A program made the translations under genes and the position numbers. The notes under the pieces are model-generated. The model saw only the letters and a program-made list of their open reading frames with translations. It was not told the DNA's origin and ran no database searches. A stretch of 64,000 nucleotides of DNA from Pedobacter cryoconitis (lineage in GTDB: Bacteria > Bacteroidota > Bacteroidia > Sphingobacteriales > Sphingobacteriaceae). This document shows positions 1 to 64,000 of this stretch, piece by piece. Each line of letters opens with the position of its first letter. The stretch's first letter is position 1. The stretch spans positions 62,001 through 126,000 of the forward strand of contig JAAAFW010000015.1 in assembly GCA_019352875.1 (NCBI GenBank), written 5' to 3'.

Positions 1-1
1 G

Positions 2-202
2 GGCCTTACACGTGATGGTACTTTCTATATTGAAAACGGAGAGATCAAATTCCCTGTTAAGAACTTCAGATTTAATGAAAGCCCGGTTATTATGCTGAAT
101 AATGTTGAAGCTCTCGGAAAACCAGTACGTACCGGAAGCGGTATGATACCTCCGATGAAAATAAGGGACTTCACATTTACTTCCTTATCTGACGCTATTT
201 AA
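2..202 (+). CDS. TldD/PmbA family protein, C-terminal end (TldE-like, partial)
   Basis: The window opens inside this gene; only the last 66 codons are present, read in frame from base 2 to a TAA at 200-202. The visible end contains GTFYIENGEIKFPVKNF and then PPMKIRDFTF, which is the pattern of the C-terminal strand region of PmbA/TldE proteins. In that family TldD carries the HExxH zinc site and TldE/PmbA is the partner that lacks it. The next gene has the HExxH, so this one is probably the TldE-like partner of a heterodimeric protease. The family assignment rests on a short tail; the pairing is inferred from context. Confidence 0.7.
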   Translation, partial: GLTRDGTFYIENGEIKFPVKNFRFNESPVIMLNNVEALGKPVRTGSGMIPPMKIRDFTFTSLSDAI

Positions 203-217
203 AAATAATTTTCTGAT

Positions 218-274
218 AACCGGCCAGCTGCATAGACAAAGCTGAACAGCATTGGAGATACAGCCTGGCCGGTT
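218..274. other. Intercistronic inverted repeat (possible mRNA stem-loop)
   Basis: AACCGGCCAG at 218-227 is perfectly repeated in reverse complement as CTGGCCGGTT at 265-274, with 37 bases between. It lies between the two TldD/PmbA-family genes and ends 19 bases before the ATG at 294. No T-run follows, so it is not a typical terminator. It may be an mRNA structure within the operon. Confidence 0.45.
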
Positions 275-293
275 GAAAAAAAAGAATAAGCAC

Positions 294-1934
294 ATGAGAA
301 GAAGAGATTTTCTATATATGACCGGCCTGGGCCTGGGTGCATCGATGCTGGAAAGTGTTCCTGTTTTTGGAAGAGCGATCAGTATTGAAGAAGCACTAAC
401 TCCGGTAGATGTGAAATTAAAAAAGCGCATGGCCGATGTAGCTTTGAATTCAGCTAAAAGTAAAGGAGCGACTTATGCTGATGTAAGAATTGGCCGGTAT
501 CTCAATCAGGTGGTCGCCACCCGGGAAAAACAAGTACAAAATATTGCGAATACTGAATCTTATGGATTAGGCGTTCGTGTGATCGCAAATGGAAGCTGGG
601 GTTTTGCCGCAACAGATAACCTGAGTGACGACAGCATTGCAGCAGCAGCTGCTGCTGCCGTAGCGATTGCGAAAGGAAACTCTAAGCTACTGACAGAACC
701 TGTTCAGCTTGCACCACAGCAGGGCTTTGGAGAAGTAAGCTGGAAAACCCCTTTTGAAGTTAATGCATTTGAAGTACCTATTAAAGAAAAGGTAGATTTG
801 TTACTTAACGTAAACAGTGAGGCACTGAAGGGCGGAGCAAAGTATGTAAACTCCAACTTGTTTATGGTTAATGAACAGAAGTATTTCGCGTCAACAGACG
901 GGTCCTATATAGACCAGGATATCCATCGTCTATGGCCAACCTTCACCGTTACTAAAATTGATTCGGCAGGTGGTAAATTTGAGACCAGAACTGCAATGAG
1001 CTCGCCTATGGGAATGGGATTTGAATACCTCACTCCGAAAGACAGTGAGAAGATCAAAGGCGGTCCGGTAACCATGTACAAAAAGCGTTATGATATGCTG
1101 GAAGACGTGAGAGAAGCTACAGTACATGTAGAAGAAAAGCTTAAAGCAAAACCAGTACAGCCAGGTAAATATGATCTGGTATTAGACCCGACCCACTTAT
1201 TCCTGACTATCCACGAATCCGTTGGCCACCCGACAGAGCTTGACCGCGTATTGGGTTACGAGGCGAACTTTGCCGGCACAAGCTTCCTGACACTAGATAA
1301 ATGGGAAAGCAAGAAGTTCAACTTCGGTAGTAAACAAGTAAATGTTATAGCAGATAAAACAGAACAAGGCTCGCTGGGCGCGGTAGGTTATGATGACGAA
1401 GGTGTGAAGTGCGGTAAGTGGGATATTATCAAAGATGGTATCCTTGTTAATTATCAGACGATCCGTGACCAGGCACATATACTAGGATTAAAGGCTTCGC
1501 AAGCTTGCTGTTATGCAGACAGCTGGGATAGTATCCAGTTTCAGCGTATGCCGAACGTTTCTCTGGCACCTGGAAAAGCGCCTTTAAGTGCTGCAGATAT
1601 GGTTAAAAATGTAGAAAAAGGCATTTATATGTTTGGTAGAAATTCATATTCCATAGACCAGCAGCGTTATAATTTCCAGTTCAGCGGACAGTTAGCCTAT
1701 GAAATTAAGGAAGGTAAGATTGTTGGAATGCTTAAAGACGCATCTTATCAGTCCAATACTCAGGAGTTCTGGAATTCATGTACACAATTATGTGGACAGG
1801 AAGACTATAGGCTCGGAGGTACATTCTCAGATGGTAAAGGCCAGCCAGGGCAGGCCAGTGCCGTTTCTCACGGTTGTCCTACATCCCGTTTTAATGGGGT
1901 AAACGTAATAAATACCGGAAGACAACTAGGTTAA
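294..1934 (+). CDS. TldD-like metallopeptidase with Tat-type N-terminus
   Basis: A 546-residue protein of the TldD/PmbA metalloprotease family. The zinc motif HESVGH lies at residues 307-312, so this is the catalytic TldD-type subunit; E. coli TldD/TldE degrades flexible peptides and takes part in microcin maturation. I chose the ATG at 294 over a TTG at 252 because the protein then starts MRRRDFLYMTGLGLG, a twin-arginine-like signal followed by a hydrophobic stretch. E. coli TldD is cytoplasmic, so an export signal here is notable. The upstream gene is a TldE-like partner, 91 bases away. The protein ends in a typical family tail rich in Gly and Asn. A strong terminator follows. Confidence 0.88.
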   Translation: MRRRDFLYMTGLGLGASMLESVPVFGRAISIEEALTPVDVKLKKRMADVALNSAKSKGATYADVRIGRYLNQVVATREKQVQNIANTESYGLGVRVIANGSWGFAATDNLSDDSIAAAAAAAVAIAKGNSKLLTEPVQLAPQQGFGEVSWKTPFEVNAFEVPIKEKVDLLLNVNSEALKGGAKYVNSNLFMVNEQKYFASTDGSYIDQDIHRLWPTFTVTKIDSAGGKFETRTAMSSPMGMGFEYLTPKDSEKIKGGPVTMYKKRYDMLEDVREATVHVEEKLKAKPVQPGKYDLVLDPTHLFLTIHESVGHPTELDRVLGYEANFAGTSFLTLDKWESKKFNFGSKQVNVIADKTEQGSLGAVGYDDEGVKCGKWDIIKDGILVNYQTIRDQAHILGLKASQACCYADSWDSIQFQRMPNVSLAPGKAPLSAADMVKNVEKGIYMFGRNSYSIDQQRYNFQFSGQLAYEIKEGKIVGMLKDASYQSNTQEFWNSCTQLCGQEDYRLGGTFSDGKGQPGQASAVSHGCPTSRFNGVNVINTGRQLG

Positions 1935-1960
1935 AATCCATCTTCCTTATTTAAACACCG

Positions 1961-2000
1961 ATCCGGTACAGGTAATTTGAAACCTGTACCGGATTTTTTT
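1961..2000 (+). terminator. Rho-independent terminator after the TldD-like gene
   Basis: A perfect 13-bp stem, ATCCGGTACAGGT at 1961-1973 with its complement at 1982-1994, has an 8-base loop and is followed by a run of T to 2000. It separates the protease genes from the rhamnose locus. Confidence 0.9.
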
Positions 2001-2051
2001 ATGTAAATCATTCGCTATAAACCGGTTCTGCTCCCGACAGGACAGCACAGG

Positions 2052-2081
2052 TTGCACTATAATGGGGTAAATGTTATTTTG
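2052..2081 (+). promoter_or_regulatory. Putative Bacteroidota promoter of first GH78 gene
   Basis: TTG at 2052-2054, a 20-base spacer and TATTTTG at 2075-2081 resemble the TTTG / TAnnTTTG consensus, with one spacer base missing from the -7 box. The start codon is 40 bases further on. The susC promoter has the same layout and shares CAGGTTGC around its -33 element. A CCAAATATA element (2110-2118) lies just before the ATG. Confidence 0.4.
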
Positions 2082-2121
2082 CAGATTAGTCCGAACAAAT
2101 AAAAATTAGCCAAATATAAAA

Positions 2122-4800
2122 ATGACTATCAAAATCAAGCTCCTTGTGTTGTCTGTTTTCCTGACATCATTATTTTCTTTGCCAACGGCATCAGCCCAGT
2201 CAGTCCTGCGGCCAGACCAGTTGAGATGTGAATACCTGGAAACACCCCTGGGTATAGACGTAAAACACCCCCGCCTGACGTGGAAATTAAAAGATAACAG
2301 GCAGGGTGCAAAACAAACTGCTTATCAGATTCAGGTTAGCACCGACTCTGTGTTTTCCAGTGCATCAAATGCAGTGCAGACTTGGGATTCAGGGAAGAAA
2401 AATACTTCAGATAACCTGGTCTCTTATAATGGTAAACCACTGGAAGCATTTACTAAATATTTCTGGCGCGTAACGATTTGGGATAAAGACGGAAAACAAG
2501 CCGCCCCCGTGATCTCCAGTTTTGAAACAGGAATGGTGGATATGAAGAACTGGCAGGGCAACTGGATTAGTGACCGCGGTGATATCAATAAATTACCAGC
2601 ACCCTATTTTCGCAAATCTTTTAATGCAGGCAAGACTGTAAAATCTGCCAGGGCGTATATCGCGGCCGGCGGACTTTATGAATTGTATCTCAATGGAAAG
2701 AAAGTTGGTAATCACCGTCTGGATCCTATGTACACTCGCTTTGACCGCAGAAATTTATACGTAAGTTATGATGTTACCTCACAGGTAAAGAACGGAGATA
2801 ATGCAATAGGCGTGTTGTTGGGGAACGGGTGGTATAACCATCAGTCTCTGGCAGTCTGGAATTTTGATAAGGCGCCATGGCGTAACAGACCAACATTCTG
2901 TCTGGATTTGCGCATTACTTATACCGATGGTACGACAGAAGTTGTTTATACAGATCAAAGCTGGAAGACACATGACAGTCCAATCGTGTTTAACAGTATA
3001 TATACAGCTGAGCACTACGACGCCAGACTGGAACAAAAAGGATGGAATACAGCCGGATTTGATGACAGCAAGTGGAAAGGTTCCTCCTTGCGTGCAGCTC
3101 CTTCAAGGAATGTGGTTAGCCAGGCGATGCATCCGATTAGAAATGTAGAGACTGTTCCGGCAAAAAGCGTTAAAAAGATTAACGATACAACCTATCTGTT
3201 TGATCTGGGAAGAAATATTGCAGGCGTAAGCCAGATTAAAGTAAGAGGTGAGAGCGGAACCCGTTTAAGTATTGCACATGGGGAACGTCTTAAACCAAAT
3301 GGACGGCTTGATTTGTCTAACATAGACGTGTATTACAAACCCGTATCTGGCAATGATCCCTTTCAAACTGATATTTTTACGTTAAGTGGTGATGGCGAAG
3401 AAGAGTTCATGGCTAAGTTTAATTACAAAGGATTTCAGTATGTTGAAGTGACCAGTAATAAACCTGTTCATCTCGACCAAAAAAGTATCATTGGCCATTT
3501 TATGCATAGTGACGTACCGGTAACGGGACAGGTGAAAAGTTCAAGCGAGATGGTCAATAAATTATGGTGGGCCACCAATAACTCCTATTTATCCAATCTC
3601 TTTGGTTATCCGACAGACTGCCCTCAAAGAGAAAAAAATGGCTGGACAGGAGATGGACACTTTGCAATTGAAACAGGACTGTACAACTTTGACGGAATTA
3701 CTATCTATGAAAAATGGCTTGCAGATCATCAGGACGAGCAGCAGCCGAATGGTGTTTTACCCGATATCATACCAACTGGTGGCTGGGGTTATGGAACAGC
3801 CAATGGTACCGACTGGACAAGTACTATTGCAATTATTCCATGGAACATTTATATGTTCTATGGTGATTCCGGATTGCTGCGTAATGTTTATCCGAATATA
3901 AAATCTTATGTGAACTACGTCACGCAGATCAGCCCGACCGGGCTAACCACATGGGGACGTGGAGACTGGGTACCTGTGAAATCTGAATCTCCGCTGGAAT
4001 ATACCTCGTCAGTATATTACTATGCAGATGCAGTGATTCTGGCGAAAGCGGCTAAGCTTTTCGGATACGAAGAAGATTATCAACAATATACAGCATTGGC
4101 AGAAAAGATTAAAAAGGCTATAAATGATAAATATTTTCATGCTGAAAAAGGTATTTACGGAACCGGATTGCAAACAGAACTCAGCGTAGCACTTTTCTGG
4201 GGAATTGTACCTGAAGAATTAAAAGGCTCAGTTGCAGAAAAACTGGCTGAAAGAGTGAAAGCAGACCATATGCACCTTGACGTAGGCGTACTGGGTGCGA
4301 AGGCTATTTTAAACGCACTGAGTGAAAACGGACAGTCAGAAATAGCGTATCAGCTTGCAGTGCAGGATACCTACCCATCATGGGGCTGGTGGATTGCTAA
4401 CGGTGCTACTACATTATATGAAAACTGGAATATACAGGCAGAGCGTGATATCTCCTTAAATCATATGATGTTTGGAGAAATTGGCGGATGGTTCTTTAAG
4501 GGATTGGGTGGAATTATGCCCGATGAAAAAGCACCTGGATTTAAACATATCCGTCTGATGCCGCATTTCTCTGGAAATCTGGCAGAATTTGAGGCGAGTC
4601 ATAACGGTCCGCAAGGATTAATCCGTTCGTCCTGGAAGAAAAAAGGTAAGCAGGTTTCCTACCAGGTAACTGTACCGGCAAATTCTTCGGCAACAGTTTA
4701 TTTCCCGCTTAAAACGGGACAGTCGGCCTGGTTGGGTAAAAAGAAATTACCGGTTCAGTACGAAATTGAAGCAGGTGATTATCAGTTCGAAATCAGATAA
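2122..4800 (+). CDS. GH78 alpha-L-rhamnosidase (first copy)
   Basis: An 892-residue exported glycosidase with a signal peptide of about 25 residues ending ASAQ. It hydrolyses terminal alpha-L-rhamnose from glycans or glycosides. Domain order is N-terminal Ig-like strand region (about 30-150), rhamnosidase N domain with the GLYELYLNGKKVG signature (about 165-340), concanavalin-like domain (about 345-450), six-hairpin catalytic domain (about 455-790) and C-terminal beta sandwich. The acidic motif DCPQREKNGWTGD spans 499-511 and supplies D499, E504 and D511, matching the acidic cluster of characterised GH78 enzymes. ATTLYENWN holds the probable general base E767. The gene has its own promoter and terminator, so it is probably monocistronic beside the SusCD operon. 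Confidence 0.93.
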   Translation: MTIKIKLLVLSVFLTSLFSLPTASAQSVLRPDQLRCEYLETPLGIDVKHPRLTWKLKDNRQGAKQTAYQIQVSTDSVFSSASNAVQTWDSGKKNTSDNLVSYNGKPLEAFTKYFWRVTIWDKDGKQAAPVISSFETGMVDMKNWQGNWISDRGDINKLPAPYFRKSFNAGKTVKSARAYIAAGGLYELYLNGKKVGNHRLDPMYTRFDRRNLYVSYDVTSQVKNGDNAIGVLLGNGWYNHQSLAVWNFDKAPWRNRPTFCLDLRITYTDGTTEVVYTDQSWKTHDSPIVFNSIYTAEHYDARLEQKGWNTAGFDDSKWKGSSLRAAPSRNVVSQAMHPIRNVETVPAKSVKKINDTTYLFDLGRNIAGVSQIKVRGESGTRLSIAHGERLKPNGRLDLSNIDVYYKPVSGNDPFQTDIFTLSGDGEEEFMAKFNYKGFQYVEVTSNKPVHLDQKSIIGHFMHSDVPVTGQVKSSSEMVNKLWWATNNSYLSNLFGYPTDCPQREKNGWTGDGHFAIETGLYNFDGITIYEKWLADHQDEQQPNGVLPDIIPTGGWGYGTANGTDWTSTIAIIPWNIYMFYGDSGLLRNVYPNIKSYVNYVTQISPTGLTTWGRGDWVPVKSESPLEYTSSVYYYADAVILAKAAKLFGYEEDYQQYTALAEKIKKAINDKYFHAEKGIYGTGLQTELSVALFWGIVPEELKGSVAEKLAERVKADHMHLDVGVLGAKAILNALSENGQSEIAYQLAVQDTYPSWGWWIANGATTLYENWNIQAERDISLNHMMFGEIGGWFFKGLGGIMPDEKAPGFKHIRLMPHFSGNLAEFEASHNGPQGLIRSSWKKKGKQVSYQVTVPANSSATVYFPLKTGQSAWLGKKKLPVQYEIEAGDYQFEIR

Positions 4801-4820
4801 CCGAAACTATGGAATAAGTA

Positions 4821-4855
4821 AAGGGAGTGCTGTAAAACAGCACTCCCTTTTTTTT
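4821..4855 (+). terminator. Rho-independent terminator after first GH78 gene
   Basis: AAGGGAGTGCTG at 4821-4832 pairs perfectly with CAGCACTCCCTT at 4838-4849 over a 5-base loop, followed by a long T-run. It ends the single-gene GH78 transcript before susC. Confidence 0.92.
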
Positions 4856-4889
4856 GTCTGGCATATCCTTTTTTGCAGGATGGAGCAGG

Positions 4890-4920
4890 TTGCCGCTGGA
4901 ACAGGGTTGCTCTATTTTTA
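4890..4920 (+). promoter_or_regulatory. Putative promoter of the SusCD/rhamnosidase operon
   Basis: TTG at 4890-4892, exactly 20 bases, then TATTTTTA at 4913-4920 (7 of 8 matches to TAnnTTTG). The ATG of susC follows 23 bases later, with TAACCAAATAT at 4923-4933 in the short leader. Confidence 0.55.
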
Positions 4921-4943
4921 GGTAACCAAATATATATTCTGTT

Positions 4944-7900
4944 ATGACAACCCAAAGAAATTTACACCAATGGATTTCTGTTGTGATTTGTACAACTATG
5001 CTCGTCTTCGGCAGCATAGGTTCTGCATTTGCGCAACAGCATCGGGTTACCGGGAAGGTGACCGACAAAAATGATGGTAGTCCGATACCGGGCGTGACCA
5101 TAAAAGTAAAAGGCAGTAATGCCGGTACCACCTCTAATTCAAATGGAGAGTACACATTGCAGACGACCAAAGAAGCGACCTTAACCTTCAGCTATGTAGG
5201 TTATGATGAACTTAACCAGCAGGTTAATGGACAAGCGACGTTGAATGCAGAACTTATTCCCAATAATCAGCGACTGGATGAAATTGTTGTTATCGGCTAC
5301 GGTACGACTACCAAAAAAGATGCAACAGGTGCAGTAGCAACTTTATCCGCGGCACAAATCAAAGACATTCCGGTAAGTTCCGTAGACCAGAAACTAAAAG
5401 GACAAATACCAGGTGTACAAATCAGTACTACTACAGGTACACCGGGTGGTGGAACCTCCATTAAAATACGAGGATCAGGCTCCATTGGAGCAGGAGACAA
5501 TCCTTTATTTGTCGTAGATGGTTATCCCATTTCTAATACATCAGGACAGGTCTCTAATCCACTGAATGTGATCAACCCCAATGACATCGAGTCTATTACG
5601 GTCTTAAAAGACGCGTCCTCTACAGCTATCTACGGATCCAGAGGATCAAATGGAGTTATTGTTATTACGACTAAGCAAGGTGCCAGAGGAGCTCCTGCAG
5701 TAAATGTTAGTGCTTACACCGGCGTGCAGACTGTTCCTCAGAAGGGACGGCCTCAGATGCTTAACGCAACCGAATTTGCGCAATTCAGAAAGGATAAGAT
5801 TACAGACGATTTTGCTTTCAGAGGTTTAACAGCGACAGATGCAGATATACCAGAGGCATTTAGAAATCCCGCACAATATGGAGAAGGAACAAACTGGTAT
5901 AATGAAATCCTGCATACAGCTCCACAGCAAAGTATTGATGCAAGTATCAGCGGAGGATCGGAAAACTCCAAATATGCTTTCTCATTAGGTTATCTCAATC
6001 AAGATGGAACCCTTAGGTATACCGGATTTGAACGCCTCTCGGTGCGCATGAATACCGAAAGTAAAATAGGAAAGAGACTAAGGGTAGGTTTGAGCCTGGC
6101 CCCAACACACAGCGTACAGAGACTCAATAGTTTTGAAAATGACTTTGTAGATGTATTAAGTCGTAGCCTTTGGCTAAGCCCGCTTGTTCCGGTAACTGAT
6201 GGAAATGGAAATCGTACACCCTACGTTATTTCACCGGATATGTATGCCGGACCTAATCCATTGAATTCACTGGAATTTGCAGGTACAAAAAGCAAAAGCT
6301 TCAGAGGACTTGGAACAGCATTTGCCGAACTGGAGATTATACCTGGTCTGAAAGCGAGATACAGCTTTAACGTAGATTATATCCAGAACTCCTCTTTTGT
6401 ATTTAACCCTTCTTTTGTGGGCGGTATTAATGCCCCGCCGCCAGTAGTACCCAATTCATCTACCAATAAATCAAACAGCTTCAACTGGCTCTCAGAAGCA
6501 CTGCTAACCTACGATAAATCATTCGGAACAGATCATCGGATCAATGCGGTACTAGGTTATAGTGCACAGCAGGAGCGTGCAGAATCTTTAAACTTGTTCG
6601 CTGATAATTATCCCGACGATAAAATCCAGACAATTAATGCAGCTTCAATTATAAGTTCCTTCGGAGAGGACGTGCAAAAATGGTCTATAATTTCCTATCT
6701 GGCCAGATTGAATTATTCCTACAAAGATAAATACCTTTTTACAGCTACGGTACGTACAGATGGATCCTCCCGTTTTGGACAGAATAAGCGTTATGGGACA
6801 TTCCCTTCTGCGGCGCTGGCCTGGAGGGTTTCACAGGAAGATTTCATGAAAGATATCAGCTGGATCAGTGACTTGAAACTGAGAGGGACCTACGGTTTAT
6901 CCGGAAATTATAATATTGGTAATTACACCTATATCACCAATATAGGCTCATCTAACTATGCCTTCGGCGGTAATCTGGCAAGTGGCCGGGTTCCTACCTC
7001 ACTCAACAATCCGAATTTAACCTGGGAAGAATCATCGCAGCTGGATCTGGGTATAGACATGGGGATACTGAAAGATCGCGTCAACTTTACCCTGGATTAT
7101 TACCGCAGAATTACCAAAGGGATGCTTTATAACAGCGAGATACCTCTTTCCTCAGGTTATTCCAATGCGATTATTAATTCCGGAGAGATTGCAAACAAAG
7201 GTTTCGAGTTTGGAATCACTTCCAGTAACCTTCAAGGTGAGTTCAAATGGAATACCAGCGCCAATATAGCCTTTAACCGTAATAAAGTGCTTGCGCTGAA
7301 TGAAAACAATGATCCGATTTTCAGCGGACGGAGTGGTGAAGGTTCCTACCAGCATATTACACAGGTAGGTCGCCCGGTCGGTGAGTTTTATGGTTACGTG
7401 TTGGAGGGGATTTATAAAAACCAGGCCGATCTGGATAACTCGCCGAAACACGTAACCTCAGTTGTCGGATCTGTGAAATATAAAGATGTCGACGGCAATG
7501 GGATTATAGAGGCAGTGAAAGATTTCGATGTGATCGGTTCGCCGCAACCCAATTTTATCTGGGGCTTAACCAACAATTTCGCTTATAAAGGATTTGACTT
7601 AAATGTATTGCTTGTGGGTTCTCAAGGAGGTCAGATCCTTAAAACAGCCAATCAGTTCCTGCTAAATACCGATGGAATTTTCAACGTAGATCGTAAAGTA
7701 TTAAACCGCTGGAGATCTGAAGCAGATCCTGGTGATGGTATGACTCCGACAACCAACGGTGCAAGGGTTATTTACAGAGATGTCAATTCCTCATGGGTGG
7801 AAGATGCGAGTTTTATGCGTATACAAAATATTACGCTTGGCTATAAAATAAATGAAAAATTGCTGGCTTCTTCTAAAGTGATTAAAGGTGCGCGAATTTA

Positions 7901-8072
7901 TACCAGCGTGCAAAATCTGGCCACATTCACTAAATATAGCGGATCAAATCCGGAAGTCAGCAGAAATACGATTTCAGGGAATGCGGTGAGTAATGCCCTG
8001 GTTCCAGGAGAAGACTTTACCAATTATCCATTGCCAAGAACATTCATTTTGGGCCTTAACCTGACATTTTAA
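4944..8072 (+). CDS. SusC/RagA family TonB-linked outer-membrane glycan importer
   Basis: A 1042-residue TonB-dependent outer-membrane transporter. It has a signal peptide of about 30 residues (ending AFAQ), a carboxypeptidase-regulatory-like beta domain (about 33-110), the SusC signature DEIVVIGYG at about 112-120, a plug domain with NPLFVVDGYPISN, and a long beta barrel ending in a terminal Phe (ILGLNLTF). SusC proteins import oligosaccharides using TonB energy, capped by their SusD lipoprotein. Here the SusD gene starts 10 bases downstream and the operon continues with alpha-L-rhamnosidases. The inferred cargo is therefore a rhamnose-containing oligosaccharide or glycoside; the sequence itself does not show the cargo. 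Confidence 0.95.
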   Translation: MTTQRNLHQWISVVICTTMLVFGSIGSAFAQQHRVTGKVTDKNDGSPIPGVTIKVKGSNAGTTSNSNGEYTLQTTKEATLTFSYVGYDELNQQVNGQATLNAELIPNNQRLDEIVVIGYGTTTKKDATGAVATLSAAQIKDIPVSSVDQKLKGQIPGVQISTTTGTPGGGTSIKIRGSGSIGAGDNPLFVVDGYPISNTSGQVSNPLNVINPNDIESITVLKDASSTAIYGSRGSNGVIVITTKQGARGAPAVNVSAYTGVQTVPQKGRPQMLNATEFAQFRKDKITDDFAFRGLTATDADIPEAFRNPAQYGEGTNWYNEILHTAPQQSIDASISGGSENSKYAFSLGYLNQDGTLRYTGFERLSVRMNTESKIGKRLRVGLSLAPTHSVQRLNSFENDFVDVLSRSLWLSPLVPVTDGNGNRTPYVISPDMYAGPNPLNSLEFAGTKSKSFRGLGTAFAELEIIPGLKARYSFNVDYIQNSSFVFNPSFVGGINAPPPVVPNSSTNKSNSFNWLSEALLTYDKSFGTDHRINAVLGYSAQQERAESLNLFADNYPDDKIQTINAASIISSFGEDVQKWSIISYLARLNYSYKDKYLFTATVRTDGSSRFGQNKRYGTFPSAALAWRVSQEDFMKDISWISDLKLRGTYGLSGNYNIGNYTYITNIGSSNYAFGGNLASGRVPTSLNNPNLTWEESSQLDLGIDMGILKDRVNFTLDYYRRITKGMLYNSEIPLSSGYSNAIINSGEIANKGFEFGITSSNLQGEFKWNTSANIAFNRNKVLALNENNDPIFSGRSGEGSYQHITQVGRPVGEFYGYVLEGIYKNQADLDNSPKHVTSVVGSVKYKDVDGNGIIEAVKDFDVIGSPQPNFIWGLTNNFAYKGFDLNVLLVGSQGGQILKTANQFLLNTDGIFNVDRKVLNRWRSEADPGDGMTPTTNGARVIYRDVNSSWVEDASFMRIQNITLGYKINEKLLASSKVIKGARIYTSVQNLATFTKYSGSNPEVSRNTISGNAVSNALVPGEDFTNYPLPRTFILGLNLTF

Positions 8073-8082
8073 AAAGACAAAC

Positions 8083-9597
8083 ATGAAGAATTATTTAAAA
8101 ACTATTATAGCAGGCGTCTTTATGGTAAGTCTTGCGGCAGCAGGCTGTAAAAAGAGCTTTCTCGATCAGACGCCGGAGGCATCCCTGGCTGGTAACAATT
8201 TCTATCAGACAGAAACAGATTTCAAACAAGCTGTGAATGGCGCATATTCATCCCTGCGGGAGATGGGATCGGTTAATTACTGGTTGTTTGGAGAGATGCG
8301 GTCCGACAACACTTACTATCAGTATAACCCGTCCGACAGAGGTTATGAACAACGTGAATTTATTGATCAGTTTCTCGTGGGTGCAACGGCAGAACCACTC
8401 AGTTCGTATTGGCAGCAGAATTATACGGCCATTGCCCGAAGTAATGAGATTATTTTCAGGATTGCAGATAAACCCATTGCAGAAGAATTAAAGAAGCAGT
8501 ATACCGGCGAAGCGCTTTTCCTGCGTGCCTTTAATTATTTCAATCTGGTCAGGCAGTACGGAGGCGTTCCCTTGAGACTCGACCCGACCAGTTCACCAGA
8601 CGAAGCTAAATCAAAAGGTAGGGCATCCGTGGAAGAGGTGTATGCACAAATTATCACCGATCTGAGTGCTGCCGCAGAACTGCTTCCGGCTAAGTATCCG
8701 GCGGCAGAGGCGGGCAGAGCAACCGCAGGTGCTGCAAGGACGGTATTGGGTAAAGTCTATCTCACCCAAAAAAAATATACCGAAGCGCTCACAGAATTAC
8801 GTAAAGTACAAGGGCTTGGTTATAGCCTGATCGCAAAATACGCCGATATATTCAGTCCTTCTAATAAGAACAACAGCGAATCTATATTTGAAATTCAATA
8901 TCTTGGAGCTCAGCCTGCTCTGGCAAGTAACTTTATGTATCAATTCGCACCCTGGAATTCACTGAGCATAGTTACCGGAGATGCAGGTACCACACTGGGC
9001 GGTGGAAATGGCTGGAACGTCCCAACGCAGGATATGATAGATGCTTACGAACCCGGCGACCTTAGAAAAGACATTTCTCTGGCGACAGGTTTCACTGACC
9101 TTAGCGGTAAATTTCAGCCAAATCCATATGTCAAAAAATACAATCATGGTTTTGTTGACCGGGGTAGAACAGATGATAATTTTCCGCTGCTGCGTTATGC
9201 AGATGTGTTGCTAATGATTGCGGAATGTCTCAACGAACAAGGGTTCGCTGCCAGTGGAGAAGCTTTTTCTTTGCTGAATCAGATCCGGGAACGGGCACAG
9301 CTGAAACCAAAAACTGCTGGTAACACAGATCCGGCACTGCGTGTTGATACACAGGAAGATTTTCGTCAGGCGCTGTTTCAGGAAAGGAGAGTAGAACTCG
9401 CGTTTGAGAATCATCGCTGGTATGATCTGGTTCGTTCCGGTAAAGCTGTGGATGTAATGAATGCGCATGGCAAAAAAGAAATGATAGGTAAGATCACCGT
9501 ACCTGCGGGCTCTTACCAGGTTAACGCTGCTAAGCTTTTACTGCCTATTCCACAAAGAGAAATTAACCTGGACAATTTGACCCAGAATCCCCAATAA
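8083..9597 (+). CDS. SusD/RagB family surface glycan-binding lipoprotein
   Basis: A 504-residue lipoprotein; the signal ends LAAAGC with the lipidated Cys at residue 22, followed by KKSFLDQTPEAS, the usual SusD opening. The N-terminal region holds the SusD TPR-like helices (Ala-rich TGEALFLRAFNYFNLVRQYG). The C-terminal half has the family signatures PLLRYADVLLMIAE and RRVELAFENHRWYDLVR. SusD proteins bind glycans at the cell surface and act as the lid of SusC. The gene follows susC by 10 bases and precedes the second GH78 gene by 16, so the three are very probably cotranscribed. The ligand is inferred to be rhamnose-containing. Confidence 0.95.
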   Translation: MKNYLKTIIAGVFMVSLAAAGCKKSFLDQTPEASLAGNNFYQTETDFKQAVNGAYSSLREMGSVNYWLFGEMRSDNTYYQYNPSDRGYEQREFIDQFLVGATAEPLSSYWQQNYTAIARSNEIIFRIADKPIAEELKKQYTGEALFLRAFNYFNLVRQYGGVPLRLDPTSSPDEAKSKGRASVEEVYAQIITDLSAAAELLPAKYPAAEAGRATAGAARTVLGKVYLTQKKYTEALTELRKVQGLGYSLIAKYADIFSPSNKNNSESIFEIQYLGAQPALASNFMYQFAPWNSLSIVTGDAGTTLGGGNGWNVPTQDMIDAYEPGDLRKDISLATGFTDLSGKFQPNPYVKKYNHGFVDRGRTDDNFPLLRYADVLLMIAECLNEQGFAASGEAFSLLNQIRERAQLKPKTAGNTDPALRVDTQEDFRQALFQERRVELAFENHRWYDLVRSGKAVDVMNAHGKKEMIGKITVPAGSYQVNAAKLLLPIPQREINLDNLTQNPQ

Positions 9598-9613
9598 ATA
9601 AAAAGAAGATGTT

Positions 9614-12382
9614 ATGATGAAAAAAGAGCAGGTTAACCGGTTCTCCATTAGCAGAACCGGTTCTGCCTTGATCCTGTTGAGTTCACTACTGAGCTCCGGG
9701 GTAATGGCACAGCAAATTCAAATAGAGGAGCTGAGAACAGAATACCAGAGCAATCCGATGGGCATAGATGAAGCCTCGCCGAGATTAAGCTGGAAAATTA
9801 AATCAGGACAACGTAACACGCTCCAAAAGAGCTACCAGATCCGGGTGGGGAAAGACTCAGCTGCGTTAACCGCAGGAAATCAGTTATTATGGGATAGTGG
9901 TGAACAGCAGAAAGAGATGTCTGTACTACTACCTTATTCCGGCCCGGCGCTGGAATCTTCAACAAGATATTACTGGCAGGTTAAAGTAAAAGATAACCAT
10001 GGCAATGAGTCTCCCTGGAGTGTAGTCGGAAACTGGCATACTGGCTTACTCAAACCATCCGACTGGACAGCACAATGGATAGGTACAACAGTAGCAGATA
10101 CACGGGGGGGGCCATCGCCAATCTCCAGAAAGACTTTTACCGTCGACAATAATATCAGGACCGCCACACTTTACATTACAGCGCATGGAATTTACGAAGC
10201 GAGAATCAATGGGAAAAGAGTTGGTAAAGACTATATGGCGCCGGGCTGGACGAGCTATCACCAACGTTTACTTTATCAGACCTATGACGTGAGCAATCTG
10301 GTAAAAAAAGGACAGAATGCTATTGGTTTTATGTTGGGTGACGGCTGGTACCGTGGTAACCTTGGGTTTAACGGGCAACGTAGTTTTTACGGTAAAAGAT
10401 TAAGCGGACTGGCACAGTTGCAAATCACCTATCAGGATGGCAGTACTAAAACCATAAATAGCGATGGAACCTGGAAATTCAGTAAAGGGCCGGTATTATA
10501 TTCCGATCTGTATAATGGCGAAAATTACGATGCAAGGCGGGAGAAAAGCGGTTGGTCTTTACCCGGATATGCTGATGCAGACTGGAAACCCGTTAGCATA
10601 TTGCCGGCCGGGCCGGAGAAACTGATGAGCAGCATCGCGCCTCTCGCCAGAAAACAAGAAGAGTTTAAAGTATTGAAGGTTATTCGGACGCCGAAAGGAG
10701 AGACGGTGCTCGATTTCGGTCAGAATCTTGTCGGTTGGGTCCAGTTCAGGCTGGCTGGTAAAGCTGGTTCTGTTGTTAAACTGGAGCACGGGGAGGTGCT
10801 TGATAAAGAAGGCAACTTCTACGACGCCAATCTGCGAACTGCAAAACAGCATGTCAGTTATACCTTTAAAGGGATAGGTACAGAGACTTATGAGCCTAAT
10901 TTTACTTATCAAGGCTTTCGTTATGTAAAAGTAACCGGGCTAAATGGAGCGGCAGATCCCGCTGCTTTTAAAGCTATCGCTCTTTATGCTGATATGAAAC
11001 CTACGGGTACTTTCAGTTCGTCTAATCCTTTACTCAACCAACTTCAGCATAATATTCAATGGGGACAGAAAGGCAATTTCCTGGACGTGCCGACCGACTG
11101 TCCGCAAAGAGATGAACGTCTGGGCTGGACTGGAGATGCACAGGTCTTTTTCCGTACTTCTGCTTTTAATATGGATGTCGCAGGGTTTTTCACCAAATGG
11201 ATGAAAGATGTAGCCGGCGACCAGTTGCCAGACGGCAGTATTCCATTTGTAGTGCCCAATGTATTGGGGGCAGAGGCGACAGGATCTGCCGGATGGGGAG
11301 ATGTTGCCACTGTGGTTCCCTGGAATATGTACCTGTCTTACGGAGATAAAGATATCCTCGCCAAACAATATCCGAGTATGAAAGCATGGGTAGATTTTAT
11401 GCAGCAACGCAGTAAAAATGATCTCTGGAACGTCGGATTCCATTTTGGAGACTGGCTCTATTTTCATCTGCAGGATGATAGTGACGGCCGGTCTGCAGTC
11501 ACAGATAAATATCTGATTGCACAATCATTTTATGCCTATTCCACGCAACTGCTTATAAACGCCGCAGAAGTATTGGGGAATAAGGCAGATGAGGATAAAT
11601 ATAAAGAGCTGCTGGGGCGTATTAAAAAGGCTTATATCAAAGAATATGTAACGCCGAATGGAAGGTTGGTGTCTGGTACACAGACGGCCTACGTCCTTGC
11701 GCTGCAGTTTGATCTGTTGCCGGAAGATTTAAGAGCCCATGCAGTAGAACAACTTGTGGCTAACATTAAAAATTACGGAACCCATCTGACCACAGGATTT
11801 TTAGGGACGCCTTACCTGTGCGAAGTATTGACCAGGTTCGGGCGGAATGATGTTGCTTATGAACTGCTGTTGCAGGAAACTTATCCTTCATGGCTCTACC
11901 CGGTAAAAATGGGAGCGACAACAATCTGGGAACGCTGGGATGGCATAAAACCTGACGGTACTTTTCAGACTACTGGAATGAATTCCTTTAATCATTATGC
12001 CTACGGTGCTATCGGCGATTGGATGTACCGCACAATTGCGGGGCTGGATATGGATATTTCCGGCCCGGGTTATAAGAAGATCAGTGTCGCACCACAACCA
12101 GGAGGCAAACTTACCCATGCAGCAGCACAGCTTGATAGTCCTTATGGCCTGACGGGAAGTGACTGGAGTATTTCCGATGGGAAATTTAGAATTAAAGTAA
12201 CTGTGCCGCCCAATACTACTGCACAGATCACTTTGCCAGGTGCTGCGGCTGCTGAGGTTTTAGAAAGTGGAAAAGCGATAGCCAGGGTAGAAGAAATCAA
12301 CCAGGTCAAGAAATCAGGTAACGATTTAGTTCTGAAAGCCGGATCCGGCACCTATTCATTTGAATACACTTATAAATTGTAG
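9614..12382 (+). CDS. GH78 alpha-L-rhamnosidase (second copy)
   Basis: A 922-residue exported GH78 enzyme. The signal segment ends near GVMAQQ. The domain plan is that of the first copy, but the catalytic motif is the longer DCPQRDERLGWTGD form at 495-508, with acidic candidates D495, E501 and D508. TTIWERWDG gives probable general base E773. The sequence is clearly diverged from the first GH78 copy, so the two probably cleave different linkages or sites. Tandem ATG codons at 9614 and 9617 are possible starts. The gene belongs to the susC operon (16-base gap) and is followed by a 62-base gap with a strong hairpin before the GH106 gene. Confidence 0.94.
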   Translation: MMKKEQVNRFSISRTGSALILLSSLLSSGVMAQQIQIEELRTEYQSNPMGIDEASPRLSWKIKSGQRNTLQKSYQIRVGKDSAALTAGNQLLWDSGEQQKEMSVLLPYSGPALESSTRYYWQVKVKDNHGNESPWSVVGNWHTGLLKPSDWTAQWIGTTVADTRGGPSPISRKTFTVDNNIRTATLYITAHGIYEARINGKRVGKDYMAPGWTSYHQRLLYQTYDVSNLVKKGQNAIGFMLGDGWYRGNLGFNGQRSFYGKRLSGLAQLQITYQDGSTKTINSDGTWKFSKGPVLYSDLYNGENYDARREKSGWSLPGYADADWKPVSILPAGPEKLMSSIAPLARKQEEFKVLKVIRTPKGETVLDFGQNLVGWVQFRLAGKAGSVVKLEHGEVLDKEGNFYDANLRTAKQHVSYTFKGIGTETYEPNFTYQGFRYVKVTGLNGAADPAAFKAIALYADMKPTGTFSSSNPLLNQLQHNIQWGQKGNFLDVPTDCPQRDERLGWTGDAQVFFRTSAFNMDVAGFFTKWMKDVAGDQLPDGSIPFVVPNVLGAEATGSAGWGDVATVVPWNMYLSYGDKDILAKQYPSMKAWVDFMQQRSKNDLWNVGFHFGDWLYFHLQDDSDGRSAVTDKYLIAQSFYAYSTQLLINAAEVLGNKADEDKYKELLGRIKKAYIKEYVTPNGRLVSGTQTAYVLALQFDLLPEDLRAHAVEQLVANIKNYGTHLTTGFLGTPYLCEVLTRFGRNDVAYELLLQETYPSWLYPVKMGATTIWERWDGIKPDGTFQTTGMNSFNHYAYGAIGDWMYRTIAGLDMDISGPGYKKISVAPQPGGKLTHAAAQLDSPYGLTGSDWSISDGKFRIKVTVPPNTTAQITLPGAAAAEVLESGKAIARVEEINQVKKSGNDLVLKAGSGTYSFEYTYKL

Positions 12383-12394
12383 ATATTATAACCC

Positions 12395-12426
12395 TTAAAC
12401 AGTGGAATGCAGATTCCGCTGTTTAA
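12395..12426. other. Intra-operon stem-loop between GH78 and GH106 genes
   Basis: A 14-bp stem with one G-U pair, TTAAACAGTGGAAT at 12395-12408 and ATTCCGCTGTTTAA at 12413-12426, closes a GCAG tetraloop. No T-run follows on the plus strand. It could stabilise the 3' end of the upstream message or act as a leaky terminator that sets expression ratios. Confidence 0.6.
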
Positions 12427-12444
12427 ACAAACCAGATATTACCA

Positions 12445-15400
12445 ATGAATCAAGGTCAAAGAATCAACCTTATCCTGCTATTAAGCTTAATTGGCTTTAA
12501 CGGTTTGGCACAACAAAGATCCGGTCCATTTAGCAAGACAGCTGCCGTGAGGAACAATTCCAGTCTGCAAGAAGGATTCCGCATTCCGCCAGACAGTATT
12601 CAGACTTCTGTCTACTGGTACTGGATGTCCGATAATATTTCGGCATCCGGAGTAGTTAAAGATCTGCATGCAATGAAGAAAGCAGGCATCAACCGTGCGT
12701 TTATCGGTAATATAGGTTATCCATCTACACCATATGGAAGTGTCAAGTTGTTTTCTGAGCAGTGGTGGGCGATCCTGGATACGGCCTTAAATACAGCTAC
12801 GAAACTGAATATTGAGATCGGCATCTTTAATAGCCCAGGCTGGAGCCAGTCCGGAGGACCCTGGATTAAGGCAAATCAATCTATGCGCTACCTGGCTACC
12901 ACAGAAAAAAAGGTGAAAGGCGGGACGAAGGTCAGTATCAGACTGGATAAACCGAAAGACGAATTTCAGGATGTCAAAGTTCTTGCATTTCCCGCGCCTG
13001 AAGGATATGGTGAGCATCTTTCCGCTTTAAAACCGGTCATCAAAACAAATGTTCCTGTTTCTGATGCTGCCGCATTGGCTGATGGCGATTACACGCAGAC
13101 AGTTAAATTACCGGCAGGGAAATCTGTACAGGTAGATCTGAAGATACCTGGTAAATTCAAGGCGAGAAGTTTGGTTATTTATCCGGCTCACCAGTCTTTA
13201 AAAGCTAAAGCTGAACTTCAGGTATTTGATGGAACTATTTATACTACAGTTAAAAAGTTTGATATTGATCGTAGTAATCCTGCGTTGAATGTGGGGTTTG
13301 ATCCCTTTGCGCCTGTTGCGGTCAGCTTCCCGGAAATAGCTTCGGGAGACTTCAGATTAATCATCAGTTCGGCTTCAGAAGGATTCGGACTGAATGAAAT
13401 TGAAATTTCTACGGCTCCTGTTGTTGAAGATTTTTCCGGCAAGACATTGGCCAAAATGTTTCAGTCACCATTACCTTACTGGAACGAGTACCAGTGGAAA
13501 GCTCAGGCCACAGTGGATTCACCTGCATTGCTTATTGATCCGGAAAAGGTTATCGACGTTAGCGCCGGATTATCCCCGGATGACAGCTTCAGCTGGAAAT
13601 TTCCTGCCGGCGACTGGATTGTGATGCGCACCGGCATGACGCCTACCCAGGTGACTAACAGCCCTGCATCAGTGGAGGGAACCGGACTTGAAGTAGATAA
13701 GATGAGTAAAGAACATATTGCCAGTCACTTCGATAGTTTTCTGGGGGAAATTCTCCGCAGAATTCCGGCGGAACACCGCAAAACCTGGCGGGTAGCTGTG
13801 GAAGATAGTTATGAAACAGGCGGCCAGAACTGGACCGATCAGATGCAGGAGAAGTTTGTGGCGGCATATGGTTATGATCCGACGTCTTACCTGCCGGTTA
13901 TCTCTGGTAAAGTTGTGGGTAGTCAAGACCGTTCGGACCGTTTTTTATGGGATTTAAGAAGATTAATTGCAGACCGGGTAGCTTATGATTACGTAGGCGG
14001 ACTGAAAGCAATCAGCAATAAGCACGGGCTAACCACCTGGCTGGAAAATTATGGGCACTGGGGTTTTCCGGGAGAATTTCTTCAGTATGGCGGACAGTCT
14101 GATGAGATTGGCGGTGAATTCTGGTCTGAAGGTGAACTGGGAGATATCGAGAACCGGGCTGCATCGTCAGCTGCGCATATTTATGGGAAAAATAAAGTGT
14201 CTGCTGAGTCCTTTACTGCCGGAGGAAAATCTTATGCCCGTTATCCGGCCCTGATGAAACAGCGTGGTGACCGTTTTTTTACGGAGGGCATTAACAATAC
14301 TTTACTGCACTTATTTATTCAGCAGCCAGACGAGCGGGTTCCGGGAATCAATGCCGAATTCGGGAATGAATTTAACCGGCATAATACCTGGTTCAGTTAT
14401 ATGGACCTTTTTACGGCTTACCTTAAACGCTGTAACTACATGCTGCAGCAAGGTAAATATGTGGCAGATGTAGCCTATTTTATTGGTGAGGATGCGCCTA
14501 AAATGACTGGTGTAACAGACCCGGCTTTACCTAAAGGATATGCTTTCGATTATATCAATGCAGAAGTTTTAATGACCCGAACGGTGGTTAAAGACGGCCG
14601 GCTTCTATTACCGGATGGTATGAATTATGGTTTGCTGGTTCTGCCAAAGCTGGAAACCATGCGTCCTGAACTACTGGAAAAGATTAGGATTCTGGTTGAG
14701 CAGGGGGCAAATATTTTGGGGCCTGCACCTTTAAGGTCACCAAGTCTGCAGGGATATCCCCGCGCAGATCAGGAAGTGAAAAAAATTGCAGCATCCATAT
14801 GGGGAGAAGTAGCTGTTAAGGAAAAATCAATCAGGAAGTATGGAAAGGGGCAGGTCATGCAAAACATGGACATGCAGGAAGCTTTAGATCAGTTACAGAT
14901 CAGACCGGATTTTAAGTTGTTACAATCACAACCAGTACTTTATATCCATCGCCGGCTTGCAGATAAAGACATCTATTTTATCAGCAATCAAACCAGCGAT
15001 GAACTTCAGATCGATCCGGCCTTTCGGGTTGAAGGGAAGGAACCTTCGTTATGGGATCCGGTGCAGGGTATTACACGCGCGCTGCCGGAATATGTTGCGG
15101 CAAACGGCCAGATAACCGTTCCGCTCAAACTGGCGCCCTTAGAGAGCTTCTTTTTAGTTTTTGAGAAAAAGAAAAGTCAGTCAGATAATTTATCGCAGAA
15201 ACGAACTGCTAAAAATTTTCCGGAATTAAAGTTAGTACAGGAACTGACCGGAAGCTGGGAACTTTATTTTGAAGATCAGCAGCGCGGACCGAAAAAGCCA
15301 GTCGTGTTTAACCAGCTCGAAGACTGGACAAAAAGACCTGAAGATGATATCAGGTACTATAGTGGAACGGTCGGGTACCAGAAAATGTTTAATTATAAAC

Positions 15401-15726
15401 CAGGTGGGGAATCAGGGCAAATAATTCTTGAAACTGGTGAAATACGGGGAATGGCCAGGGTCAAAGTCAATGGAAAAGAAATTGGAGGCCTTTGGACTGC
15501 ACCCTGGAGTATCGATATAAGCTCTGCATTAAAATCCGGAGAAAATAAACTGGAGATTTTAGTGGTCAATACCTGGGTAAACCGGCTTATCGGAGACAGT
15601 AGGCTACAGCCGGAGCACAGGACTACCTGGACCAGTGTCAATCCATTTAAACCAGAAAATCAGCTGGAATTATCGGGCTTAACCGGCCCGGTAAAATTGT
15701 ACAGTATGCCTGTTGCAGGGAAATAA
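12445..15726 (+). CDS. GH106 alpha-L-rhamnosidase
   Basis: A 1093-residue exported protein with a signal segment ending GLAQ. The opening PPDSIQTSVYWYWMSDNIS and the following KAGINRAFIGNIGYP are typical of glycoside hydrolase family 106, the second alpha-L-rhamnosidase family. From memory, BT0986 of Bacteroides thetaiotaomicron uses two glutamates near positions 461 and 561. Here E457 (in EDSYETGGQNWT) and E558 (in GGEFWSEG) occupy matching places. The catalytic barrel is followed by a beta-sandwich region ending with RVKVNGKEIGGLWTAPW and WVNRLIGDSR. GH106 enzymes act on rhamnose in complex pectins and similar glycans. The gene lies inside the SusCD operon, downstream of GH78. Confidence 0.92.
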   Translation: MNQGQRINLILLLSLIGFNGLAQQRSGPFSKTAAVRNNSSLQEGFRIPPDSIQTSVYWYWMSDNISASGVVKDLHAMKKAGINRAFIGNIGYPSTPYGSVKLFSEQWWAILDTALNTATKLNIEIGIFNSPGWSQSGGPWIKANQSMRYLATTEKKVKGGTKVSIRLDKPKDEFQDVKVLAFPAPEGYGEHLSALKPVIKTNVPVSDAAALADGDYTQTVKLPAGKSVQVDLKIPGKFKARSLVIYPAHQSLKAKAELQVFDGTIYTTVKKFDIDRSNPALNVGFDPFAPVAVSFPEIASGDFRLIISSASEGFGLNEIEISTAPVVEDFSGKTLAKMFQSPLPYWNEYQWKAQATVDSPALLIDPEKVIDVSAGLSPDDSFSWKFPAGDWIVMRTGMTPTQVTNSPASVEGTGLEVDKMSKEHIASHFDSFLGEILRRIPAEHRKTWRVAVEDSYETGGQNWTDQMQEKFVAAYGYDPTSYLPVISGKVVGSQDRSDRFLWDLRRLIADRVAYDYVGGLKAISNKHGLTTWLENYGHWGFPGEFLQYGGQSDEIGGEFWSEGELGDIENRAASSAAHIYGKNKVSAESFTAGGKSYARYPALMKQRGDRFFTEGINNTLLHLFIQQPDERVPGINAEFGNEFNRHNTWFSYMDLFTAYLKRCNYMLQQGKYVADVAYFIGEDAPKMTGVTDPALPKGYAFDYINAEVLMTRTVVKDGRLLLPDGMNYGLLVLPKLETMRPELLEKIRILVEQGANILGPAPLRSPSLQGYPRADQEVKKIAASIWGEVAVKEKSIRKYGKGQVMQNMDMQEALDQLQIRPDFKLLQSQPVLYIHRRLADKDIYFISNQTSDELQIDPAFRVEGKEPSLWDPVQGITRALPEYVAANGQITVPLKLAPLESFFLVFEKKKSQSDNLSQKRTAKNFPELKLVQELTGSWELYFEDQQRGPKKPVVFNQLEDWTKRPEDDIRYYSGTVGYQKMFNYKPGGESGQIILETGEIRGMARVKVNGKEIGGLWTAPWSIDISSALKSGENKLEILVVNTWVNRLIGDSRLQPEHRTTWTSVNPFKPENQLELSGLTGPVKLYSMPVAGK

Positions 15727-15754
15727 ATTCAAAATAATACTAGAGAGAAAATAC

Positions 15755-17518
15755 ATGAAGATAGTTAATTTACATGCCTGCCTTTGCCTTCTGCTGCTTA
15801 CCCTGTCAAGCAGCATTTATGCACAGCTTCCGCCGGTTTTTAAAGGCAGAGATACCACAGGCATTTCCAGAGATCCCAGAACTCGGATCTATTTAAGTCC
15901 AACTCGTATTCTTTGGAAATCAGATAGTAGTGGCTCTTATGTTAAAGATGCACATCAACTGTTGAAACCCGGTAACGGACAAGCGGAACTGGTGAATAAG
16001 GATCTTGTTACTTTAAAAAATGACGGTGTCCATCAGCCTGGTATTCTGCTGGATTTTGGTAAAGAAATACATGGCGGTATACAGTTGGTCACCGGGTTAA
16101 TGGCAAATCAAAAGCCACTTAAAGTGCGAATTCGTTTTGGCGAATCTGCTACTGAAGCGATGTCAGATATTGATACTTTAAGTGGTGCAACCAATGATCA
16201 TGCGATTCGCGATATGATTGTAGAGTTACCCTGGCTTGGCGGGATGGAGTTTGGAAATACAGGATTCAGGTTCGTCAGGATAGACCTGGTAGATCCGGGA
16301 AGAGAACTGTTGCTGAAAGAAGCAAGAGCGATTTTCGTTTACCGCGATATCCCATACAAAGGTTCTTTTTACAGCAGCGACGAGCGATTAAATGAGATTT
16401 GGGCAACAGGTGCTTATACAGTTCATCTGAATATGCAGCAATACCTCTGGGATGGGGTTAAAAGAGACAGATTGGTTTGGGTAGGTGATATGCATCCTGA
16501 AGTAATGACTATTAATAGTGTTTTTGGTTATAACGAAGTTGTTCCACAAAGCCTGGATCTCATTAGAAATGTTAATCCGTTGCCATCCTGGATGAATGGG
16601 ATCAGTTCCTATTCTATGTGGTGGATCAGGATTCAGCGGGATTGGTTCAAGTATCAGGGACGCAGAGACTACCTGGAAGCACAACGCAGTTATCTGGTCG
16701 CTTTACTCGCACATCTCATAAGTAAGATTGACGGTAATCAGGAAGCGCTCGATGGAAATCGTTTTCTGGACTGGCCGTCCTCGGAAAATAAAGCAGCCAT
16801 ACATGCCGGTCTACAGGCGATGATGATTATGACTCTGCAGGATGGCGCTGAACTCTGCCGGGTACTGGGCGAAGAAAAAACGGCAGTACATTGTGATCAG
16901 GCCATTTCCAGGTTAAAAAAACATGTACCTGAGATTGGAGAAAGTAAACAGGCCGCTGCTTTAATGGCTATGGCAGATCTGATTCCCGCAAAAAAAGCTA
17001 ACGAATATCTGAAAATTGGCGGCACTAAAAACTTTTCGACTTTTTATGGCTATTACATGTTGCAGGCAAAAGCAAAAGCAGGTGATTATCAGGGTGCAAT
17101 TGATAATATCAAACAATACTGGGGCGGTATGCTCGATCTGGGAGCTACTACCTTCTGGGAAGATTTTGATCTGGACTGGACAAAAAATGCCGGCCGGATA
17201 GATGAGCTTGTACCTGCCGGAAAAATAGATGTACACGCCTGTTATGGGGCTTACTGTTATAAAAATTTGAGACATAGCCTGGCACACGGGTGGGCTTCCG
17301 GCCCGACAGCCTGGCTTACCGAACATGTTTTGGGTATCCAGGTTTTAGAACCGGGGAGTAGAGTAATTCAGGTAAGACCAAATCTTGGAGACCTGACCTT
17401 TGCAGAAGGGACGTTTCCGACTCCGCTGGGCCTTGTTACTGTAAAACATACACGTTCGGCCAATGGTAAAATTAAAACAGAGATTGACGCACCGGAAGGC
17501 ATCCGTATTGTCAGGTAA
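15755..17518 (+). CDS. Alpha-L-rhamnosidase-like six-hairpin glycosidase
   Basis: A 587-residue exported protein related to GH78 but much shorter and lacking most of the accessory beta domains. I chose the ATG at 15755, which gives a signal peptide ending SIYAQ; an earlier start at 15713 would overlap the upstream gene. The catalytic half has WDGVKRDRLVWVGDM with D245 in the GD position, and TTFWEDFDLDW with probable base E469. These correspond to the acidic cluster and TxWE motif of GH78. The N-terminal third is a beta sandwich (LDFGKEIHGGIQLV). The gene follows GH106 by 28 bases and closes the operon of glycosidases. The exact family and specificity are uncertain. Confidence 0.8.
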   Translation: MKIVNLHACLCLLLLTLSSSIYAQLPPVFKGRDTTGISRDPRTRIYLSPTRILWKSDSSGSYVKDAHQLLKPGNGQAELVNKDLVTLKNDGVHQPGILLDFGKEIHGGIQLVTGLMANQKPLKVRIRFGESATEAMSDIDTLSGATNDHAIRDMIVELPWLGGMEFGNTGFRFVRIDLVDPGRELLLKEARAIFVYRDIPYKGSFYSSDERLNEIWATGAYTVHLNMQQYLWDGVKRDRLVWVGDMHPEVMTINSVFGYNEVVPQSLDLIRNVNPLPSWMNGISSYSMWWIRIQRDWFKYQGRRDYLEAQRSYLVALLAHLISKIDGNQEALDGNRFLDWPSSENKAAIHAGLQAMMIMTLQDGAELCRVLGEEKTAVHCDQAISRLKKHVPEIGESKQAAALMAMADLIPAKKANEYLKIGGTKNFSTFYGYYMLQAKAKAGDYQGAIDNIKQYWGGMLDLGATTFWEDFDLDWTKNAGRIDELVPAGKIDVHACYGAYCYKNLRHSLAHGWASGPTAWLTEHVLGIQVLEPGSRVIQVRPNLGDLTFAEGTFPTPLGLVTVKHTRSANGKIKTEIDAPEGIRIVR

Positions 17519-17577
17519 AATGCAGAGGTTTTAACCTTCAAAAATATACACGCACACACATCTAAAACATACAATAA

Positions 17578-18609
17578 ATGAAACCAGTAGATTATTTTAA
17601 GTTTATTAAAGTCGATGACTATTCTGCGACCCCTAAATACCTGCAGTTGAGCGATTCCATTATAGAGGCAGTTGAAGAAGGGCTGCTGGTAAAAAATGAT
17701 ATTTTGCCATCTATTAATGAATTGAGCTGTGTGTTGGAGATATCAAGAGATACTGCAGAAAAAGGTTATAAATATTTGAAAAACAAAGGTGTAATTGTAT
17801 CTGTTCCAGGGAAAGGATACTATATAGATCAAACTGATTTCAAAAAGAAGATCAAAATATTCCTGCTGTTCAATAAACTTTCAGTTCATAAAAAGATTAT
17901 CTATGATTCTTTTGTCAGCGCGCTGGGAGAAGACGCAACAATAGATTTTTATATCTATAACAATAACTTTGCACTCTTTAAAAAGTTAATCCAGAACAAG
18001 CGGACCATCTATACACACTATGTAATTATACCGCATTTCGTAGAGGGTGGGGAAATGGCGCATGAAATTATCAATACGATTCCGCCGGAGAAACTGATCC
18101 TGCTCGATAAAAAAATACCCGGTATTACCGGTGAGTATTCGGCGGTGTATGAAGACTTTGAGAAAGATATCTATAATGCACTGGGCGAAGCCCGCGATGC
18201 TTTAGCAAAATATCATACCCTAAAAATTGTTTTTCCAAAACACAGCTATTTTCCAAAAGAAATCATAAACGGATTCAGGAGGTTCTGCCAGCAGTATGCC
18301 TTTAATCATGCAATCGTTCACGAGATGAAAAATGAAAAAATCAAGGCGGGGGAAGCCTATATTATTCTGGTTGAGGATGATCTTGTCGTATTAATGGAAA
18401 GTGTTTTAGCATCGGATCTGACGGTCGGTAAAGAAGTAGGTATCATTTCCTACAATGAAACCCCGCTTAAGAAATTCCTGCTTAATGGAATTACGACGAT
18501 TTCAACCGATTTCAAGATGATGGGAACGATGGCGGCGGCTATAGCCCTTGGAAATAGCGTTCAGAGTTATCCTGCCCCTTTCCGTTTGCAATTACGAACA
18601 TCCCTTTAA
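17578..18609 (+). CDS. GntR-type transcriptional regulator with sugar-binding-like domain
   Basis: A 343-residue regulator. Residues about 15-85 form a GntR winged helix (YLQLSDSIIEAVEEGLL, LPSINELSCVLEISRDTAEKGYKYL, VSVPGKGYYI). The rest is long, about 250 residues, and resembles a LacI-type periplasmic-binding-protein fold, with a late ITTISTDFKMMGTMAAAIAL segment like the dimer face of that fold. It lies between the glycosidase genes and rhaT, so it is the most likely regulator of the rhamnose locus, sensing rhamnose or a metabolite of it. Effector and operator are not visible in the sequence. The start is ATG with an A-rich upstream region and no Shine-Dalgarno. Confidence 0.85.
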   Translation: MKPVDYFKFIKVDDYSATPKYLQLSDSIIEAVEEGLLVKNDILPSINELSCVLEISRDTAEKGYKYLKNKGVIVSVPGKGYYIDQTDFKKKIKIFLLFNKLSVHKKIIYDSFVSALGEDATIDFYIYNNNFALFKKLIQNKRTIYTHYVIIPHFVEGGEMAHEIINTIPPEKLILLDKKIPGITGEYSAVYEDFEKDIYNALGEARDALAKYHTLKIVFPKHSYFPKEIINGFRRFCQQYAFNHAIVHEMKNEKIKAGEAYIILVEDDLVVLMESVLASDLTVGKEVGIISYNETPLKKFLLNGITTISTDFKMMGTMAAAIALGNSVQSYPAPFRLQLRTSL

Positions 18610-18688
18610 AATCAAAAGAAAAATACCGTCGGGCAGGACAGTCAATGACAGTTAAGCCGGGCTAAAAAATTAATATCGCTAAATATTC

Positions 18689-18699
18689 TAACCAAATAA
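18689..18699 (+). promoter_or_regulatory. TAACCAAATA element in rhaT leader
   Basis: TAACCAAATAA lies 7 bases before the rhaT start codon. The same 10-mer occurs before susC (4923) and before the NIPSNAP gene (46299), in each case within about 20 bases of the ATG. A related CCAAATATA lies before the first GH78 gene. Confidence 0.35.
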
Positions 18700-18706
18700 A
18701 GAACTT

Positions 18707-19783
18707 ATGCAAATTATACTCGGTGTGTTATTCCATTTTATTGGTGGTTTTGCCTCTGGCAGTTTTTATATTCCTTTCAAAAAGGTTAAAGGCTGGGCCT
18801 GGGAAAGCTATTGGATAGTGGGTGGGATTTTTTCGTGGTTAATTATACCACCACTTGCCGCTTATCTGACCATTCCCGATTTTTCAGCGATAATCAGTCA
18901 TACCTCCGGTAATATTTTATTGTTCACTTATCTGTTCGGAGTGCTGTGGGGTATCGGTGGACTGACCTATGGATTAGGCGTGCGGTATCTTGGCGTATCA
19001 CTGGGAAGTTCTATTATACTTGGATTAAGTTCTGTATTTGGTGCTTTATTACCTTCTGTGTATTATGATTTCTTTCCAAAAGCAGGTAAGGATACGTTTA
19101 CAGACATGATCAGCACTCCCTGGGGGCAGCTGGTTGTCCTTGGACTGGCAGTTTGTGTTGTCGGTATTATTATTTGCGGGAAGGCAGGTATGGCCAAGGA
19201 GAAAGATCTTGCCGGGCAGCGCCCGACCGTAGAGAGTAAAGAATTTAGAATTGGGCTGGGCTTAACAGTTGCTGTTATTTCAGGCATATTAAGCTCCTGC
19301 TTTGCATATGGTATAGACGCCGGGAAGGATATGGCTCATGAGGCCAATCTGTACTGGCAGACTCTGCACCCTGGAGAAGGAGAGTTCTTGTTTCAGAATA
19401 ATGTGACTTATGTGGTTATACTCTGGGGTGGGTTAACTACGAATTTGTTTTGGTGTATGGTATTGAATACCAGAAATAAAACTTTTAAAGATTATACAAA
19501 TACCCAGACACCTTTAGTGTCGAATTATATCTTTTCTGCTCTCGCCGGTATTACCTGGTTTTTACAGTTCTTTTTTTACGGCATGGCAGAAAGTAAGCTG
19601 GGTAACGGTGCGAGTTCCTGGATTTTGCATATGGCGTTCATCATTCTGGTTGCCAATGTCTGGGGGCTTGTTTTAAAAGAGTGGACAGCTGTCAGTCAAA
19701 AAACTTTTAATACCGTGCTGGCCGGTATAGCATGTATTATCCTTTCCATACTGATTGTAGGGTATGGAAATTCAATTAAATAG
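18707..19783 (+). CDS. rhaT: L-rhamnose/H+ symporter RhaT
   Basis: A 358-residue, highly hydrophobic inner-membrane protein with about ten transmembrane segments, close to the length of E. coli RhaT (344). Family landmarks are the opening GVLFHFIGGFASGSFYIPFK, the GLGVRYLGVSLGSSIILGL segment and WILHMAFIILVANVWGL near the end. It imports L-rhamnose with protons after the extracytoplasmic rhamnosidases release it. It begins a tight run of genes: the aldolase/dehydrogenase gene starts 17 bases after its stop. No clear TAnnTTTG box was found in the 97 bases upstream, so the operon may instead read through from the regulator gene or use a weak promoter. Confidence 0.95.
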   Translation: MQIILGVLFHFIGGFASGSFYIPFKKVKGWAWESYWIVGGIFSWLIIPPLAAYLTIPDFSAIISHTSGNILLFTYLFGVLWGIGGLTYGLGVRYLGVSLGSSIILGLSSVFGALLPSVYYDFFPKAGKDTFTDMISTPWGQLVVLGLAVCVVGIIICGKAGMAKEKDLAGQRPTVESKEFRIGLGLTVAVISGILSSCFAYGIDAGKDMAHEANLYWQTLHPGEGEFLFQNNVTYVVILWGGLTTNLFWCMVLNTRNKTFKDYTNTQTPLVSNYIFSALAGITWFLQFFFYGMAESKLGNGASSWILHMAFIILVANVWGLVLKEWTAVSQKTFNTVLAGIACIILSILIVGYGNSIK

Positions 19784-19800
19784 AAATCAAATTAAATTTT

Positions 19801-21921
19801 ATGTCTGACGAAAAAGACCGTTTCAAGCATGTCAATTATTTATGGGACAAGGCAGAAGCCGATAAACTGGAAGGTGATGAGGTTGGCCTGCTCATTTACA
19901 GGTCTAACCTATTAGGAGCTGATCTGAGGTTGACCAATTATGGCGGAGGGAATACCTCCTGCAAAGCTATAGCTGCAGACCCGCTTAGTGGCGAGCCGGT
20001 AGAAATTATGTGGATTAAAGGTTCGGGAGGTGATATAGGGACACTAAAACGCAATGGCCTGGCTGCATTATATGTAGAACGACTACGCGAGTTGCGCAAG
20101 GTATACAGGGGAATCGCGCATGAAGATGAAATGGTAGAGCTTTTCAACCATTGTATTTACGACCTGGATTCTCGCGCACCTTCAATTGATACGCCACTGC
20201 ATGGTTTTTTACCTTTCAAACATATCGATCACCTGCATCCGGATGCCGCAATTGCAATTGCGGCTGCGAAAGACGGGAAGAAGATTACTGAAGAATTATT
20301 TCAGGGGCAGATAGGTTGGGTAGACTGGCAAAAACCAGGCTTCGATCTCGGCCTGCAGCTGAAACAATGTCTGGATGAGAATCCTGGAATCCGGGGTATC
20401 ATGCTCGGATCTCATGGGTTATTTACCTGGGGCGATACAGCTTATGAAAGTTATGTGAATACGCTGGAGGTTGTGGAGAAATGCGCTGCTTACCTGGAAG
20501 AAAATTTCGGTAAGAAATCTCCCGTGTTCGGCGGACAGCGGATCAGTTCAGCATCGTCCGAGCAACGCAGAAACCAGGCAGCTATTCTTGCGCCGGTCTT
20601 GAGAGGATTCTGTTCGAGTGAAAGGCATATGATCGGGCATTTCAGCGATGATCCTCGTGTGTTGGAATTCATTAATTCACATGATCTGGAACGTTTGGCG
20701 CCGCTGGGCACGAGTTGTCCCGATCATTTCCTGCGAACGAAAATCAGCCCTTTGGTACTGGAACTTGGACCAGATGAAGATTTGCAGGATACTGAAGCAG
20801 TTAAAAATAAACTAAGAGGTGCGTTTGAAGCTTATCGTGAAATGTACAGATCTTATTACCAGACCTGTAAACAGGAGAATAGCCCTGCTATTCGCGATGC
20901 CAATCCTGTCATACTGCTTTATCCGGGCATCGGACTATTTTCTTTTGCGAAGGATAAGCAGACAGCCAGGGTAGCAGCTGAATTTTATACAAATGCAATT
21001 AATGTGATGAAAGGAGCGGAAGCGATTTCAAGCTATACTGCTCTGCCGCGTCAGGAAGCCTTCAATATTGAATACTGGTTGCTCGAAGAAGCTAAATTGC
21101 AGCGTATGCCTAAGCCTAAAGCACTTTCTGGAAAAATAGCACTGGTTACCGGAAGCGCAGGTGGAATAGGAAAAGCAATTGCTAAAAAGTTTGTGGAAGA
21201 AGGGGCTGTTGTTCTGATCAATGACAACGATTCTGCGCGACTGGAACAGGCCGTTGCAGAATTTAGTGCCAAATATGGTAAAGATGTATTTGCATCTGCT
21301 TTGCTCGATGTAACCAGCCAGTCAGCCATTACACAGGCATTTGCAGAATCTGCTATTGCTTTTGGCGGGGTGGATATAGTGGTCAATTGTGCGGGATTAT
21401 CGATATCAAAGCCGATTGAAGAGCACACTGACAAAGACTGGGATTTGTTATATGACGTATTAGTAAAAGGACAGTTTAATGTAACTAAAGAAACCGTCCT
21501 GATGATGCGTAAGCAGGCAACCGGAGGTGATATAATTAATATTGTCAGTAAGAATGCACTGGTCTCAGGACCAAATAATGCAGGATATGGTTCTGCAAAA
21601 GCCGCTCAATTACATCTGAGCAGGTTGAATGCTGCTGAATTAGGCGCAGATCAGATTCGGGTTAATGTCGTTAATCCGGATGCCGTCATTTCAGACAGTA
21701 AGATTTGGGAAGGTGACTGGGCAGCCGGCAGGGCTAAAGCTTACGGGGTTAAAGTAGAAGAACTGCCGGCATTTTATGCTAAAAGAACCTTGCTGAATCA
21801 AATTATTCTGCCAGAAGATATAGCGAATGCTTGTTTTGTTTTTGTTGGAGGACTGCTGAATAAATCAACAGGTAACGTATTAAATATTGATGGCGGGGTT
21901 GCCATGGCTTTCGTCAGATAA
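19801..21921 (+). CDS. Bifunctional rhamnulose-1-phosphate aldolase/L-lactaldehyde dehydrogenase (RhaEW type)
   Basis: A 706-residue fusion. Residues 1-about 430 are a class II aldolase domain with metal-binding histidines in HIDHLHPDA (H141, H144, H146) and GSHGLFTWGD. It splits L-rhamnulose-1-phosphate into DHAP and L-lactaldehyde. Residues about 445-706 are a short-chain dehydrogenase with the nucleotide motif TGSAGGIG (450-457) and catalytic Tyr596/Lys600 in YGSAK. It oxidises the lactaldehyde to L-lactate. Such fusions are known as RhaEW in several phyla and replace separate RhaD and lactaldehyde dehydrogenase. The neighbours rhaT, rhaI and rhaB, and the lutABC genes that burn lactate, fit this product exactly. 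Confidence 0.93.
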   Translation: MSDEKDRFKHVNYLWDKAEADKLEGDEVGLLIYRSNLLGADLRLTNYGGGNTSCKAIAADPLSGEPVEIMWIKGSGGDIGTLKRNGLAALYVERLRELRKVYRGIAHEDEMVELFNHCIYDLDSRAPSIDTPLHGFLPFKHIDHLHPDAAIAIAAAKDGKKITEELFQGQIGWVDWQKPGFDLGLQLKQCLDENPGIRGIMLGSHGLFTWGDTAYESYVNTLEVVEKCAAYLEENFGKKSPVFGGQRISSASSEQRRNQAAILAPVLRGFCSSERHMIGHFSDDPRVLEFINSHDLERLAPLGTSCPDHFLRTKISPLVLELGPDEDLQDTEAVKNKLRGAFEAYREMYRSYYQTCKQENSPAIRDANPVILLYPGIGLFSFAKDKQTARVAAEFYTNAINVMKGAEAISSYTALPRQEAFNIEYWLLEEAKLQRMPKPKALSGKIALVTGSAGGIGKAIAKKFVEEGAVVLINDNDSARLEQAVAEFSAKYGKDVFASALLDVTSQSAITQAFAESAIAFGGVDIVVNCAGLSISKPIEEHTDKDWDLLYDVLVKGQFNVTKETVLMMRKQATGGDIINIVSKNALVSGPNNAGYGSAKAAQLHLSRLNAAELGADQIRVNVVNPDAVISDSKIWEGDWAAGRAKAYGVKVEELPAFYAKRTLLNQIILPEDIANACFVFVGGLLNKSTGNVLNIDGGVAMAFVR

Positions 21922-21958
21922 GGAAGCTTAAAAATTGAAGAAATAAAAAGAGGACCGT

Positions 21959-23233
21959 ATGGAAATTACACAGAATCAACTGGAAGCGCATAATGATAAG
22001 GCTTCAAAAGCACATCAGCAGAGCTTTAACTTTATAGCAGCCACACAGCAACGGGTTGAAGAGGTGATCAGTAAGCTTATTAGCTTTCAGGTTGCGATTC
22101 CAAGCTGGGCTTTAGGTACAGGCGGAACCCGGTTCGGGCGTTTCTCCGGCGGAGGAGAGCCACGTAGTCTGGAAGAAAAATTAGCTGACATTGGCCTGCT
22201 GCATCGTTTAAACCAGTCTAGCGGTGCCGCCTCACTGCATATTCCATGGGACGTGCCGCAGGACTATGCTGCAATCAGGCAGCAGGCGCAACATTATAAT
22301 CTTCGCTTCGATGCGATGAACTCTAATACCTTTCAGGATCAGCCAGATCAGGCCCACAGCTATAAATTCGGTTCTTTGCATCATGCAGATCCTGCCGTAC
22401 GTAGACAGGCTGTTGAACATAATATTGAAGTGATCCGTCAGGGCGTTGAGCTTGGCTCAGATACCTTGTCGATATGGCTCGCGGACGGTTCTTGTTTTCC
22501 GGGACAGCTAAATTTCAGAAAAGCATTTCAGCGTACGCTGGAAAGCCTGCAGGAAATATATGCCGCCTTACCTGAACACTGGAAAGTTTTTGTAGAGTAT
22601 AAAGCTTTTGAACCGAACTTCTATTCCACTACAATCGGAGACTGGGGACAATCACTCTTGTTCGCCAATAAACTGGGACCGAAGGCTTTTACGCTGGTAG
22701 ATCTCGGACATCATTTGCCAAATGCAAATATTGAACAGATCGTTTCTCTATTATTGATGGAAAAGAAACTGGGCGGGTTCCATTTCAACGATTCTAAATA
22801 TGGAGACGATGATCTTACCGCCGGAAGTATTAAACCCTATCAGCTATTTTTGATATTTAATGAGCTGGTGGAAGGCCTGGACGCCAGAGGACTCGACCAT
22901 GCGACAGGGCTCGGCTGGATGATTGATGCATCTCACAATGTGAAAGACCCCTTAGAAGATCTTTTACAGTCTGTAGATGCGATTATGCTAGCCTATGCAC
23001 AGGCTTTACTGGTAGATCGTGAAGCTTTAACTGCTGCGCAGGACAATAATGATGTTGCTTTGTGTCAGGAGATTTTGCAGGAAGCTTTCCGTACAGACCT
23101 CAGACCGGTAGTTCGTGAAGCTAGGTTGAGGGCAGGAGGAGCGGCAAATCCAGTAGGATTATACCGTGAACTACAGGTACGGCAGCAATTAATCAGCGAA
23201 CGCGGATTGAAAACAGTAGCAACAGGATTATAA
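21959..23233 (+). CDS. rhaI: L-rhamnose isomerase (RhaI type)
   Basis: A 424-residue cytoplasmic isomerase that converts L-rhamnose to L-rhamnulose. It belongs to the TIM-barrel catabolic RhaI class (Pseudomonas/Gram-positive type), not E. coli RhaA. Recognisable parts are VAIPSWALGTGGTRFGRF near the N-terminus, the substrate/metal stretch VFVEYKAFEPNFYST, TLVDLGHHLPNANIEQ, GGFHFNDSKYGDDD and HATGLGWMIDASHN. The Glu, Asp and His residues in these blocks are the expected divalent-metal ligands. It starts 37 bases after the aldolase/dehydrogenase gene. Its TAA overlaps the ATG of the kinase gene (TAATG), suggesting translational coupling. Confidence 0.94.
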   Translation: MEITQNQLEAHNDKASKAHQQSFNFIAATQQRVEEVISKLISFQVAIPSWALGTGGTRFGRFSGGGEPRSLEEKLADIGLLHRLNQSSGAASLHIPWDVPQDYAAIRQQAQHYNLRFDAMNSNTFQDQPDQAHSYKFGSLHHADPAVRRQAVEHNIEVIRQGVELGSDTLSIWLADGSCFPGQLNFRKAFQRTLESLQEIYAALPEHWKVFVEYKAFEPNFYSTTIGDWGQSLLFANKLGPKAFTLVDLGHHLPNANIEQIVSLLLMEKKLGGFHFNDSKYGDDDLTAGSIKPYQLFLIFNELVEGLDARGLDHATGLGWMIDASHNVKDPLEDLLQSVDAIMLAYAQALLVDREALTAAQDNNDVALCQEILQEAFRTDLRPVVREARLRAGGAANPVGLYRELQVRQQLISERGLKTVATGL

Positions 23234-24627
23234 TGATGGCGGTTCCGGTTATAGTTATATTCGACGTAGGTAAGACCAATAAAAAGGTTTTTGTTTTTAA
23301 CGAAGATTATGAAATCGTTTATGAACGTTCCGCACGTTTCACAGAAACTTATGATGAAGATGGAGATGTCTGTGAAAATCTGGAGAGTCTGCGCTCTTCC
23401 GTGTTCAATGCACTGCATGAGTTATTAGCGCGGAAGGATTTTATAGTCAAGGCGGTGAATTTTTCCGGATATGGTGCCAGTCTGGTTTTTACTGATGAAA
23501 ATGGAAAACCGCTGACACCTTTATATAACTATCTGAAGACTTACCCTGTGAAATTGCAAAACGAATTTGACCAGAAATATGGGGGAGAGGATAAGATTGC
23601 AGCTGAAACCTCTTCTCCCAAACTGGGAAGTTTAAATTCCGGTATGCAGCTTTACCGTATCAAAAACGAAAGACCAGCGCTATTCAGTAAAATCCGTTAT
23701 GCCCTGCATCTACCACAATATCTTAGTTTTCTGGTAACTGGTCAGGCCGTTTCCGGCCTGACCAGTATTGGTTGCCATACCCGCTTATGGGATTTCAGCA
23801 AAGAGAATTATCACCGGTGGATTACAGAAGAAGGACTCGATAAGAAATTAGCTCCCCTGATGGGCGAAGATCAGGCATTTGATACCGAATTAGATGGACG
23901 CAGCTTTAAGGCAGGCCCCGGTTTGCATGACAGCTCTGCGGCGTTGATTCCCTACCTGATTAATTTTCATGAGCCATTTGTACTGATTTCTACTGGAACC
24001 TGGTGTATCACAATGAATCCATTCCGGGAGGAAACTCTGACCGCTGAGGAGCTTGATCAGGATTGCCTTTGTTATTTGCAGTACAAAGGTAAAGCAGTAG
24101 CAGCTTCCAGGATATTTGCGGGATATGAACATGAGCAGCAAGTGAAACGTATTGCGGATCATTTCAATGAACATACAGGGTTTTACCGTGGATTTCACTT
24201 AAATGCGGAGTTAGCCGAGCGGATTTTTCAGGAAAGAAAGGGGCAAACTGATCATTTGGAATGGAGCAAGACCTCTGGTTTTGAAAACACAGCGCTAAAT
24301 AGATTTAAGACCGCAGAAGAAGCTTATTATTATTTTATACTTGATATTGTGAGGCAGCAATTTGTATCTTCCCGCCTTGTAATGAAAAGTAACCAGCTGA
24401 AGCGAATCTTCGTTGACGGAGGTTTCAGCAAAAACCAAATATATATGAACTTTCTAGCACGTTTTTTTTCTGAATTGGAAGTCTACGCGGCATCGATGGC
24501 TCAGGCCAGCGCCATAGGCGCAGCATTGGCTATTCATGAGCACTGGAATACACAGCCGATACCTGATCACATTATTGAATTGAAATATTACGCCGGAAAG
24601 ATACCCTTCAAACCAACACACCTTTAA
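23233..24627 (+). CDS. rhaB: Rhamnulokinase (FGGY family)
   Basis: A 464-residue sugar kinase that phosphorylates L-rhamnulose to L-rhamnulose-1-phosphate. The N-terminal phosphate-binding loop is IFDVGKTNKKVFVF, and the second ATPase-fold motifs are STGTWCITMNPF and IFVDGGFSKNQIYMNFLA. Length fits the FGGY family. Two adjacent ATG codons (23233, 23236) are possible starts; the first overlaps the stop of rhaI by one base. The order isomerase-kinase and the shared operon with the aldolase support rhamnulose as substrate, although FGGY kinases acting on fuculose look similar. The lactate-oxidation genes begin 3 bases after the stop. Confidence 0.9.
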   Translation: MMAVPVIVIFDVGKTNKKVFVFNEDYEIVYERSARFTETYDEDGDVCENLESLRSSVFNALHELLARKDFIVKAVNFSGYGASLVFTDENGKPLTPLYNYLKTYPVKLQNEFDQKYGGEDKIAAETSSPKLGSLNSGMQLYRIKNERPALFSKIRYALHLPQYLSFLVTGQAVSGLTSIGCHTRLWDFSKENYHRWITEEGLDKKLAPLMGEDQAFDTELDGRSFKAGPGLHDSSAALIPYLINFHEPFVLISTGTWCITMNPFREETLTAEELDQDCLCYLQYKGKAVAASRIFAGYEHEQQVKRIADHFNEHTGFYRGFHLNAELAERIFQERKGQTDHLEWSKTSGFENTALNRFKTAEEAYYYFILDIVRQQFVSSRLVMKSNQLKRIFVDGGFSKNQIYMNFLARFFSELEVYAASMAQASAIGAALAIHEHWNTQPIPDHIIELKYYAGKIPFKPTHL

Positions 24628-24630
24628 CAA

Positions 24631-25386
24631 ATGCCCGATATCCCTTTATCTCTGCGCATAGGACTGTTCGTTCCCTGTTATGTAGATCAGTTTTACCCGG
24701 GAGCAGCAATCGCCACTTATCAACTGCTCACTAAACTTGGAATGGATGTAACCTATCCGGAAAATCAGACTTGTTGCGGCCAGCCTATGGCAAATAGTGG
24801 GTTCGAACATCTTACAGATGGCTGTAATAGTCTGTTTATAGATCAGTTCAGTGAATTCGATTATATTGTTTCTCCTTCAGGCAGCTGTGTGCTACATGTA
24901 AAAGAACATCTCAAAGACAAAAAGCAGCCTGAGCTGGCTACCGGAATCCGTAAAAAGGTTTACGAGCTGGTGGAATTTTTAGTCGATATTATCGGTGTCC
25001 AAAAGCTCGATGCCAGCTTCCCGCATAAAGTCGGTTTGCATCAAAGTTGTCACGGTCAACGCGGGCTGATGCTCAGTCAGATGTCAGAACTGGCAGCACC
25101 ATTTTATTCTAAACCTCTTCAATTACTTAAACTGGTAAAAGGACTGGAGCTTGTCGAGCTCAGCCGCGAAGATGAATGTTGCGGTTTTGGCGGTACTTTT
25201 TGTGTGGCCGAAGAAGCAGTTTCTGTAAAGATGGGAAAGGATAGACTAAAAGACCATCTCAGCCACGGTGCGACTTTCATTACTGGATCAGATATGAGTT
25301 GTCTGATGCATATGGAAGGGATACTAAAAAGAGATGGAAGTGAGGTAAGGGTATTGCACATTGCAGAAATACTCAACGCAGAATAA
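24631..25386 (+). CDS. lutA: L-lactate oxidation complex subunit A, CCG-domain protein (LutA/LldE)
   Basis: A 251-residue protein with two cysteine-rich CCG domains, NQTCCGQPMANSGF and EDECCGFGGTFC, the second preceded by the paired LHQSCHGQRG. This is the LutA/YkgE subunit of the three-part, iron-sulfur L-lactate dehydrogenase that oxidises L-lactate to pyruvate in the cytoplasm. The CCG domains bind iron-sulfur clusters. It begins 3 bases after rhaB and overlaps lutB by one base (TAATG). In this locus the lactate substrate is produced by the dehydrogenase half of the RhaEW-type enzyme, which explains its placement. Confidence 0.93.
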   Translation: MPDIPLSLRIGLFVPCYVDQFYPGAAIATYQLLTKLGMDVTYPENQTCCGQPMANSGFEHLTDGCNSLFIDQFSEFDYIVSPSGSCVLHVKEHLKDKKQPELATGIRKKVYELVEFLVDIIGVQKLDASFPHKVGLHQSCHGQRGLMLSQMSELAAPFYSKPLQLLKLVKGLELVELSREDECCGFGGTFCVAEEAVSVKMGKDRLKDHLSHGATFITGSDMSCLMHMEGILKRDGSEVRVLHIAEILNAE

Positions 25387-26765
25387 TGGATATGGAAGCA
25401 GGAAAACAGACACATCCGGAACTTGCCGGCGGCTTTAATGCAGACGAGCAGCGTGTAGACTGGCATGACGAAACCCTTTGGTGGATCAGGCAAAAAAGAG
25501 ATAAAGCCGCACATGGAATCCCGGAATGGGAGCTTTTGCGGGAGACCGCATCTCAAATTAAAAATAATGTTTTATCCGGACTGGCAGACTATCTGGAGAA
25601 CTTTGAAGCGCGCGCACTGGAGAATGGCATCAAGGTGCACTGGGCTGCCGATGCTGCTGCACATAATCAAATTGTATATAGTATTCTAAAAGAAAAAGAG
25701 GTTACCCAATTGGTTAAAAGCAAGTCTATGCTAACTGAGGAATGTCACCTGAATACTTTTCTGGAAGAAAAAGGGATTAGTGTAATTGATTCAGACTTAG
25801 GCGAACGGATCGTACAGCTCGCCAAAGAACCACCAAGCCATATTGTATTACCTTGTATTCATAAAAAAAAGGAGGAAATAGGTGAGTTGTTTCACGAACA
25901 TCTTGGGACAGCGGCTGGCGAGTCAGACCCACAGGTTTTAACCGAAGCAGCCAGACAGCATTTGCGTGAGGTATTTTTAACCAGCAAGGCTGCATTGACA
26001 GGGGTTAACTTCGCAATAGCAGAAACGGGGGAGTTTGTAGTTTGTACAAACGAAGGTAACGCAGATTTAGGAGCCCATCTTGCAGACGTTCATATTGCAA
26101 GTATGGGGATTGAAAAAATTATCCCGGAGAGAGCTCATCTGGGTGTATTCCTGCGTCTGTTAACCAGAAGTGCAACCGGACAACCCATTACAACCTACTC
26201 AAGCCATTTCAAGAAGCCTGCTCCGGGTCAGGAGATACATCTGATTCTGGTGGATAACGGCAGAACCGAACATATGGGTCGTGAAGATTTCAGGGCCTCC
26301 CTGAAATGTATCCGCTGCGGCGCCTGTATGAATACTTGTCCTGTTTATCGCCGAAGTGGGGGGCACAGTTACCATTATACTATTTCCGGGCCGATAGGAG
26401 CTATTCTGGCACCAAATCTGGACCGTAAAAAATATGCAGATCTTCCTTTTGCATCTACACTGTGCGGATCCTGTAGTAATGTATGCCCGGTAAAGATCGA
26501 CATTCATCAGCAGCTATATAAGTGGCGGCAGGTAATCGTTCAGGAAGGCCATGCAGACTTGGCTAAAAAAGTAAGTATGAAAGGGATGAGTCTGTTATTG
26601 TCTTCGCCAAATGCCTATCGTATAGCTGGTAAATCGGGCAGATGGTTACTCAGACATGCCCCATTTGCGATGAACAACAAATTTAATCCCTGGTATAAGC
26701 AACGTGAAATGCCGTCTCCGCCTGAGCAATCATTCTCAGAGTGGTATAAAAAAATGAAGAAATAA
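25386..26765 (+). CDS. lutB: L-lactate oxidation complex subunit B, ferredoxin-type protein (LutB/LldF)
   Basis: A 459-residue protein. Residues about 60-290 form a LUD domain (HLADVHIASMGIEKIIPE is a good landmark). This is followed by two ferredoxin-type 4Fe-4S motifs, KCIRCGACMNTCPVYRR and STLCGSCSNVCPVKID, and a helical tail. This is the electron-carrying subunit of the LutABC complex. The start ATG overlaps the lutA stop; a longer gap of 19 bases separates it from lutC. Gene order and domain content match lutABC/ykgEFG of other bacteria. Confidence 0.94.
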   Translation: MDMEAGKQTHPELAGGFNADEQRVDWHDETLWWIRQKRDKAAHGIPEWELLRETASQIKNNVLSGLADYLENFEARALENGIKVHWAADAAAHNQIVYSILKEKEVTQLVKSKSMLTEECHLNTFLEEKGISVIDSDLGERIVQLAKEPPSHIVLPCIHKKKEEIGELFHEHLGTAAGESDPQVLTEAARQHLREVFLTSKAALTGVNFAIAETGEFVVCTNEGNADLGAHLADVHIASMGIEKIIPERAHLGVFLRLLTRSATGQPITTYSSHFKKPAPGQEIHLILVDNGRTEHMGREDFRASLKCIRCGACMNTCPVYRRSGGHSYHYTISGPIGAILAPNLDRKKYADLPFASTLCGSCSNVCPVKIDIHQQLYKWRQVIVQEGHADLAKKVSMKGMSLLLSSPNAYRIAGKSGRWLLRHAPFAMNNKFNPWYKQREMPSPPEQSFSEWYKKMKK

Positions 26766-26784
26766 TTTTCCAGAAATTACATCC

Positions 26785-27408
26785 ATGCAAGATCCGTTAT
26801 CACAACAAAGCCGGGCAAATATGCTGGCTGCCCTAAGACATAACCAGCCAGAGCATTCTGTTCTTCCCCCATTATTGTACTTTCCGCTGGCTCCGGCAGC
26901 TGAATTGAAGGAACAGTTTATTCGCATTGCAACCGGCATTGGATCAGTGGTACATACCGCAGATACATTTGAAGGGGCACTTGAGCTTCTTCAAAAGACG
27001 TTACAACCAGGTCAGAAGGTACTGAGTACGCTTCCTGAACTGTCTTCCGACGGATTCATCTATCCTGGAAAAGATCAGGATCCGCACATTTACGCTGACC
27101 TTGATGTAGCAGTCTTTAAGCCACTGGTTGCAGTAGCGGAAAATTCAGCCTTATGGATTACCGAAGAGCAATTGATTGTAAGGGCTCTGCCTTTTATTAC
27201 ACAGCATATTTACATGCTTGTTGATGTCTCGGTTCTGGTTGGAGACATGCATGAAGCCAGCCGGATAACCGGTCTGAAATCTCAGGAATATGGGTTTGGT
27301 ACTTATATCGCGGGGCCGTCCAAAACCGCGGATATTGAGCAATCGCTGGTTCTGGGGGCACACGGTCCAAGAAGTATGACCATTTTTCTTTATGGATCAG
27401 GGACATAA
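26785..27408 (+). CDS. lutC: L-lactate oxidation complex subunit C, LUD-domain protein (LutC/LldG)
   Basis: A 207-residue protein of the LUD (LutB/LutC) family. The C-terminal half shows the usual LutC motifs: ENSALWITEEQLIVRALPF, DVSVLVGDMHEASRITGL and GPSKTADIEQSLVLGAHGPRS near the end, a region known to bind substrate or cofactor in the family. It completes the lactate oxidation complex with the two genes before it. It is the last gene of the rhamnose operon; its final 12 bases overlap the convergent DUF6266 gene on the other strand. Confidence 0.93.
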   Translation: MQDPLSQQSRANMLAALRHNQPEHSVLPPLLYFPLAPAAELKEQFIRIATGIGSVVHTADTFEGALELLQKTLQPGQKVLSTLPELSSDGFIYPGKDQDPHIYADLDVAVFKPLVAVAENSALWITEEQLIVRALPFITQHIYMLVDVSVLVGDMHEASRITGLKSQEYGFGTYIAGPSKTADIEQSLVLGAHGPRSMTIFLYGSGT

Positions 27409-28044
27409 ACAACCGCCATATACGCTATCCGAGACCTCGTCATCAAGCAGGTTCTTAAAACAGAAATACAGATGATAAGTATAACCAAGTTCTTTCCTTG
27501 TTTTTAAGGCGAGCGTCTGCCGCCTGTCTTTTTTACTACCTTTATAAATTTCTGAATACACTTGCTGTGTGTCGGTGCAGTAGAGTAGAACCATAGTCTG
27601 CTGGTTAGCCTCATCCTGCGTTAATTTTGCTTTAGTTTCCCAATGAAGTGTGATATCCTGCTCCTGTAGACTCACGGTTAAGTTTTCCGGAGCCGGCAGT
27701 GATCCTGAACTCAGCTGTACCATTTCCCAGTTTATCTGTTGTTCAGGAAAGGACCCGATCACTCCGTGTTTCATGTTATACGAATGATTTAGATTTTGAG
27801 GTGTTTTATTGTGTTTTATGCTTTTAGTCCTGTAACCTATTTTTATAAAATCGATGCAGGAGTTAAGTAAACCTGTTACTAATTTCATTTTGTAATTCTG
27901 CGCCTGCTGAGCCTGAGATCTTGGCCTTCTTGTTGTAACAGAAGGTATAGTTCTTGCATAAACCTTTCCATACATTGAATATACTACCAACGGCCCTATT
28001 TTTCCAGTTATCATGCCTAACAGGCCATTTTTTACTCTCGCCAT
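27397..28044 (-). CDS. DUF6266 family protein
   Basis: A 215-residue protein with no recognisable catalytic motif. The N-terminus MARVKNGLLGMITGKIGPLVV and the following VYARTIPSVTTRRPRSQAQ are the signature of DUF6266, a family seen mainly in Sphingobacteriaceae and relatives, often in several copies per genome. The second half has a fibronectin-like pattern (PENLTVSLQEQDITLHWETKA) and a C-terminal strand-rich region. There is no signal peptide. Function is unknown. It converges on lutC with a 12-base overlap, and an 11-bp phased repeat lies about 137 bases upstream of its start. It looks like an independent insertion beside the rhamnose locus. Confidence 0.85.
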   Translation of the reverse strand: MARVKNGLLGMITGKIGPLVVYSMYGKVYARTIPSVTTRRPRSQAQQAQNYKMKLVTGLLNSCIDFIKIGYRTKSIKHNKTPQNLNHSYNMKHGVIGSFPEQQINWEMVQLSSGSLPAPENLTVSLQEQDITLHWETKAKLTQDEANQQTMVLLYCTDTQQVYSEIYKGSKKDRRQTLALKTRKELGYTYHLYFCFKNLLDDEVSDSVYGGCLCP

Positions 28045-28163
28045 ATTCTTTATTTTATTTATATTAAATATTTATTGTTTTCTGAGATATAATATAGGTT
28101 TATTATTCATAATAAGCAATTTAGTTAACATATATTTTTGGTTTTTAATGGATTTTGTTCGTT

Positions 28164-28189
28164 TTTCCTTCGCTATAGACCGAAGGAAA
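28164..28189. other. Hairpin formed with the first 11-bp repeat unit
   Basis: TTTCCTTCG at 28164-28172 is the reverse complement of CGAAGGAAA at 28181-28189, leaving an 8-base loop. It sits in the gap between the divergent DUF6266 and aldehyde dehydrogenase genes. Confidence 0.55.
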
Positions 28190-28224
28190 GGCGAAGGAAA
28201 TCCGAAGAAACTCCGAAGGAGCTT
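28181..28224. repeat. Four tandem 11-bp CGAAGGAAA-type repeats
   Basis: Four units of exactly 11 bases start at 28181, 28192, 28203 and 28214: CGAAGGAAAGG, CGAAGGAAATC, CGAAGAAACTC and CGAAGGAGCTT. The period is close to one helical turn, so the CGAAG cores lie on the same DNA face. The 305-base gap from 28045 to 28349 otherwise holds only A/T-rich sequence and no convincing gene. Confidence 0.75.
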
Positions 28225-28349
28225 TGTATTAACCACTAATTAAACCAGTACAAGATCAGCGCGAATATTTAAGGGTAACGAAAGGCTCTAAATCAGTAGC
28301 TGCGGCAAACATTAGTCTGACCGGGGTGTTTTTATAGAAACTAATTTTT

Positions 28350-29723
28350 ATGTCTATTTCATCTATTAATCCAGTTAACGGAGAAATCATTCAAGAGTAT
28401 CCGGCAGATAATGTAAATCAGCTCAGAGAAAAAGTAGAACTTACCCATCAGTCCTGGCTGGATTACCGGAAAACCTCTTGGTACACACGTTCAGCCGGTT
28501 TGGATAGAATGGCCGAACTGTTATTGGAAAGAAAACAGGATCTGGCCAGATTAATGGCTTTGGAGATGGGAAAGCCGTTAAAAGATGGGGTGGGTGAGAT
28601 TGAGAAGTGTGCAGCAGTCTGCCAATATTATGCCTCCCAGGGAGAAAGTTTTCTTCAGGATGAGCAAGTTGAAACTGCTGCAGGGAAAAGTTATGTCACT
28701 TTTCAGCCAATAGGTGTGGTACTTGCTATCATGCCCTGGAACTTTCCGTTCTGGCAATTATTTCGTTTCCTTGCTCCGGCATTAATGGCTGGTAACGCAG
28801 GACTGCTTAAACATGCCTCCAATGTCACTGGTTGTGCACTGGCTATTTTAGCTTTAGTGAAAGATGCCGGGTTCCCCGAAAACATTTTTAATGTACTGAT
28901 TACAAGTAGCAAGCATATAGAAGAAGTAATTGCACATCCTTTGGTTAAAGCTGTTACGCTCACTGGCAGTACAGCTGCGGGAATGAGTGTGGCAGAACAG
29001 TCTGGAAAATTACTCAAGAAAACAGTACTCGAACTTGGAGGCAGTGACCCTTATCTTGTACTGGCCGATGCCGATATTGAACTGGCCGCCAGGATATGTG
29101 CTGAAGCAAGGCTCATCAATAATGGTCAAAGTTGTATCGCAGGTAAACGTTTTATTGTAGTGAAAGAAGTGGAAGAAGAGTTTACCAGACTTTTCAGATC
29201 CCATATGGCTGCTAAAAAAACAGGTGATCCATTGCTTGCCGGCACAGATCTGGGGCCAATGGCGAGGGCAGATTTGCGGGATGAGTTACATGGACAGGTT
29301 AAAGAATGTATTAGCCAGGGAGCTAAATGTATTTTAGGTGGAAATATTCCTGATTTTCCCGGCGATCATGCCTTCTACGAGCCTACAATTCTTACTGGAA
29401 TTCAACCAGGCATGCTGGTTTATAAAGAAGAGATATTTGGTCCTGTTGCCGCCATTTTTACCGCGACAGATACCGCAGATGCTGTCAGGATCGCAAATGA
29501 TACTACGTTTGGCCTGGGGGCGGCCGTATTTACAAAAAATGCGGCACTGGCAGAAGATATTGCCAGAAATCAGCTTCAGGCAGGTTCCTGTTTTGTCAAT
29601 ACCAATGTGAAATCTGATCCGAAATTGCCATTCGGAGGTATTAATCAGAGTGGCTATGGAAGGGAGCTGGGTTTATATGGAATCCGGGAATTTGTAAATA
29701 TTAAAACTGTGTTTATTACCTAG
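28350..29723 (+). CDS. NAD(P)-dependent aldehyde dehydrogenase, succinate-semialdehyde dehydrogenase-like
   Basis: A 457-residue aldehyde dehydrogenase. Landmarks are IMPWNFPFWQ (cofactor/substrate entry), the GSTAAGMSVAEQSGK turn, LELGGSDPY with the general-base Glu, and NNGQSCIAGKRF with the catalytic Cys. The short length and sequence style match bacterial succinate-semialdehyde dehydrogenases. It oxidises an aldehyde to the acid; the true substrate is not shown. Lactaldehyde from rhamnose is a possibility, but the RhaEW-type enzyme already covers that step. Its stop is only 3 bases from the end of the convergent AraC gene. Confidence 0.88.
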   Translation: MSISSINPVNGEIIQEYPADNVNQLREKVELTHQSWLDYRKTSWYTRSAGLDRMAELLLERKQDLARLMALEMGKPLKDGVGEIEKCAAVCQYYASQGESFLQDEQVETAAGKSYVTFQPIGVVLAIMPWNFPFWQLFRFLAPALMAGNAGLLKHASNVTGCALAILALVKDAGFPENIFNVLITSSKHIEEVIAHPLVKAVTLTGSTAAGMSVAEQSGKLLKKTVLELGGSDPYLVLADADIELAARICAEARLINNGQSCIAGKRFIVVKEVEEEFTRLFRSHMAAKKTGDPLLAGTDLGPMARADLRDELHGQVKECISQGAKCILGGNIPDFPGDHAFYEPTILTGIQPGMLVYKEEIFGPVAAIFTATDTADAVRIANDTTFGLGAAVFTKNAALAEDIARNQLQAGSCFVNTNVKSDPKLPFGGINQSGYGRELGLYGIREFVNIKTVFIT

Positions 29724-29726
29724 TAT

Positions 29727-30611
29727 TTAGGCGGGGTCCTGACTCCGCCTTCTGTAATCTGTTGGTTTGAGTCCGGTTTTTTTCTTAAATATTTTAGAAA
29801 AATAGAAACTGGAATCGAAATTTAGTTCAATCGATATCTCTTTGATCGGCAAATTAGTTCCACACAACATTTCTTTTGCTTTTTCTATCTTAAGTTGCAG
29901 ATAGTACTGCCCTGGAGACAGGCCGGTATAGTTTTTAAATAACTTACGAAAGGACGAGTATCCTATATTGAGCTGTTGGGCGGCGAGTTGTGGCGAATAA
30001 GAATTGCTGATGTTTGAACGAAAAAGCAGCATCGATTGATTAATGATGGTTTCCTCTTCTTTGTTTTCGGCTGTAGTTTGTTTAATTGCTGCATGGCAAG
30101 CCCCGATTAGGTGCAGTACGGCGCCAGAGACCAGTGGCTGATAACCTTGCTTTTCTTCTTTAGTCCGCTCGATTATACAATTATACAGATTAAATATGGT
30201 TTCGTTAAAACCAACATATAAACATGGTTTTTCGGGGCTGAGATATCCTGAGTTCACCAGGTTATCTATTATATTTCCTTTAAGTCCAACCCAATACTCA
30301 TCCCATCCAGTTTGGTGGTCGGGTTTATACCGGTGGCGTTCATTAGGGAAAAGGACAATGATAGTGCCCGCCTTAACCCGTGTTTGTTTTAGACTGGAGG
30401 ATTCAAAGATTCCCTGTCCGTTGGTAATATAAATGATCTGATATTCTTGTAATATTCTCCACGTATTCCAGTTGAAATTATGTGGTGCCGGATGTCCTTC
30501 ATATGGGTAATAGTCAGATGCTTCAGTACGTGTACATCCCGCATTTAATACACTTAAACCCCAGTTTTCATCTTCTCTGCTTACAGGTAGGTATTTGTAA
30601 AAATTTATCAT
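29727..30611 (-). CDS. AraC family transcriptional regulator
   Basis: A 294-residue regulator. The N-terminal half is a cupin-like sugar-sensing domain (WRILQEYQIIYITNGQGIF, GTIIVLFPNERHRYKPD). Residues about 190-290 hold two helix-turn-helix units: SPQLAAQQLNIGYSSFRKLF and the second with the classic IKEISIELNFDSSFYFSKIF and KKTGLKPTDYR. Members of this type commonly control sugar genes. It is divergent from the isomerase-like gene at 30860, with 248 bases between, so that gene is its most likely target. Effector unknown. Confidence 0.9.
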   Translation of the reverse strand: MINFYKYLPVSREDENWGLSVLNAGCTRTEASDYYPYEGHPAPHNFNWNTWRILQEYQIIYITNGQGIFESSSLKQTRVKAGTIIVLFPNERHRYKPDHQTGWDEYWVGLKGNIIDNLVNSGYLSPEKPCLYVGFNETIFNLYNCIIERTKEEKQGYQPLVSGAVLHLIGACHAAIKQTTAENKEEETIINQSMLLFRSNISNSYSPQLAAQQLNIGYSSFRKLFKNYTGLSPGQYYLQLKIEKAKEMLCGTNLPIKEISIELNFDSSFYFSKIFKKKTGLKPTDYRRRSQDPA

Positions 30612-30824
30612 GCCTATTCATTCAATTTCCTGGATTATACTTGGTCGCTTTTAACGGTGTTAAAGCCTAAAAATACTCATCCTTATGTTAAGGCTGGCCA
30701 TTGTATCAATAAATATATATGAATTTTCGGACGGTTAATTTTTCTGCATGAAGCTTTCTGTTCGTAAATCAAAAACTACCGCTTATTTATCATAATGGCT
30801 ATTTATATGATCTTGTTATTCGGA

Positions 30825-30832
30825 TACTTTTG
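30825..30832 (+). promoter_or_regulatory. TAnnTTTG -7 box of the isomerase-like gene
   Basis: TACTTTTG is a perfect TAnnTTTG match, 27 bases before the ATG at 30860. A weak -33 candidate TTTA lies at 30802-30805, 19 bases upstream. The rest of the divergent gap is A/T-rich and probably holds the AraC-type operator, which I could not define. Confidence 0.5.
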
Positions 30833-30859
30833 GGCCGGTTGGAAAAACAAAAGAAATAC

Positions 30860-32293
30860 ATGTATACAAAAAAGAAGGTGAAAGCAGGCCTGTTCGGCAT
30901 AGGTCTGGAGGCATATTGGAAACAGTTTGATGGTTTAAAGGAAAGACTGATAAGTTATTTAAATCAGGTCGTTGAAAATCTGGAGGGATTTGATGCAGAA
31001 ATCGTAAATCTGGGTCTGATTGATACTCCTGAAAAAGCTTTTGAAGCGGGACAGACATTTAAAACTCAGGACGTAGACATTATCTTTTTATACGTTTCTA
31101 CATATGCTTTATCCTCCACCGTTCTGCCAGTAGTCAGAAAAGCAAATGTGCCGGTTATTGTACTTAATCTTTCACCAGAGGCGAGTATTGATTACAAAAG
31201 TTTTAACAGTTTAACTGATAGAACGGTGATGACTGGTGAATGGCTGGCGCATTGTTCATCCTGTGCTGTTCCGGAAATAGCAAATGTTTTTAACCGCAGT
31301 AAAATTCCCTTTTTCCAGATAACCGGGATGCTCCGGAATGACAATCATGTCTGGAATGAGGTCCGGGAATGGGTTGAGGCTGCAAGAGTTGCAAAGATCA
31401 TGTATTATAACCGCATGGGAATAATGGGTAACTATTACAGTGGTATGTTAGACATTTATACAGACCTGACTTTGCAGCTCTCCACCTTTGGCGGACATAT
31501 GGAAGTAATTGAAGTCGATGAGCTGTCTGGTATAAGGGATGTAGTTACCGAAGCAGAGATTTCTGCTAAACTACTGGAAATTCATTCAGAATTCGACGTT
31601 CAGGATGATTGCCAGCCCGAGGAATTGCACAGGGCAGCTCAGACCGCGGTAGCTATGGACAAGCTGGTCAGCAAATATCAGCTGGGATCTCTGGCGTATT
31701 ACCATAAAGGAAGCGGAAACCCTGTTAATGAGAATACCACAACTTCAGTTATTCTGGGGAATTCGCTCCTGACCGGGCGTAATATACCGGTGGCCGGTGA
31801 ATACGAAATAAAAAATGTCCAGGCGATGAAAATTCTCGACAGTTTTGATGCGGGAGGTTCTTTTACAGAGTATTATGCAATGGATTTTACCGATAATGTC
31901 GTGCTAATGGGCCATGATGGCCCCTGTCATCCGGGGATTGCAGAAGGCAGGATTAAAGTTCGGCCTTTACAGGTTTACCATGGGAAAGTTGGTAGTGGGT
32001 TATCTGTTGAGATGTCCGTGAGCCATGGCCCTGTTACGCTGCTTTCTGTTGTAGAAACAGGGGATGGTCAATTGAAGTTTCTGGTTGCTGAGGGTGAATC
32101 TGTCCCGGGCAGCATCCTGGAAATTGGGAATACCAATAGCCGTTACCGATTTGCTATTGGAGCACGGAATTTTGTGGAAGCATGGAATCGGCAGGGACCA
32201 GCGCATCATTGTGCGATCGGCAAAGGGCATCTGGCATCCCGTATTAAAAAACTCGGAGAGATCTTAAAGGTGAAAACCATTCAGGTTTGCTAG
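30860..32293 (+). CDS. L-arabinose/L-fucose isomerase-like protein
   Basis: A 477-residue protein of the AraA/FucI-like fold. I chose the ATG at 30860 over a TTG at 30830 because it follows the promoter by a normal distance and gives the opening MYTKKKVKAGLFGIGLEAYW. Family landmarks are IIFLYVSTYALSSTVLPVV, GIMGNYYSGMLDIYTD, the late MDFTDNVVLMGHDGPCHPGI and GPAHHCAIGKGHLASRI, where Glu and His residues would bind the metal. Proteins of this type are often annotated as arabinose isomerase but substrates are mostly untested. It lies divergent from an AraC regulator, and no kinase or epimerase is adjacent. Confidence 0.8.
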   Translation: MYTKKKVKAGLFGIGLEAYWKQFDGLKERLISYLNQVVENLEGFDAEIVNLGLIDTPEKAFEAGQTFKTQDVDIIFLYVSTYALSSTVLPVVRKANVPVIVLNLSPEASIDYKSFNSLTDRTVMTGEWLAHCSSCAVPEIANVFNRSKIPFFQITGMLRNDNHVWNEVREWVEAARVAKIMYYNRMGIMGNYYSGMLDIYTDLTLQLSTFGGHMEVIEVDELSGIRDVVTEAEISAKLLEIHSEFDVQDDCQPEELHRAAQTAVAMDKLVSKYQLGSLAYYHKGSGNPVNENTTTSVILGNSLLTGRNIPVAGEYEIKNVQAMKILDSFDAGGSFTEYYAMDFTDNVVLMGHDGPCHPGIAEGRIKVRPLQVYHGKVGSGLSVEMSVSHGPVTLLSVVETGDGQLKFLVAEGESVPGSILEIGNTNSRYRFAIGARNFVEAWNRQGPAHHCAIGKGHLASRIKKLGEILKVKTIQVC

Positions 32294-32300
32294 GCTGATA

Positions 32301-32353
32301 TCTGGAATTCCAGAGAAAAACAACCATTATTTAATAGTTGTTTTTCTCTTTCT
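32301..32353 (+). terminator. Terminator after the isomerase-like gene
   Basis: A 13-bp perfect stem, AGAGAAAAACAAC at 32312-32324 and its complement at 32337-32349, ends in a T-rich arm. It is preceded by an overlapping 14-base perfect palindrome TCTGGAATTCCAGA at 32301-32314. The remaining gap to 32509 shows nothing recognisable. Confidence 0.75.
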
Positions 32354-32549
32354 ATAACTCATGTAAAACTATACTAAGATCACTCTATGTACCATATTGT
32401 GAAAATAATTTCTTAAATCACTATACTGTTTTAAAGTGATCCTTTGACCGACAGCAAATAAAAAAGGTCTAAAATATTATCTGAACTTTTCCAGACCAGT
32501 ACGTGAAAATTATTTGATTAGCAGCTTATAAAGTTCTGGTAGACCATCT

Positions 32550-33149
32550 TTAAACCATTCCGGAATATCCTTTATCCTGCAAAGGTGAATGGGCGCCTTC
32601 TATTGATAGGTGGCAGATGGGCAGGATCGTATCTGAAGTATCCAATACCTCAATACTGTCAAACATTCGGAAATTTTTGTTTAACATTTGCATATTACCT
32701 TGGAAATTATTGTCGATATCTAATGGGGTAACATGAAACCCTCCCTTCTTAAACCTGATTTCCACGCGTTGGATAGATTTCACTACATCTTTAAGCCCAC
32801 AGAATACCAAATGAATATTGAAGCCAGCCGCTTTAAACTGCTGTGGAGTAGCCCATGCTCCAACACCGGTAAAATGCCCTTCATAAGCAAAATTAAGACG
32901 GTTAGCAATATGTGAAGTGATCAATGTTCTGAAATGTTGCTCAAGTGATTCATTCGCCTGCTTTTTAGCCTCCTTACTGCTTCCATGCTGTTTGTAGAAT
33001 TCTGTGCTTTTTTGGGTATAAAAGATATCACCATCAAAAATATCTAAGTCGCTAAATTCTGGTGGAAGAAGGGCCTGTTTTAGCGTGGACTTGCCCGCGC
33101 CGTTACTCCCTGTGATAATAAATAGCTGAGGTTTAACGGATAAGGACAT
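32550..33149 (-). CDS. Zeta-toxin-like P-loop kinase (C-terminus probably frameshifted)
   Basis: A 199-residue P-loop protein of the zeta toxin/AAA type. Walker A is GSNGAGKS at 14-21, followed by IFDGDIFYTQ and FAYEGHFTG, the positions where zeta toxins bind the sugar-nucleotide substrate and hold the catalytic Asp. Zeta toxins phosphorylate UDP-N-acetylglucosamine and block wall synthesis. A small gene upstream overlaps its start by 17 bases and is the likely antitoxin. The present frame ends in LQDKGYSGMV, but moving one base at about 32567-32573 opens a frame reading DIPEWFKDGLPELYKLL and stopping at 32510. A one-base insertion is therefore likely; it may inactivate or merely shorten the protein. 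Confidence 0.78.
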   Translation of the reverse strand: MSLSVKPQLFIITGSNGAGKSTLKQALLPPEFSDLDIFDGDIFYTQKSTEFYKQHGSSKEAKKQANESLEQHFRTLITSHIANRLNFAYEGHFTGVGAWATPQQFKAAGFNIHLVFCGLKDVVKSIQRVEIRFKKGGFHVTPLDIDNNFQGNMQMLNKNFRMFDSIEVLDTSDTILPICHLSIEGAHSPLQDKGYSGMV

Positions 33150-33471
33150 GTTTGTCTCTTAACGCTTTAATCTCAGTTTTATTAAGTACCCTGACCACCT
33201 GTCTTGGAACCTCAATGTTGCTCTTGTCAAGTCTTTCGATGCGAATGAGGCCATCTGGGTATTCGTAAAATGCCTCATCATCCTCTAAGCATTCATCAAA
33301 AACCATGAAACAATGCCCTCTACCAAGATCATTCTCCCTAAGTTTGCGAATAACCTGTCGAAGTTTCTCGATCCGCCCCTGATATTGTGTATAGGAAGTA
33401 GCATAACTTTTTTTTTCTAAGCTTTCTTGGTCACCAAATAGTTTTCCTTGTATATATTGCTTACGTTCCAT
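33133..33471 (-). CDS. Small partner of zeta-like toxin, putative antitoxin
   Basis: A 112-residue protein, probably soluble, with a charged helical middle (IEKLRQVIRKLREND) and a C-terminal half ending VLNKTEIKALRDKH. I do not recognise a named domain. The gene precedes the zeta-like kinase on the same strand, and their reading frames overlap by 17 bases, the tight arrangement usual for toxin-antitoxin pairs. It has a very good promoter whose -7 box lies 4 bases before its ATG, so its mRNA may be leaderless. The antitoxin role is inferred from position, not from sequence. Confidence 0.7.
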   Translation of the reverse strand: MERKQYIQGKLFGDQESLEKKSYATSYTQYQGRIEKLRQVIRKLRENDLGRGHCFMVFDECLEDDEAFYEYPDGLIRIERLDKSNIEVPRQVVRVLNKTEIKALRDKHVLIR

Positions 33472-33475
33472 ATTA

Positions 33476-33508
33476 CAAAATTATCGTTTATAGTTGAACA
33501 TCTACAAA
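33476..33508 (-). promoter_or_regulatory. Strong Bacteroidota promoter of the toxin-antitoxin-like pair
   Basis: On the minus strand TTTG (33505-33508), 21 bases, then TAATTTTG (33476-33483) match both promoter boxes perfectly. The ATG at 33471 follows the box by 4 bases, placing the expected transcription start at or next to the A of ATG. Confidence 0.7.
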
Positions 33509-33715
33509 TTACATGCAAATTATAACTTCACAAAAAACTATGCTACTTTTAACAGAACATAGGGCTTGATCTTCCTTAATTTAAATACCAGGATTAAACA
33601 AACTATTAGAAGATAAATACCGGTTCTGAAGTACAATTGATAGATGACAGCACTTGAGTAGATCATTTACGAAAAAAAACTACCTTATAATTAAAACATC
33701 AGTAAAAAGTGGATG

Positions 33716-33743
33716 ATGCCAACCCACAATTGGGGATTGGCAT
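33716..33743 (-). terminator. Hairpin terminator after the acidic protein gene
   Basis: ATGCCAACCC at 33716-33725 pairs with GGGGATTGGCAT at 33732-33743 with a small bulge. On the minus strand it is followed by a T-run about 7 bases later. The rest of the 300-base gap 33472-33771 contains only the promoter above and A/T-rich sequence. Confidence 0.6.
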
Positions 33744-33771
33744 TTTCACGCTTATTCATTAGAATTTATAC

Positions 33772-34038
33772 TTAAGGGCTTACTGTTTCAATATCTCCTT
33801 CAGGATTCTCTTCGTCATGATCTTTCGGCAATTCTGCCTCTGGCTCTTCCTGATCGTGTTCTGTGTGTTTAACTGGCTTGTCTTCCTGATCATCCGATAG
33901 TGTTTCTTCAGGACTATTATTATTCTTTTGATCATTTGGTTTTCCGTCCTTTTCTGTGTCTGGTGTAACCGTTTCGATTTCCTTCTGTATCTCCTCTGCA
34001 GGCTCGGGATGTTGTTGTGTGTTTTTTGATTCTTCCAT
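33772..34038 (-). CDS. Acidic low-complexity protein, function unknown
   Basis: An 88-residue protein made almost wholly of Glu, Asp, Lys, Pro, Gln, Asn and Thr, with repeated EE/DE pairs and no hydrophobic segment. It is expected to be disordered and cytoplasmic. It contains the similar segments IETVTPDTEKD and IETVSP near its middle and end. No homologue is recognised. Its strand, start (ATG) and downstream hairpin support a real gene; the neighbouring small membrane and PRC-barrel genes are divergent from it. Low-complexity composition leaves some chance that it is not translated. Confidence 0.5.
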   Translation of the reverse strand: MEESKNTQQHPEPAEEIQKEIETVTPDTEKDGKPNDQKNNNSPEETLSDDQEDKPVKHTEHDQEEPEAELPKDHDEENPEGDIETVSP

Positions 34039-34162
34039 TGCTATTTAGGGTTTTGTTTAAGCTGTCCTAATACAATGGTATTTGGACGAAATTGTTTTTG
34101 GTAGAATTTCTAAACAAATTAAAGTGCTGAGGGTTAAAGCTAAACACCAAAACAAAAAGAAG

Positions 34163-34321
34163 ATGGCGGACATAAATGTACAACCCAAGAGGAAGAGCTC
34201 ATGGTGGTTCTGGTTAGTTTTAATTCTTATTGCGGCAGGTTTGTTTTATTTCCTGTTGAACAAAGACGGAAGAGAATCTACAGATCGTATGCGGACGATT
34301 CCTGCGACTACAAATCCATAA
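34163..34321 (+). CDS. Small single-pass membrane protein
   Basis: A 52-residue protein beginning MADINVQPKRKSSWW. A basic N-terminus is followed by one hydrophobic helix (WFWLVLILIAAGLFYFLL) and a short polar tail. I chose the ATG at 34163, which is preceded by an A-rich, AAGAAG-containing stretch, over a TTG at 34082. The positive-inside rule puts the N-terminus in the cytoplasm. The PRC-barrel gene starts 25 bases downstream, so the two are probably cotranscribed. Function unknown. Confidence 0.65.
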   Translation: MADINVQPKRKSSWWFWLVLILIAAGLFYFLLNKDGRESTDRMRTIPATTNP

Positions 34322-34346
34322 ATTATTAAAAACTAAAAAACAGATC

Positions 34347-34838
34347 ATGACTGCAGCAGAAAATTATGAATACAGGCGTTTGGAAAGTATTACCGGCAGC
34401 GATTTTGAAGTTGCGGACGGTGATCCCAATATAAAAGGTTGGGAAATTAAAGATCTTTTAGGGGAAAGGTTAGGGGAGGTCGATGACTTATTATTTAGCC
34501 CCGCTGCGATGAAGGTTAGATATCTTGTGGCCAAACTCGATGCTGTTGCTGTTGTAGATGAGCCAAAAAAAATCCTGATTCCTATAGGCCTGGCAGAATT
34601 ACATGAAAGTGCAGATCTGGTATTTATACCTGGTATATCTATAGCACAGTTAAATGCAGCGCCTGTTTATGACCCGGATCAGTTTATTCCTGAAGATGAG
34701 AACTTGGTGCTCCAGACTTTTAGAACGGAAAGAGATCTTGTCGCCGGGTTTGATGAAGAACGTTTGTATGAACATTCGCATTATGATTTGCAGAATCTTT
34801 ACGGAAGACGCTTTCCCGATAGAGGAAGAACCGTCTAA
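34347..34838 (+). CDS. PRC-barrel domain protein
   Basis: A 163-residue soluble protein. Residues about 25-95 match the PRC-barrel: IKGWEIKDLLGERLGEVDDLLFSPAAMKVRYLVAK is in the classic form, and ILIPIGLAELHESADLVFIPG completes the fold. (Both read as separate family landmarks; the first is described by its ends only: IKGWEIKDL through VRYLVAK.) The C-terminal third is polar and Tyr-rich. PRC-barrels occur in the photosynthetic reaction centre H subunit and in many stress-related bacterial proteins; their role here is unknown. The last 4 bases overlap the convergent cupin gene. Confidence 0.85.
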   Translation: MTAAENYEYRRLESITGSDFEVADGDPNIKGWEIKDLLGERLGEVDDLLFSPAAMKVRYLVAKLDAVAVVDEPKKILIPIGLAELHESADLVFIPGISIAQLNAAPVYDPDQFIPEDENLVLQTFRTERDLVAGFDEERLYEHSHYDLQNLYGRRFPDRGRTV

Positions 34839-35266
34839 TCCACATCTAATTTCTGGTCTGCACAATACCGGTATTTCTGAAGCAAGGCATAGACTGAAAG
34901 ATTTTCTGCGTTGAAAGTGGTCAGGCTACATTGCGGACCAGCATTGAAACCTGCATGCTCGATACTTAGGAATTCAATTTTATCGCGGGTATTATTGGCC
35001 ACAAGATAATGCGTTCCTGCGGGGATAACTATTCCCTTGCCACAGGGAATATCCGTTAGTTTACCATCCGTATAAAAAGAAATCGTTCCAAAAAGTGTAT
35101 AAAGGATGGTCTGGCAATCAGTTTGGTAATAAAGCTGGTCGGGACCATTAACCTTGACAAATTCGTGTTTCACGGACAGCGCGTCGTCTTCTCTGACAGT
35201 ATGATTACCTTCTGAATCTCCCCAGAAATAGTGTTTTATTCTACGTTTATCAGACTCCTTGTTCAT
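34835..35266 (-). CDS. Cupin-domain protein
   Basis: A 143-residue protein starting MNKESDKRRIKHYFWGD. A start 15 codons earlier would overlap the divergent gene region and looks less likely. The central part is a cupin barrel: ILYTLFGTISFYTDGKL, IPCGKGIVIPAGTHYLV and KIEFLSIEH, in which the His of PAGTHY and the later His could bind metal. Cupins of this type may bind small ligands or be isomerases; no substrate can be inferred. It converges on the PRC-barrel gene with a 4-base overlap. Confidence 0.75.
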   Translation of the reverse strand: MNKESDKRRIKHYFWGDSEGNHTVREDDALSVKHEFVKVNGPDQLYYQTDCQTILYTLFGTISFYTDGKLTDIPCGKGIVIPAGTHYLVANNTRDKIEFLSIEHAGFNAGPQCSLTTFNAENLSVYALLQKYRYCADQKLDVD

Positions 35267-35411
35267 CACGATTTCAATTTGATATTGCCACTTTAATAAG
35301 TAGAATGCCAAAGCAATTTATGAATAATTGGTGGCCACAATCAAATTTTCAGGAAACATTTGTCATCTTAACGTTTGAAACGGCTTTTTTACCGTGGATT
35401 TATTCGTATAG

Positions 35412-35443
35412 TTTGTGTCGTGCCGTTTTAAAAAATATCTTTG
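35412..35443 (+). promoter_or_regulatory. Perfect Bacteroidota promoter
   Basis: TTTG at 35412-35415, a 20-base spacer and TATCTTTG at 35436-35443 match the consensus at every fixed base. The ATG at 35452 begins 8 bases after the box, so the leader would be very short. This also argues against the longer reading frame that starts at 35305. Confidence 0.7.
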
Positions 35444-35451
35444 GGAAGATC

Positions 35452-35865
35452 ATGCGGGTAAACTCTCCATATAGTTTTCTATCTGTGAGCTGGCTTAAAT
35501 TCATTTTGCTGGCTTTAGTGGTTTCCTCTTTTACCTTTTTTGACTCTGAACAGCTACCTGCAAAACAGATACATCATTCCTATTATTATGATGATCCTCT
35601 GGAAGACGAAATGTTGGAGCCTGCGTCGACATTTGCCGGAAGCCGTTTATTCAGGCATATTCAGGCGACGATCACCCATAATCGCACAACTTCCGGAAAC
35701 GGTAAAAATATTAAGTTTCAGCTCGATAATTTTATCCTGTGTGAAAACCAGTTTTTCCATGATTACCGTATCTTTGATGACTATGTCTTAGCCGGCCATA
35801 GGTATGAACCGGAGTGGTTTCCTAAAGCCCAGCATATTAATTTGTTTCGCCAGACACTTTTCTAG
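35452..35865 (+). CDS. Small exported protein, function unknown
   Basis: A 137-residue protein starting MRVNSPYSFLSVSWLKF, with one hydrophobic segment (FILLALVVSSFTFF) that acts as a signal peptide or membrane anchor. The remainder is polar, with a Tyr/Asp stretch HHSYYYDDPLEDEM and the later NRTTSGNGKNIKFQ. I recognise no domain. The same frame is open from 35305, but the perfect promoter at 35412-35443 lies inside that extension, so I place the start at 35452. A terminator follows at 35919. Confidence 0.6.
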   Translation: MRVNSPYSFLSVSWLKFILLALVVSSFTFFDSEQLPAKQIHHSYYYDDPLEDEMLEPASTFAGSRLFRHIQATITHNRTTSGNGKNIKFQLDNFILCENQFFHDYRIFDDYVLAGHRYEPEWFPKAQHINLFRQTLF

Positions 35866-35918
35866 GTCTTTCTTTCATTAAAATTTATTGATCCGGATCT
35901 GTTCTGATCCGGAAATTC

Positions 35919-35953
35919 CGAACAGCCTTATTTACAGGACTGTCCGTTTTTTT
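35919..35953 (+). terminator. Terminator before the RND efflux operon
   Basis: CGAACAG at 35919-35925 pairs with CTGTCCG at 35940-35946 (one mismatch), extended by a CC/GG pair inside, and is followed by eight T. A second small hairpin CCGGATC/GATCCGG lies just upstream. It separates the small exported gene from the efflux operon. Confidence 0.65.
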
Positions 35954-35974
35954 ATTGATTTTTAAGATAGCATC

Positions 35975-37090
35975 ATGAAATTTAACTGGTTAATATTAGC
36001 CCTGTTTATACTTGCGGGATGTTCCCGTCAGGAAAAGAAAACAACGACCGCTGAAGTGCCCAGCGAAATTCCGGTCATTAAACTACATGCAAGAGATACT
36101 TCACTTGCTCATAATTATGTTACAGATATACAGTCTATTAAAAATGTTGAAATTCGTGCAAGAGTACAGGGTTTTATTGAGAGAATTTTAGTAGATGAAG
36201 GTCAATATGTGAAAAAAGGCCAGCTTCTTTTTCAGCTAAATGACCAGGAATACAGAATTGCCCTCAGTAAAGCAGAAGCCGGGCTCAGCAGCGCTATGAC
36301 TACGGTTAAAATTGCTGAGGTGGAATTGGAGCGGATCAAAACACTTGTCGACAAGAAGGTGATCTCGAAATCAGAGCTTGACTTGGGAACGGCAAGGCTT
36401 AATGAGGCAAAATCCAGAGTTGCAGATGCCAGGGCTACGATCGCAGATGCGAATCATAAACTTTCTTATATTGCTGTTCGCGCTCCGTTTGACGGGATTA
36501 TTGACCGTATTCCATTAAAAACCGGGAGTCTTGTTAGTGAAGGTGCATTGTTGACCACAGTTTCTGATAATCAGGAGATGTATACTTACTTCGACATCAC
36601 AGAAAACGAATACCTGGAATATAAACGTACTGTAGACGGCAAGTTTGCTCAAAATAAGGTGGCCAGGCTGATTTTATCTGATGGTACACTTTACCCGATA
36701 GCTGGAAAGATTCAGACTCATGAATCCAAATTTTCAGATAACACTGGTTCCATTGCCTTCAGGGCTAAATTTCCCAATCCAGACCATATGCTAAAGCATG
36801 GGGCGTCGGGTAAGATTCAGCTGGTTTCCCAACTGCAAAACAGTTTGTTGGTTCCTCAGAAGGCAGTATTTGAAATTCAGGATAAAAGCTATGTTTTTGT
36901 AATGGATTCCAAACAGCAGGTGAAAATGAAAAGTTTCGTGCCTTCGATGCGAATTGCAGAATACTTCGTGGTTGAATCTGGTCTGAAAGACGGCGATGTG
37001 ATCGTTTACGAAGGGGTTCAGAACATCCGGGATGGCGTACAGATCAAACCTGTTTATCAGCGTGAGGACACCAAGTTAGCCAGTAAATAA
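35975..37090 (+). CDS. RND efflux periplasmic adaptor (membrane fusion protein)
   Basis: A 371-residue lipoprotein; the signal ends FILAGC with the lipidated Cys at residue 16. It shows the adaptor layout: lipoyl-like halves (RVQGFIERILVDEGQYVKKG and IAVRAPFDGIIDRIPLKTG) around a coiled-coil hairpin (about 100-165, rich in Ala/Glu), then beta-barrel and membrane-proximal domains. This is the AcrA-type link between inner-membrane pump and outer-membrane channel. The pump gene begins 68 bases downstream and the channel gene overlaps the pump, giving a full tripartite system. Substrates are not indicated by the sequence. Confidence 0.93.
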   Translation: MKFNWLILALFILAGCSRQEKKTTTAEVPSEIPVIKLHARDTSLAHNYVTDIQSIKNVEIRARVQGFIERILVDEGQYVKKGQLLFQLNDQEYRIALSKAEAGLSSAMTTVKIAEVELERIKTLVDKKVISKSELDLGTARLNEAKSRVADARATIADANHKLSYIAVRAPFDGIIDRIPLKTGSLVSEGALLTTVSDNQEMYTYFDITENEYLEYKRTVDGKFAQNKVARLILSDGTLYPIAGKIQTHESKFSDNTGSIAFRAKFPNPDHMLKHGASGKIQLVSQLQNSLLVPQKAVFEIQDKSYVFVMDSKQQVKMKSFVPSMRIAEYFVVESGLKDGDVIVYEGVQNIRDGVQIKPVYQREDTKLASK

Positions 37091-37158
37091 TTTTCTAATT
37101 CCCATGAGTGGCCCAACCTTTTTAAAGGGGGGTGGCTGCTGCATTTATTTTTTCCGAG

Positions 37159-40100
37159 ATGGTTGAAAACTTTATAAAAAGACCGGTGCTTTCACTGGTG
37201 ATTTCTTTGATTTTTATTTTACTGGGTCTGCTCGCTTTATTCAGATTGCCTATCACCCAGTTTCCGGATATCGTACCGCCCTCTGTAGTTGTAACAGCCA
37301 GTTATAATGGCGCAAACGCGGAGGTTTGCGCAAAGGCTGTTGCCACACCACTTGAAAGGGCAATTAATGGTGTACCTGGTATGACTTATATGAACTCCGT
37401 CAGCAGTAATAACGGCGTAACGCTAATCCAGGTTTTCTTTGACGTGGGAATAGATCCCGATCAGGCAGCAGTAAACGTTCAGAATAGAGTAACTACAGTT
37501 CTTGATGAATTACCGGAAGAGGTTATTAAGGCTGGTGTGACCACAGAAAAGGAGGTCAATAGTATGTTGCTATATCTCAACGTGACCAGTTCCGACAAAG
37601 ATATGAACGAGGAGTTCATCTATAATTTCTCTGATATCAATATTCTACAGGAATTAAAACGAATTGACGGTGTTGGTTTTGTGCAGATTATGGGCTCCAG
37701 AGACTATTCTATGCGTGTTTGGCTTAAACCAGACAGAATGTTGTCTCACCATATTTCCACCGAAGAAGTAATTGATGTGCTCCGTAAACAGAATATTGAA
37801 GCTGCACCTGGAGTCGCCGGTGAAAATTCCGGAAAAGACACACAGGTTAAACAGTATGTATTAAAATATGGAGGTAAATTTAACAAGGAGGAGGATTATG
37901 AAAAGATCGTACTCAAGGCAGATGAGACAGGCGCAATTGTGCGTCTGAAGGATATCGCAGATATTGAATTTGGTACCATGAGTTATGATATGGTGTCCAG
38001 AACTGATGGTAAGCCTTCCGCTTCTATTATGATTAAACAAAGACCCGGATCCAATGCGAGTGAGGTTATTGAACAGATTAAACTAAAAATGGCGGAACTA
38101 AAGGAGACTAGTTTCCCGCCTGGAATGGAGTATAATTATGCTTATGATGTATCCCGGTTCCTGGATGCCAGTATTTCCGAAGTAGTTAAAACACTTGTGG
38201 AGGCATTCATCCTTGTTTTTATTATTGTGTTCCTTTTCCTTCAGGATTTCAGAAGCACACTGATTCCTGCACTCGCAGTACCTGTTGCTTTGATTGGTAC
38301 AATGGCATTTTTCCAGGTACTGGGCTTCTCAATCAATATACTCACCTTGTTTGCTTTGGTACTGGCCATTGGTATTGTGGTAGATAATGCAATAGTCGTG
38401 GTCGAGGCAGTTCACGTAAAAATGGCGGAAAAGCATCTTCCCCCTATGGAGGCAACGATTGAAGCGATGCGGGAAATCAGCGGGGCTATTGTAGCGATTA
38501 CGCTGGTTATGTCGGCAGTATTTATTCCGGTCGCTTTTCTGTCCGGGCCGGTTGGTGTGTTTTACAGACAGTTCTCATTGACACTTGCAATCTCAATTGT
38601 CATATCCGGTATTAACGCGCTCACGCTTACGCCGGCATTATGCGCGATCTTACTACGCCCGCATGATCCTTCATCTCCGAAAAAGAGCTTAATGGGTAGA
38701 TTCTTTACCCGCTTTAATAAAGGATATGACCGCACAGAAAGAAAATTTGCCGGAACTGTATCAGCTTTAGTTGGCCGTAAACCGGTAACCATTGCATTAT
38801 TTGTGTTTTTCTGTATTGTTGCCTGGTTGGGAAGCTCGATTTTGCCGTCCGGATTTATACCGACTGAAGATCAGGGGATGATCTATGTCAATGTGACTAC
38901 ACCGCCAGGTTCCACCGTAGAAAGGACTGAAAAGGTTCTAATCGATTTTGAGCAAAAGATCAAAGGATTCAAATCAGTGGAAAATGTGAGTACGTTGGCG
39001 GGTTATAGTTTAATGAGTGAGATTTCCGGTGCTTCTTATGGAATGGCGATGATAAACCTGACTGGCTGGGATAAAAGGGAGGAGTCTGTAGATGAGCTGA
39101 TTCAGCAGCTTCAGAAAGCTACCGGTAGCATCAGTGATGCCACAATAGAATATTTTCTTCCGCCAACAGTACCCGGATTCGGAAATGCGGGAGGATTTGA
39201 ATTGCGATTGTTGGACAAAAACAAGGGAGAGGATTTAAATAAAACTGCAGAAATCACGAATGGATTTGTTGCTGCACTTCGCGCTGATGAAAAAATATCC
39301 GGAGCATTTACTGGTTTCGATCCGACTTTCCCACAGTATATGATTCATATTGACCAGGATGCCGCTGCCCAGAAAGGGGTAACCATAGATAATGCAATGA
39401 GTAATCTGCAAACCTTAATAGGCAGCTATTATGCAACCAATTTTATACGTTTCGGACAAATGTACAAGGTCATGTTGCAGGCTTATCCACAATACCGGAG
39501 TAAACCAGAAGACCTGTTATTACTCTATGTGAAGAACAATCTGGGTGAAATGGTGCCTTATTCTTCTTTTATTAGTCTGGAAAGAATATATGGTCCGGAA
39601 CAGATCAATAGGTATAATATGTATACTTCCGCTATGATCAACGGTGATGCTGCAGCTGGTTTTAGCAGTAGTGAGGCTATCGCTGCTGTGGAAAGGATTG
39701 CGAAAGAAAAATTACCCAGGGGTTTTAGTATTGAATGGTCAGGTATGACCAGGGAACAAATCCTTTCAGGTAATCAGGCAGTCTATATTTTTATGGTTTG
39801 TCTTGTCTTTGTATATCTGTTGCTTGCTGCACAGTATGAAAGTTTTCTTCTGCCGCTTCCGGTATTGCTTTCCTTGCCTGCTGGAATCGCAGGGGCATTT
39901 TTCACCTTGAAATTTGCCGGTCTGGAAAATAATATCTATGCCCAGGTTTCATTAGTTATGTTAATCGGTTTACTGGGGAAAAATGCAATTCTGATTATCG
40001 AATTCGCAGAACTCAGAAGAAAAGAAGGGGCCACTGTAATTGAATCCGCGATTGCCGGTGCAGTTTCCAGGTTGAGGCCAATTCTCATGACCTCCTTTGC

Positions 40101-40311
40101 GTTCATCGCTGGTCTGATTCCATTATGTCTTGCTTCCGGTGCAGGAGCTCTGGGTAACCGTTCGATAGGTACGGCATCGGTAGGGGGAATGTTATTCGGT
40201 ACCATATTCGGAATCTTCCTGATCCCGGGTCTTTACGCCATTTTCGCTGCATTAGAACAGCATAAAAACAAGAAAAAGAAATCTCTAAAAGAAATTACTG
40301 CTCATGTATAA
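37159..40311 (+). CDS. RND multidrug efflux pump (HAE1/AcrB type)
   Basis: A 1050-residue inner-membrane transporter with twelve predicted transmembrane segments and two large periplasmic loops. I chose the ATG at 37159 (MVENFIKRPVLSLVISLIF, aligned with the AcrB start) over an upstream GTG at 37132. The proton-relay motif GIVVDNAIVVVEAV in TM4 and LIGLLGKNAILIIEFAELRR in the second half are typical of the hydrophobe-amphiphile (HAE1) subfamily, not the metal subfamily. It exports drugs, bile-like compounds or dyes using the proton gradient. The preceding adaptor and following outer-membrane channel (8-base overlap) complete the pump. Confidence 0.94.
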   Translation: MVENFIKRPVLSLVISLIFILLGLLALFRLPITQFPDIVPPSVVVTASYNGANAEVCAKAVATPLERAINGVPGMTYMNSVSSNNGVTLIQVFFDVGIDPDQAAVNVQNRVTTVLDELPEEVIKAGVTTEKEVNSMLLYLNVTSSDKDMNEEFIYNFSDINILQELKRIDGVGFVQIMGSRDYSMRVWLKPDRMLSHHISTEEVIDVLRKQNIEAAPGVAGENSGKDTQVKQYVLKYGGKFNKEEDYEKIVLKADETGAIVRLKDIADIEFGTMSYDMVSRTDGKPSASIMIKQRPGSNASEVIEQIKLKMAELKETSFPPGMEYNYAYDVSRFLDASISEVVKTLVEAFILVFIIVFLFLQDFRSTLIPALAVPVALIGTMAFFQVLGFSINILTLFALVLAIGIVVDNAIVVVEAVHVKMAEKHLPPMEATIEAMREISGAIVAITLVMSAVFIPVAFLSGPVGVFYRQFSLTLAISIVISGINALTLTPALCAILLRPHDPSSPKKSLMGRFFTRFNKGYDRTERKFAGTVSALVGRKPVTIALFVFFCIVAWLGSSILPSGFIPTEDQGMIYVNVTTPPGSTVERTEKVLIDFEQKIKGFKSVENVSTLAGYSLMSEISGASYGMAMINLTGWDKREESVDELIQQLQKATGSISDATIEYFLPPTVPGFGNAGGFELRLLDKNKGEDLNKTAEITNGFVAALRADEKISGAFTGFDPTFPQYMIHIDQDAAAQKGVTIDNAMSNLQTLIGSYYATNFIRFGQMYKVMLQAYPQYRSKPEDLLLLYVKNNLGEMVPYSSFISLERIYGPEQINRYNMYTSAMINGDAAAGFSSSEAIAAVERIAKEKLPRGFSIEWSGMTREQILSGNQAVYIFMVCLVFVYLLLAAQYESFLLPLPVLLSLPAGIAGAFFTLKFAGLENNIYAQVSLVMLIGLLGKNAILIIEFAELRRKEGATVIESAIAGAVSRLRPILMTSFAFIAGLIPLCLASGAGALGNRSIGTASVGGMLFGTIFGIFLIPGLYAIFAALEQHKNKKKKSLKEITAHV

Positions 40312-41752
40312 GATCAATTTTAAAACATGGAATAAGTCCTGCATGGCGGGCAGTCTGATACTTCTTTTCCTAATCACAGGTTGTGGAGGGATGAAAGAAA
40401 GTTCGCTAACAGGGCATCAGGCCATACCTACTGCCTTCGAAGGGCAGACGGATACGACCCGGATGGGTCTCAGCTGGAAGGAACTTTTCAGCGATCAGCG
40501 TCTTCAGGAATTGATTGATACTGCTATGCTGCATAATTATGAATTAAAAACAGGTCTGCAGCGGATTAATATTGCGGAAGCAAATCTGAGACTTGCCCGG
40601 TCCAGAAGGCTGCCTTCAGTACAAGCCGATCTCTCTGCCGGACTTGATAAATTTGGTAAATATACCATAGATGGAGTCGGAAATTATGACACCAACTTTT
40701 CACCGAATATTGACAGTAAAAGAAATATCCCGGATCCGACAGGTAATTTCTTTGCAGGCTTCAGAAGTTCCTGGGAACTGGATATATGGGGCAAACTGAA
40801 CAAGCGAAAACAGGCTGCGTTTTTGCGGTACCTGGCTAGTAAGCAAGGGCAACGGTGGTATCAGACCCAATTGGTCAGCCAAGTTGCACTTTTGTATTTC
40901 GAATTGCTCACACTGGATAAAGAAGCACACATTCTGCAGCAAAATATCAGGCTGCAGGAAAAAGGGGTCGAAATCATAGAGGCACAATTAGCTGGTGGAA
41001 GAGCTACAGCTTTGGCCGTAAGCCAGTTCAGGGCTCAGTTAATGGGAACTAAGGGCAGGGCATACGAGATCAGACAGTCTCAGAAAGAAACAGAAAATGA
41101 GTTGAATACCCTGGTGGGCAGATATCCGGTAAAGATTGCCAGAGATACTAATACGCTTAATGTGGCAATCCCACAAAGACTCCATACAGGCCTGCCTTCG
41201 ACGGTATTGTTATCCCGTCCGGATATCCTTGAAGCTGAACTGGAACTGAAAGCAGCTAAAGCTGATATTTACGCGGCGAGAAAAGCAATGTTGCCGGCGC
41301 TGACATTATCGGCATATTCAGGATACAATGCGTTTAAATTGCCTTTATTATTCTCTCCCGGCTCTTTAGCATCTGGTTTTCTGGGCGGATTAACAGCACC
41401 TGTACTGAATAGGGCAGCTATAAGGACGGAGTTTAGCCAGGCAAACTCCGCTCAGTTAAATGCATATTATAACTATCAGCAGAAGTTATTACGGGGCTAT
41501 CAGGAAGTGAGCACACAGCTAAGTGCAATGGACAATTACCATCAGGCTATGCTGTTAAAAGAAAGCCAGGTAAAGGAATTAAAGGAGGCCCTGTCTACAG
41601 CCAACGATCTTTATCTGGCAGGTTATGCAAGTTATCTGGAAGTTATCGTTGCACAAGGGAGTGTTCTTGATGCTGAAGTGGAATTTGTACGGATGAAGAA
41701 AGCTTCAGGTAAAGCACTGATTAGCCTATTCAGGTCAATTGGCGGTGTCTGA
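40304..41752 (+). CDS. RND efflux outer-membrane channel (OprM/NodT type)
   Basis: A 482-residue outer-membrane lipoprotein; the signal ends FLITGC with Cys at residue 27. The two repeated outer-membrane-efflux domains are visible: the first around LKTGLQRINIAEANLRLARSR and the second around LLSRPDILEAELELKAAKAD, with coiled-coil Ala/Leu/Gln-rich helices. PTGNFFAGFRSSWELDIWGK is the usual strand motif. It forms the trimeric exit duct for the upstream pump. The start ATG overlaps the pump gene by 8 bases. A terminator follows directly. Confidence 0.93.
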   Translation: MYKINFKTWNKSCMAGSLILLFLITGCGGMKESSLTGHQAIPTAFEGQTDTTRMGLSWKELFSDQRLQELIDTAMLHNYELKTGLQRINIAEANLRLARSRRLPSVQADLSAGLDKFGKYTIDGVGNYDTNFSPNIDSKRNIPDPTGNFFAGFRSSWELDIWGKLNKRKQAAFLRYLASKQGQRWYQTQLVSQVALLYFELLTLDKEAHILQQNIRLQEKGVEIIEAQLAGGRATALAVSQFRAQLMGTKGRAYEIRQSQKETENELNTLVGRYPVKIARDTNTLNVAIPQRLHTGLPSTVLLSRPDILEAELELKAAKADIYAARKAMLPALTLSAYSGYNAFKLPLLFSPGSLASGFLGGLTAPVLNRAAIRTEFSQANSAQLNAYYNYQQKLLRGYQEVSTQLSAMDNYHQAMLLKESQVKELKEALSTANDLYLAGYASYLEVIVAQGSVLDAEVEFVRMKKASGKALISLFRSIGGV

Positions 41753-41785
41753 TATTTTAAAAATAGTTTTTTAGTTTTGTTTTGG

Positions 41786-41819
41786 AGAGTCCTGCCGCTA
41801 ATGCGCAGGGCTCTTTTTT
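41786..41819 (+). terminator. Terminator after the RND efflux operon
   Basis: AGAGTCCTGC at 41786-41795 pairs with GCAGGGCTCT at 41805-41814 (one G-U) over a 9-base loop, followed by TTTTT. The stop codon of the convergent kinase gene lies within its T-run. Confidence 0.85.
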
Positions 41820-43764
41820 AGTTTACAGACTTGCTTGTCAGCGGCAGACTGAAGTGAAATTCTGAACCACATCCGATTGTGCTTTCCACCCATATTTTGC
41901 CCTGATGACGCTGTATAATTTCAGCGCAAAGATATAAACCGATGCCAAACCCTGAAATATGAGCTGTATGCTTATTCTCTATCCGGTAAAACCGTTCAAA
42001 AAGTTTCTGCTGATCGTGTACTGATATGCCTATTCCCTGGTCCTTAACCTGCAGTTCTACCTGTTTGCCTTTTTGAGAACAGCTAATGGTTATATCTTTT
42101 CCGGAAGGGGAGTATTTCACGGCATTACTGAGGAAGTTTGAGATCACCTGGCCAATTTTGTCCCTGTCTGCAGATACAATAATCTCTGGTGATGGCATAA
42201 AGATGAATTTGTGCGTATTGGTAAAGACCAGCATTTCATCAATAACTTCATTAGCCAGTGCAGAAAAATCAAATTCCTGTATAGTCAGATAAATTTTACC
42301 AGATCCTATCCTTGAGACATTTAGAAATCCATTGATCATAACAGCCATTTTTTTGACCTGCTGATTTGCTTTGGACAATGCATTGACTGTAAAATCATCC
42401 TGTTGCTGTTCTGCCTTGTTTAATAGTAGTTGTATATAAGCAGTGAGTGAGGTTAATGGTGTTTTTAATTCATGACTTACCATGCTGATAAAATCGTTCT
42501 TGCGCTGTTCGTCCTGTTTTCTTTCTGTAATTTCAAGTATGGTTCCCGAGAAATTTGCCGGTTTGCCTTGTTCTACAGGATATAATCTCCCTGTAGATTT
42601 AAGCCACCTTAACTTTCCGTCATTACGACCGATAACCGGATGTTCAATATCGAAATTAGTTCCCGTGGCTATCGCTTCCTCTACAGACTGAATAACCAGG
42701 TTTCTGTAAGGTTGTTCGATTTGCCTCATCGCCGCTTCATAGGTCATTTCTTCAAATGCCTCGAAACCGAAAAATTCCTTCATTCTCGCCGAAGGGATGA
42801 ATTCTCTGGTGTTAGCATCGATATACCAGGTACCCAGCGCAGCGGAGTTAATTGCTAAACGCAGCATTTCTTCTGCTCTTTCAATCGATTTCCTGGCCAG
42901 CACAGTTTCGGTCACGTTTGCAGCAACTACCATAATATGCTCTACCTGGTGCTCCTGATTAGTCATCGGCTGATAAACGAAGTTGAGATAGACTTCTTTA
43001 AGTTCCCCGTCATACTCCAGAACTGCCTTCTTTTCATTGCCATAATAGGGGGTGCCTGTGGTATACACCTCATCCAGGATTTCAGGAAAAGGCTGGTCTA
43101 TTATTTCTGGTAGTGCTTCCAGAACAGGCAGTCCAATAATCGATTCATTTTTACCCCAGATTTCCAGCATTTTATTATTTGCGGAGTCTATGATCATATT
43201 CCGGCCAGACAGTAAACCAATCGCAACAGGTGCCTCAGAGATCAGGTATTTAGCTCTGGATTCACTGATTTCGAGTTTTTTATTAAGCTGTCTTATTTCT
43301 GTATGTCGTTCCTGCTGCTCAAGATAACCTATTTCTCTGTTTTTATATTCCCGGAGATTAACCAGCTGCTCGGTTATATTATAAGTGCTGAAAAGAAGGA
43401 AGTCAACCTGACTGGCGTCAGCGGACACAGGTACAATCTCAATATGCCACCACTGCGGTTCTAATGTTCCGTCTGGATTTGGAACGCTATATTTAAACTC
43501 TTTCAGTGTGATTTTTTCATTCTTTTCCGCTGCGCCGATTAATGCCGCCCGGAATTTATTCAGGCTTTCCAGATCTGATTTTTCCAGTATGAATGCATCC
43601 CAAAGACTTTGGTTGGTTATATCTCTCCCCTGCAGATTCTTTCCGTCTTTAAAAGCCTGATTGCATGCCATTATCGTAAAATCCGGGACATTAGCTTTTA
43701 AGATCATTCTGGGAATTGGTGTATGAAATAAAGCCTGGAAAAAAGGGTCTTTCGGTAAATTCAT
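41818..43764 (-). CDS. PAS-domain sensor histidine kinase
   Basis: A 648-residue kinase starting at ATG 43764 (MNLPKDPFFQALFHTPIPRM); a TTG at 43809 would add 15 residues. There is no transmembrane segment. The N-terminal 400 residues hold several PAS/PAC domains, separated by a short coiled coil (HTEIRQLNKKLEISES). The dimerisation domain has phospho-acceptor His431 in SMVSHELKTPLTSL. The ATPase domain has the N box SNFLSNAVKYSP, G1 QVKDQGIGIS and G2 GFGIGLYLC. It is a cytoplasmic sensor of internal or redox-type signals. No response regulator gene lies beside it in this window, so its partner is elsewhere. Confidence 0.92.
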   Translation of the reverse strand: MNLPKDPFFQALFHTPIPRMILKANVPDFTIMACNQAFKDGKNLQGRDITNQSLWDAFILEKSDLESLNKFRAALIGAAEKNEKITLKEFKYSVPNPDGTLEPQWWHIEIVPVSADASQVDFLLFSTYNITEQLVNLREYKNREIGYLEQQERHTEIRQLNKKLEISESRAKYLISEAPVAIGLLSGRNMIIDSANNKMLEIWGKNESIIGLPVLEALPEIIDQPFPEILDEVYTTGTPYYGNEKKAVLEYDGELKEVYLNFVYQPMTNQEHQVEHIMVVAANVTETVLARKSIERAEEMLRLAINSAALGTWYIDANTREFIPSARMKEFFGFEAFEEMTYEAAMRQIEQPYRNLVIQSVEEAIATGTNFDIEHPVIGRNDGKLRWLKSTGRLYPVEQGKPANFSGTILEITERKQDEQRKNDFISMVSHELKTPLTSLTAYIQLLLNKAEQQQDDFTVNALSKANQQVKKMAVMINGFLNVSRIGSGKIYLTIQEFDFSALANEVIDEMLVFTNTHKFIFMPSPEIIVSADRDKIGQVISNFLSNAVKYSPSGKDITISCSQKGKQVELQVKDQGIGISVHDQQKLFERFYRIENKHTAHISGFGIGLYLCAEIIQRHQGKIWVESTIGCGSEFHFSLPLTSKSVN

Positions 43765-43882
43765 CTGAGCATGTTTGGCTGCCTTCTTCTGCCAATTTTT
43801 ATGCCACAATCGGGCTTTTCTAATTTTAGTGACCTGTAGAAAAGTGTGGAAATGCCCGGAATTTTCATTTTACAAAACCAAT

Positions 43883-43916
43883 TTTGCATCTTGATAGTTA
43901 TTAGTTTATAGATTTA
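43883..43916 (+). promoter_or_regulatory. Putative promoter of the MscS-type gene
   Basis: TTTG at 43883-43886 and TAGATTTA at 43909-43916 (7 of 8 matches) are separated by 22 bases. The ATG follows the -7 box by 4 bases, the same spacing as at the toxin-antitoxin-like pair and at 48001. Confidence 0.4.
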
Positions 43917-43920
43917 CGCT

Positions 43921-46269
43921 ATGTCAGAACGCTACCTGAGAACCCATTATTCTTTATGTCTGTTACTCAGTATACTTTTAAGTTTTACTGTCTCTCCCGC
44001 ATTTAGCCAAATTCAGCTTCTTCCGGTAAAAGACACGCTTTCTGCGGCCCAGGATACTGTTTTGTATCAAATCCAAAAAGCACAGGCTGCACTTGACGAA
44101 GTAAATATCAATAATCAAAAAGGTTTTAATACGGTACGTATCCGTAGCGGCCTGGCAGAACTGGAACAGAATCTGGAACCTGTGGAAGCAGATCTGGAAA
44201 CAACGGATAAAATTCCGGATATAAAGAGTCTGCAAAGTTATGGGCTTATTTTAAAAGACTCACGTGCAAAACTACTGGACTGGCAGTCATTTCTAGCATC
44301 GCGTCATCATGATCTGCTTGCACAGCAACTCCGGTTAAAAACTTTCAGTAAAGATAGTGTACTCATTCAAAGTAATGCAGATAGCAGTTACCGGCAACTT
44401 TATGCCGCTCAGCTTGTGGATGTCCGTGAAAAATTAACGCTGGGGCTACGTACCGTTGTCACTGAATTAGATTCAGTCAGTACGCTGCTTGCCGACGTCT
44501 CAGCGAGTTTTAGCCGGGTTAATAACCTGCAAACGATCCTGGATGAACAGCTAACCACTTCAGGTAAATCACAGTTGGGTAAAGAATCCCCTTATATCTG
44601 GTCTGCGCCGCGTGTAGCAGAAGATATCAGTATTAAAGAATTATTGAACTCAACTTTCCAGGGTCAGAATAAAATCCTGAAGTACTTTATCCGTTCTACC
44701 TGGGATAACCGTATCCTGCTGTTGCTGATCTCAGTTGCATTTTTTGTATGGGTTTACAGAAATCTGAAAAAGGTTTCTTCTCCGGAATTGAAGGACGCTG
44801 TAGGAGAGATTAATCTGCTATATCTGAACCGGTATCCCATACTAGCCTCGTTGATATTTCTCTTTAACCTCACACCCTTATTTGAACCGGAATCACCGGC
44901 TTTTTATATTGAGTTGAATCAATTCTTCTTGTTGTTGGTACTCACAGCGTATTTCTGGAAGAAAGTAAAACCGGAAGAATTAAAACACTGGTTACTGAGT
45001 GTCGTACTTTATATGATAGTCATTCTCACGACTGTTGTAGTACATAGTGCGATATGGATGCGGTTATGGTTGCTTGTTCTCAATTTAGGTTCGCTGTACC
45101 TGGGCGTGGTATTTTATAAAAGATTACAGCGCGCAAATTTTGATCAGAAACTGATTCGTCCGGTATTGATCATTTATCTGATATTTAATGTGCTGTCTGT
45201 ACTACTTAATGTATTTGGCAGGATAAGCCTGGCAAAAGCTTATAGTATTACTGCGATTATAGGTCTGACGCAGGTAATCGGCCTCGCCGTATTTATTCAG
45301 GTCGTCATAGAAGCGATTGAGATTCAAATCCGGATCAGCGCCTGCAGTAACGGGTTGTTTTCCAGAATTAATGTTGCTAAATCCAGAGCTAGCTTCTACA
45401 AATTGCTGACTGGTCTGGCCATACTACTTTGGATGCTTGTCTTTTTGATTAATCTGGGTATCGCTTCCGGGGTTTATAATTTTATTGAACAGGTACTGAC
45501 TAAAAGCCGGACCTTCGGCAGTATCAGTTACCAGTTGAGTAATGTTCTTTATTTTGTAATTATAATTTACATATCTAATCTTCTGCAGAAGTATGTGGGT
45601 TTACTGTGGTCGGGAAACAACCTCACTTTCGTCGGCAAGACGGAGCCCAAGAGTTCCAAACTTGCACTGTTCAGATTATTGATTATCGTAATCGGTTTTC
45701 TTTTTGCGGTCATGGCCTCAGGTATTCCAGTTGATAAACTGACTGTGATGCTGGGTGCTTTTGGTGTTGGTGTGGGGCTCGGTATGCAGAATATCATCAA
45801 TAATTTTGTTTCAGGCATCATTCTGATTTTTGAAAAACCTTTCCGCATCGGCGATTATATAGAACTGGCTGAGAAGAAAGGTAAGATACAGGATATTGGT
45901 ATCAGATCAAGCAAAATGCTTACTGCACAGGGATCAGAAGTTATTATTCCTAACGGGGATCTTTTGTCCGGCAGGGTAGTTAACTGGACGCTGAGTAACG
46001 ATTATCTTAAAACAGAGCTTTTGTTTAAAGTAAGCAACGAGACAGATCTGGATATGCTGCGCAAACTCATCGAGGCAGAGGTTAAGAAATCAACAGTAAT
46101 TGTTAAAAGGCTTGCTCCGGAGGTGTTAGTTAACGCCATTACTGCCGACGCCGTGGAGCTGAAAGTAATGGTATGGGTAAACAGCGTATATCAGGAGGCT
46201 AATTTCAAAAGTCAGCTTTTTACGGCATTACTTGCGCAGTTTAAAACTTTAGGTATAAAAATTTTGTAA
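43921..46269 (+). CDS. Large mechanosensitive channel of the MscS family
   Basis: A 782-residue inner-membrane protein. A signal peptide (ending PAFSQ) leads into a long extracytoplasmic, coiled-coil-rich region (about 30-245). Then come about eight to ten hydrophobic helices and the MscS core at about 590-782. The pore-lining helix is VMLGAFGVGVGLGMQNIINN, followed by FVSGIILIFEKPFRIGDYIEL, the signature of MscS. Such long MscK/YbdG-like channels release osmolytes under osmotic down-shock. It has its own promoter and no clear operon partner; the next gene begins 44 bases on. Confidence 0.92.
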   Translation: MSERYLRTHYSLCLLLSILLSFTVSPAFSQIQLLPVKDTLSAAQDTVLYQIQKAQAALDEVNINNQKGFNTVRIRSGLAELEQNLEPVEADLETTDKIPDIKSLQSYGLILKDSRAKLLDWQSFLASRHHDLLAQQLRLKTFSKDSVLIQSNADSSYRQLYAAQLVDVREKLTLGLRTVVTELDSVSTLLADVSASFSRVNNLQTILDEQLTTSGKSQLGKESPYIWSAPRVAEDISIKELLNSTFQGQNKILKYFIRSTWDNRILLLLISVAFFVWVYRNLKKVSSPELKDAVGEINLLYLNRYPILASLIFLFNLTPLFEPESPAFYIELNQFFLLLVLTAYFWKKVKPEELKHWLLSVVLYMIVILTTVVVHSAIWMRLWLLVLNLGSLYLGVVFYKRLQRANFDQKLIRPVLIIYLIFNVLSVLLNVFGRISLAKAYSITAIIGLTQVIGLAVFIQVVIEAIEIQIRISACSNGLFSRINVAKSRASFYKLLTGLAILLWMLVFLINLGIASGVYNFIEQVLTKSRTFGSISYQLSNVLYFVIIIYISNLLQKYVGLLWSGNNLTFVGKTEPKSSKLALFRLLIIVIGFLFAVMASGIPVDKLTVMLGAFGVGVGLGMQNIINNFVSGIILIFEKPFRIGDYIELAEKKGKIQDIGIRSSKMLTAQGSEVIIPNGDLLSGRVVNWTLSNDYLKTELLFKVSNETDLDMLRKLIEAEVKKSTVIVKRLAPEVLVNAITADAVELKVMVWVNSVYQEANFKSQLFTALLAQFKTLGIKIL

Positions 46270-46313
46270 TCATTATATATCTTTATGCTGAAACCTTTTA
46301 ACCAAATATTTTT

Positions 46314-47111
46314 ATGGTGTTTTTCCGTTCGACAGCCCTGCGTTTCTCAGGTTTGATTCTGCTGTTTTTTACTGTTTATAACTCTTCAGCTTCCGCATTT
46401 TCCGCGAAGCGACAATTTTATCAGTTACAGATATTTCATGTAAAGGATCAGGTGCAGGAAAAAGAAATGGATCAGTTCCTTGCTGATGCTTATCTGCCTG
46501 CAGCCCATCGGGCAGGTTTGAGCCAGGTGGGAGTTTTTAAGACATTTGGAATTGATACTGCTACGGTTAAGAAAATTTATGTGCTAACTGCTTTTAATTC
46601 CCTGGACGAATTATTAAAAACTAATAAGCGGCTGGAATCAGACCGGGAATTAATCGAAAAAGGCAGTAGTTTTGTGAATGCTGCCTATAATAAGCCGGCC
46701 TTCATCCGTAAAGAAGTTATTCTGATGGAAGCTTTTTCAGGGATGCCTATATGGAAAAAGCCAGAACTTAATGGGCCGAAGGCTAACCGGATCTATGAGC
46801 TCAGGAATTATGAGAGTAATTCAGATAAACTTTACCGGAATAAAGTCCAGATGTTTGACAAGGAAGAGATGGAGATTTTTGAAAGAATTGACAGTCATCC
46901 GATGTTCTATGGTGAGGTAATTGCTGGTAGCCGCATGCCGAACCTGATGTATATGACAGTATATGCAGACCGCGCTTCCAGAGATGAACACTGGAAAACA
47001 TTTTCGGGAGATCCGAAATGGAAGCAGGTTTCTGCATTACCTGAGTATAAAAATAATGTTGCCGTTGTTGATATCACATTTTTAAGTCCAGCTGCTTACA
47101 GCGATTTATAG
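46314..47111 (+). CDS. Exported NIPSNAP family protein
   Basis: A 265-residue protein with a hydrophobic signal segment (LILLFFTVYNSSASAFS). Two ferredoxin-like alpha-beta barrel NIPSNAP units follow: the first around FYQLQIFHVKDQVQEKEMDQ, the second around RIYELRNYESNSDKLYRNKV. Two-domain exported NIPSNAP proteins are common in Bacteroidota, but their role is unknown. In its leader, TAACCAAATAT at 46299-46309 repeats the element before susC and rhaT. No enzymatic motif can be pointed out. Confidence 0.85.
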   Translation: MVFFRSTALRFSGLILLFFTVYNSSASAFSAKRQFYQLQIFHVKDQVQEKEMDQFLADAYLPAAHRAGLSQVGVFKTFGIDTATVKKIYVLTAFNSLDELLKTNKRLESDRELIEKGSSFVNAAYNKPAFIRKEVILMEAFSGMPIWKKPELNGPKANRIYELRNYESNSDKLYRNKVQMFDKEEMEIFERIDSHPMFYGEVIAGSRMPNLMYMTVYADRASRDEHWKTFSGDPKWKQVSALPEYKNNVAVVDITFLSPAAYSDL

Positions 47112-47160
47112 TTTTTTATTAAATTGCTTTTTTTATTTGAATCCTATCTATTTGTTATTT

Positions 47161-47988
47161 ATGCTATTACTACGTTCCCGTTATATCCTTGTGTCTTTTG
47201 GTTTACTATTATTCTCTTGTAAAAGTGCTGTAGAGACAGTCGTTATGCAGCCTCAGATTCTCGAAACTGATACTGTTTTCAAAGCGCAAAAGAATGAAAA
47301 TACTGAACTTCGTGTTTTTAATATTCCAAAGGCAGAGTCGGCTGCGGGAAAGGATACAGGGGATTTGCAGGTTTTCAAATTAAATCTGGGTGATCAGCCG
47401 CTGGCCATACAACCCGATGCAAATGATCCTGGCAAACTGATCACTGAATTTGCATTTGCTGGTTTTATCAATAGTCAGCATACCGCTGCTTTAGTACAAT
47501 TGCAGGATAATAGCGGTCTTGTCGCACCATTCTACATCGTAAGTCTTGATGGTGAAACGGCTAAGGCTTATAGCCTCTACCGGGGATCAAAAGGTCCTCA
47601 GGATTCCAGGTTTACCAAAGGACAAAGTGAAATTGGCAGGTCAGGATACCTGGTAAACAATGATTTTTTTGTTACAAGGGTGGATGGGAGAGTTTATAAA
47701 TTGGCGAGACAAGAGCCTGATCAGCGAATTCAAGGCCTGCATTTTATGAATTCTGCAGACAGGCAGACACTTGTATTCCTTATTAATTCTGCCCTGTATC
47801 AGGTACATTATCCTAGCGGTAAGACCTATACACAGCCATTACCGTCTTCTGCTCCTACCAAGCCATCAGGATTATTTGCGTGGATTCAGCAAAATCTGGT
47901 ATGGGAGCGTGATAAGGACCAGGTTTTATGGTTAAAATCCGGAGCTGCTGATAACAGGGTCAGAAATTTAAATGAGTTCAAAAAATAA
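47161..47988 (+). CDS. Lipoprotein of unknown function
   Basis: A 275-residue lipoprotein; I chose the ATG at 47161, which gives a signal ending LLLFSC with Cys at residue 20 (a TTG lies 8 codons upstream). The mature part alternates short strands with turns (VAPFYIVSLDGETAKAYSLY, VTRVDGRVYKLARQEPDQ, QTLVFLINSALYQVHYPSG), which suggests a beta-propeller-like or other all-beta fold. I recognise no family. It is probably anchored in the outer membrane. It precedes the metal-efflux operon by 24 bases, but that operon has its own -7 box in the gap. Confidence 0.7.
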   Translation: MLLLRSRYILVSFGLLLFSCKSAVETVVMQPQILETDTVFKAQKNENTELRVFNIPKAESAAGKDTGDLQVFKLNLGDQPLAIQPDANDPGKLITEFAFAGFINSQHTAALVQLQDNSGLVAPFYIVSLDGETAKAYSLYRGSKGPQDSRFTKGQSEIGRSGYLVNNDFFVTRVDGRVYKLARQEPDQRIQGLHFMNSADRQTLVFLINSALYQVHYPSGKTYTQPLPSSAPTKPSGLFAWIQQNLVWERDKDQVLWLKSGAADNRVRNLNEFKK

Positions 47989-48000
47989 GCCTAAAATTTC

Positions 48001-48008
48001 TACTTTTG
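48001..48008 (+). promoter_or_regulatory. Perfect -7 box of the metal-efflux operon
   Basis: TACTTTTG matches TAnnTTTG exactly and lies 4 bases before the ATG at 48013. The -33 region (about 47977) is weak. If used, the mRNA would start at or beside the start codon. Confidence 0.5.
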
Positions 48009-48012
48009 GGGC

Positions 48013-48390
48013 ATGACCAGGTTTCTGCTCTTCCTGTTGCTTTTTCAATTTGCTACTGATTCCAGTATACTGACTCAGCTGGCAAAGTTTCCTGTGCTCA
48101 TTGAGCATTACCAGGAACATAAGCAGCTGAACAGCGAGGTTAGGTTCACTGAGTTTCTTTCTATGCATTACTGGGGGACCGACCTGGACGACGACGACGA
48201 TGACAGGGACAATCAGCTCCCTTTTAAAAGTGTCGATATCAAAACTGTTCATTTTTTATATTTCCAACCATCCCGGGCGATAGCTGTTAAAGCTGCTGCT
48301 TATGGTTTCTCCAGGTCTTATCCACTGTACCGTTTCCAGGATTTTTGTGATCCTTTGGTTGGTGGACTTTTCAAGCCACCGCGCGTTTAA
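48013..48390 (+). CDS. Asp-rich small exported protein of the metal-efflux operon
   Basis: A 125-residue protein with a short hydrophobic start (FLLFLLLFQFA) that may serve as signal peptide. The striking feature is an acidic run at residues 57-66 (DLDDDDDDRD) followed by LPFKSVD. I know similar small proteins with a His/Asp stretch before CzcA-type genes in Bacteroidota; none has a named function that I can state. It is inferred to be periplasmic and to bind or pass metal ions, because it sits directly before a CusA-type pump. The gap to the pump gene is 110 bases. Confidence 0.7.
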   Translation: MTRFLLFLLLFQFATDSSILTQLAKFPVLIEHYQEHKQLNSEVRFTEFLSMHYWGTDLDDDDDDRDNQLPFKSVDIKTVHFLYFQPSRAIAVKAAAYGFSRSYPLYRFQDFCDPLVGGLFKPPRV

Positions 48391-48500
48391 TTTTAATCAG
48401 GATTTCTAATTTTTTGCTGTGCCGGATGTGATTTAGCCATCCGATATGCGGGTATATTCCTGTGCACAGTGTATTTCTGTTAAAATTGAAAAGCAGCACT

Positions 48501-51500
48501 ATGCTCAATAGAATTATTCAATTTTCCGTTCATCATAAACTGGTGATAGGATTATTTATGGCTATCTGGATTCTTTATGGAATATTTGAAGTAAGCCGTT
48601 TACCTATAGATGCGGTACCAGACATCACAAGTAATCAGGTACAGGTTATTACTACAGCTCCGGCATTGGGTGCACAGGACGTAGAAAGATTAATCACTTT
48701 TCCACTTGAACAGGCACTCAGTAGTATTCCGGGGCTAAAAGAGAGCAGGAGTCTTTCCCGTTTCGGACTTTCGCTGATCAGTATCACATTCGATGACGAT
48801 GCCGATATTTACTGGGCGAGACAGCAGATCACCGAACGTTTGCAGCAGGCAGAAATTACTGCGGCTGCAGGTAAACCGGAACTTGCCCCGGTGACAACTG
48901 GATTAGGTGAGATTTATCAATATGTACTCAGGCCGAAGCCAGGTTACGAAGGCAAGTATTCGCTGGCAGAGCTACGTTCTATACAGGACTGGTCTGTAAG
49001 ACGACAATTACTTGGCACCAAGGGCGTTGCAGATGTCTCTACGTTTGGCGGAGAATTAAAACAATATGAAGTTGCTATAAACCAGCACCGCTTACAGGCG
49101 ATGAACCTGACCATTACCGATGTGTTTACAGCCCTTCAGGCTAACAATGGAAATACCGGAGGCGGCTATATCGAAAAGGGCCCCTCAGTTTTGTACATCC
49201 GCACAGAAGGTCTCGCCGGTAGCTTAGAAGATATCGGACAAATTGTAGTTCGTCAGAATACTAATGGATCTGTCGTTCTGGTTCGTGATATAGCAGATGT
49301 AAAAATCGGTGCTGCAATTCGTTATGGGGCACTTACCTTTAATCATACCGGTGAAGTTACCGGTGCTATCGTTATGATGCTGAAAGGAGAGAACTCTTCT
49401 GAAGTTGTGAAAAATGTGAAGCTTAAAGTTCAGGAGATTCAAAAGACCTTACCAGAGGGACTACAGATTGAGCCCTTTCTGGACCGCTCCAAAATGGTTA
49501 AAAATGCAATTTCCACGGTTGAAAATAATCTGCTGGAAGGTGCACTGATTGTATTATTTGTCCTGGTGTTGTTTTTAGGTAATCTGAGAGCGGGTTTAAT
49601 TGTTGCTTCGGTGATACCGTTGTCGATGCTTTTTGCCATTATGATGATGAATCTTTTTGGTGTGAGTGGTAATCTGATGAGCCTTGGTGCATTAGATTTT
49701 GGGTTAATCGTAGATGGGGCAGTAATTATTGTCGAAGCGATTCTGCACCATATGCATTTCTCCAAAAAGTATCAGAACGCAGATGCGCTCAGTCCGGCTG
49801 AAATGAATCAGGAGGTTTCATTTTCGGCTTCCAGAATGATGAATGCAGCGGTTTTTGGACAAATTATTATTCTGATTGTTTACCTGCCGATTCTTTCCCT
49901 GCAGGGCATAGAAGGTAAAATGTTTAAACCGATGGCTCAAACTGTAGCTTTCGCGATTTTAGGTGCATTTATCCTTTCATTAACGTATGTGCCCATGATT
50001 AGCTCACTTTGCCTCAGCCGTAAAATTAAACAGAAACCTAATTTTTCGGACCGCATTATGGCCAAACTGGAAAACTTCTACACCAGAGCCTTAACCCGTG
50101 TTCTTAGATTCAGAAAAATGGCTGTATTGTTCGCAGTTGCTTTGTTTGTCATTGCAATCGGCTTATTCATGAGAATGGGTGGTGAGTTTATTCCTCAGCT
50201 GGAGGAAGGCGATTTTGCTGTTGAAACCAGGCTGCTGGTCGGCACAAATCTCAAAAAGACCACAGAAACATTTTTGCAGGTTTCCAAAATTATAATGGAC
50301 GAATTTCCGGAAGTTGAAAAAGTTGTTTCCCGTATCGGAAGCGCGGAAATTCCGACCGACCCGATGCCTATCGAAGGTGGGGACATGATTATAGTAATGA
50401 AAGATAAAAAGGAGTGGACTTCCGCACATACATTTCCTGACATGGCAACGAAAATGGCAGCGGTTGTGCAGGAAGCGGTTCCTGGTGTTACGACTGGTTT
50501 TCAGTTTCCGGTTCAGATGCGTTTTAATGAGTTAATGACAGGAGCCAAACAAGATGTCGTCTGTAAGGTGTACGGTGAAGACCTGGATCTTTTATCTGAC
50601 TATGCGGAGATCATTGGCGGAATCAGTAAAACCGTTTCAGGCACAGCAGACTGGTATATTGAGAAGGTTACTGGTATGCCGCAGATTGTAATTCGTTATA
50701 ATCGTGCTGAAATGGCCAGGTATGGATTAGATATCGAAACTGTAAACAGGGTGGTGAACGCTGCTTTTGCAGGTGCAGCCGCAGGTAAGGTATACGAGGG
50801 AGAGAAGAGCTTTGATTTGGTTGTGCGTGTAAATGAAGCAGGCCGGAAAAGTGTCGATGATGTGAGGAACTTATTAATTGGAAATCGCGTTGGACAGCAA
50901 ATACCATTAAATCAGATTGCCGATGTCAATGAAATTGAAGGACCCAATCAGATCCAGCGGGAGAATGCAAGGCGACGAATCCTGGTCGGTTTCAATGTGA
51001 GGGGGCGAGATGTACAGTCTATCGTAAATGAGCTGCAGGAGAAGATCGCAACTAAATTGAAGATGCAGCCAGGGTATACAATTGAATATGGCGGTGCTTT
51101 TGAAAATCTTCAGCAGGCAAAACAGCGGCTTAGTATTGCCGTTCCGGTTGCTTTACTGCTCATTTTTGTGATGCTTTATTTTGCATTTTCTTCGGTAAAG
51201 GAAGCTGCGCTGATCTATTCCGCTATTCCGCTTTCTGCGATTGGCGGTGTATTTGGTTTGGTGTTGCGCGATATGCCGTTCAGTATTTCTGCTGGTGTGG
51301 GCTTTATTGCTTTGTTCGGTGTGGCTGTATTAAACGGTATTGTTATGATTGCAGAGTTTAACCGGATTAAGCTGGAGGGCAAGGTTACAGATACGCTGGA
51401 GTTGGTCATGTCCGGCACAAGAAACCGGTTAAGGCCTGTGTTAATGACGGCCGCTGTAGCTTCTTTGGGATTTTTACCAATGGCACTAAGTAATGGGGCA

Positions 51501-52880
51501 GGGGCAGAAGTTCAGCGTCCGCTGGCAACAGTTGTAATCGGGGGCTTAATTACCGCGACACTGCTTACTTTATTTATACTGCCGGCTTTATATATGTTGT
51601 TGGATAAAATCTCTGTAAAAGTCACAAAAAGTAAGGCTTTGGTATTACTTCCTTTGTTGTTGCTGATGAGCCCGCTGATGGGTTACAGCCAGCAGGTGAG
51701 CATTGATTTACCTCAGGCGATTGGGATTGCCGAAAAACATAATTCAGGAATATTGTCTGCAAAGCTTGCTGAACAGGCGGCTGGTATCCGAAAAAATGCT
51801 GGCGTAGATCTAGCCAAAACACAATTTAGTGCTGATTATGGTCAGATGAACAGTGTGCAGCGTGATACCAGGTTCGGCGTTTCGCAGGCACTGAGTTTTC
51901 CGGCAGTATACCGTAATCAACGTGGGCAGTTCGAAGCGCAATATAACGTGTCTGCCTCCAGGAACAAACTTACTTTAATTCAGGTAAGGTCTGCGGTCAG
52001 GTCTGCTTTTTCAGAAGTGATCTGGTTAAAAGAGAAGCAAAGACTGTTGCTTTATGCAGATAGTATTTACACCTTATTCGCAGCAAAGACGGGTATTCGT
52101 TTTAAGGCGGGAGAAGCAAATATCGTAGAAAGAACTACGGCCAAGCTACATAGTGAGCAGATTACCAGTCAACTGGCGCAACTACAGGGAGACTTGAAGA
52201 TTGCATTGGAGACATTTAATCTTGTTCTGCAGGATTCTGTTGATTATGTTCCATCCAGTAGTTCCCTGCGTTTGCAAGGGGTTAGTGATTCGTTAGTTTA
52301 TGTTGAGTCTGAACATCCGCAGGTGCAGCTTGCACGCGCGGCTGCGGAAGAAGCGAACTGGCGTTATAAAACTGAAAAAAGTAAGCTTTTGCCAGACTTT
52401 TTTATCGGATATAATAATCAGAGTATCAATGGTATTCAGAATGAAAATGGAGTAGAGAAGTTGTACGGTAGCAGCAAGCGGTTTTCCTATGTAAGTGCTG
52501 GAATAAACATCCCGGTGTTTTCTGGTGCACAAACGGCCAAATCAAGAGCCGCGCGTGTAGAATGGGAGCAGGCAAAAGAGGATTTGAACTATAGCAGTAA
52601 TGCCGCACGTGTTAATTATCTGAACGCACTATCTAACCTAAAAAAGCATCACAATGCACTTGACTACTATGAAAAACAAGCACTTAAGGATGCTGATATA
52701 ATTATGAAGGCGGCAGACCAGCAGTTTGCCGGTGGGGATATCGATTACCTGCAATGGGTAATCCTCGCTGATCAGGCGGTAAGAGTCCGTAGTGAATATC
52801 TGGACACACTTAGTGCATACAACCAGTCTGTAATCAGGCTTTTAGAGTTACATACTCCAGACTTAATAATTAAAAAATAA
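48501..52880 (+). CDS. Heavy-metal RND pump fused to outer-membrane channel (CusA-CusC fusion)
   Basis: A 1459-residue fusion. I chose the ATG at 48501 (MLNRIIQFSVHHKLVIGLF, the usual CzcA/CusA start) over a GTG at 48462. Residues 1-about 1035 are a heavy-metal RND pump: DFGLIVDGAVIIVEAI in TM4 is the HME form, and the early SNQVQVITTAPALGAQDVER is typical. About 1043-1065 is a new hydrophobic stretch ending GYSQQ that looks like a cleavable signal peptide. The rest, about 1066-1459, is a TolC-type channel domain with coiled coils. Such fusions occur across Bacteroidota. It exports monovalent or divalent metal ions; which metal is not shown. Confidence 0.93.
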   Translation: MLNRIIQFSVHHKLVIGLFMAIWILYGIFEVSRLPIDAVPDITSNQVQVITTAPALGAQDVERLITFPLEQALSSIPGLKESRSLSRFGLSLISITFDDDADIYWARQQITERLQQAEITAAAGKPELAPVTTGLGEIYQYVLRPKPGYEGKYSLAELRSIQDWSVRRQLLGTKGVADVSTFGGELKQYEVAINQHRLQAMNLTITDVFTALQANNGNTGGGYIEKGPSVLYIRTEGLAGSLEDIGQIVVRQNTNGSVVLVRDIADVKIGAAIRYGALTFNHTGEVTGAIVMMLKGENSSEVVKNVKLKVQEIQKTLPEGLQIEPFLDRSKMVKNAISTVENNLLEGALIVLFVLVLFLGNLRAGLIVASVIPLSMLFAIMMMNLFGVSGNLMSLGALDFGLIVDGAVIIVEAILHHMHFSKKYQNADALSPAEMNQEVSFSASRMMNAAVFGQIIILIVYLPILSLQGIEGKMFKPMAQTVAFAILGAFILSLTYVPMISSLCLSRKIKQKPNFSDRIMAKLENFYTRALTRVLRFRKMAVLFAVALFVIAIGLFMRMGGEFIPQLEEGDFAVETRLLVGTNLKKTTETFLQVSKIIMDEFPEVEKVVSRIGSAEIPTDPMPIEGGDMIIVMKDKKEWTSAHTFPDMATKMAAVVQEAVPGVTTGFQFPVQMRFNELMTGAKQDVVCKVYGEDLDLLSDYAEIIGGISKTVSGTADWYIEKVTGMPQIVIRYNRAEMARYGLDIETVNRVVNAAFAGAAAGKVYEGEKSFDLVVRVNEAGRKSVDDVRNLLIGNRVGQQIPLNQIADVNEIEGPNQIQRENARRRILVGFNVRGRDVQSIVNELQEKIATKLKMQPGYTIEYGGAFENLQQAKQRLSIAVPVALLLIFVMLYFAFSSVKEAALIYSAIPLSAIGGVFGLVLRDMPFSISAGVGFIALFGVAVLNGIVMIAEFNRIKLEGKVTDTLELVMSGTRNRLRPVLMTAAVASLGFLPMALSNGAGAEVQRPLATVVIGGLITATLLTLFILPALYMLLDKISVKVTKSKALVLLPLLLLMSPLMGYSQQVSIDLPQAIGIAEKHNSGILSAKLAEQAAGIRKNAGVDLAKTQFSADYGQMNSVQRDTRFGVSQALSFPAVYRNQRGQFEAQYNVSASRNKLTLIQVRSAVRSAFSEVIWLKEKQRLLLYADSIYTLFAAKTGIRFKAGEANIVERTTAKLHSEQITSQLAQLQGDLKIALETFNLVLQDSVDYVPSSSSLRLQGVSDSLVYVESEHPQVQLARAAAEEANWRYKTEKSKLLPDFFIGYNNQSINGIQNENGVEKLYGSSKRFSYVSAGINIPVFSGAQTAKSRAARVEWEQAKEDLNYSSNAARVNYLNALSNLKKHHNALDYYEKQALKDADIIMKAADQQFAGGDIDYLQWVILADQAVRVRSEYLDTLSAYNQSVIRLLELHTPDLIIKK

Positions 52881-52885
52881 TCAGA

Positions 52886-54019
52886 ATGAAAAACTATATC
52901 ATATTAGGTGTTACTATTTGCTGTCTGGCATCTTGCTCTTCACCGAAAAAAGAGCCGGCTGCTCAGCAGGTACAAGAAGATACGACACTGGTGAGCCTTA
53001 ATCCGGCGCAGATTAAGAATGCAGGGATCGTTATTGGTTCTCCTGTTGAAAAAGATGTAAATCAGGTTTTAAAAGTTCAGGGGACAGTTGAGGTCCCACC
53101 ATCAGGACTGGTTAGTGTGAGCTTTCCTCTAGGTGGCTATTTAAGAAGAACAACGATGGTGGCAGGTATGCCTGTTAAAAAAGGTCAGGTGCTCGGCGTG
53201 CTGGAAGATATTGCTTTTATTCAGCTCCAGCAGGATTTCCTGCAAACCAGGGCAACTGAAGATCTCGCTTTGCTTGAGTATAAGAGACAGGAGGAACTCA
53301 ACAGAAGTAAAGCCAGCAGTGATAAAGTCCTGCAACAGGCAAAAACAGCCTGGGAAACACAAAGGATCAATAGAAAAGCACTGGCCGAGAAACTTTTACT
53401 GCTAGGTATAAATCCTGGTGGACTTACAGCGTCTAATATTTCAGGAACGCTGGCAGTACGGTCTCCGATAGATGGTTTCGTTTCTAAAGTAAATGTAAAT
53501 CCAGGTAAATATACAGCGCCTACAGATGTTCTTTTTGAACTGGTCAATCCGAAGGATATTCATTTGTCTGTTCAGGTATATGAAAAGGATCTTTCACGTT
53601 TGCGTGCAGGACAGAAATTAGTGGCTTATACCAATGCAAATCCGGATCAAAAATACGCCGGAACTGTTGAGCTAATTAGCAGAGATTTGAATGCCGACCG
53701 CATGGCCGAAGTACACTGTCACTTTAGTAAATCTAAATTATCGCTTGTTCCTGGAATGTTTATGGTTGCAGAACTTGCACTGGAAGGGCAGCGGGCTCTG
53801 ACTGTTCCAGAAGAAGCTGTAGTGAGATGGCAGAATGCATACTATGTATTTGTTGCTGGCGGTAAGCAAAGTTTTAATATGGTTCCGGTACAACTTGGTA
53901 ACCTGCAGGACGGCGCACAGCAGATCATTTCAGTGGCGATTAGTTCGGATTCCAAACTGGTAGTGGCTAATGCTTATGCACTCCTTATGAAAATGAAAAA
54001 TACTGCTGAAGAAGAATAA
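52886..54019 (+). CDS. Heavy-metal RND efflux periplasmic adaptor (CusB/CzcB type)
   Basis: A 377-residue lipoprotein; the signal ends CLASC with Cys at residue 17. The lipoyl halves are VSFPLGGYLRRTTMVAGMPV and VRSPIDGFVSKVNVNPGKY, around a coiled-coil hairpin (about 110-175). Beta-barrel and membrane-proximal domains follow (VHLSVQVYEKDLSRL-like region, VPEEAVVRWQNAYYVFV). It lacks the extra metal-binding N- or C-terminal domains of some CusB proteins. It starts 5 bases after the pump-channel fusion gene, so the two form one operon and together make the whole efflux assembly. Confidence 0.92.
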   Translation: MKNYIILGVTICCLASCSSPKKEPAAQQVQEDTTLVSLNPAQIKNAGIVIGSPVEKDVNQVLKVQGTVEVPPSGLVSVSFPLGGYLRRTTMVAGMPVKKGQVLGVLEDIAFIQLQQDFLQTRATEDLALLEYKRQEELNRSKASSDKVLQQAKTAWETQRINRKALAEKLLLLGINPGGLTASNISGTLAVRSPIDGFVSKVNVNPGKYTAPTDVLFELVNPKDIHLSVQVYEKDLSRLRAGQKLVAYTNANPDQKYAGTVELISRDLNADRMAEVHCHFSKSKLSLVPGMFMVAELALEGQRALTVPEEAVVRWQNAYYVFVAGGKQSFNMVPVQLGNLQDGAQQIISVAISSDSKLVVANAYALLMKMKNTAEEE

Positions 54020-54022
54020 TAC

Positions 54023-54050
54023 AGCCTGGCGCAGGCTCTGCTTATTTTTT
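54023..54050 (+). terminator. Weak terminator after the metal-efflux operon
   Basis: A 6-bp stem AGCCTG/CAGGCT (54023-54028 and 54032-54037) with a 3-base loop is followed after 7 bases by TTTTTT. The stem is short, so read-through toward metN is possible. Confidence 0.45.
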
Positions 54051-54095
54051 AAGTCTATTGAAATACTAGAAATAAATCAATAATGCTTAGCTTGC

Positions 54096-54107
54096 GCCAA
54101 ATTTGGC
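54096..54107. promoter_or_regulatory. 12-bp palindrome upstream of metN
   Basis: GCCAAATTTGGC is a perfect palindrome ending 13 bases before the metN ATG, with flanking TTAG/CTAA extending the symmetry. It may be an operator or an mRNA hairpin near the translation start. No SAM riboswitch pattern was recognised in the 101-base gap. Confidence 0.3.
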
Positions 54108-54120
54108 TAAATCGTATAAA

Positions 54121-55158
54121 ATGTCTTTGATTGAATTAAAGCAGATCACTAAAAGATTTCATCAGAAGGGCAGGATTACCACAGCACTTGATCAGGTATC
54201 ATTAACTGTACCTGCAGGTAAAATTGTAGGCGTAATCGGAGCTTCAGGTGCAGGAAAAAGTACGCTGATCCGCTGTGTGAACTTGTTGGAACGGCCTGAC
54301 GAAGGAGAAGTGATTTTGGGTGGGGTAAATTTAATGCAGCTTAAACCTGCTGCCCTTGCAAAAGAAAGAAGGAAGATCGGAATGATCTTTCAGCATTTTA
54401 ACCTGATGTCTTCGCGGACGGTATCTGAAAATATAGCTTTCCCGCTTGAACTTGATGGTCTTTCTAAAGGAGAAATTTCGGCCAGGGTCCAGGAATTACT
54501 GCAATTGGTTGGTTTGCAAGATAAACAGCATCAGTATCCCTCCAATCTTTCCGGCGGACAGAAGCAAAGAGTGGCCATTGCCAGATCACTTGCGAGCAAT
54601 CCGGGTGTTTTATTATGTGACGAAGCTACAAGTGCACTCGACCCTGCAACTACCGCATCTATTCTGACGTTGTTAAAAGATATTAACAGAAGGCTGAACT
54701 TAACCATACTGCTCATTACACATGAGATGGATGTCGTTAAAAGCATCTGTGACCAGGTTGCTGTGATCAGTGAGGGAAGGCTAATTGAACAGGGAACCGT
54801 AAGTGAAATTTTCGCACATCCGCGCACCGATCTGACGCGTGAGTTTATTGCTTCTGCTATTAATCTGGATATTCCTGAAGCGTATCTGGAACGTCTTAAA
54901 GAATTTCAGGAACCGGGAACCCGACCTTTACTTAAACTCGAATTTACAGGGGGCTCGGCAGATAATCCCGTAATCTCGGAAGTAAGCAGGTTATTTAATC
55001 TGGATAACAATATAATTTGTGCACAGATTGAAAATGCTGGCGGTGTTAAATTCGGAATTATGGTAGTCGAAGTATTCGGTGAGGATAAAGACCATTTGGA
55101 AGCATTGAATTTTTATCAGGAAAGAAATATAAAAGTGGAGGTTTTGGGCTATGTCTGA
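54121..55158 (+). CDS. metN: Methionine ABC importer ATP-binding protein MetN
   Basis: A 345-residue ATPase starting at ATG 54121 ([13 protein letters not shown]). Walker A is GASGAGKS at 40-47, the signature is [15 protein letters not shown], Walker B is [12 protein letters not shown], and the H-loop is ITHEMDVV. Residues about 265-345 form the C-terminal NIL domain that binds methionine and inhibits the transporter when the cell is replete. The NIL domain identifies it as MetN, not a general amino-acid ATPase. It overlaps metI by 8 bases and heads the metNIQ operon. Confidence 0.94.
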
Positions 55159-55810
55159 ACAAATGATAATGTTGCTCATTAAGGGTACATGGGAAACTAT
55201 AGTAATGACTTTTACAGCCGGTTTCTTTGGCTTTGTGATTGGTTTGCCGACGGGTGTAATGTTATATCTCACGCAGAAGGGACAGTTGCTGGAGCGCCGC
55301 TCGCTCAATAACGTCATCTCTTTTATTGTTAATATCTTTCGTTCAGTTCCTTTCATTATTTTGATTGTCTGGATGATCCCTTTTACCAGGATGCTGGTCG
55401 GTACGTCCATAGGTGTAGAAGCTGCGTTGGTTCCATTAAGTATTGGGGCAGCACCTTTTATTGCCAGAATGGTCGAAAACAGCCTGATGGAAGTACCTTT
55501 GGGATTAGTGGAAGCAGCTAGAGCAATGGGCGCTTCTCCTTTTCAGATTGTAAGAAAAGTATTGTTACCGGAAGCATTGCCATCTTTGATTAATACGGCG
55601 TCTATTACCTTAATTACACTGGTCGGTTATTCTGCTATGGGTGGAGCGGTTGGTGCTGGTGGGCTTGGGCAAATTGGTTATCAGTATGGTTATGTAGGTT
55701 ATGATGTATTCGTGATGAACACTGTCCTGATCCTGCTGGTTATTCTGGTATTTATTATCCAGTACTCTGGTGACTTTATAGCCAGAAAAACAGACCACAG
55801 AAAATCATAA
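55151..55810 (+). CDS. metI: Methionine ABC importer permease MetI
   Basis: A 219-residue inner-membrane protein with five predicted transmembrane helices. The EAA loop that contacts MetN is [20 protein letters not shown]. Other family marks are [19 protein letters not shown] and the Gly-rich [19 protein letters not shown]. It forms the homodimeric channel for D- and L-methionine. Its start lies inside the last codons of metN, a sign of translational coupling; metQ begins 64 bases downstream. Confidence 0.94.
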
Positions 55811-55874
55811 TATAATTCCTGATAAGCCGCTACCGGTTTATATTTGTAAATTAGAAAAAAGCAATTCATTTGAT

Positions 55875-56693
55875 ATGAAATCTACAATTCAATCTTCTCT
55901 GGCTGCAGCAGCCTTTATTTTAGTAACCATTTGGGGATGTGGTAATGGAAAGAAAAATGCCGACAATAATGTGTTGAAGGTGGGCGTGGAATCTGGTCCG
56001 GAGTATGTGGTTGCTTTAACAGCACAACAGGTAGCCAAAGAACAATATGGCCTGGATGTGGAACTTGTCCAGTTCAATGATTATGTTATGCCTAATGAGG
56101 CTTTGCATCAGGGAGATATTGATGTTAATGTGTTTCAGAACAGACCATATCTGGATGTTCAGGCTAAACAAAGAGGTTATAAATTTGCAATTCAGGGGAA
56201 CACTTTTGTTTTTCCACTGGCAGGGTATTCCCATAAAATTAAGAGTCTGAAAGAATTAAAAGACGGAAGTACGGTCGTTATCCCTAATGACCCGACTAAC
56301 CTGGGCAGAGCATTGTTATTACTACAGGCTAGTGGCTTACTAAAGCTAAATCCAGCTTCAGGTTTGCTGCCGAATGCAACGGACATCGTTTCTAATCCGA
56401 AAAATATTAAAATTCTTGAACTGGAAGCTCCGCAGTTGCCAAGAGCATTGGATGATAAACAGGTAACTATCGCTATTATAAATAATACTTTTGCCACTCC
56501 GGCAGGTCTGGTAGCCAATAGAGATGGTCTTTTTATGGAAGGAAAAGAATCACCTTATGTGAACATTATCGTGTCCAGAGAAGATAACAAGACTGACGAG
56601 AAGATCGGAAAGTTTGTAAAAGCTTACCAATCCAAAGAAGTTGAAAAAGTAGCTGAACAAGAATTCAAAGGAGGAGCTGTTAAAGGTTGGTAA
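55875..56693 (+). CDS. metQ: Methionine-binding lipoprotein MetQ
   Basis: A 272-residue NlpA/MetQ lipoprotein; the signal ends TIWGC with Cys at residue 22. The ligand-binding motifs are VGVESGPEYVVALTAQQVA, DVELVQFNDYVMPNEAL, DVNVFQNRPYLD, VVIPNDPTNLGRALLLLQ and AIINNTFATPAGL. It captures methionine in the periplasm for MetNI. Its stop is directly followed by the ATG of an unrelated lipoprotein gene, so the two are probably cotranscribed. Confidence 0.94.
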   Translation: MKSTIQSSLAAAAFILVTIWGCGNGKKNADNNVLKVGVESGPEYVVALTAQQVAKEQYGLDVELVQFNDYVMPNEALHQGDIDVNVFQNRPYLDVQAKQRGYKFAIQGNTFVFPLAGYSHKIKSLKELKDGSTVVIPNDPTNLGRALLLLQASGLLKLNPASGLLPNATDIVSNPKNIKILELEAPQLPRALDDKQVTIAIINNTFATPAGLVANRDGLFMEGKESPYVNIIVSREDNKTDEKIGKFVKAYQSKEVEKVAEQEFKGGAVKGW

Positions 56694-57734
56694 ATGGTAA
56701 TTAATAAGCCTTCGGGGCTACTTTGTTTAGCGTTTCTGCTGATCAATATATTTTCGGCCTGCCGCAACAGTAAATCTGATGCGCAGGCCGCTTTTTATTA
56801 CTGGAAAACAGATTTTAACCTAACCGGGAAGCAACAGTCCCTCCTGAAAGAAGTAGGGGCCAACCGGCTATATGTGCGTTTTTTTGACGTCGTATGGGAT
56901 ACCCGGCTGAATCAGTCTGTTCCGCGTGCGATTCTAAAAGCATCTGATGTTTCTAAAGATTTGAGAATTATACCTGTAGTTTATCTGACTAATCAGGTGT
57001 TTGAGAAAACAAGAGGCTCAGAATTAGATTCGCTGGCATCCCGGGTTAACCGTCAGATTTTACATCTTGCAGAAAAGGCTGGTGTTAACTATGAGGAAGT
57101 TCAGATAGATTGTGACTGGACCGTGGGTACAAGACCTGCTTATTTTTCTTTCTTATCCCTGTTCAGGAAATATACAGGTAAAAAGCTTTCGGCAACAATC
57201 AGATTGCATCAGGTTAAATACCCGGAAAAGACTGGTGTTCCTCCGGTGGATAAAGGTATACTGATGTTCTATAATATGGGTAAAATTTCTGCAGATCCGA
57301 AGTTGGCAAATTCTATTTATAATAAAGAAGATGCAGCACGGTATCTTCAGCGCATACGATATTATCATTTACCGCTAGATGTGGCACTGCCTTTGTTCTC
57401 CTGGACTCTGCAGATCAGGGAGGGAAAAGTAATTCAGCTTTATGCAAAGATTACCCGTAAGGAACTGTCTGATGCTGATCGTTTTACTAAAACTAAATAT
57501 CAGGATGTTTACCGGGCTAGAAAAAGTTTTTTCACCGTGGGTGTCTATATTAAGGAAAACGATTTGCTCAAATTGGAAGAAATTAGTGAAAACACATTGA
57601 AAGAGGCTGCCCGTCAACTAACATCCGAATTGGCAGTTCTCAAAAAAAGAAATATCATTTATTATGAACTATCGTCCGAAAATGCCTCTGCTATCGATGC
57701 CAAAGATCTCCAGGAAATTTCTTCTTATTTTTAG
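56694..57734 (+). CDS. Lipoprotein with TIM-barrel-like (DUF3142-like) region
   Basis: A 346-residue lipoprotein; signal ends NIFSAC with Cys at residue 23. The body reads like a glycosidase-type barrel: FYYWKTDFNLTGKQQSL, GANRLYVRFFDVVWD, then EEVQIDCDWTVGTRPAYFSF, LSATIRLHQVKYPEKTG and GILMFYNMGK. The IDxDW block is similar to that of DUF3142 proteins, which have an Asp pair on the barrel strand. That similarity is my judgement, not a search result. The ATG directly abuts the metQ stop, and the next gene starts inside its 3' end. No activity is known; the exposed acidic residues make a glycan-related role possible. Confidence 0.65.
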   Translation: MVINKPSGLLCLAFLLINIFSACRNSKSDAQAAFYYWKTDFNLTGKQQSLLKEVGANRLYVRFFDVVWDTRLNQSVPRAILKASDVSKDLRIIPVVYLTNQVFEKTRGSELDSLASRVNRQILHLAEKAGVNYEEVQIDCDWTVGTRPAYFSFLSLFRKYTGKKLSATIRLHQVKYPEKTGVPPVDKGILMFYNMGKISADPKLANSIYNKEDAARYLQRIRYYHLPLDVALPLFSWTLQIREGKVIQLYAKITRKELSDADRFTKTKYQDVYRARKSFFTVGVYIKENDLLKLEEISENTLKEAARQLTSELAVLKKRNIIYYELSSENASAIDAKDLQEISSYF

Positions 57735-59988
57735 TGTCTGCAGCGTTGCCATAGCAGGAATTGTATATGCTTGTGGTGATGGTGGCTGGGATGATGAAGA
57801 CAATTCCAGTTTTGCACCTCAGGCTTTTGTTTCCGAAGACTATTCGCCATTTTTTTATACGAGCTGGACAACCTTGTATATAAATGGCAGTAGCAGTAAC
57901 AGCCGTTATAATGAAAGTATAGTTACTGAATGGCAGCAATGGTTCAAGAACAAAATTGATTCAACTACACTGGATGCCTTGTTGTTACGCTCTTCTGAGT
58001 CAAGAGTGGATTCAGCCGCACTTTATGTGAAGGGGAAAATTAAAGTATTGCCCGAAGGATTGCCTCAGCTGAAGCAGTTTAAATCGGAGAAAAAAAAGGC
58101 AGATCTCTTCTTTAACTATTTGCAGATTGCCAAGGCAGCAGAAAGTTACGCGGTAGGTCCTGGGGAGTTTTCCTGGTATGCACCGGAAAAACAGGACAGA
58201 CAGATTAGTGCTGAACTTGAACAACAGCTTTTAACAGCCATGAAAAAGGAGAAGGACCCTTTTATCAGAGAACGTCTGTGGTTTCAGACGGTCCGTTACT
58301 ATTATTTCCTATGTCGTCTGGATTGGGAGCGTTATAATAATGATAAATATGACCTTCCGGCATATTTTGCTTCAACAGAAACTGAATTCCCTAAAAATAC
58401 GCTGTATTACCGTTCCCTTGGCTATCTCGCTGGTTATTACTACCTGCGTGCTGACTATAGTCAGGCGAACTATCTCTATAGCAAAGGATATGATTATGCT
58501 CTGAACTTTAAAATTCCAAGTCAGTGGAGTTTCCGTCCGCAGGAAGAGAAAGATTGGGAGGCTACGCTGGCCCTGGCAAAAAACACGGATGAGAAGATTA
58601 CGTTATGGCATTTATTAGGTACCACAAAAGATGAGCTCCGCGCAATCGAAGAAATCTACAAGTTAAATCCCGCTTCTGAGAAACTGGATTTGTTACTCAG
58701 CAGGTTAATTAACAAACGCGAACTTAATGGTTCGGGTTTACGTGATCAATCGGAAGGTGGTCAGGCGATCCATGCTGAAGCAGTAAGAGAGATTAAGATT
58801 GTGAATAGTATCGCAGGCAGTGGCCGGGTACATCAGCCGATTTTATGGAAAATGGGTGCTGGTTATTTAAATGCCCTGGCTGGTCGTTATACCGATGCGC
58901 GCAAATTTTATGATGAAGCCGAGAAAATGCTTCCTGCGGATAATCAATTATTAAAGGCACAGTACCGCTTGTTAGACTGGACTCTGTATTTAAATACGCT
59001 TCAGAAAATTGACGCTGAAGCGGAAGCTAAAATGGTCGCACCTTTAAACTGGCTTGCGGAACTTAGTCAGGAGAAAGAAGTGATTACAGATCTGCGTTAC
59101 AGTCGTGCTCTGGGGGAGAGCCTGACGATACTGGCAAATCTGTATACCAAACAGGGAGAATTGGTTAAAGCAAATTGTTTTCGGCCGATACCGCAGTTCT
59201 ACAAGTCGAATAACCAGATAAATGCGCTTAAAGCATTGCTCGCTAAAACTAACCAATCTGCGTTTGAGAAAGCAATGCTCCGATTTTATCCGGTGAAACT
59301 AGAACAGCTTAACTATTTGCAGGCTTCACAGCTGGTTTATCTGGATCAACCGGAAAAAGCGCTGGAGCTTATGCAGCAGGCAGGTGCAGACGCCAGTTTA
59401 ACTTTCCAGGGAAACCCTTTTAATATGAGACTCGTAGATTGCCATGATTGCGATCATGCGCAAGTGTTAAAGACACCCTTTACGAATCTGTCTTTTGTAG
59501 AAACGCTGGTTAAGATTAAAGCTCAAGTTGCTCAGGGCAAAGATGTATCCAGAAATGCTTCCCTTTTAGCTAATGCTTATTACAATATCTCTTATTATGG
59601 GAATGGAAGGAGTTTTTACCAGTCTGATATCACAGGAAGTTTAGGAAACCTGCCTTCAGATCTTTCTGCGCCTTTCAGGGATGTTTTTACGAGTAATAAA
59701 CTTGCCGAAAGGTATTATCTGCTTGCCAGAAAAATGAGTGCTTCGAAGGATCTTCAGACTAAATATACTTTTCTGGCTAGTAAATGTGAACGCAATGCAT
59801 CTTATAATGCTGTTTATTTCGCACCAGAAAATAAAGACACTTATTATGGTTATAATGATTTGCTGAAAATACCGGCTGGTCAGTATTATGCACAGCTGAA
59901 AAAAGATTTTTCTAATTCTGCATTTTACAATGACATCATTAATGAATGTGGCTACTTCAGGACTTATTTGTCTAAAAACAATAACTAA
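57697..59988 (+). CDS. Large exported TPR-like protein, function unknown
   Basis: A 763-residue protein from the ATG at 57697; earlier in-frame ATG codons at 57664 and 57682 are possible, and all overlap the previous gene. The N-terminus MPKISRKFLLIFSVCSVA leads to IVYACGDGGWDDED, with a possible lipidated Cys. The mature part is helical, with TPR-like repeats (GYLAGYYYLRADYSQANYLY, MGAGYLNALAGRYTDARKFY). A Cys-His pair cluster occurs at RLVDCHDCDHAQ. I know similar Bacteroidota proteins with an ACGGG..D start, but no function. It lies between the barrel-like lipoprotein and a DUF4349 protein and is likely in one operon with both. Confidence 0.7.
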   Translation: MPKISRKFLLIFSVCSVAIAGIVYACGDGGWDDEDNSSFAPQAFVSEDYSPFFYTSWTTLYINGSSSNSRYNESIVTEWQQWFKNKIDSTTLDALLLRSSESRVDSAALYVKGKIKVLPEGLPQLKQFKSEKKKADLFFNYLQIAKAAESYAVGPGEFSWYAPEKQDRQISAELEQQLLTAMKKEKDPFIRERLWFQTVRYYYFLCRLDWERYNNDKYDLPAYFASTETEFPKNTLYYRSLGYLAGYYYLRADYSQANYLYSKGYDYALNFKIPSQWSFRPQEEKDWEATLALAKNTDEKITLWHLLGTTKDELRAIEEIYKLNPASEKLDLLLSRLINKRELNGSGLRDQSEGGQAIHAEAVREIKIVNSIAGSGRVHQPILWKMGAGYLNALAGRYTDARKFYDEAEKMLPADNQLLKAQYRLLDWTLYLNTLQKIDAEAEAKMVAPLNWLAELSQEKEVITDLRYSRALGESLTILANLYTKQGELVKANCFRPIPQFYKSNNQINALKALLAKTNQSAFEKAMLRFYPVKLEQLNYLQASQLVYLDQPEKALELMQQAGADASLTFQGNPFNMRLVDCHDCDHAQVLKTPFTNLSFVETLVKIKAQVAQGKDVSRNASLLANAYYNISYYGNGRSFYQSDITGSLGNLPSDLSAPFRDVFTSNKLAERYYLLARKMSASKDLQTKYTFLASKCERNASYNAVYFAPENKDTYYGYNDLLKIPAGQYYAQLKKDFSNSAFYNDIINECGYFRTYLSKNNN

Positions 59989-59994
59989 TCAAGT

Positions 59995-60837
59995 ATGAAA
60001 AAAATATGGATTGCCGTTTTTATCCCGATTTTACTTTTTGCCTGTAAAGGGAATAATTACAATGGCAGATTAGCAGAGGAGGCTGTATCTCAGGGAGTGT
60101 TAGCAGCCGATTCGATTTCGGGAAGCAAAATCAGTAAAACCTCTGAAATGCGTTTCCGGGTAAAGAATGTCCAGAATACAAAGGAGAAGCTCAGTGACGT
60201 GATTCAGTCTGAAGGTGGATTCCTGGTTGAAGCGTCGACGCAGAGCAGTATTGTTGAAAATGAAAAGGTTGCCTATAGCATAGATTCGTTACTGGAGTTG
60301 AATTCTTACCGTACTGACGGACTGGTGATTGCCAGGATCCCTGCAGAACGTCTGGATGATTTTACTTCAAAAGTGGTAAAGATGGCGGTGTTTGTCGATT
60401 TCCAATCAATCAGGATGGAAGATCTTAGCGGGACTTTTAACGAAAATTCACGCAAAACTGCAGCCCAGGAAAAAGCAACCGCAGGGATGAATAAATTACC
60501 ACAGAATCAGGCTCAGGTGATTGATAAGAAGCTGCAGATTGAAGAAAGAACCATAGCGCAGCAGGAGGCAAATCGTCAGATTAATGCAAAAGTTGCCTTC
60601 AGTACGATTACCTTGAATTTCTACCAGGATAATAAGGTACAGCGTCTGGTTACAGGAAATGATAAGCTTTCCGCTTATAAACCTTCCTTTTTTCAAAGGA
60701 TAGGCCTTAATCTTGTTGAAGGCTGGAGAATCTTTAAAGAAGTGATTTTGTTTATTACGCAGTTATGGCTGGTCATTGTTGCGCTGATCCTTATTTATCT
60801 GGCGTACCGTCAATACAAAGCCAGACGCGTCAAATGA
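59995..60837 (+). CDS. DUF4349 membrane-anchored lipoprotein
   Basis: A 280-residue protein; signal ends LLFAC with Cys at residue 17. Residues about 45-240 match DUF4349: MRFRVKNVQNTKEKLSDVIQ, GLVIARIPAERLDDFTSKV and INAKVAFSTITLNFYQD. A hydrophobic C-terminal helix (ITQLWLVIVALILIYLAY) and a basic tail anchor it in the inner membrane. The family is thought to be envelope-associated but its role is unknown. The gene follows the TPR-like gene by 6 bases. Confidence 0.85.
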   Translation: MKKIWIAVFIPILLFACKGNNYNGRLAEEAVSQGVLAADSISGSKISKTSEMRFRVKNVQNTKEKLSDVIQSEGGFLVEASTQSSIVENEKVAYSIDSLLELNSYRTDGLVIARIPAERLDDFTSKVVKMAVFVDFQSIRMEDLSGTFNENSRKTAAQEKATAGMNKLPQNQAQVIDKKLQIEERTIAQQEANRQINAKVAFSTITLNFYQDNKVQRLVTGNDKLSAYKPSFFQRIGLNLVEGWRIFKEVILFITQLWLVIVALILIYLAYRQYKARRVK

Positions 60838-60865
60838 TTTATTTATCTTCGTCAAAAAAAATAAT

Positions 60866-61546
60866 ATGTTAGATATCATCTATCAGGACGAATACCTGAT
60901 AGCTATAAATAAACCACATGGCCTGCTGGTTCACCGTACCGCGATGGCCAGTGACGCGAAAGTGTTCGCATTACAGCTGCTCCGGGATCAGGTAGGGCGT
61001 AAAGTAAGTCCGGTTCACCGGCTTGACAGAAAGACAGGCGGACTACTGTTATTCGCTTTTGATAAAGAGAACGAGATTGCTATGCAAAAGCAGTTTATGG
61101 AAGGTCAGGTTAAAAAGAAATATCTGGCTGTACTACGTGGTTATGCACCTGATAGTATGGATATCGACTACCCGCTGATGAAAGACAATGGCGTTATGCA
61201 GGATGCATTTACCTCTTTTGTAACCTTAAAAAGAACAGAGCTGGAGATTCCGTTTGGGAAACATCCGACTTCGAGATACTCCCTGGTAGAGGCGACTCCG
61301 ACAACGGGCCGGATGCATCAGCTTCGAAAACACTTTGCGCATATATTCTATCCGATTATAGGAGACCGTAAACACGGCTGTAATAAGCAGAACCGGTTTT
61401 TTAAGGAGCAATGGGAGATGACTACAATGTTACTGCATGCTTCTGCACTAAGTTTCGTTCACCCGGTAAGTGGTGCTTTGATAGAACTTAAAGCAGATCT
61501 ACAACCAGAATTCAATGCTGTATTGGAAATGATGAAATTCGAATAG
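60866..61546 (+). CDS. RluA-family pseudouridine synthase, TruC-like
   Basis: A 226-residue RNA pseudouridine synthase. The catalytic motif is PVHRLDRKTGGLLLFAF with Asp54. MHQLRKHFAHIFYPIIGDRKHG is the second family signature. There is no S4 domain, and length and sequence fit TruC, which makes pseudouridine 65 in tRNA. It is cytoplasmic. It starts 28 bases after the DUF4349 gene. The TruC assignment over other RluA types rests on the short form and the HPTSRYSLVEATPTTGRMHQ region. Confidence 0.88.
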   Translation: MLDIIYQDEYLIAINKPHGLLVHRTAMASDAKVFALQLLRDQVGRKVSPVHRLDRKTGGLLLFAFDKENEIAMQKQFMEGQVKKKYLAVLRGYAPDSMDIDYPLMKDNGVMQDAFTSFVTLKRTELEIPFGKHPTSRYSLVEATPTTGRMHQLRKHFAHIFYPIIGDRKHGCNKQNRFFKEQWEMTTMLLHASALSFVHPVSGALIELKADLQPEFNAVLEMMKFE

Positions 61547-61557
61547 GAGCAGGCTGC

Positions 61558-61580
61558 AACAATTCGGGACTGGAATTGTT
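61558..61580. promoter_or_regulatory. Inverted repeat upstream of the alcohol dehydrogenase
   Basis: AACAATTC at 61558-61565 and GAATTGTT at 61573-61580 are perfect reverse complements with a 7-base spacer, 22 bases before the ATG at 61603. It could be an operator or a hairpin. Confidence 0.35.
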
Positions 61581-61602
61581 ATGTATATAAAATTTAATAC
61601 AG

Positions 61603-62649
61603 ATGAAAGCAGTTCATTCCTACGCAGCTCAGGCAGCAGATCAGCCTTTGGCTCCTTATTCTCTAGATCGCCGGGAGCCGGGGTCCAATGATGTTGAAAT
61701 TAAAATATTGTATTGTGGTGTATGTCATTCCGACATTCATACAGCAAGAAATGAATGGGGCGGTACAATGTACCCTGTAGTTCCCGGACACGAGATTGTA
61801 GGCAAGGTTAGCCGCGTGGGTGACCAGGTTACGCAATTTAAAGTGGGGGACACAGTTGGTGTTGGCTGTTTCGTGGATTCTTGCGGGCATTGTCAAAATT
61901 GTGATGAAGATAATGAACAGTATTGTGAAAATGGGAACTCACAAACTTATAATTCACTTTTACAGGACAAGAAAACAATCACGTATGGTGGCTATTCCAG
62001 CCATATCGTCGTGACCGAAAAATTTGTGCTTCGTGTGTCTGACAAGCTTCCCCTGGAAAAAGTTGCCCCGCTTTTATGTGCTGGTATTACAACTTATTCT
62101 CCATTGAAACACTGGAATGTGAAAAAAGGAGACAAACTTGCAGTCGTTGGGCTGGGAGGGCTTGGTCACATGGCTGTTAAAATCGCAGCTTCAATGGGGG
62201 CTGAAGTTACAGTTTTAAGCCGGTCGAAAGGCAAGGAAAAGGATGCACAGCAACTTGGTGCACATCATTTTGAATTGACAACCGATCCTGAAAACATGAA
62301 AAAACTGGCCAATAGTTTCAACTTTATTATTGATACGGTTTCTGCTGAACACGATTATAACGAATACCTGTCCTTACTGAAAACTAACGGCGTGATGGTA
62401 TTATTGGGTGTACCGCCTACTCCGGCCGACGTACATGCCTTTCAATTAATTGGCGGCAGAAGAAGTCTGGTAGGGTCGCTGGTTGGAGGGATCAGGGAAA
62501 CTCAGGAAATGCTGGATTACTGTGCTGAACACCAGATTACTTCAGATGTGGAAATGATAAATATAGATCAGATCAATGAAGCGTATGAAAGAACACTTAA
62601 AGGGGATGTCCATTATCGATTTGTAATTGATATGGCCTCGCTAAACTAA
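61603..62649 (+). CDS. Zinc-dependent alcohol dehydrogenase (cinnamyl/YahK type)
   Basis: A 348-residue medium-chain dehydrogenase. The catalytic zinc ligands are Cys41 in GVCHSD and His63 with Glu64 in PGHE. The structural zinc site is the four-Cys cluster in DSCGHCQNCDEDNEQYC. The NAD(P) fold has VVGLGGLGHMAVKIA. This matches the cinnamyl-alcohol-dehydrogenase/YahK group, usually NADPH-dependent aldehyde reductases of broad specificity. The gene stands alone with a bidirectional terminator behind it. Confidence 0.92.
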   Translation: MKAVHSYAAQAADQPLAPYSLDRREPGSNDVEIKILYCGVCHSDIHTARNEWGGTMYPVVPGHEIVGKVSRVGDQVTQFKVGDTVGVGCFVDSCGHCQNCDEDNEQYCENGNSQTYNSLLQDKKTITYGGYSSHIVVTEKFVLRVSDKLPLEKVAPLLCAGITTYSPLKHWNVKKGDKLAVVGLGGLGHMAVKIAASMGAEVTVLSRSKGKEKDAQQLGAHHFELTTDPENMKKLANSFNFIIDTVSAEHDYNEYLSLLKTNGVMVLLGVPPTPADVHAFQLIGGRRSLVGSLVGGIRETQEMLDYCAEHQITSDVEMINIDQINEAYERTLKGDVHYRFVIDMASLN

Positions 62650-62674
62650 TCTGGTCTTCGGATCTTATCTTATG

Positions 62675-62714
62675 AAAAAATGCAGCTTACCATATGGTGA
62701 GCTGCATTTTTTTT
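62675..62714. terminator. Bidirectional terminator
   Basis: An almost perfect palindrome, with AATGCAGCTTACCAT pairing with ATGGTGAGCTGCATT (one G-U), is flanked by A-run and T-run. It can stop transcription from the alcohol dehydrogenase and from the convergent phosphodiesterase gene. Confidence 0.9.
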
Positions 62715-62749
62715 ATTACCGATTGATTTTTTATTACGCTGATTGATGA

Positions 62750-63778
62750 TTATTTTACTTTTTCAAAAAGGAGTTCCGGCTCGTTGGTTGTAATGTAATC
62801 TGCACCTGTTTTGAGCATCTCATCCATAACTGCGGAATCGTTTACTGTCCAGACGTTGATCGCCAGGTGATGGGCTTTTGCAGATTTAACCCAGTCCGGG
62901 TTCTTCTGCAGAACCGAATAGTGGTAATCCAGTCCGAAGAAATGATCTGCAGCAAGTTCTTCCGGAGATTTATCGCCTTTTAAGTAAGATACTTTTGCAT
63001 ACGGTGCAAGTTTAATGACCTCTTTGCAAGCCTCATAATCGAAACTGATATACTCCACCCAGGCCTCAGCCTTAAGTTTTCTAACTAATTTCAATACTTC
63101 GTGTGTGAGCTGGATCGCGCGTTCAGGACTAACTACCGACGGTTTGATCTCGAGGATTAATTTGGTGGTTTGCTGGCTCATACCTGCCTTCAGGAAATTC
63201 TCCAGCTGAGGCAATGGTTCGCCGTCTTTCAAGCGGACAGTGTTCAGTTTGGCAGCATCACTTTTTTCCATTGATACGCCTTGTATTTCAGGATCGTGGT
63301 TAACGAAAATTACACCGTCAGCAGATAAATGTACATCAAATTCTGATCCGTAGCATCCTAATTTTACGGCTTCTTTTAATGCTGCAATAGAGTTCTCGGG
63401 TGTTGCCGTTTTTTTCCAGGCACCACGGTGCGCGATTACCTTATTACGGTTAAACTCATCTGCCAGCAAGGTGTAGTTTTCTGTATACTGCTGACTGCCA
63501 TTACCGGCTGTGATTGAGATTTCGAGGTTTTTAGGGTTCTTTTTAAGTACGGCGCTTTTTACGGTGATCTCTCCTGACTTATTCGTCTCGACTGCGTTTG
63601 CATCCCGGCCACTGATTTTAAATTGTTTTAATGGCTTACCATCGGCTGTCATCACGTGACCGATGCTGGCCTGCTTGTCGGAATAGGTGTACCCGGTTAA
63701 ATAAATCATAGGCTGTTGTGCAAATGTAAAAGACACGGCTGCTAATTGGAATGCTAATACGGATAGAATCTTTTTCAT
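62750..63778 (-). CDS. Exported glycerophosphodiester phosphodiesterase
   Basis: A 342-residue exported protein with a signal ending FTFAQ. Residues about 25-105 form a small beta domain (IYLTGYTYSDKQASIGHVM), and the GDPD domain starts at about 113. Catalytic residues are in IAHRGAWKKTATPENS (H117, R118, E128), GSEFDVHLSADG (E146, D148) and FVNHD (H161). It hydrolyses glycerophosphodiesters to glycerol-3-phosphate and an alcohol, in the periplasm. The extra N-terminal domain is unusual but seen in Bacteroidota relatives. Its leader carries a long inverted repeat behind a TAGTTTTG box. Confidence 0.92.
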   Translation of the reverse strand: MKKILSVLAFQLAAVSFTFAQQPMIYLTGYTYSDKQASIGHVMTADGKPLKQFKISGRDANAVETNKSGEITVKSAVLKKNPKNLEISITAGNGSQQYTENYTLLADEFNRNKVIAHRGAWKKTATPENSIAALKEAVKLGCYGSEFDVHLSADGVIFVNHDPEIQGVSMEKSDAAKLNTVRLKDGEPLPQLENFLKAGMSQQTTKLILEIKPSVVSPERAIQLTHEVLKLVRKLKAEAWVEYISFDYEACKEVIKLAPYAKVSYLKGDKSPEELAADHFFGLDYHYSVLQKNPDWVKSAKAHHLAINVWTVNDSAVMDEMLKTGADYITTNEPELLFEKVK

Positions 63779-63803
63779 AGAACTAAATTAAACAAATGGA
63801 TTA

Positions 63804-63841
63804 AATTTAGTGCCTCTGTAAGACTAAAGAGACACTAAATT
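63804..63841 (-). other. Stem-loop at the 5' end of the phosphodiesterase leader
   Basis: Two 14-base arms with one mismatch, AATTTAGTGCCTCT at 63804-63817 and AGAGACACTAAATT at 63828-63841, enclose a 10-base loop. Relative to the box at 63843-63850, the structure would start about 2 bases after the promoter box, at the very 5' end of the mRNA. Confidence 0.5.
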
Positions 63842-63842
63842 G

Positions 63843-63850
63843 CAAAACTA
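63843..63850 (-). promoter_or_regulatory. TAnnTTTG box of the phosphodiesterase gene
   Basis: On the minus strand TAGTTTTG matches TAnnTTTG exactly, 64 bases before the ATG at 63778. No good TTTG was seen 19-21 bases upstream. Confidence 0.45.
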
Positions 63851-63957
63851 AAGGGTCTGTATAAGCTGTAAAGCATTTCTATATTAACAAATCGTTTATA
63901 AACAGAATTATGAAAGTTTAAAGTCAAATCCTGTAATTTATTCCCTAACCGGGCACC

Positions 63958-63965
63958 TATCTTTG
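63958..63965 (+). promoter_or_regulatory. TAnnTTTG box before the gene at the right edge
   Basis: TATCTTTG is a perfect TAnnTTTG match, 9 bases before an ATG at 63975. The -33 region is weak. Confidence 0.4.
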
Positions 63966-63974
63966 TAGAAACAA

Positions 63975-64000
63975 ATGAATATGACAACAGCAAATTCTAT
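63975..64000 (+). CDS. Start of a gene cut by the window edge
   Basis: The last 26 bases open with ATG and read MNMTTANS in frame; a second ATG lies at 63981. Only about eight codons are present, so the product cannot be identified. The promoter box just upstream supports a real start. Confidence 0.35.

What the first reader, a model, noticed from the sequence alone, without database searches (positions are those of the whole stretch)
32510..32580. Frameshift at the 3' end of the zeta-like gene
The current frame ends in GYSGMV, but a one-base shift at about 32567-32573 gives DIPEWFKDGLPELYKLL with a stop at 32510. That tail looks like real protein, rich in Pro, Trp and Leu, while the present tail does not. 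The gene may be inactivated (which would tame the toxin), be subject to frameshifting, or carry a sequencing error.
Basis: seen in the sequence. Interest (0 to 1): 0.5.

Follow-up and report, generated by a model that had tools for sequence, protein, structure and literature searches.

The report
Frameshifted toxin-like kinase beside intact partner
A bacterium carries a toxin-like enzyme gene whose last stretch has slipped out of reading frame; related bacteria break the same gene again and again while keeping the small neighbouring gene, as expected if the enzyme is harmful and the neighbour protects against it.

Summary
The 199-aa zeta-type kinase ORF (32550-33149, minus) leaves its family's reading frame near 32567-32576 and ends GYSGMV. 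The family tail (DIPEWFKDGLPELYKLLIK, stop 32512-32510) lies in the next frame. All 26 open-frame relatives compared carry a Pro-x-Trp tail in frame. In an intact relative it forms two confidently predicted C-terminal helices.

The lesion is not a one-off. In a frameshift-aware comparison 14 of 40 kinase genes of this subfamily are broken (12 of 38 without two loci added because they looked broken). The small gene directly upstream is unbroken in 40 of 40. A search started from that partner gave 41 close loci in 399 genomes; by my tally 20 kinases there are broken, reduced or missing, while 40 partners are open.

Best reading: a recent natural mutation truncated the toxin half of a toxin-antitoxin-like pair and left the presumed antitoxin. 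Sequencing error is less likely, programmed frameshifting unlikely; a weakened rather than dead enzyme is possible. Toxicity and neutralisation are inferred. The partner has no convincing Pfam or NCBIfam match and may be a new antitoxin family.

The parts
32550..33149 (-). Zeta-type kinase ORF, 199 aa, truncated by the frame change. Walker A GSNGAGKS and the DGD aspartate are present (D41, which lines up with PezT D66).
   Evidence: Pfam Zeta_toxin PF06414 E 1.1e-8, 35.2 bits against cut-off 22.3; alignment to PezT; alignment A4
32567..32576 (-). Interval in which the reading frame of the family changes relative to the upstream part of the gene
   Evidence: Comparison with in-frame relatives
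32510..32569 (-). Out-of-frame remnant of the conserved C-terminal tail, DIPEWFKDGLPELYKLLIK and stop
   Evidence: 26 of 26 open-frame relatives carry the equivalent tail in frame
33133..33471 (-). Upstream partner gene, 112 aa, open; its end overlaps the kinase start by 17 nt; presumed antitoxin
   Evidence: open in 40 of 40 loci; partner family search

Best explanation
This is a two-gene toxin-antitoxin-like module of Sphingobacteriaceae: a small upstream partner followed by a zeta-fold phosphotransferase. In this genome the kinase gene has suffered a recent natural frame mutation near its 3' end. It replaces the two conserved C-terminal helices with six unrelated residues. Shown: the frame change; the tail's conservation in relatives; repeated breakage of the kinase gene across the subfamily; integrity of the partner. 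Inferred: that the kinase is toxic (probably by phosphorylating a nucleotide sugar or similar small molecule, as zeta/PezT do), that the partner neutralises it, and that truncation destabilises or inactivates the kinase. On this reading the module is disarmed by losing the toxin first, because a cell can survive losing the toxin but not the antitoxin.
For: Kinase identity: Pfam Zeta_toxin above cut-off; the model of the intact relative L039 (mean pLDDT 91.4) has PezT, zeta and their complexes as top Foldseek hits (2p5t_B E 4.3e-8, 1gvn_B E 1.2e-7) and zeta 3q8x_D at Z 15.3, rmsd 3.0, 185 aligned. Tail: present in frame in 26 of 26 open-frame relatives; P197, W199 and P205 are kept in 13 of 14 aligned rows, the window being the exception; it forms helices 198-203 and 205-211, block means 94-95. 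Repeated decay: 14 of 40 kinases broken with 18 lesions, counting the L064 truncation, against 0 of 40 partners. If lesions fell by length alone, the chance that the first lesion of all 14 falls in the kinase is 0.007; leaving out L079 and L080, which were added because they looked broken, it is 12 of 38 and 0.015. Reverse search: 41 close partner loci in 399 genomes, 20 with a broken, reduced or missing kinase (my tally over). Intact pairs evolve under strong constraint (kinase dN/dS 0.03-0.09 in four unsaturated pairs). [quoted passage not shown]
Against: No assay; toxicity and neutralisation are inferred. Only one genome of this species is held, so the frame change has not been seen in a second isolate. 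The partner has no recognised antitoxin domain. A PezT lacking its last 11 residues stays toxic, so loss of the tail need not abolish activity. The kinase gene is about 2.4 times as long as the partner, which accounts for part of the asymmetry; each search direction favours loci that keep the gene searched for. Three lesions (L035, L053, L038) lie close together just before the P-loop, so not all need be random decay, and most assemblies are drafts. The E. coli survey reports many orphan toxins as well as orphan antitoxins.
Confidence: 0.7

Rival explanations
1. Sequencing or assembly error: the gene is intact in the organism.
For: A single frame change in one assembly of 22 contigs; no reads available; the rest of the gene looks conserved.
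Against: Genome 99.18% complete, 0.76% contamination. Nearby ORFs of 294-1059 aa run open at full length, though they were not compared with relatives. No homopolymer of 5 or more A/T or 4 or more G/C within 25 bases of the site. The subfamily's kinase genes are broken in 13 of 39 other loci and their partner genes, from the same assemblies, in none, so a real lesion has a much higher prior than an error.
Confidence: 0.15
2. Hypomorph: the truncated 199-aa kinase is still made and partly active, giving a tamed toxin that the partner still controls.
For: The residues invariant in the 14-row alignment, including the P-loop and the DGD aspartate, are retained in the window. PezT lacking its last 11 residues can be maintained in E. 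coli and remains toxic, killing more slowly than normal (PMC3062530). The partner is kept.
Against: The lost part holds near-invariant Pro and Trp and two confidently predicted helices. PezT was cut after residue 242, beyond the last residue aligned to our model (model 202 with PezT 230), so the window loses more of the shared fold.
Confidence: 0.2
3. Programmed or leaky frameshifting makes both forms.
For: The tail is still well preserved in the other frame, and the stretch at the change is short and A/G rich.
Against: 26 of 26 open-frame relatives read the tail without any shift. Broken relatives are broken elsewhere and with other signs. No slippery site shared with relatives was seen.
Confidence: 0.04
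4. Phase variation: the gene is switched by reversible slippage.
For: Lesions are frequent, mostly single, in otherwise conserved genes; three lie close together before the P-loop.
Against: Lesions lie all along the gene; near the frame changes no run of equal bases is longer than six, and several lesions are stops, deletions or truncations.
Confidence: 0.02

Closest known systems
Epsilon/zeta and PezA/PezT toxin-antitoxin systems (1gvn, 3q8x, 2p5t)
   Same: Kinase fold, P-loop, catalytic-type aspartate (window D41 lines up with PezT D66), small partner gene upstream of the kinase
   Different: Kinase shorter (about 210 aa when intact). The partner shows no convincing sequence match in Pfam, NCBIfam or the PDB and no convincing fold match. 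Activity untested.
AvrRxo1-ORF1:ORF2 complex (4z8t and others)
   Same: Zeta-fold kinase crystallised with a second protein; aligns over 197 residues at Z 13.9, rmsd 3.6
   Different: Known here only from structure lists and paper titles; no sequence relation tested. Nothing here suggests that the window gene is an injected effector.
Degrading TA loci and orphan antitoxins (Klebsiella pneumoniae survey PMC7192599, E. coli survey PMC10790755; passages read)
   Same: Antitoxin-like genes left without a recognisable toxin
   Different: Those surveys count paired and unpaired coding sequences; here the lesions of one subfamily are counted base by base. The E. coli survey also reports many orphan toxins, unlike the one-sided pattern here.

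Membership tests
Zeta toxin kinase family (PF06414) | Profile match above the curated cut-off | tested here: met
   35.2 bits against cut-off 22.3, E 1.1e-8, residues 6-173
Zeta toxin kinase family (PF06414) | Zeta/PezT fold | tested here: met
   Model of intact relative L039 (the window protein itself was not folded): 3q8x_D Z 15.3, rmsd 3.0, 185 aligned; 1gvn_B Z 15.1; 2p5t_H Z 14.9; Foldseek E 4.3e-8 to PezT
Zeta toxin kinase family (PF06414) | P-loop and catalytic aspartate (zeta Asp67, PezT D66) | tested here: met
   GSNGAGKS and G40-D41 invariant in 14 of 14 rows; DGD aligned with PezT DGD; role of the aspartate from PMC3062530
Zeta toxin kinase family (PF06414) | Complete C-terminus of this subfamily | tested here: not met
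   The window lacks the tail in frame; 26 of 26 open-frame relatives have it
Epsilon/zeta toxin-antitoxin system | Phosphorylation of UDP-N-acetylglucosamine and growth arrest | not testable with these tools
   No assay possible
Epsilon/zeta toxin-antitoxin system | Antitoxin gene directly upstream of or overlapping the toxin gene | tested here: met
   In 40 of 40 loci a partner ORF ends between 14 nt before and 17 nt past the aligned start of the kinase; that it is an antitoxin is inferred
Epsilon/zeta toxin-antitoxin system | Epsilon or PezA antitoxin | tested here: inconclusive
   0 of 19 partner proteins match an epsilon family in Pfam or NCBIfam; no PDB sequence or clear fold match; a weak match does not exclude the fold
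Programmed frameshift gene | Shift site conserved among relatives, tail out of frame in them too | tested here: not met
   Tail in frame in 26 of 26 open-frame relatives
Pseudogene / decaying TA locus | Lesions in the toxin gene, antitoxin gene spared | tested here: met
   14 of 40 kinases (12 of 38 without two added loci) against 0 of 40 partners; 20 of 41 partner-found loci with no whole kinase, 40 of 41 partners open

The most novel reading that the evidence does not exclude
The upstream 76-118 aa proteins are an undescribed antitoxin family for zeta-fold kinases in Bacteroidota, and they have a use of their own, such as protecting the cell against incoming or paralogous kinase modules. They are therefore kept intact while the kinase is repeatedly lost.
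Probability: 0.3. Interest if true: 0.6.

Novelty: new variant of a known kind. Interest (0 to 1): 0.4.

Why it matters
A frame change in one gene is ordinary. What adds value is the natural experiment around it: dozens of related loci in which only one of two genes is repeatedly broken. That supports, without any assay, the view that the kinase is costly and the small neighbour protective, and it nominates an unclassified partner family as an antitoxin. It also gives intact and truncated versions of a zeta-fold kinase, so the need for the C-terminal tail can be tested directly.

Tried and rejected
Programmed frameshift: rejected because relatives read the tail in frame. Phase variation: disfavoured because lesions do not share a site or a repeat, though three lie close together before the P-loop. 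Stops listed inside L049, L052, L061 and L077 by the genome searches were not counted as lesions: the frameshift-aware alignment runs to the tail of these genes with no event. L048 was counted as open although it lacks residues before the tail in frame.

dN/dS: 20 pairs were run. Nine were saturated at synonymous sites in the kinase, among them window against L039, and say nothing. Seven unsaturated pairs with a broken member gave 0.04-0.17, four unsaturated intact pairs 0.03-0.09, so most lesions look recent. The partner was not always the more constrained gene (L046/L047: partner 0.24, kinase 0.09).

Phage and plasmid carriage: of 600 pattern matches in viral contigs none encoded a relative of the kinase; plasmids gave 63 records with distant kinase matches, under 30% identity in the 15 rows shown, and no partner match. 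PADLOC gave only weak matches, many to P-loop ATPases; the NCBIfam hit to an ABC-F model is far below its cut-off. The partner's fold found nothing above Z 4.9. Literature: searches listed no paper that I recognised as describing this Bacteroidota pair; only titles and abstract starts were seen, except passages of PMC7192599, PMC10790755, PMC2701414 and PMC3062530 (section 6 of the last read whole). A search for 'zeta' in PMC2701414 found no occurrence.

How the 40 loci were chosen: 30 places at E 1e-30 or better (the window among them), 4 further loci, 1, 3, plus L079 and L080 (E about 2e-20), which I added because their hits looked like pieces of a broken gene; hence the second count of 12 of 38. 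Left out: the kinase of G877, split over two contig ends (L073, L075). L037 is the same gene as L032; L040, L067, L068, L069 and L071 repeat counted loci. The kinase search missed loci with sizeable kinase remains (L113, L117), so decay is undercounted there. The 41 partner loci are those at E 3.8e-22 or better; the weaker rows were not scored. Five of those were fetched (L121-L125); two show kinase-like stretches with frame changes (L122, L125). In one search the loci matched on the minus strand were read in the wrong orientation and those rows were not used; the output was cut in the middle, so of the open genes among L049-L054 the tails were first seen.

Full report
What is there. The minus-strand ORF 33149..32550 encodes 199 residues and ends GYSGMV; the frame that starts at 32569 encodes DIPEWFKDGLPELYKLLIK and stops at 32512-32510. 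Directly upstream, 33471..33133, is a 112-aa ORF whose end overlaps the kinase start by 17 nt.

Which C-terminus is real. Close relatives were found in named genomes (Mucilaginibacter sp. OK283 66%, Deminuibacter soli, a Parafilimonas MAG, a Flavihumibacter MAG, Chryseobacterium candidae) and unnamed ones. L039, L041 and L042 read PLSNAEIPNWFKTGLPEIYRLL, PLSDSELPEWFKRYLPKMYSQL and PLSDEDLPEWFKSGMPNIYALL; the window reads PLQDK in its first frame and DIPEWFKDGLPELYKLL in the next. I wrote a protein-to-DNA aligner that allows frame changes and ran it on 40 loci, the window included. All 26 open-frame genes align through the tail without a shift, and all 26 hold Pro-x-Trp there; the window has one frame change, before IPEWF. 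In alignment A4 (14 rows) P197, W199 and P205 are near-invariant, and the printed rows show the window as the exception. The predicted structure of the intact relative L039 (mean pLDDT 91.4) gives two helices there, 198-203 and 205-211, with block means 94-95. The tail is therefore a real part of the protein and the window's present end is not.

What the gene is. Pfam names it Zeta_toxin (PF06414, 35.2 bits, cut-off 22.3). The L039 model's best structural matches are PezT and zeta (by VIA-align zeta 3q8x_D Z 15.3, rmsd 3.0, 185 aligned, and 1gvn_B Z 15.1). Polynucleotide kinases follow closely at Z about 14 (157-159 aligned), so the substrate is not settled by fold. The DGD aspartate lines up with PezT D66; the D66T variant of PezT is nontoxic (PMC3062530 section 6).

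Not an isolated lesion. 14 of 40 kinase genes are broken: the window, L035, L036, L038, L042 (four events), L053, L054, L062, L063, L064 (truncated), L074, L078 (two events), L079 and L080 (fragment with a stop, next to a reading frame that looks like an IS transposase). L079 and L080 were added because they looked broken; without them it is 12 of 38. Lesions lie from codon 5 to codon 194 of the references; near the frame changes no run of equal bases is longer than six. Three (L035, L053, L038) lie close together just before the P-loop. Several broken copies have close intact sisters (L054 beside L052, L078 beside L046 and L047, L074 beside L060 and L076), so these breaks are recent. Many assemblies are drafts and L035 is from a MAG, so some lesions could be assembly errors; L038 and L080 come from single-contig genomes.

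The neighbour is spared. The upstream partner is present and open in 40 of 40 loci, and frame-aware alignment finds no lesion in any. One, L078, starts at a contig edge and its first residues are not seen. If lesions were spread by gene length (kinase about 210 codons, partner mean 88), all 14 first lesions falling in the kinase has probability 0.007 and all 18 events 0.002; for the 12 of 38 it is 0.015, and 0.004 for 16 events. These loci were found through the kinase, which favours loci with a recognisable kinase, so I searched the other way. A profile of 19 partners matched in 56 of 399 family genomes; 41 loci form the close group (E 3.8e-22 or better). Of these, by my own tally over searches have an open kinase, 11 have a broken one already in the set above, and 9 have no kinase hit. 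In those 9 (L112-L120) I found a kinase with four frame changes (L113), an internal deletion with a frame change (L117), amino-terminal stubs of 19-47 residues (L114, L115, L118, L119), only a weak trace (L112), or nothing convincing (L116, L120). The partner is open in 40 of 41; G340 (L115) has one in-frame stop, and L120 aligns only to residue 81 of its reference. This second count was found through the partner and so favours loci with an intact partner; it is the two searches together that show the one-sidedness, since among the 40 loci of the first no kinase lacks its partner.

Reading. A cell can lose a toxin but not the antitoxin while the toxin is made; one-sided decay is what a toxin-antitoxin pair predicts. 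[quoted passage not shown] coli survey also found many orphan toxins. The window lesion is then a recent natural loss. The enzyme may be weakened rather than dead: PezT without its last 11 residues stays toxic, and the residues invariant in A4 are retained in the window. But the window loses part of the shared fold that the shortened PezT keeps: model residue 202 pairs with PezT 230, and PezT was cut after 242.

The partner. None of 19 partner proteins matches Pfam convincingly (single-member weak matches, best E 0.033), and NCBIfam gives only single-member weak matches (best E 0.0022). There is no PDB sequence match (best E 0.38) and no structural match above Z 4.9 (model mean pLDDT 84.0). 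It may be an undescribed antitoxin family; that is a proposal. The same genome holds a second, diverged partner-kinase pair, with the partner at G000:C10:1273458 and an open kinase at 1273708.

Rivals. Sequencing error cannot be excluded without reads, but the genome is nearly complete, nearby ORFs run open at full length (not compared with relatives), and the subfamily's lesion rate makes a real lesion much the likelier. Programmed shifting and phase variation are disfavoured.

Taxonomy. The window's genome shares its family label with G187, whose contig C15 has the same length (660,186) as the Mucilaginibacter sp. OK283 contig and holds the same kinase at 100%, hence Sphingobacteriaceae by inference (the family of Mucilaginibacter is recalled); the species was not identified.

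Noticed in passing
L002 (G000:C10:1273458-1274331): A second, diverged pair of the same partner and zeta-type kinase in the window's own genome; the kinase is open and its tail reads W-x-x-x-GLP.
   Followed up: partly
L080 (G403:C1:894900-898900): A partner much like the window's, in the same genus, sits beside a kinase remnant with a stop and a large deletion, followed by a reading frame that looks like an IS transposase subunit (label from recall).
   Followed up: partly
L062 (G286:C4): A second independent frame change in the tail, just past the PxW motif and of opposite sign to the window's.
   Followed up: no
L117 and L118 (G294:C2, G399:C1): Identical partner proteins in two genomes beside differently reduced kinases: an internal deletion in L117, a 47-residue stub in L118.
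   Followed up: no
L035, L038, L053: Three kinase genes have frame changes within the first 14 codons, just before the P-loop; whether this is chance or a weak spot was not tested.
   Followed up: no
window 33772-34038, minus strand: An 88-aa ORF very rich in Glu, Asp and Pro upstream of the pair.
   Followed up: no
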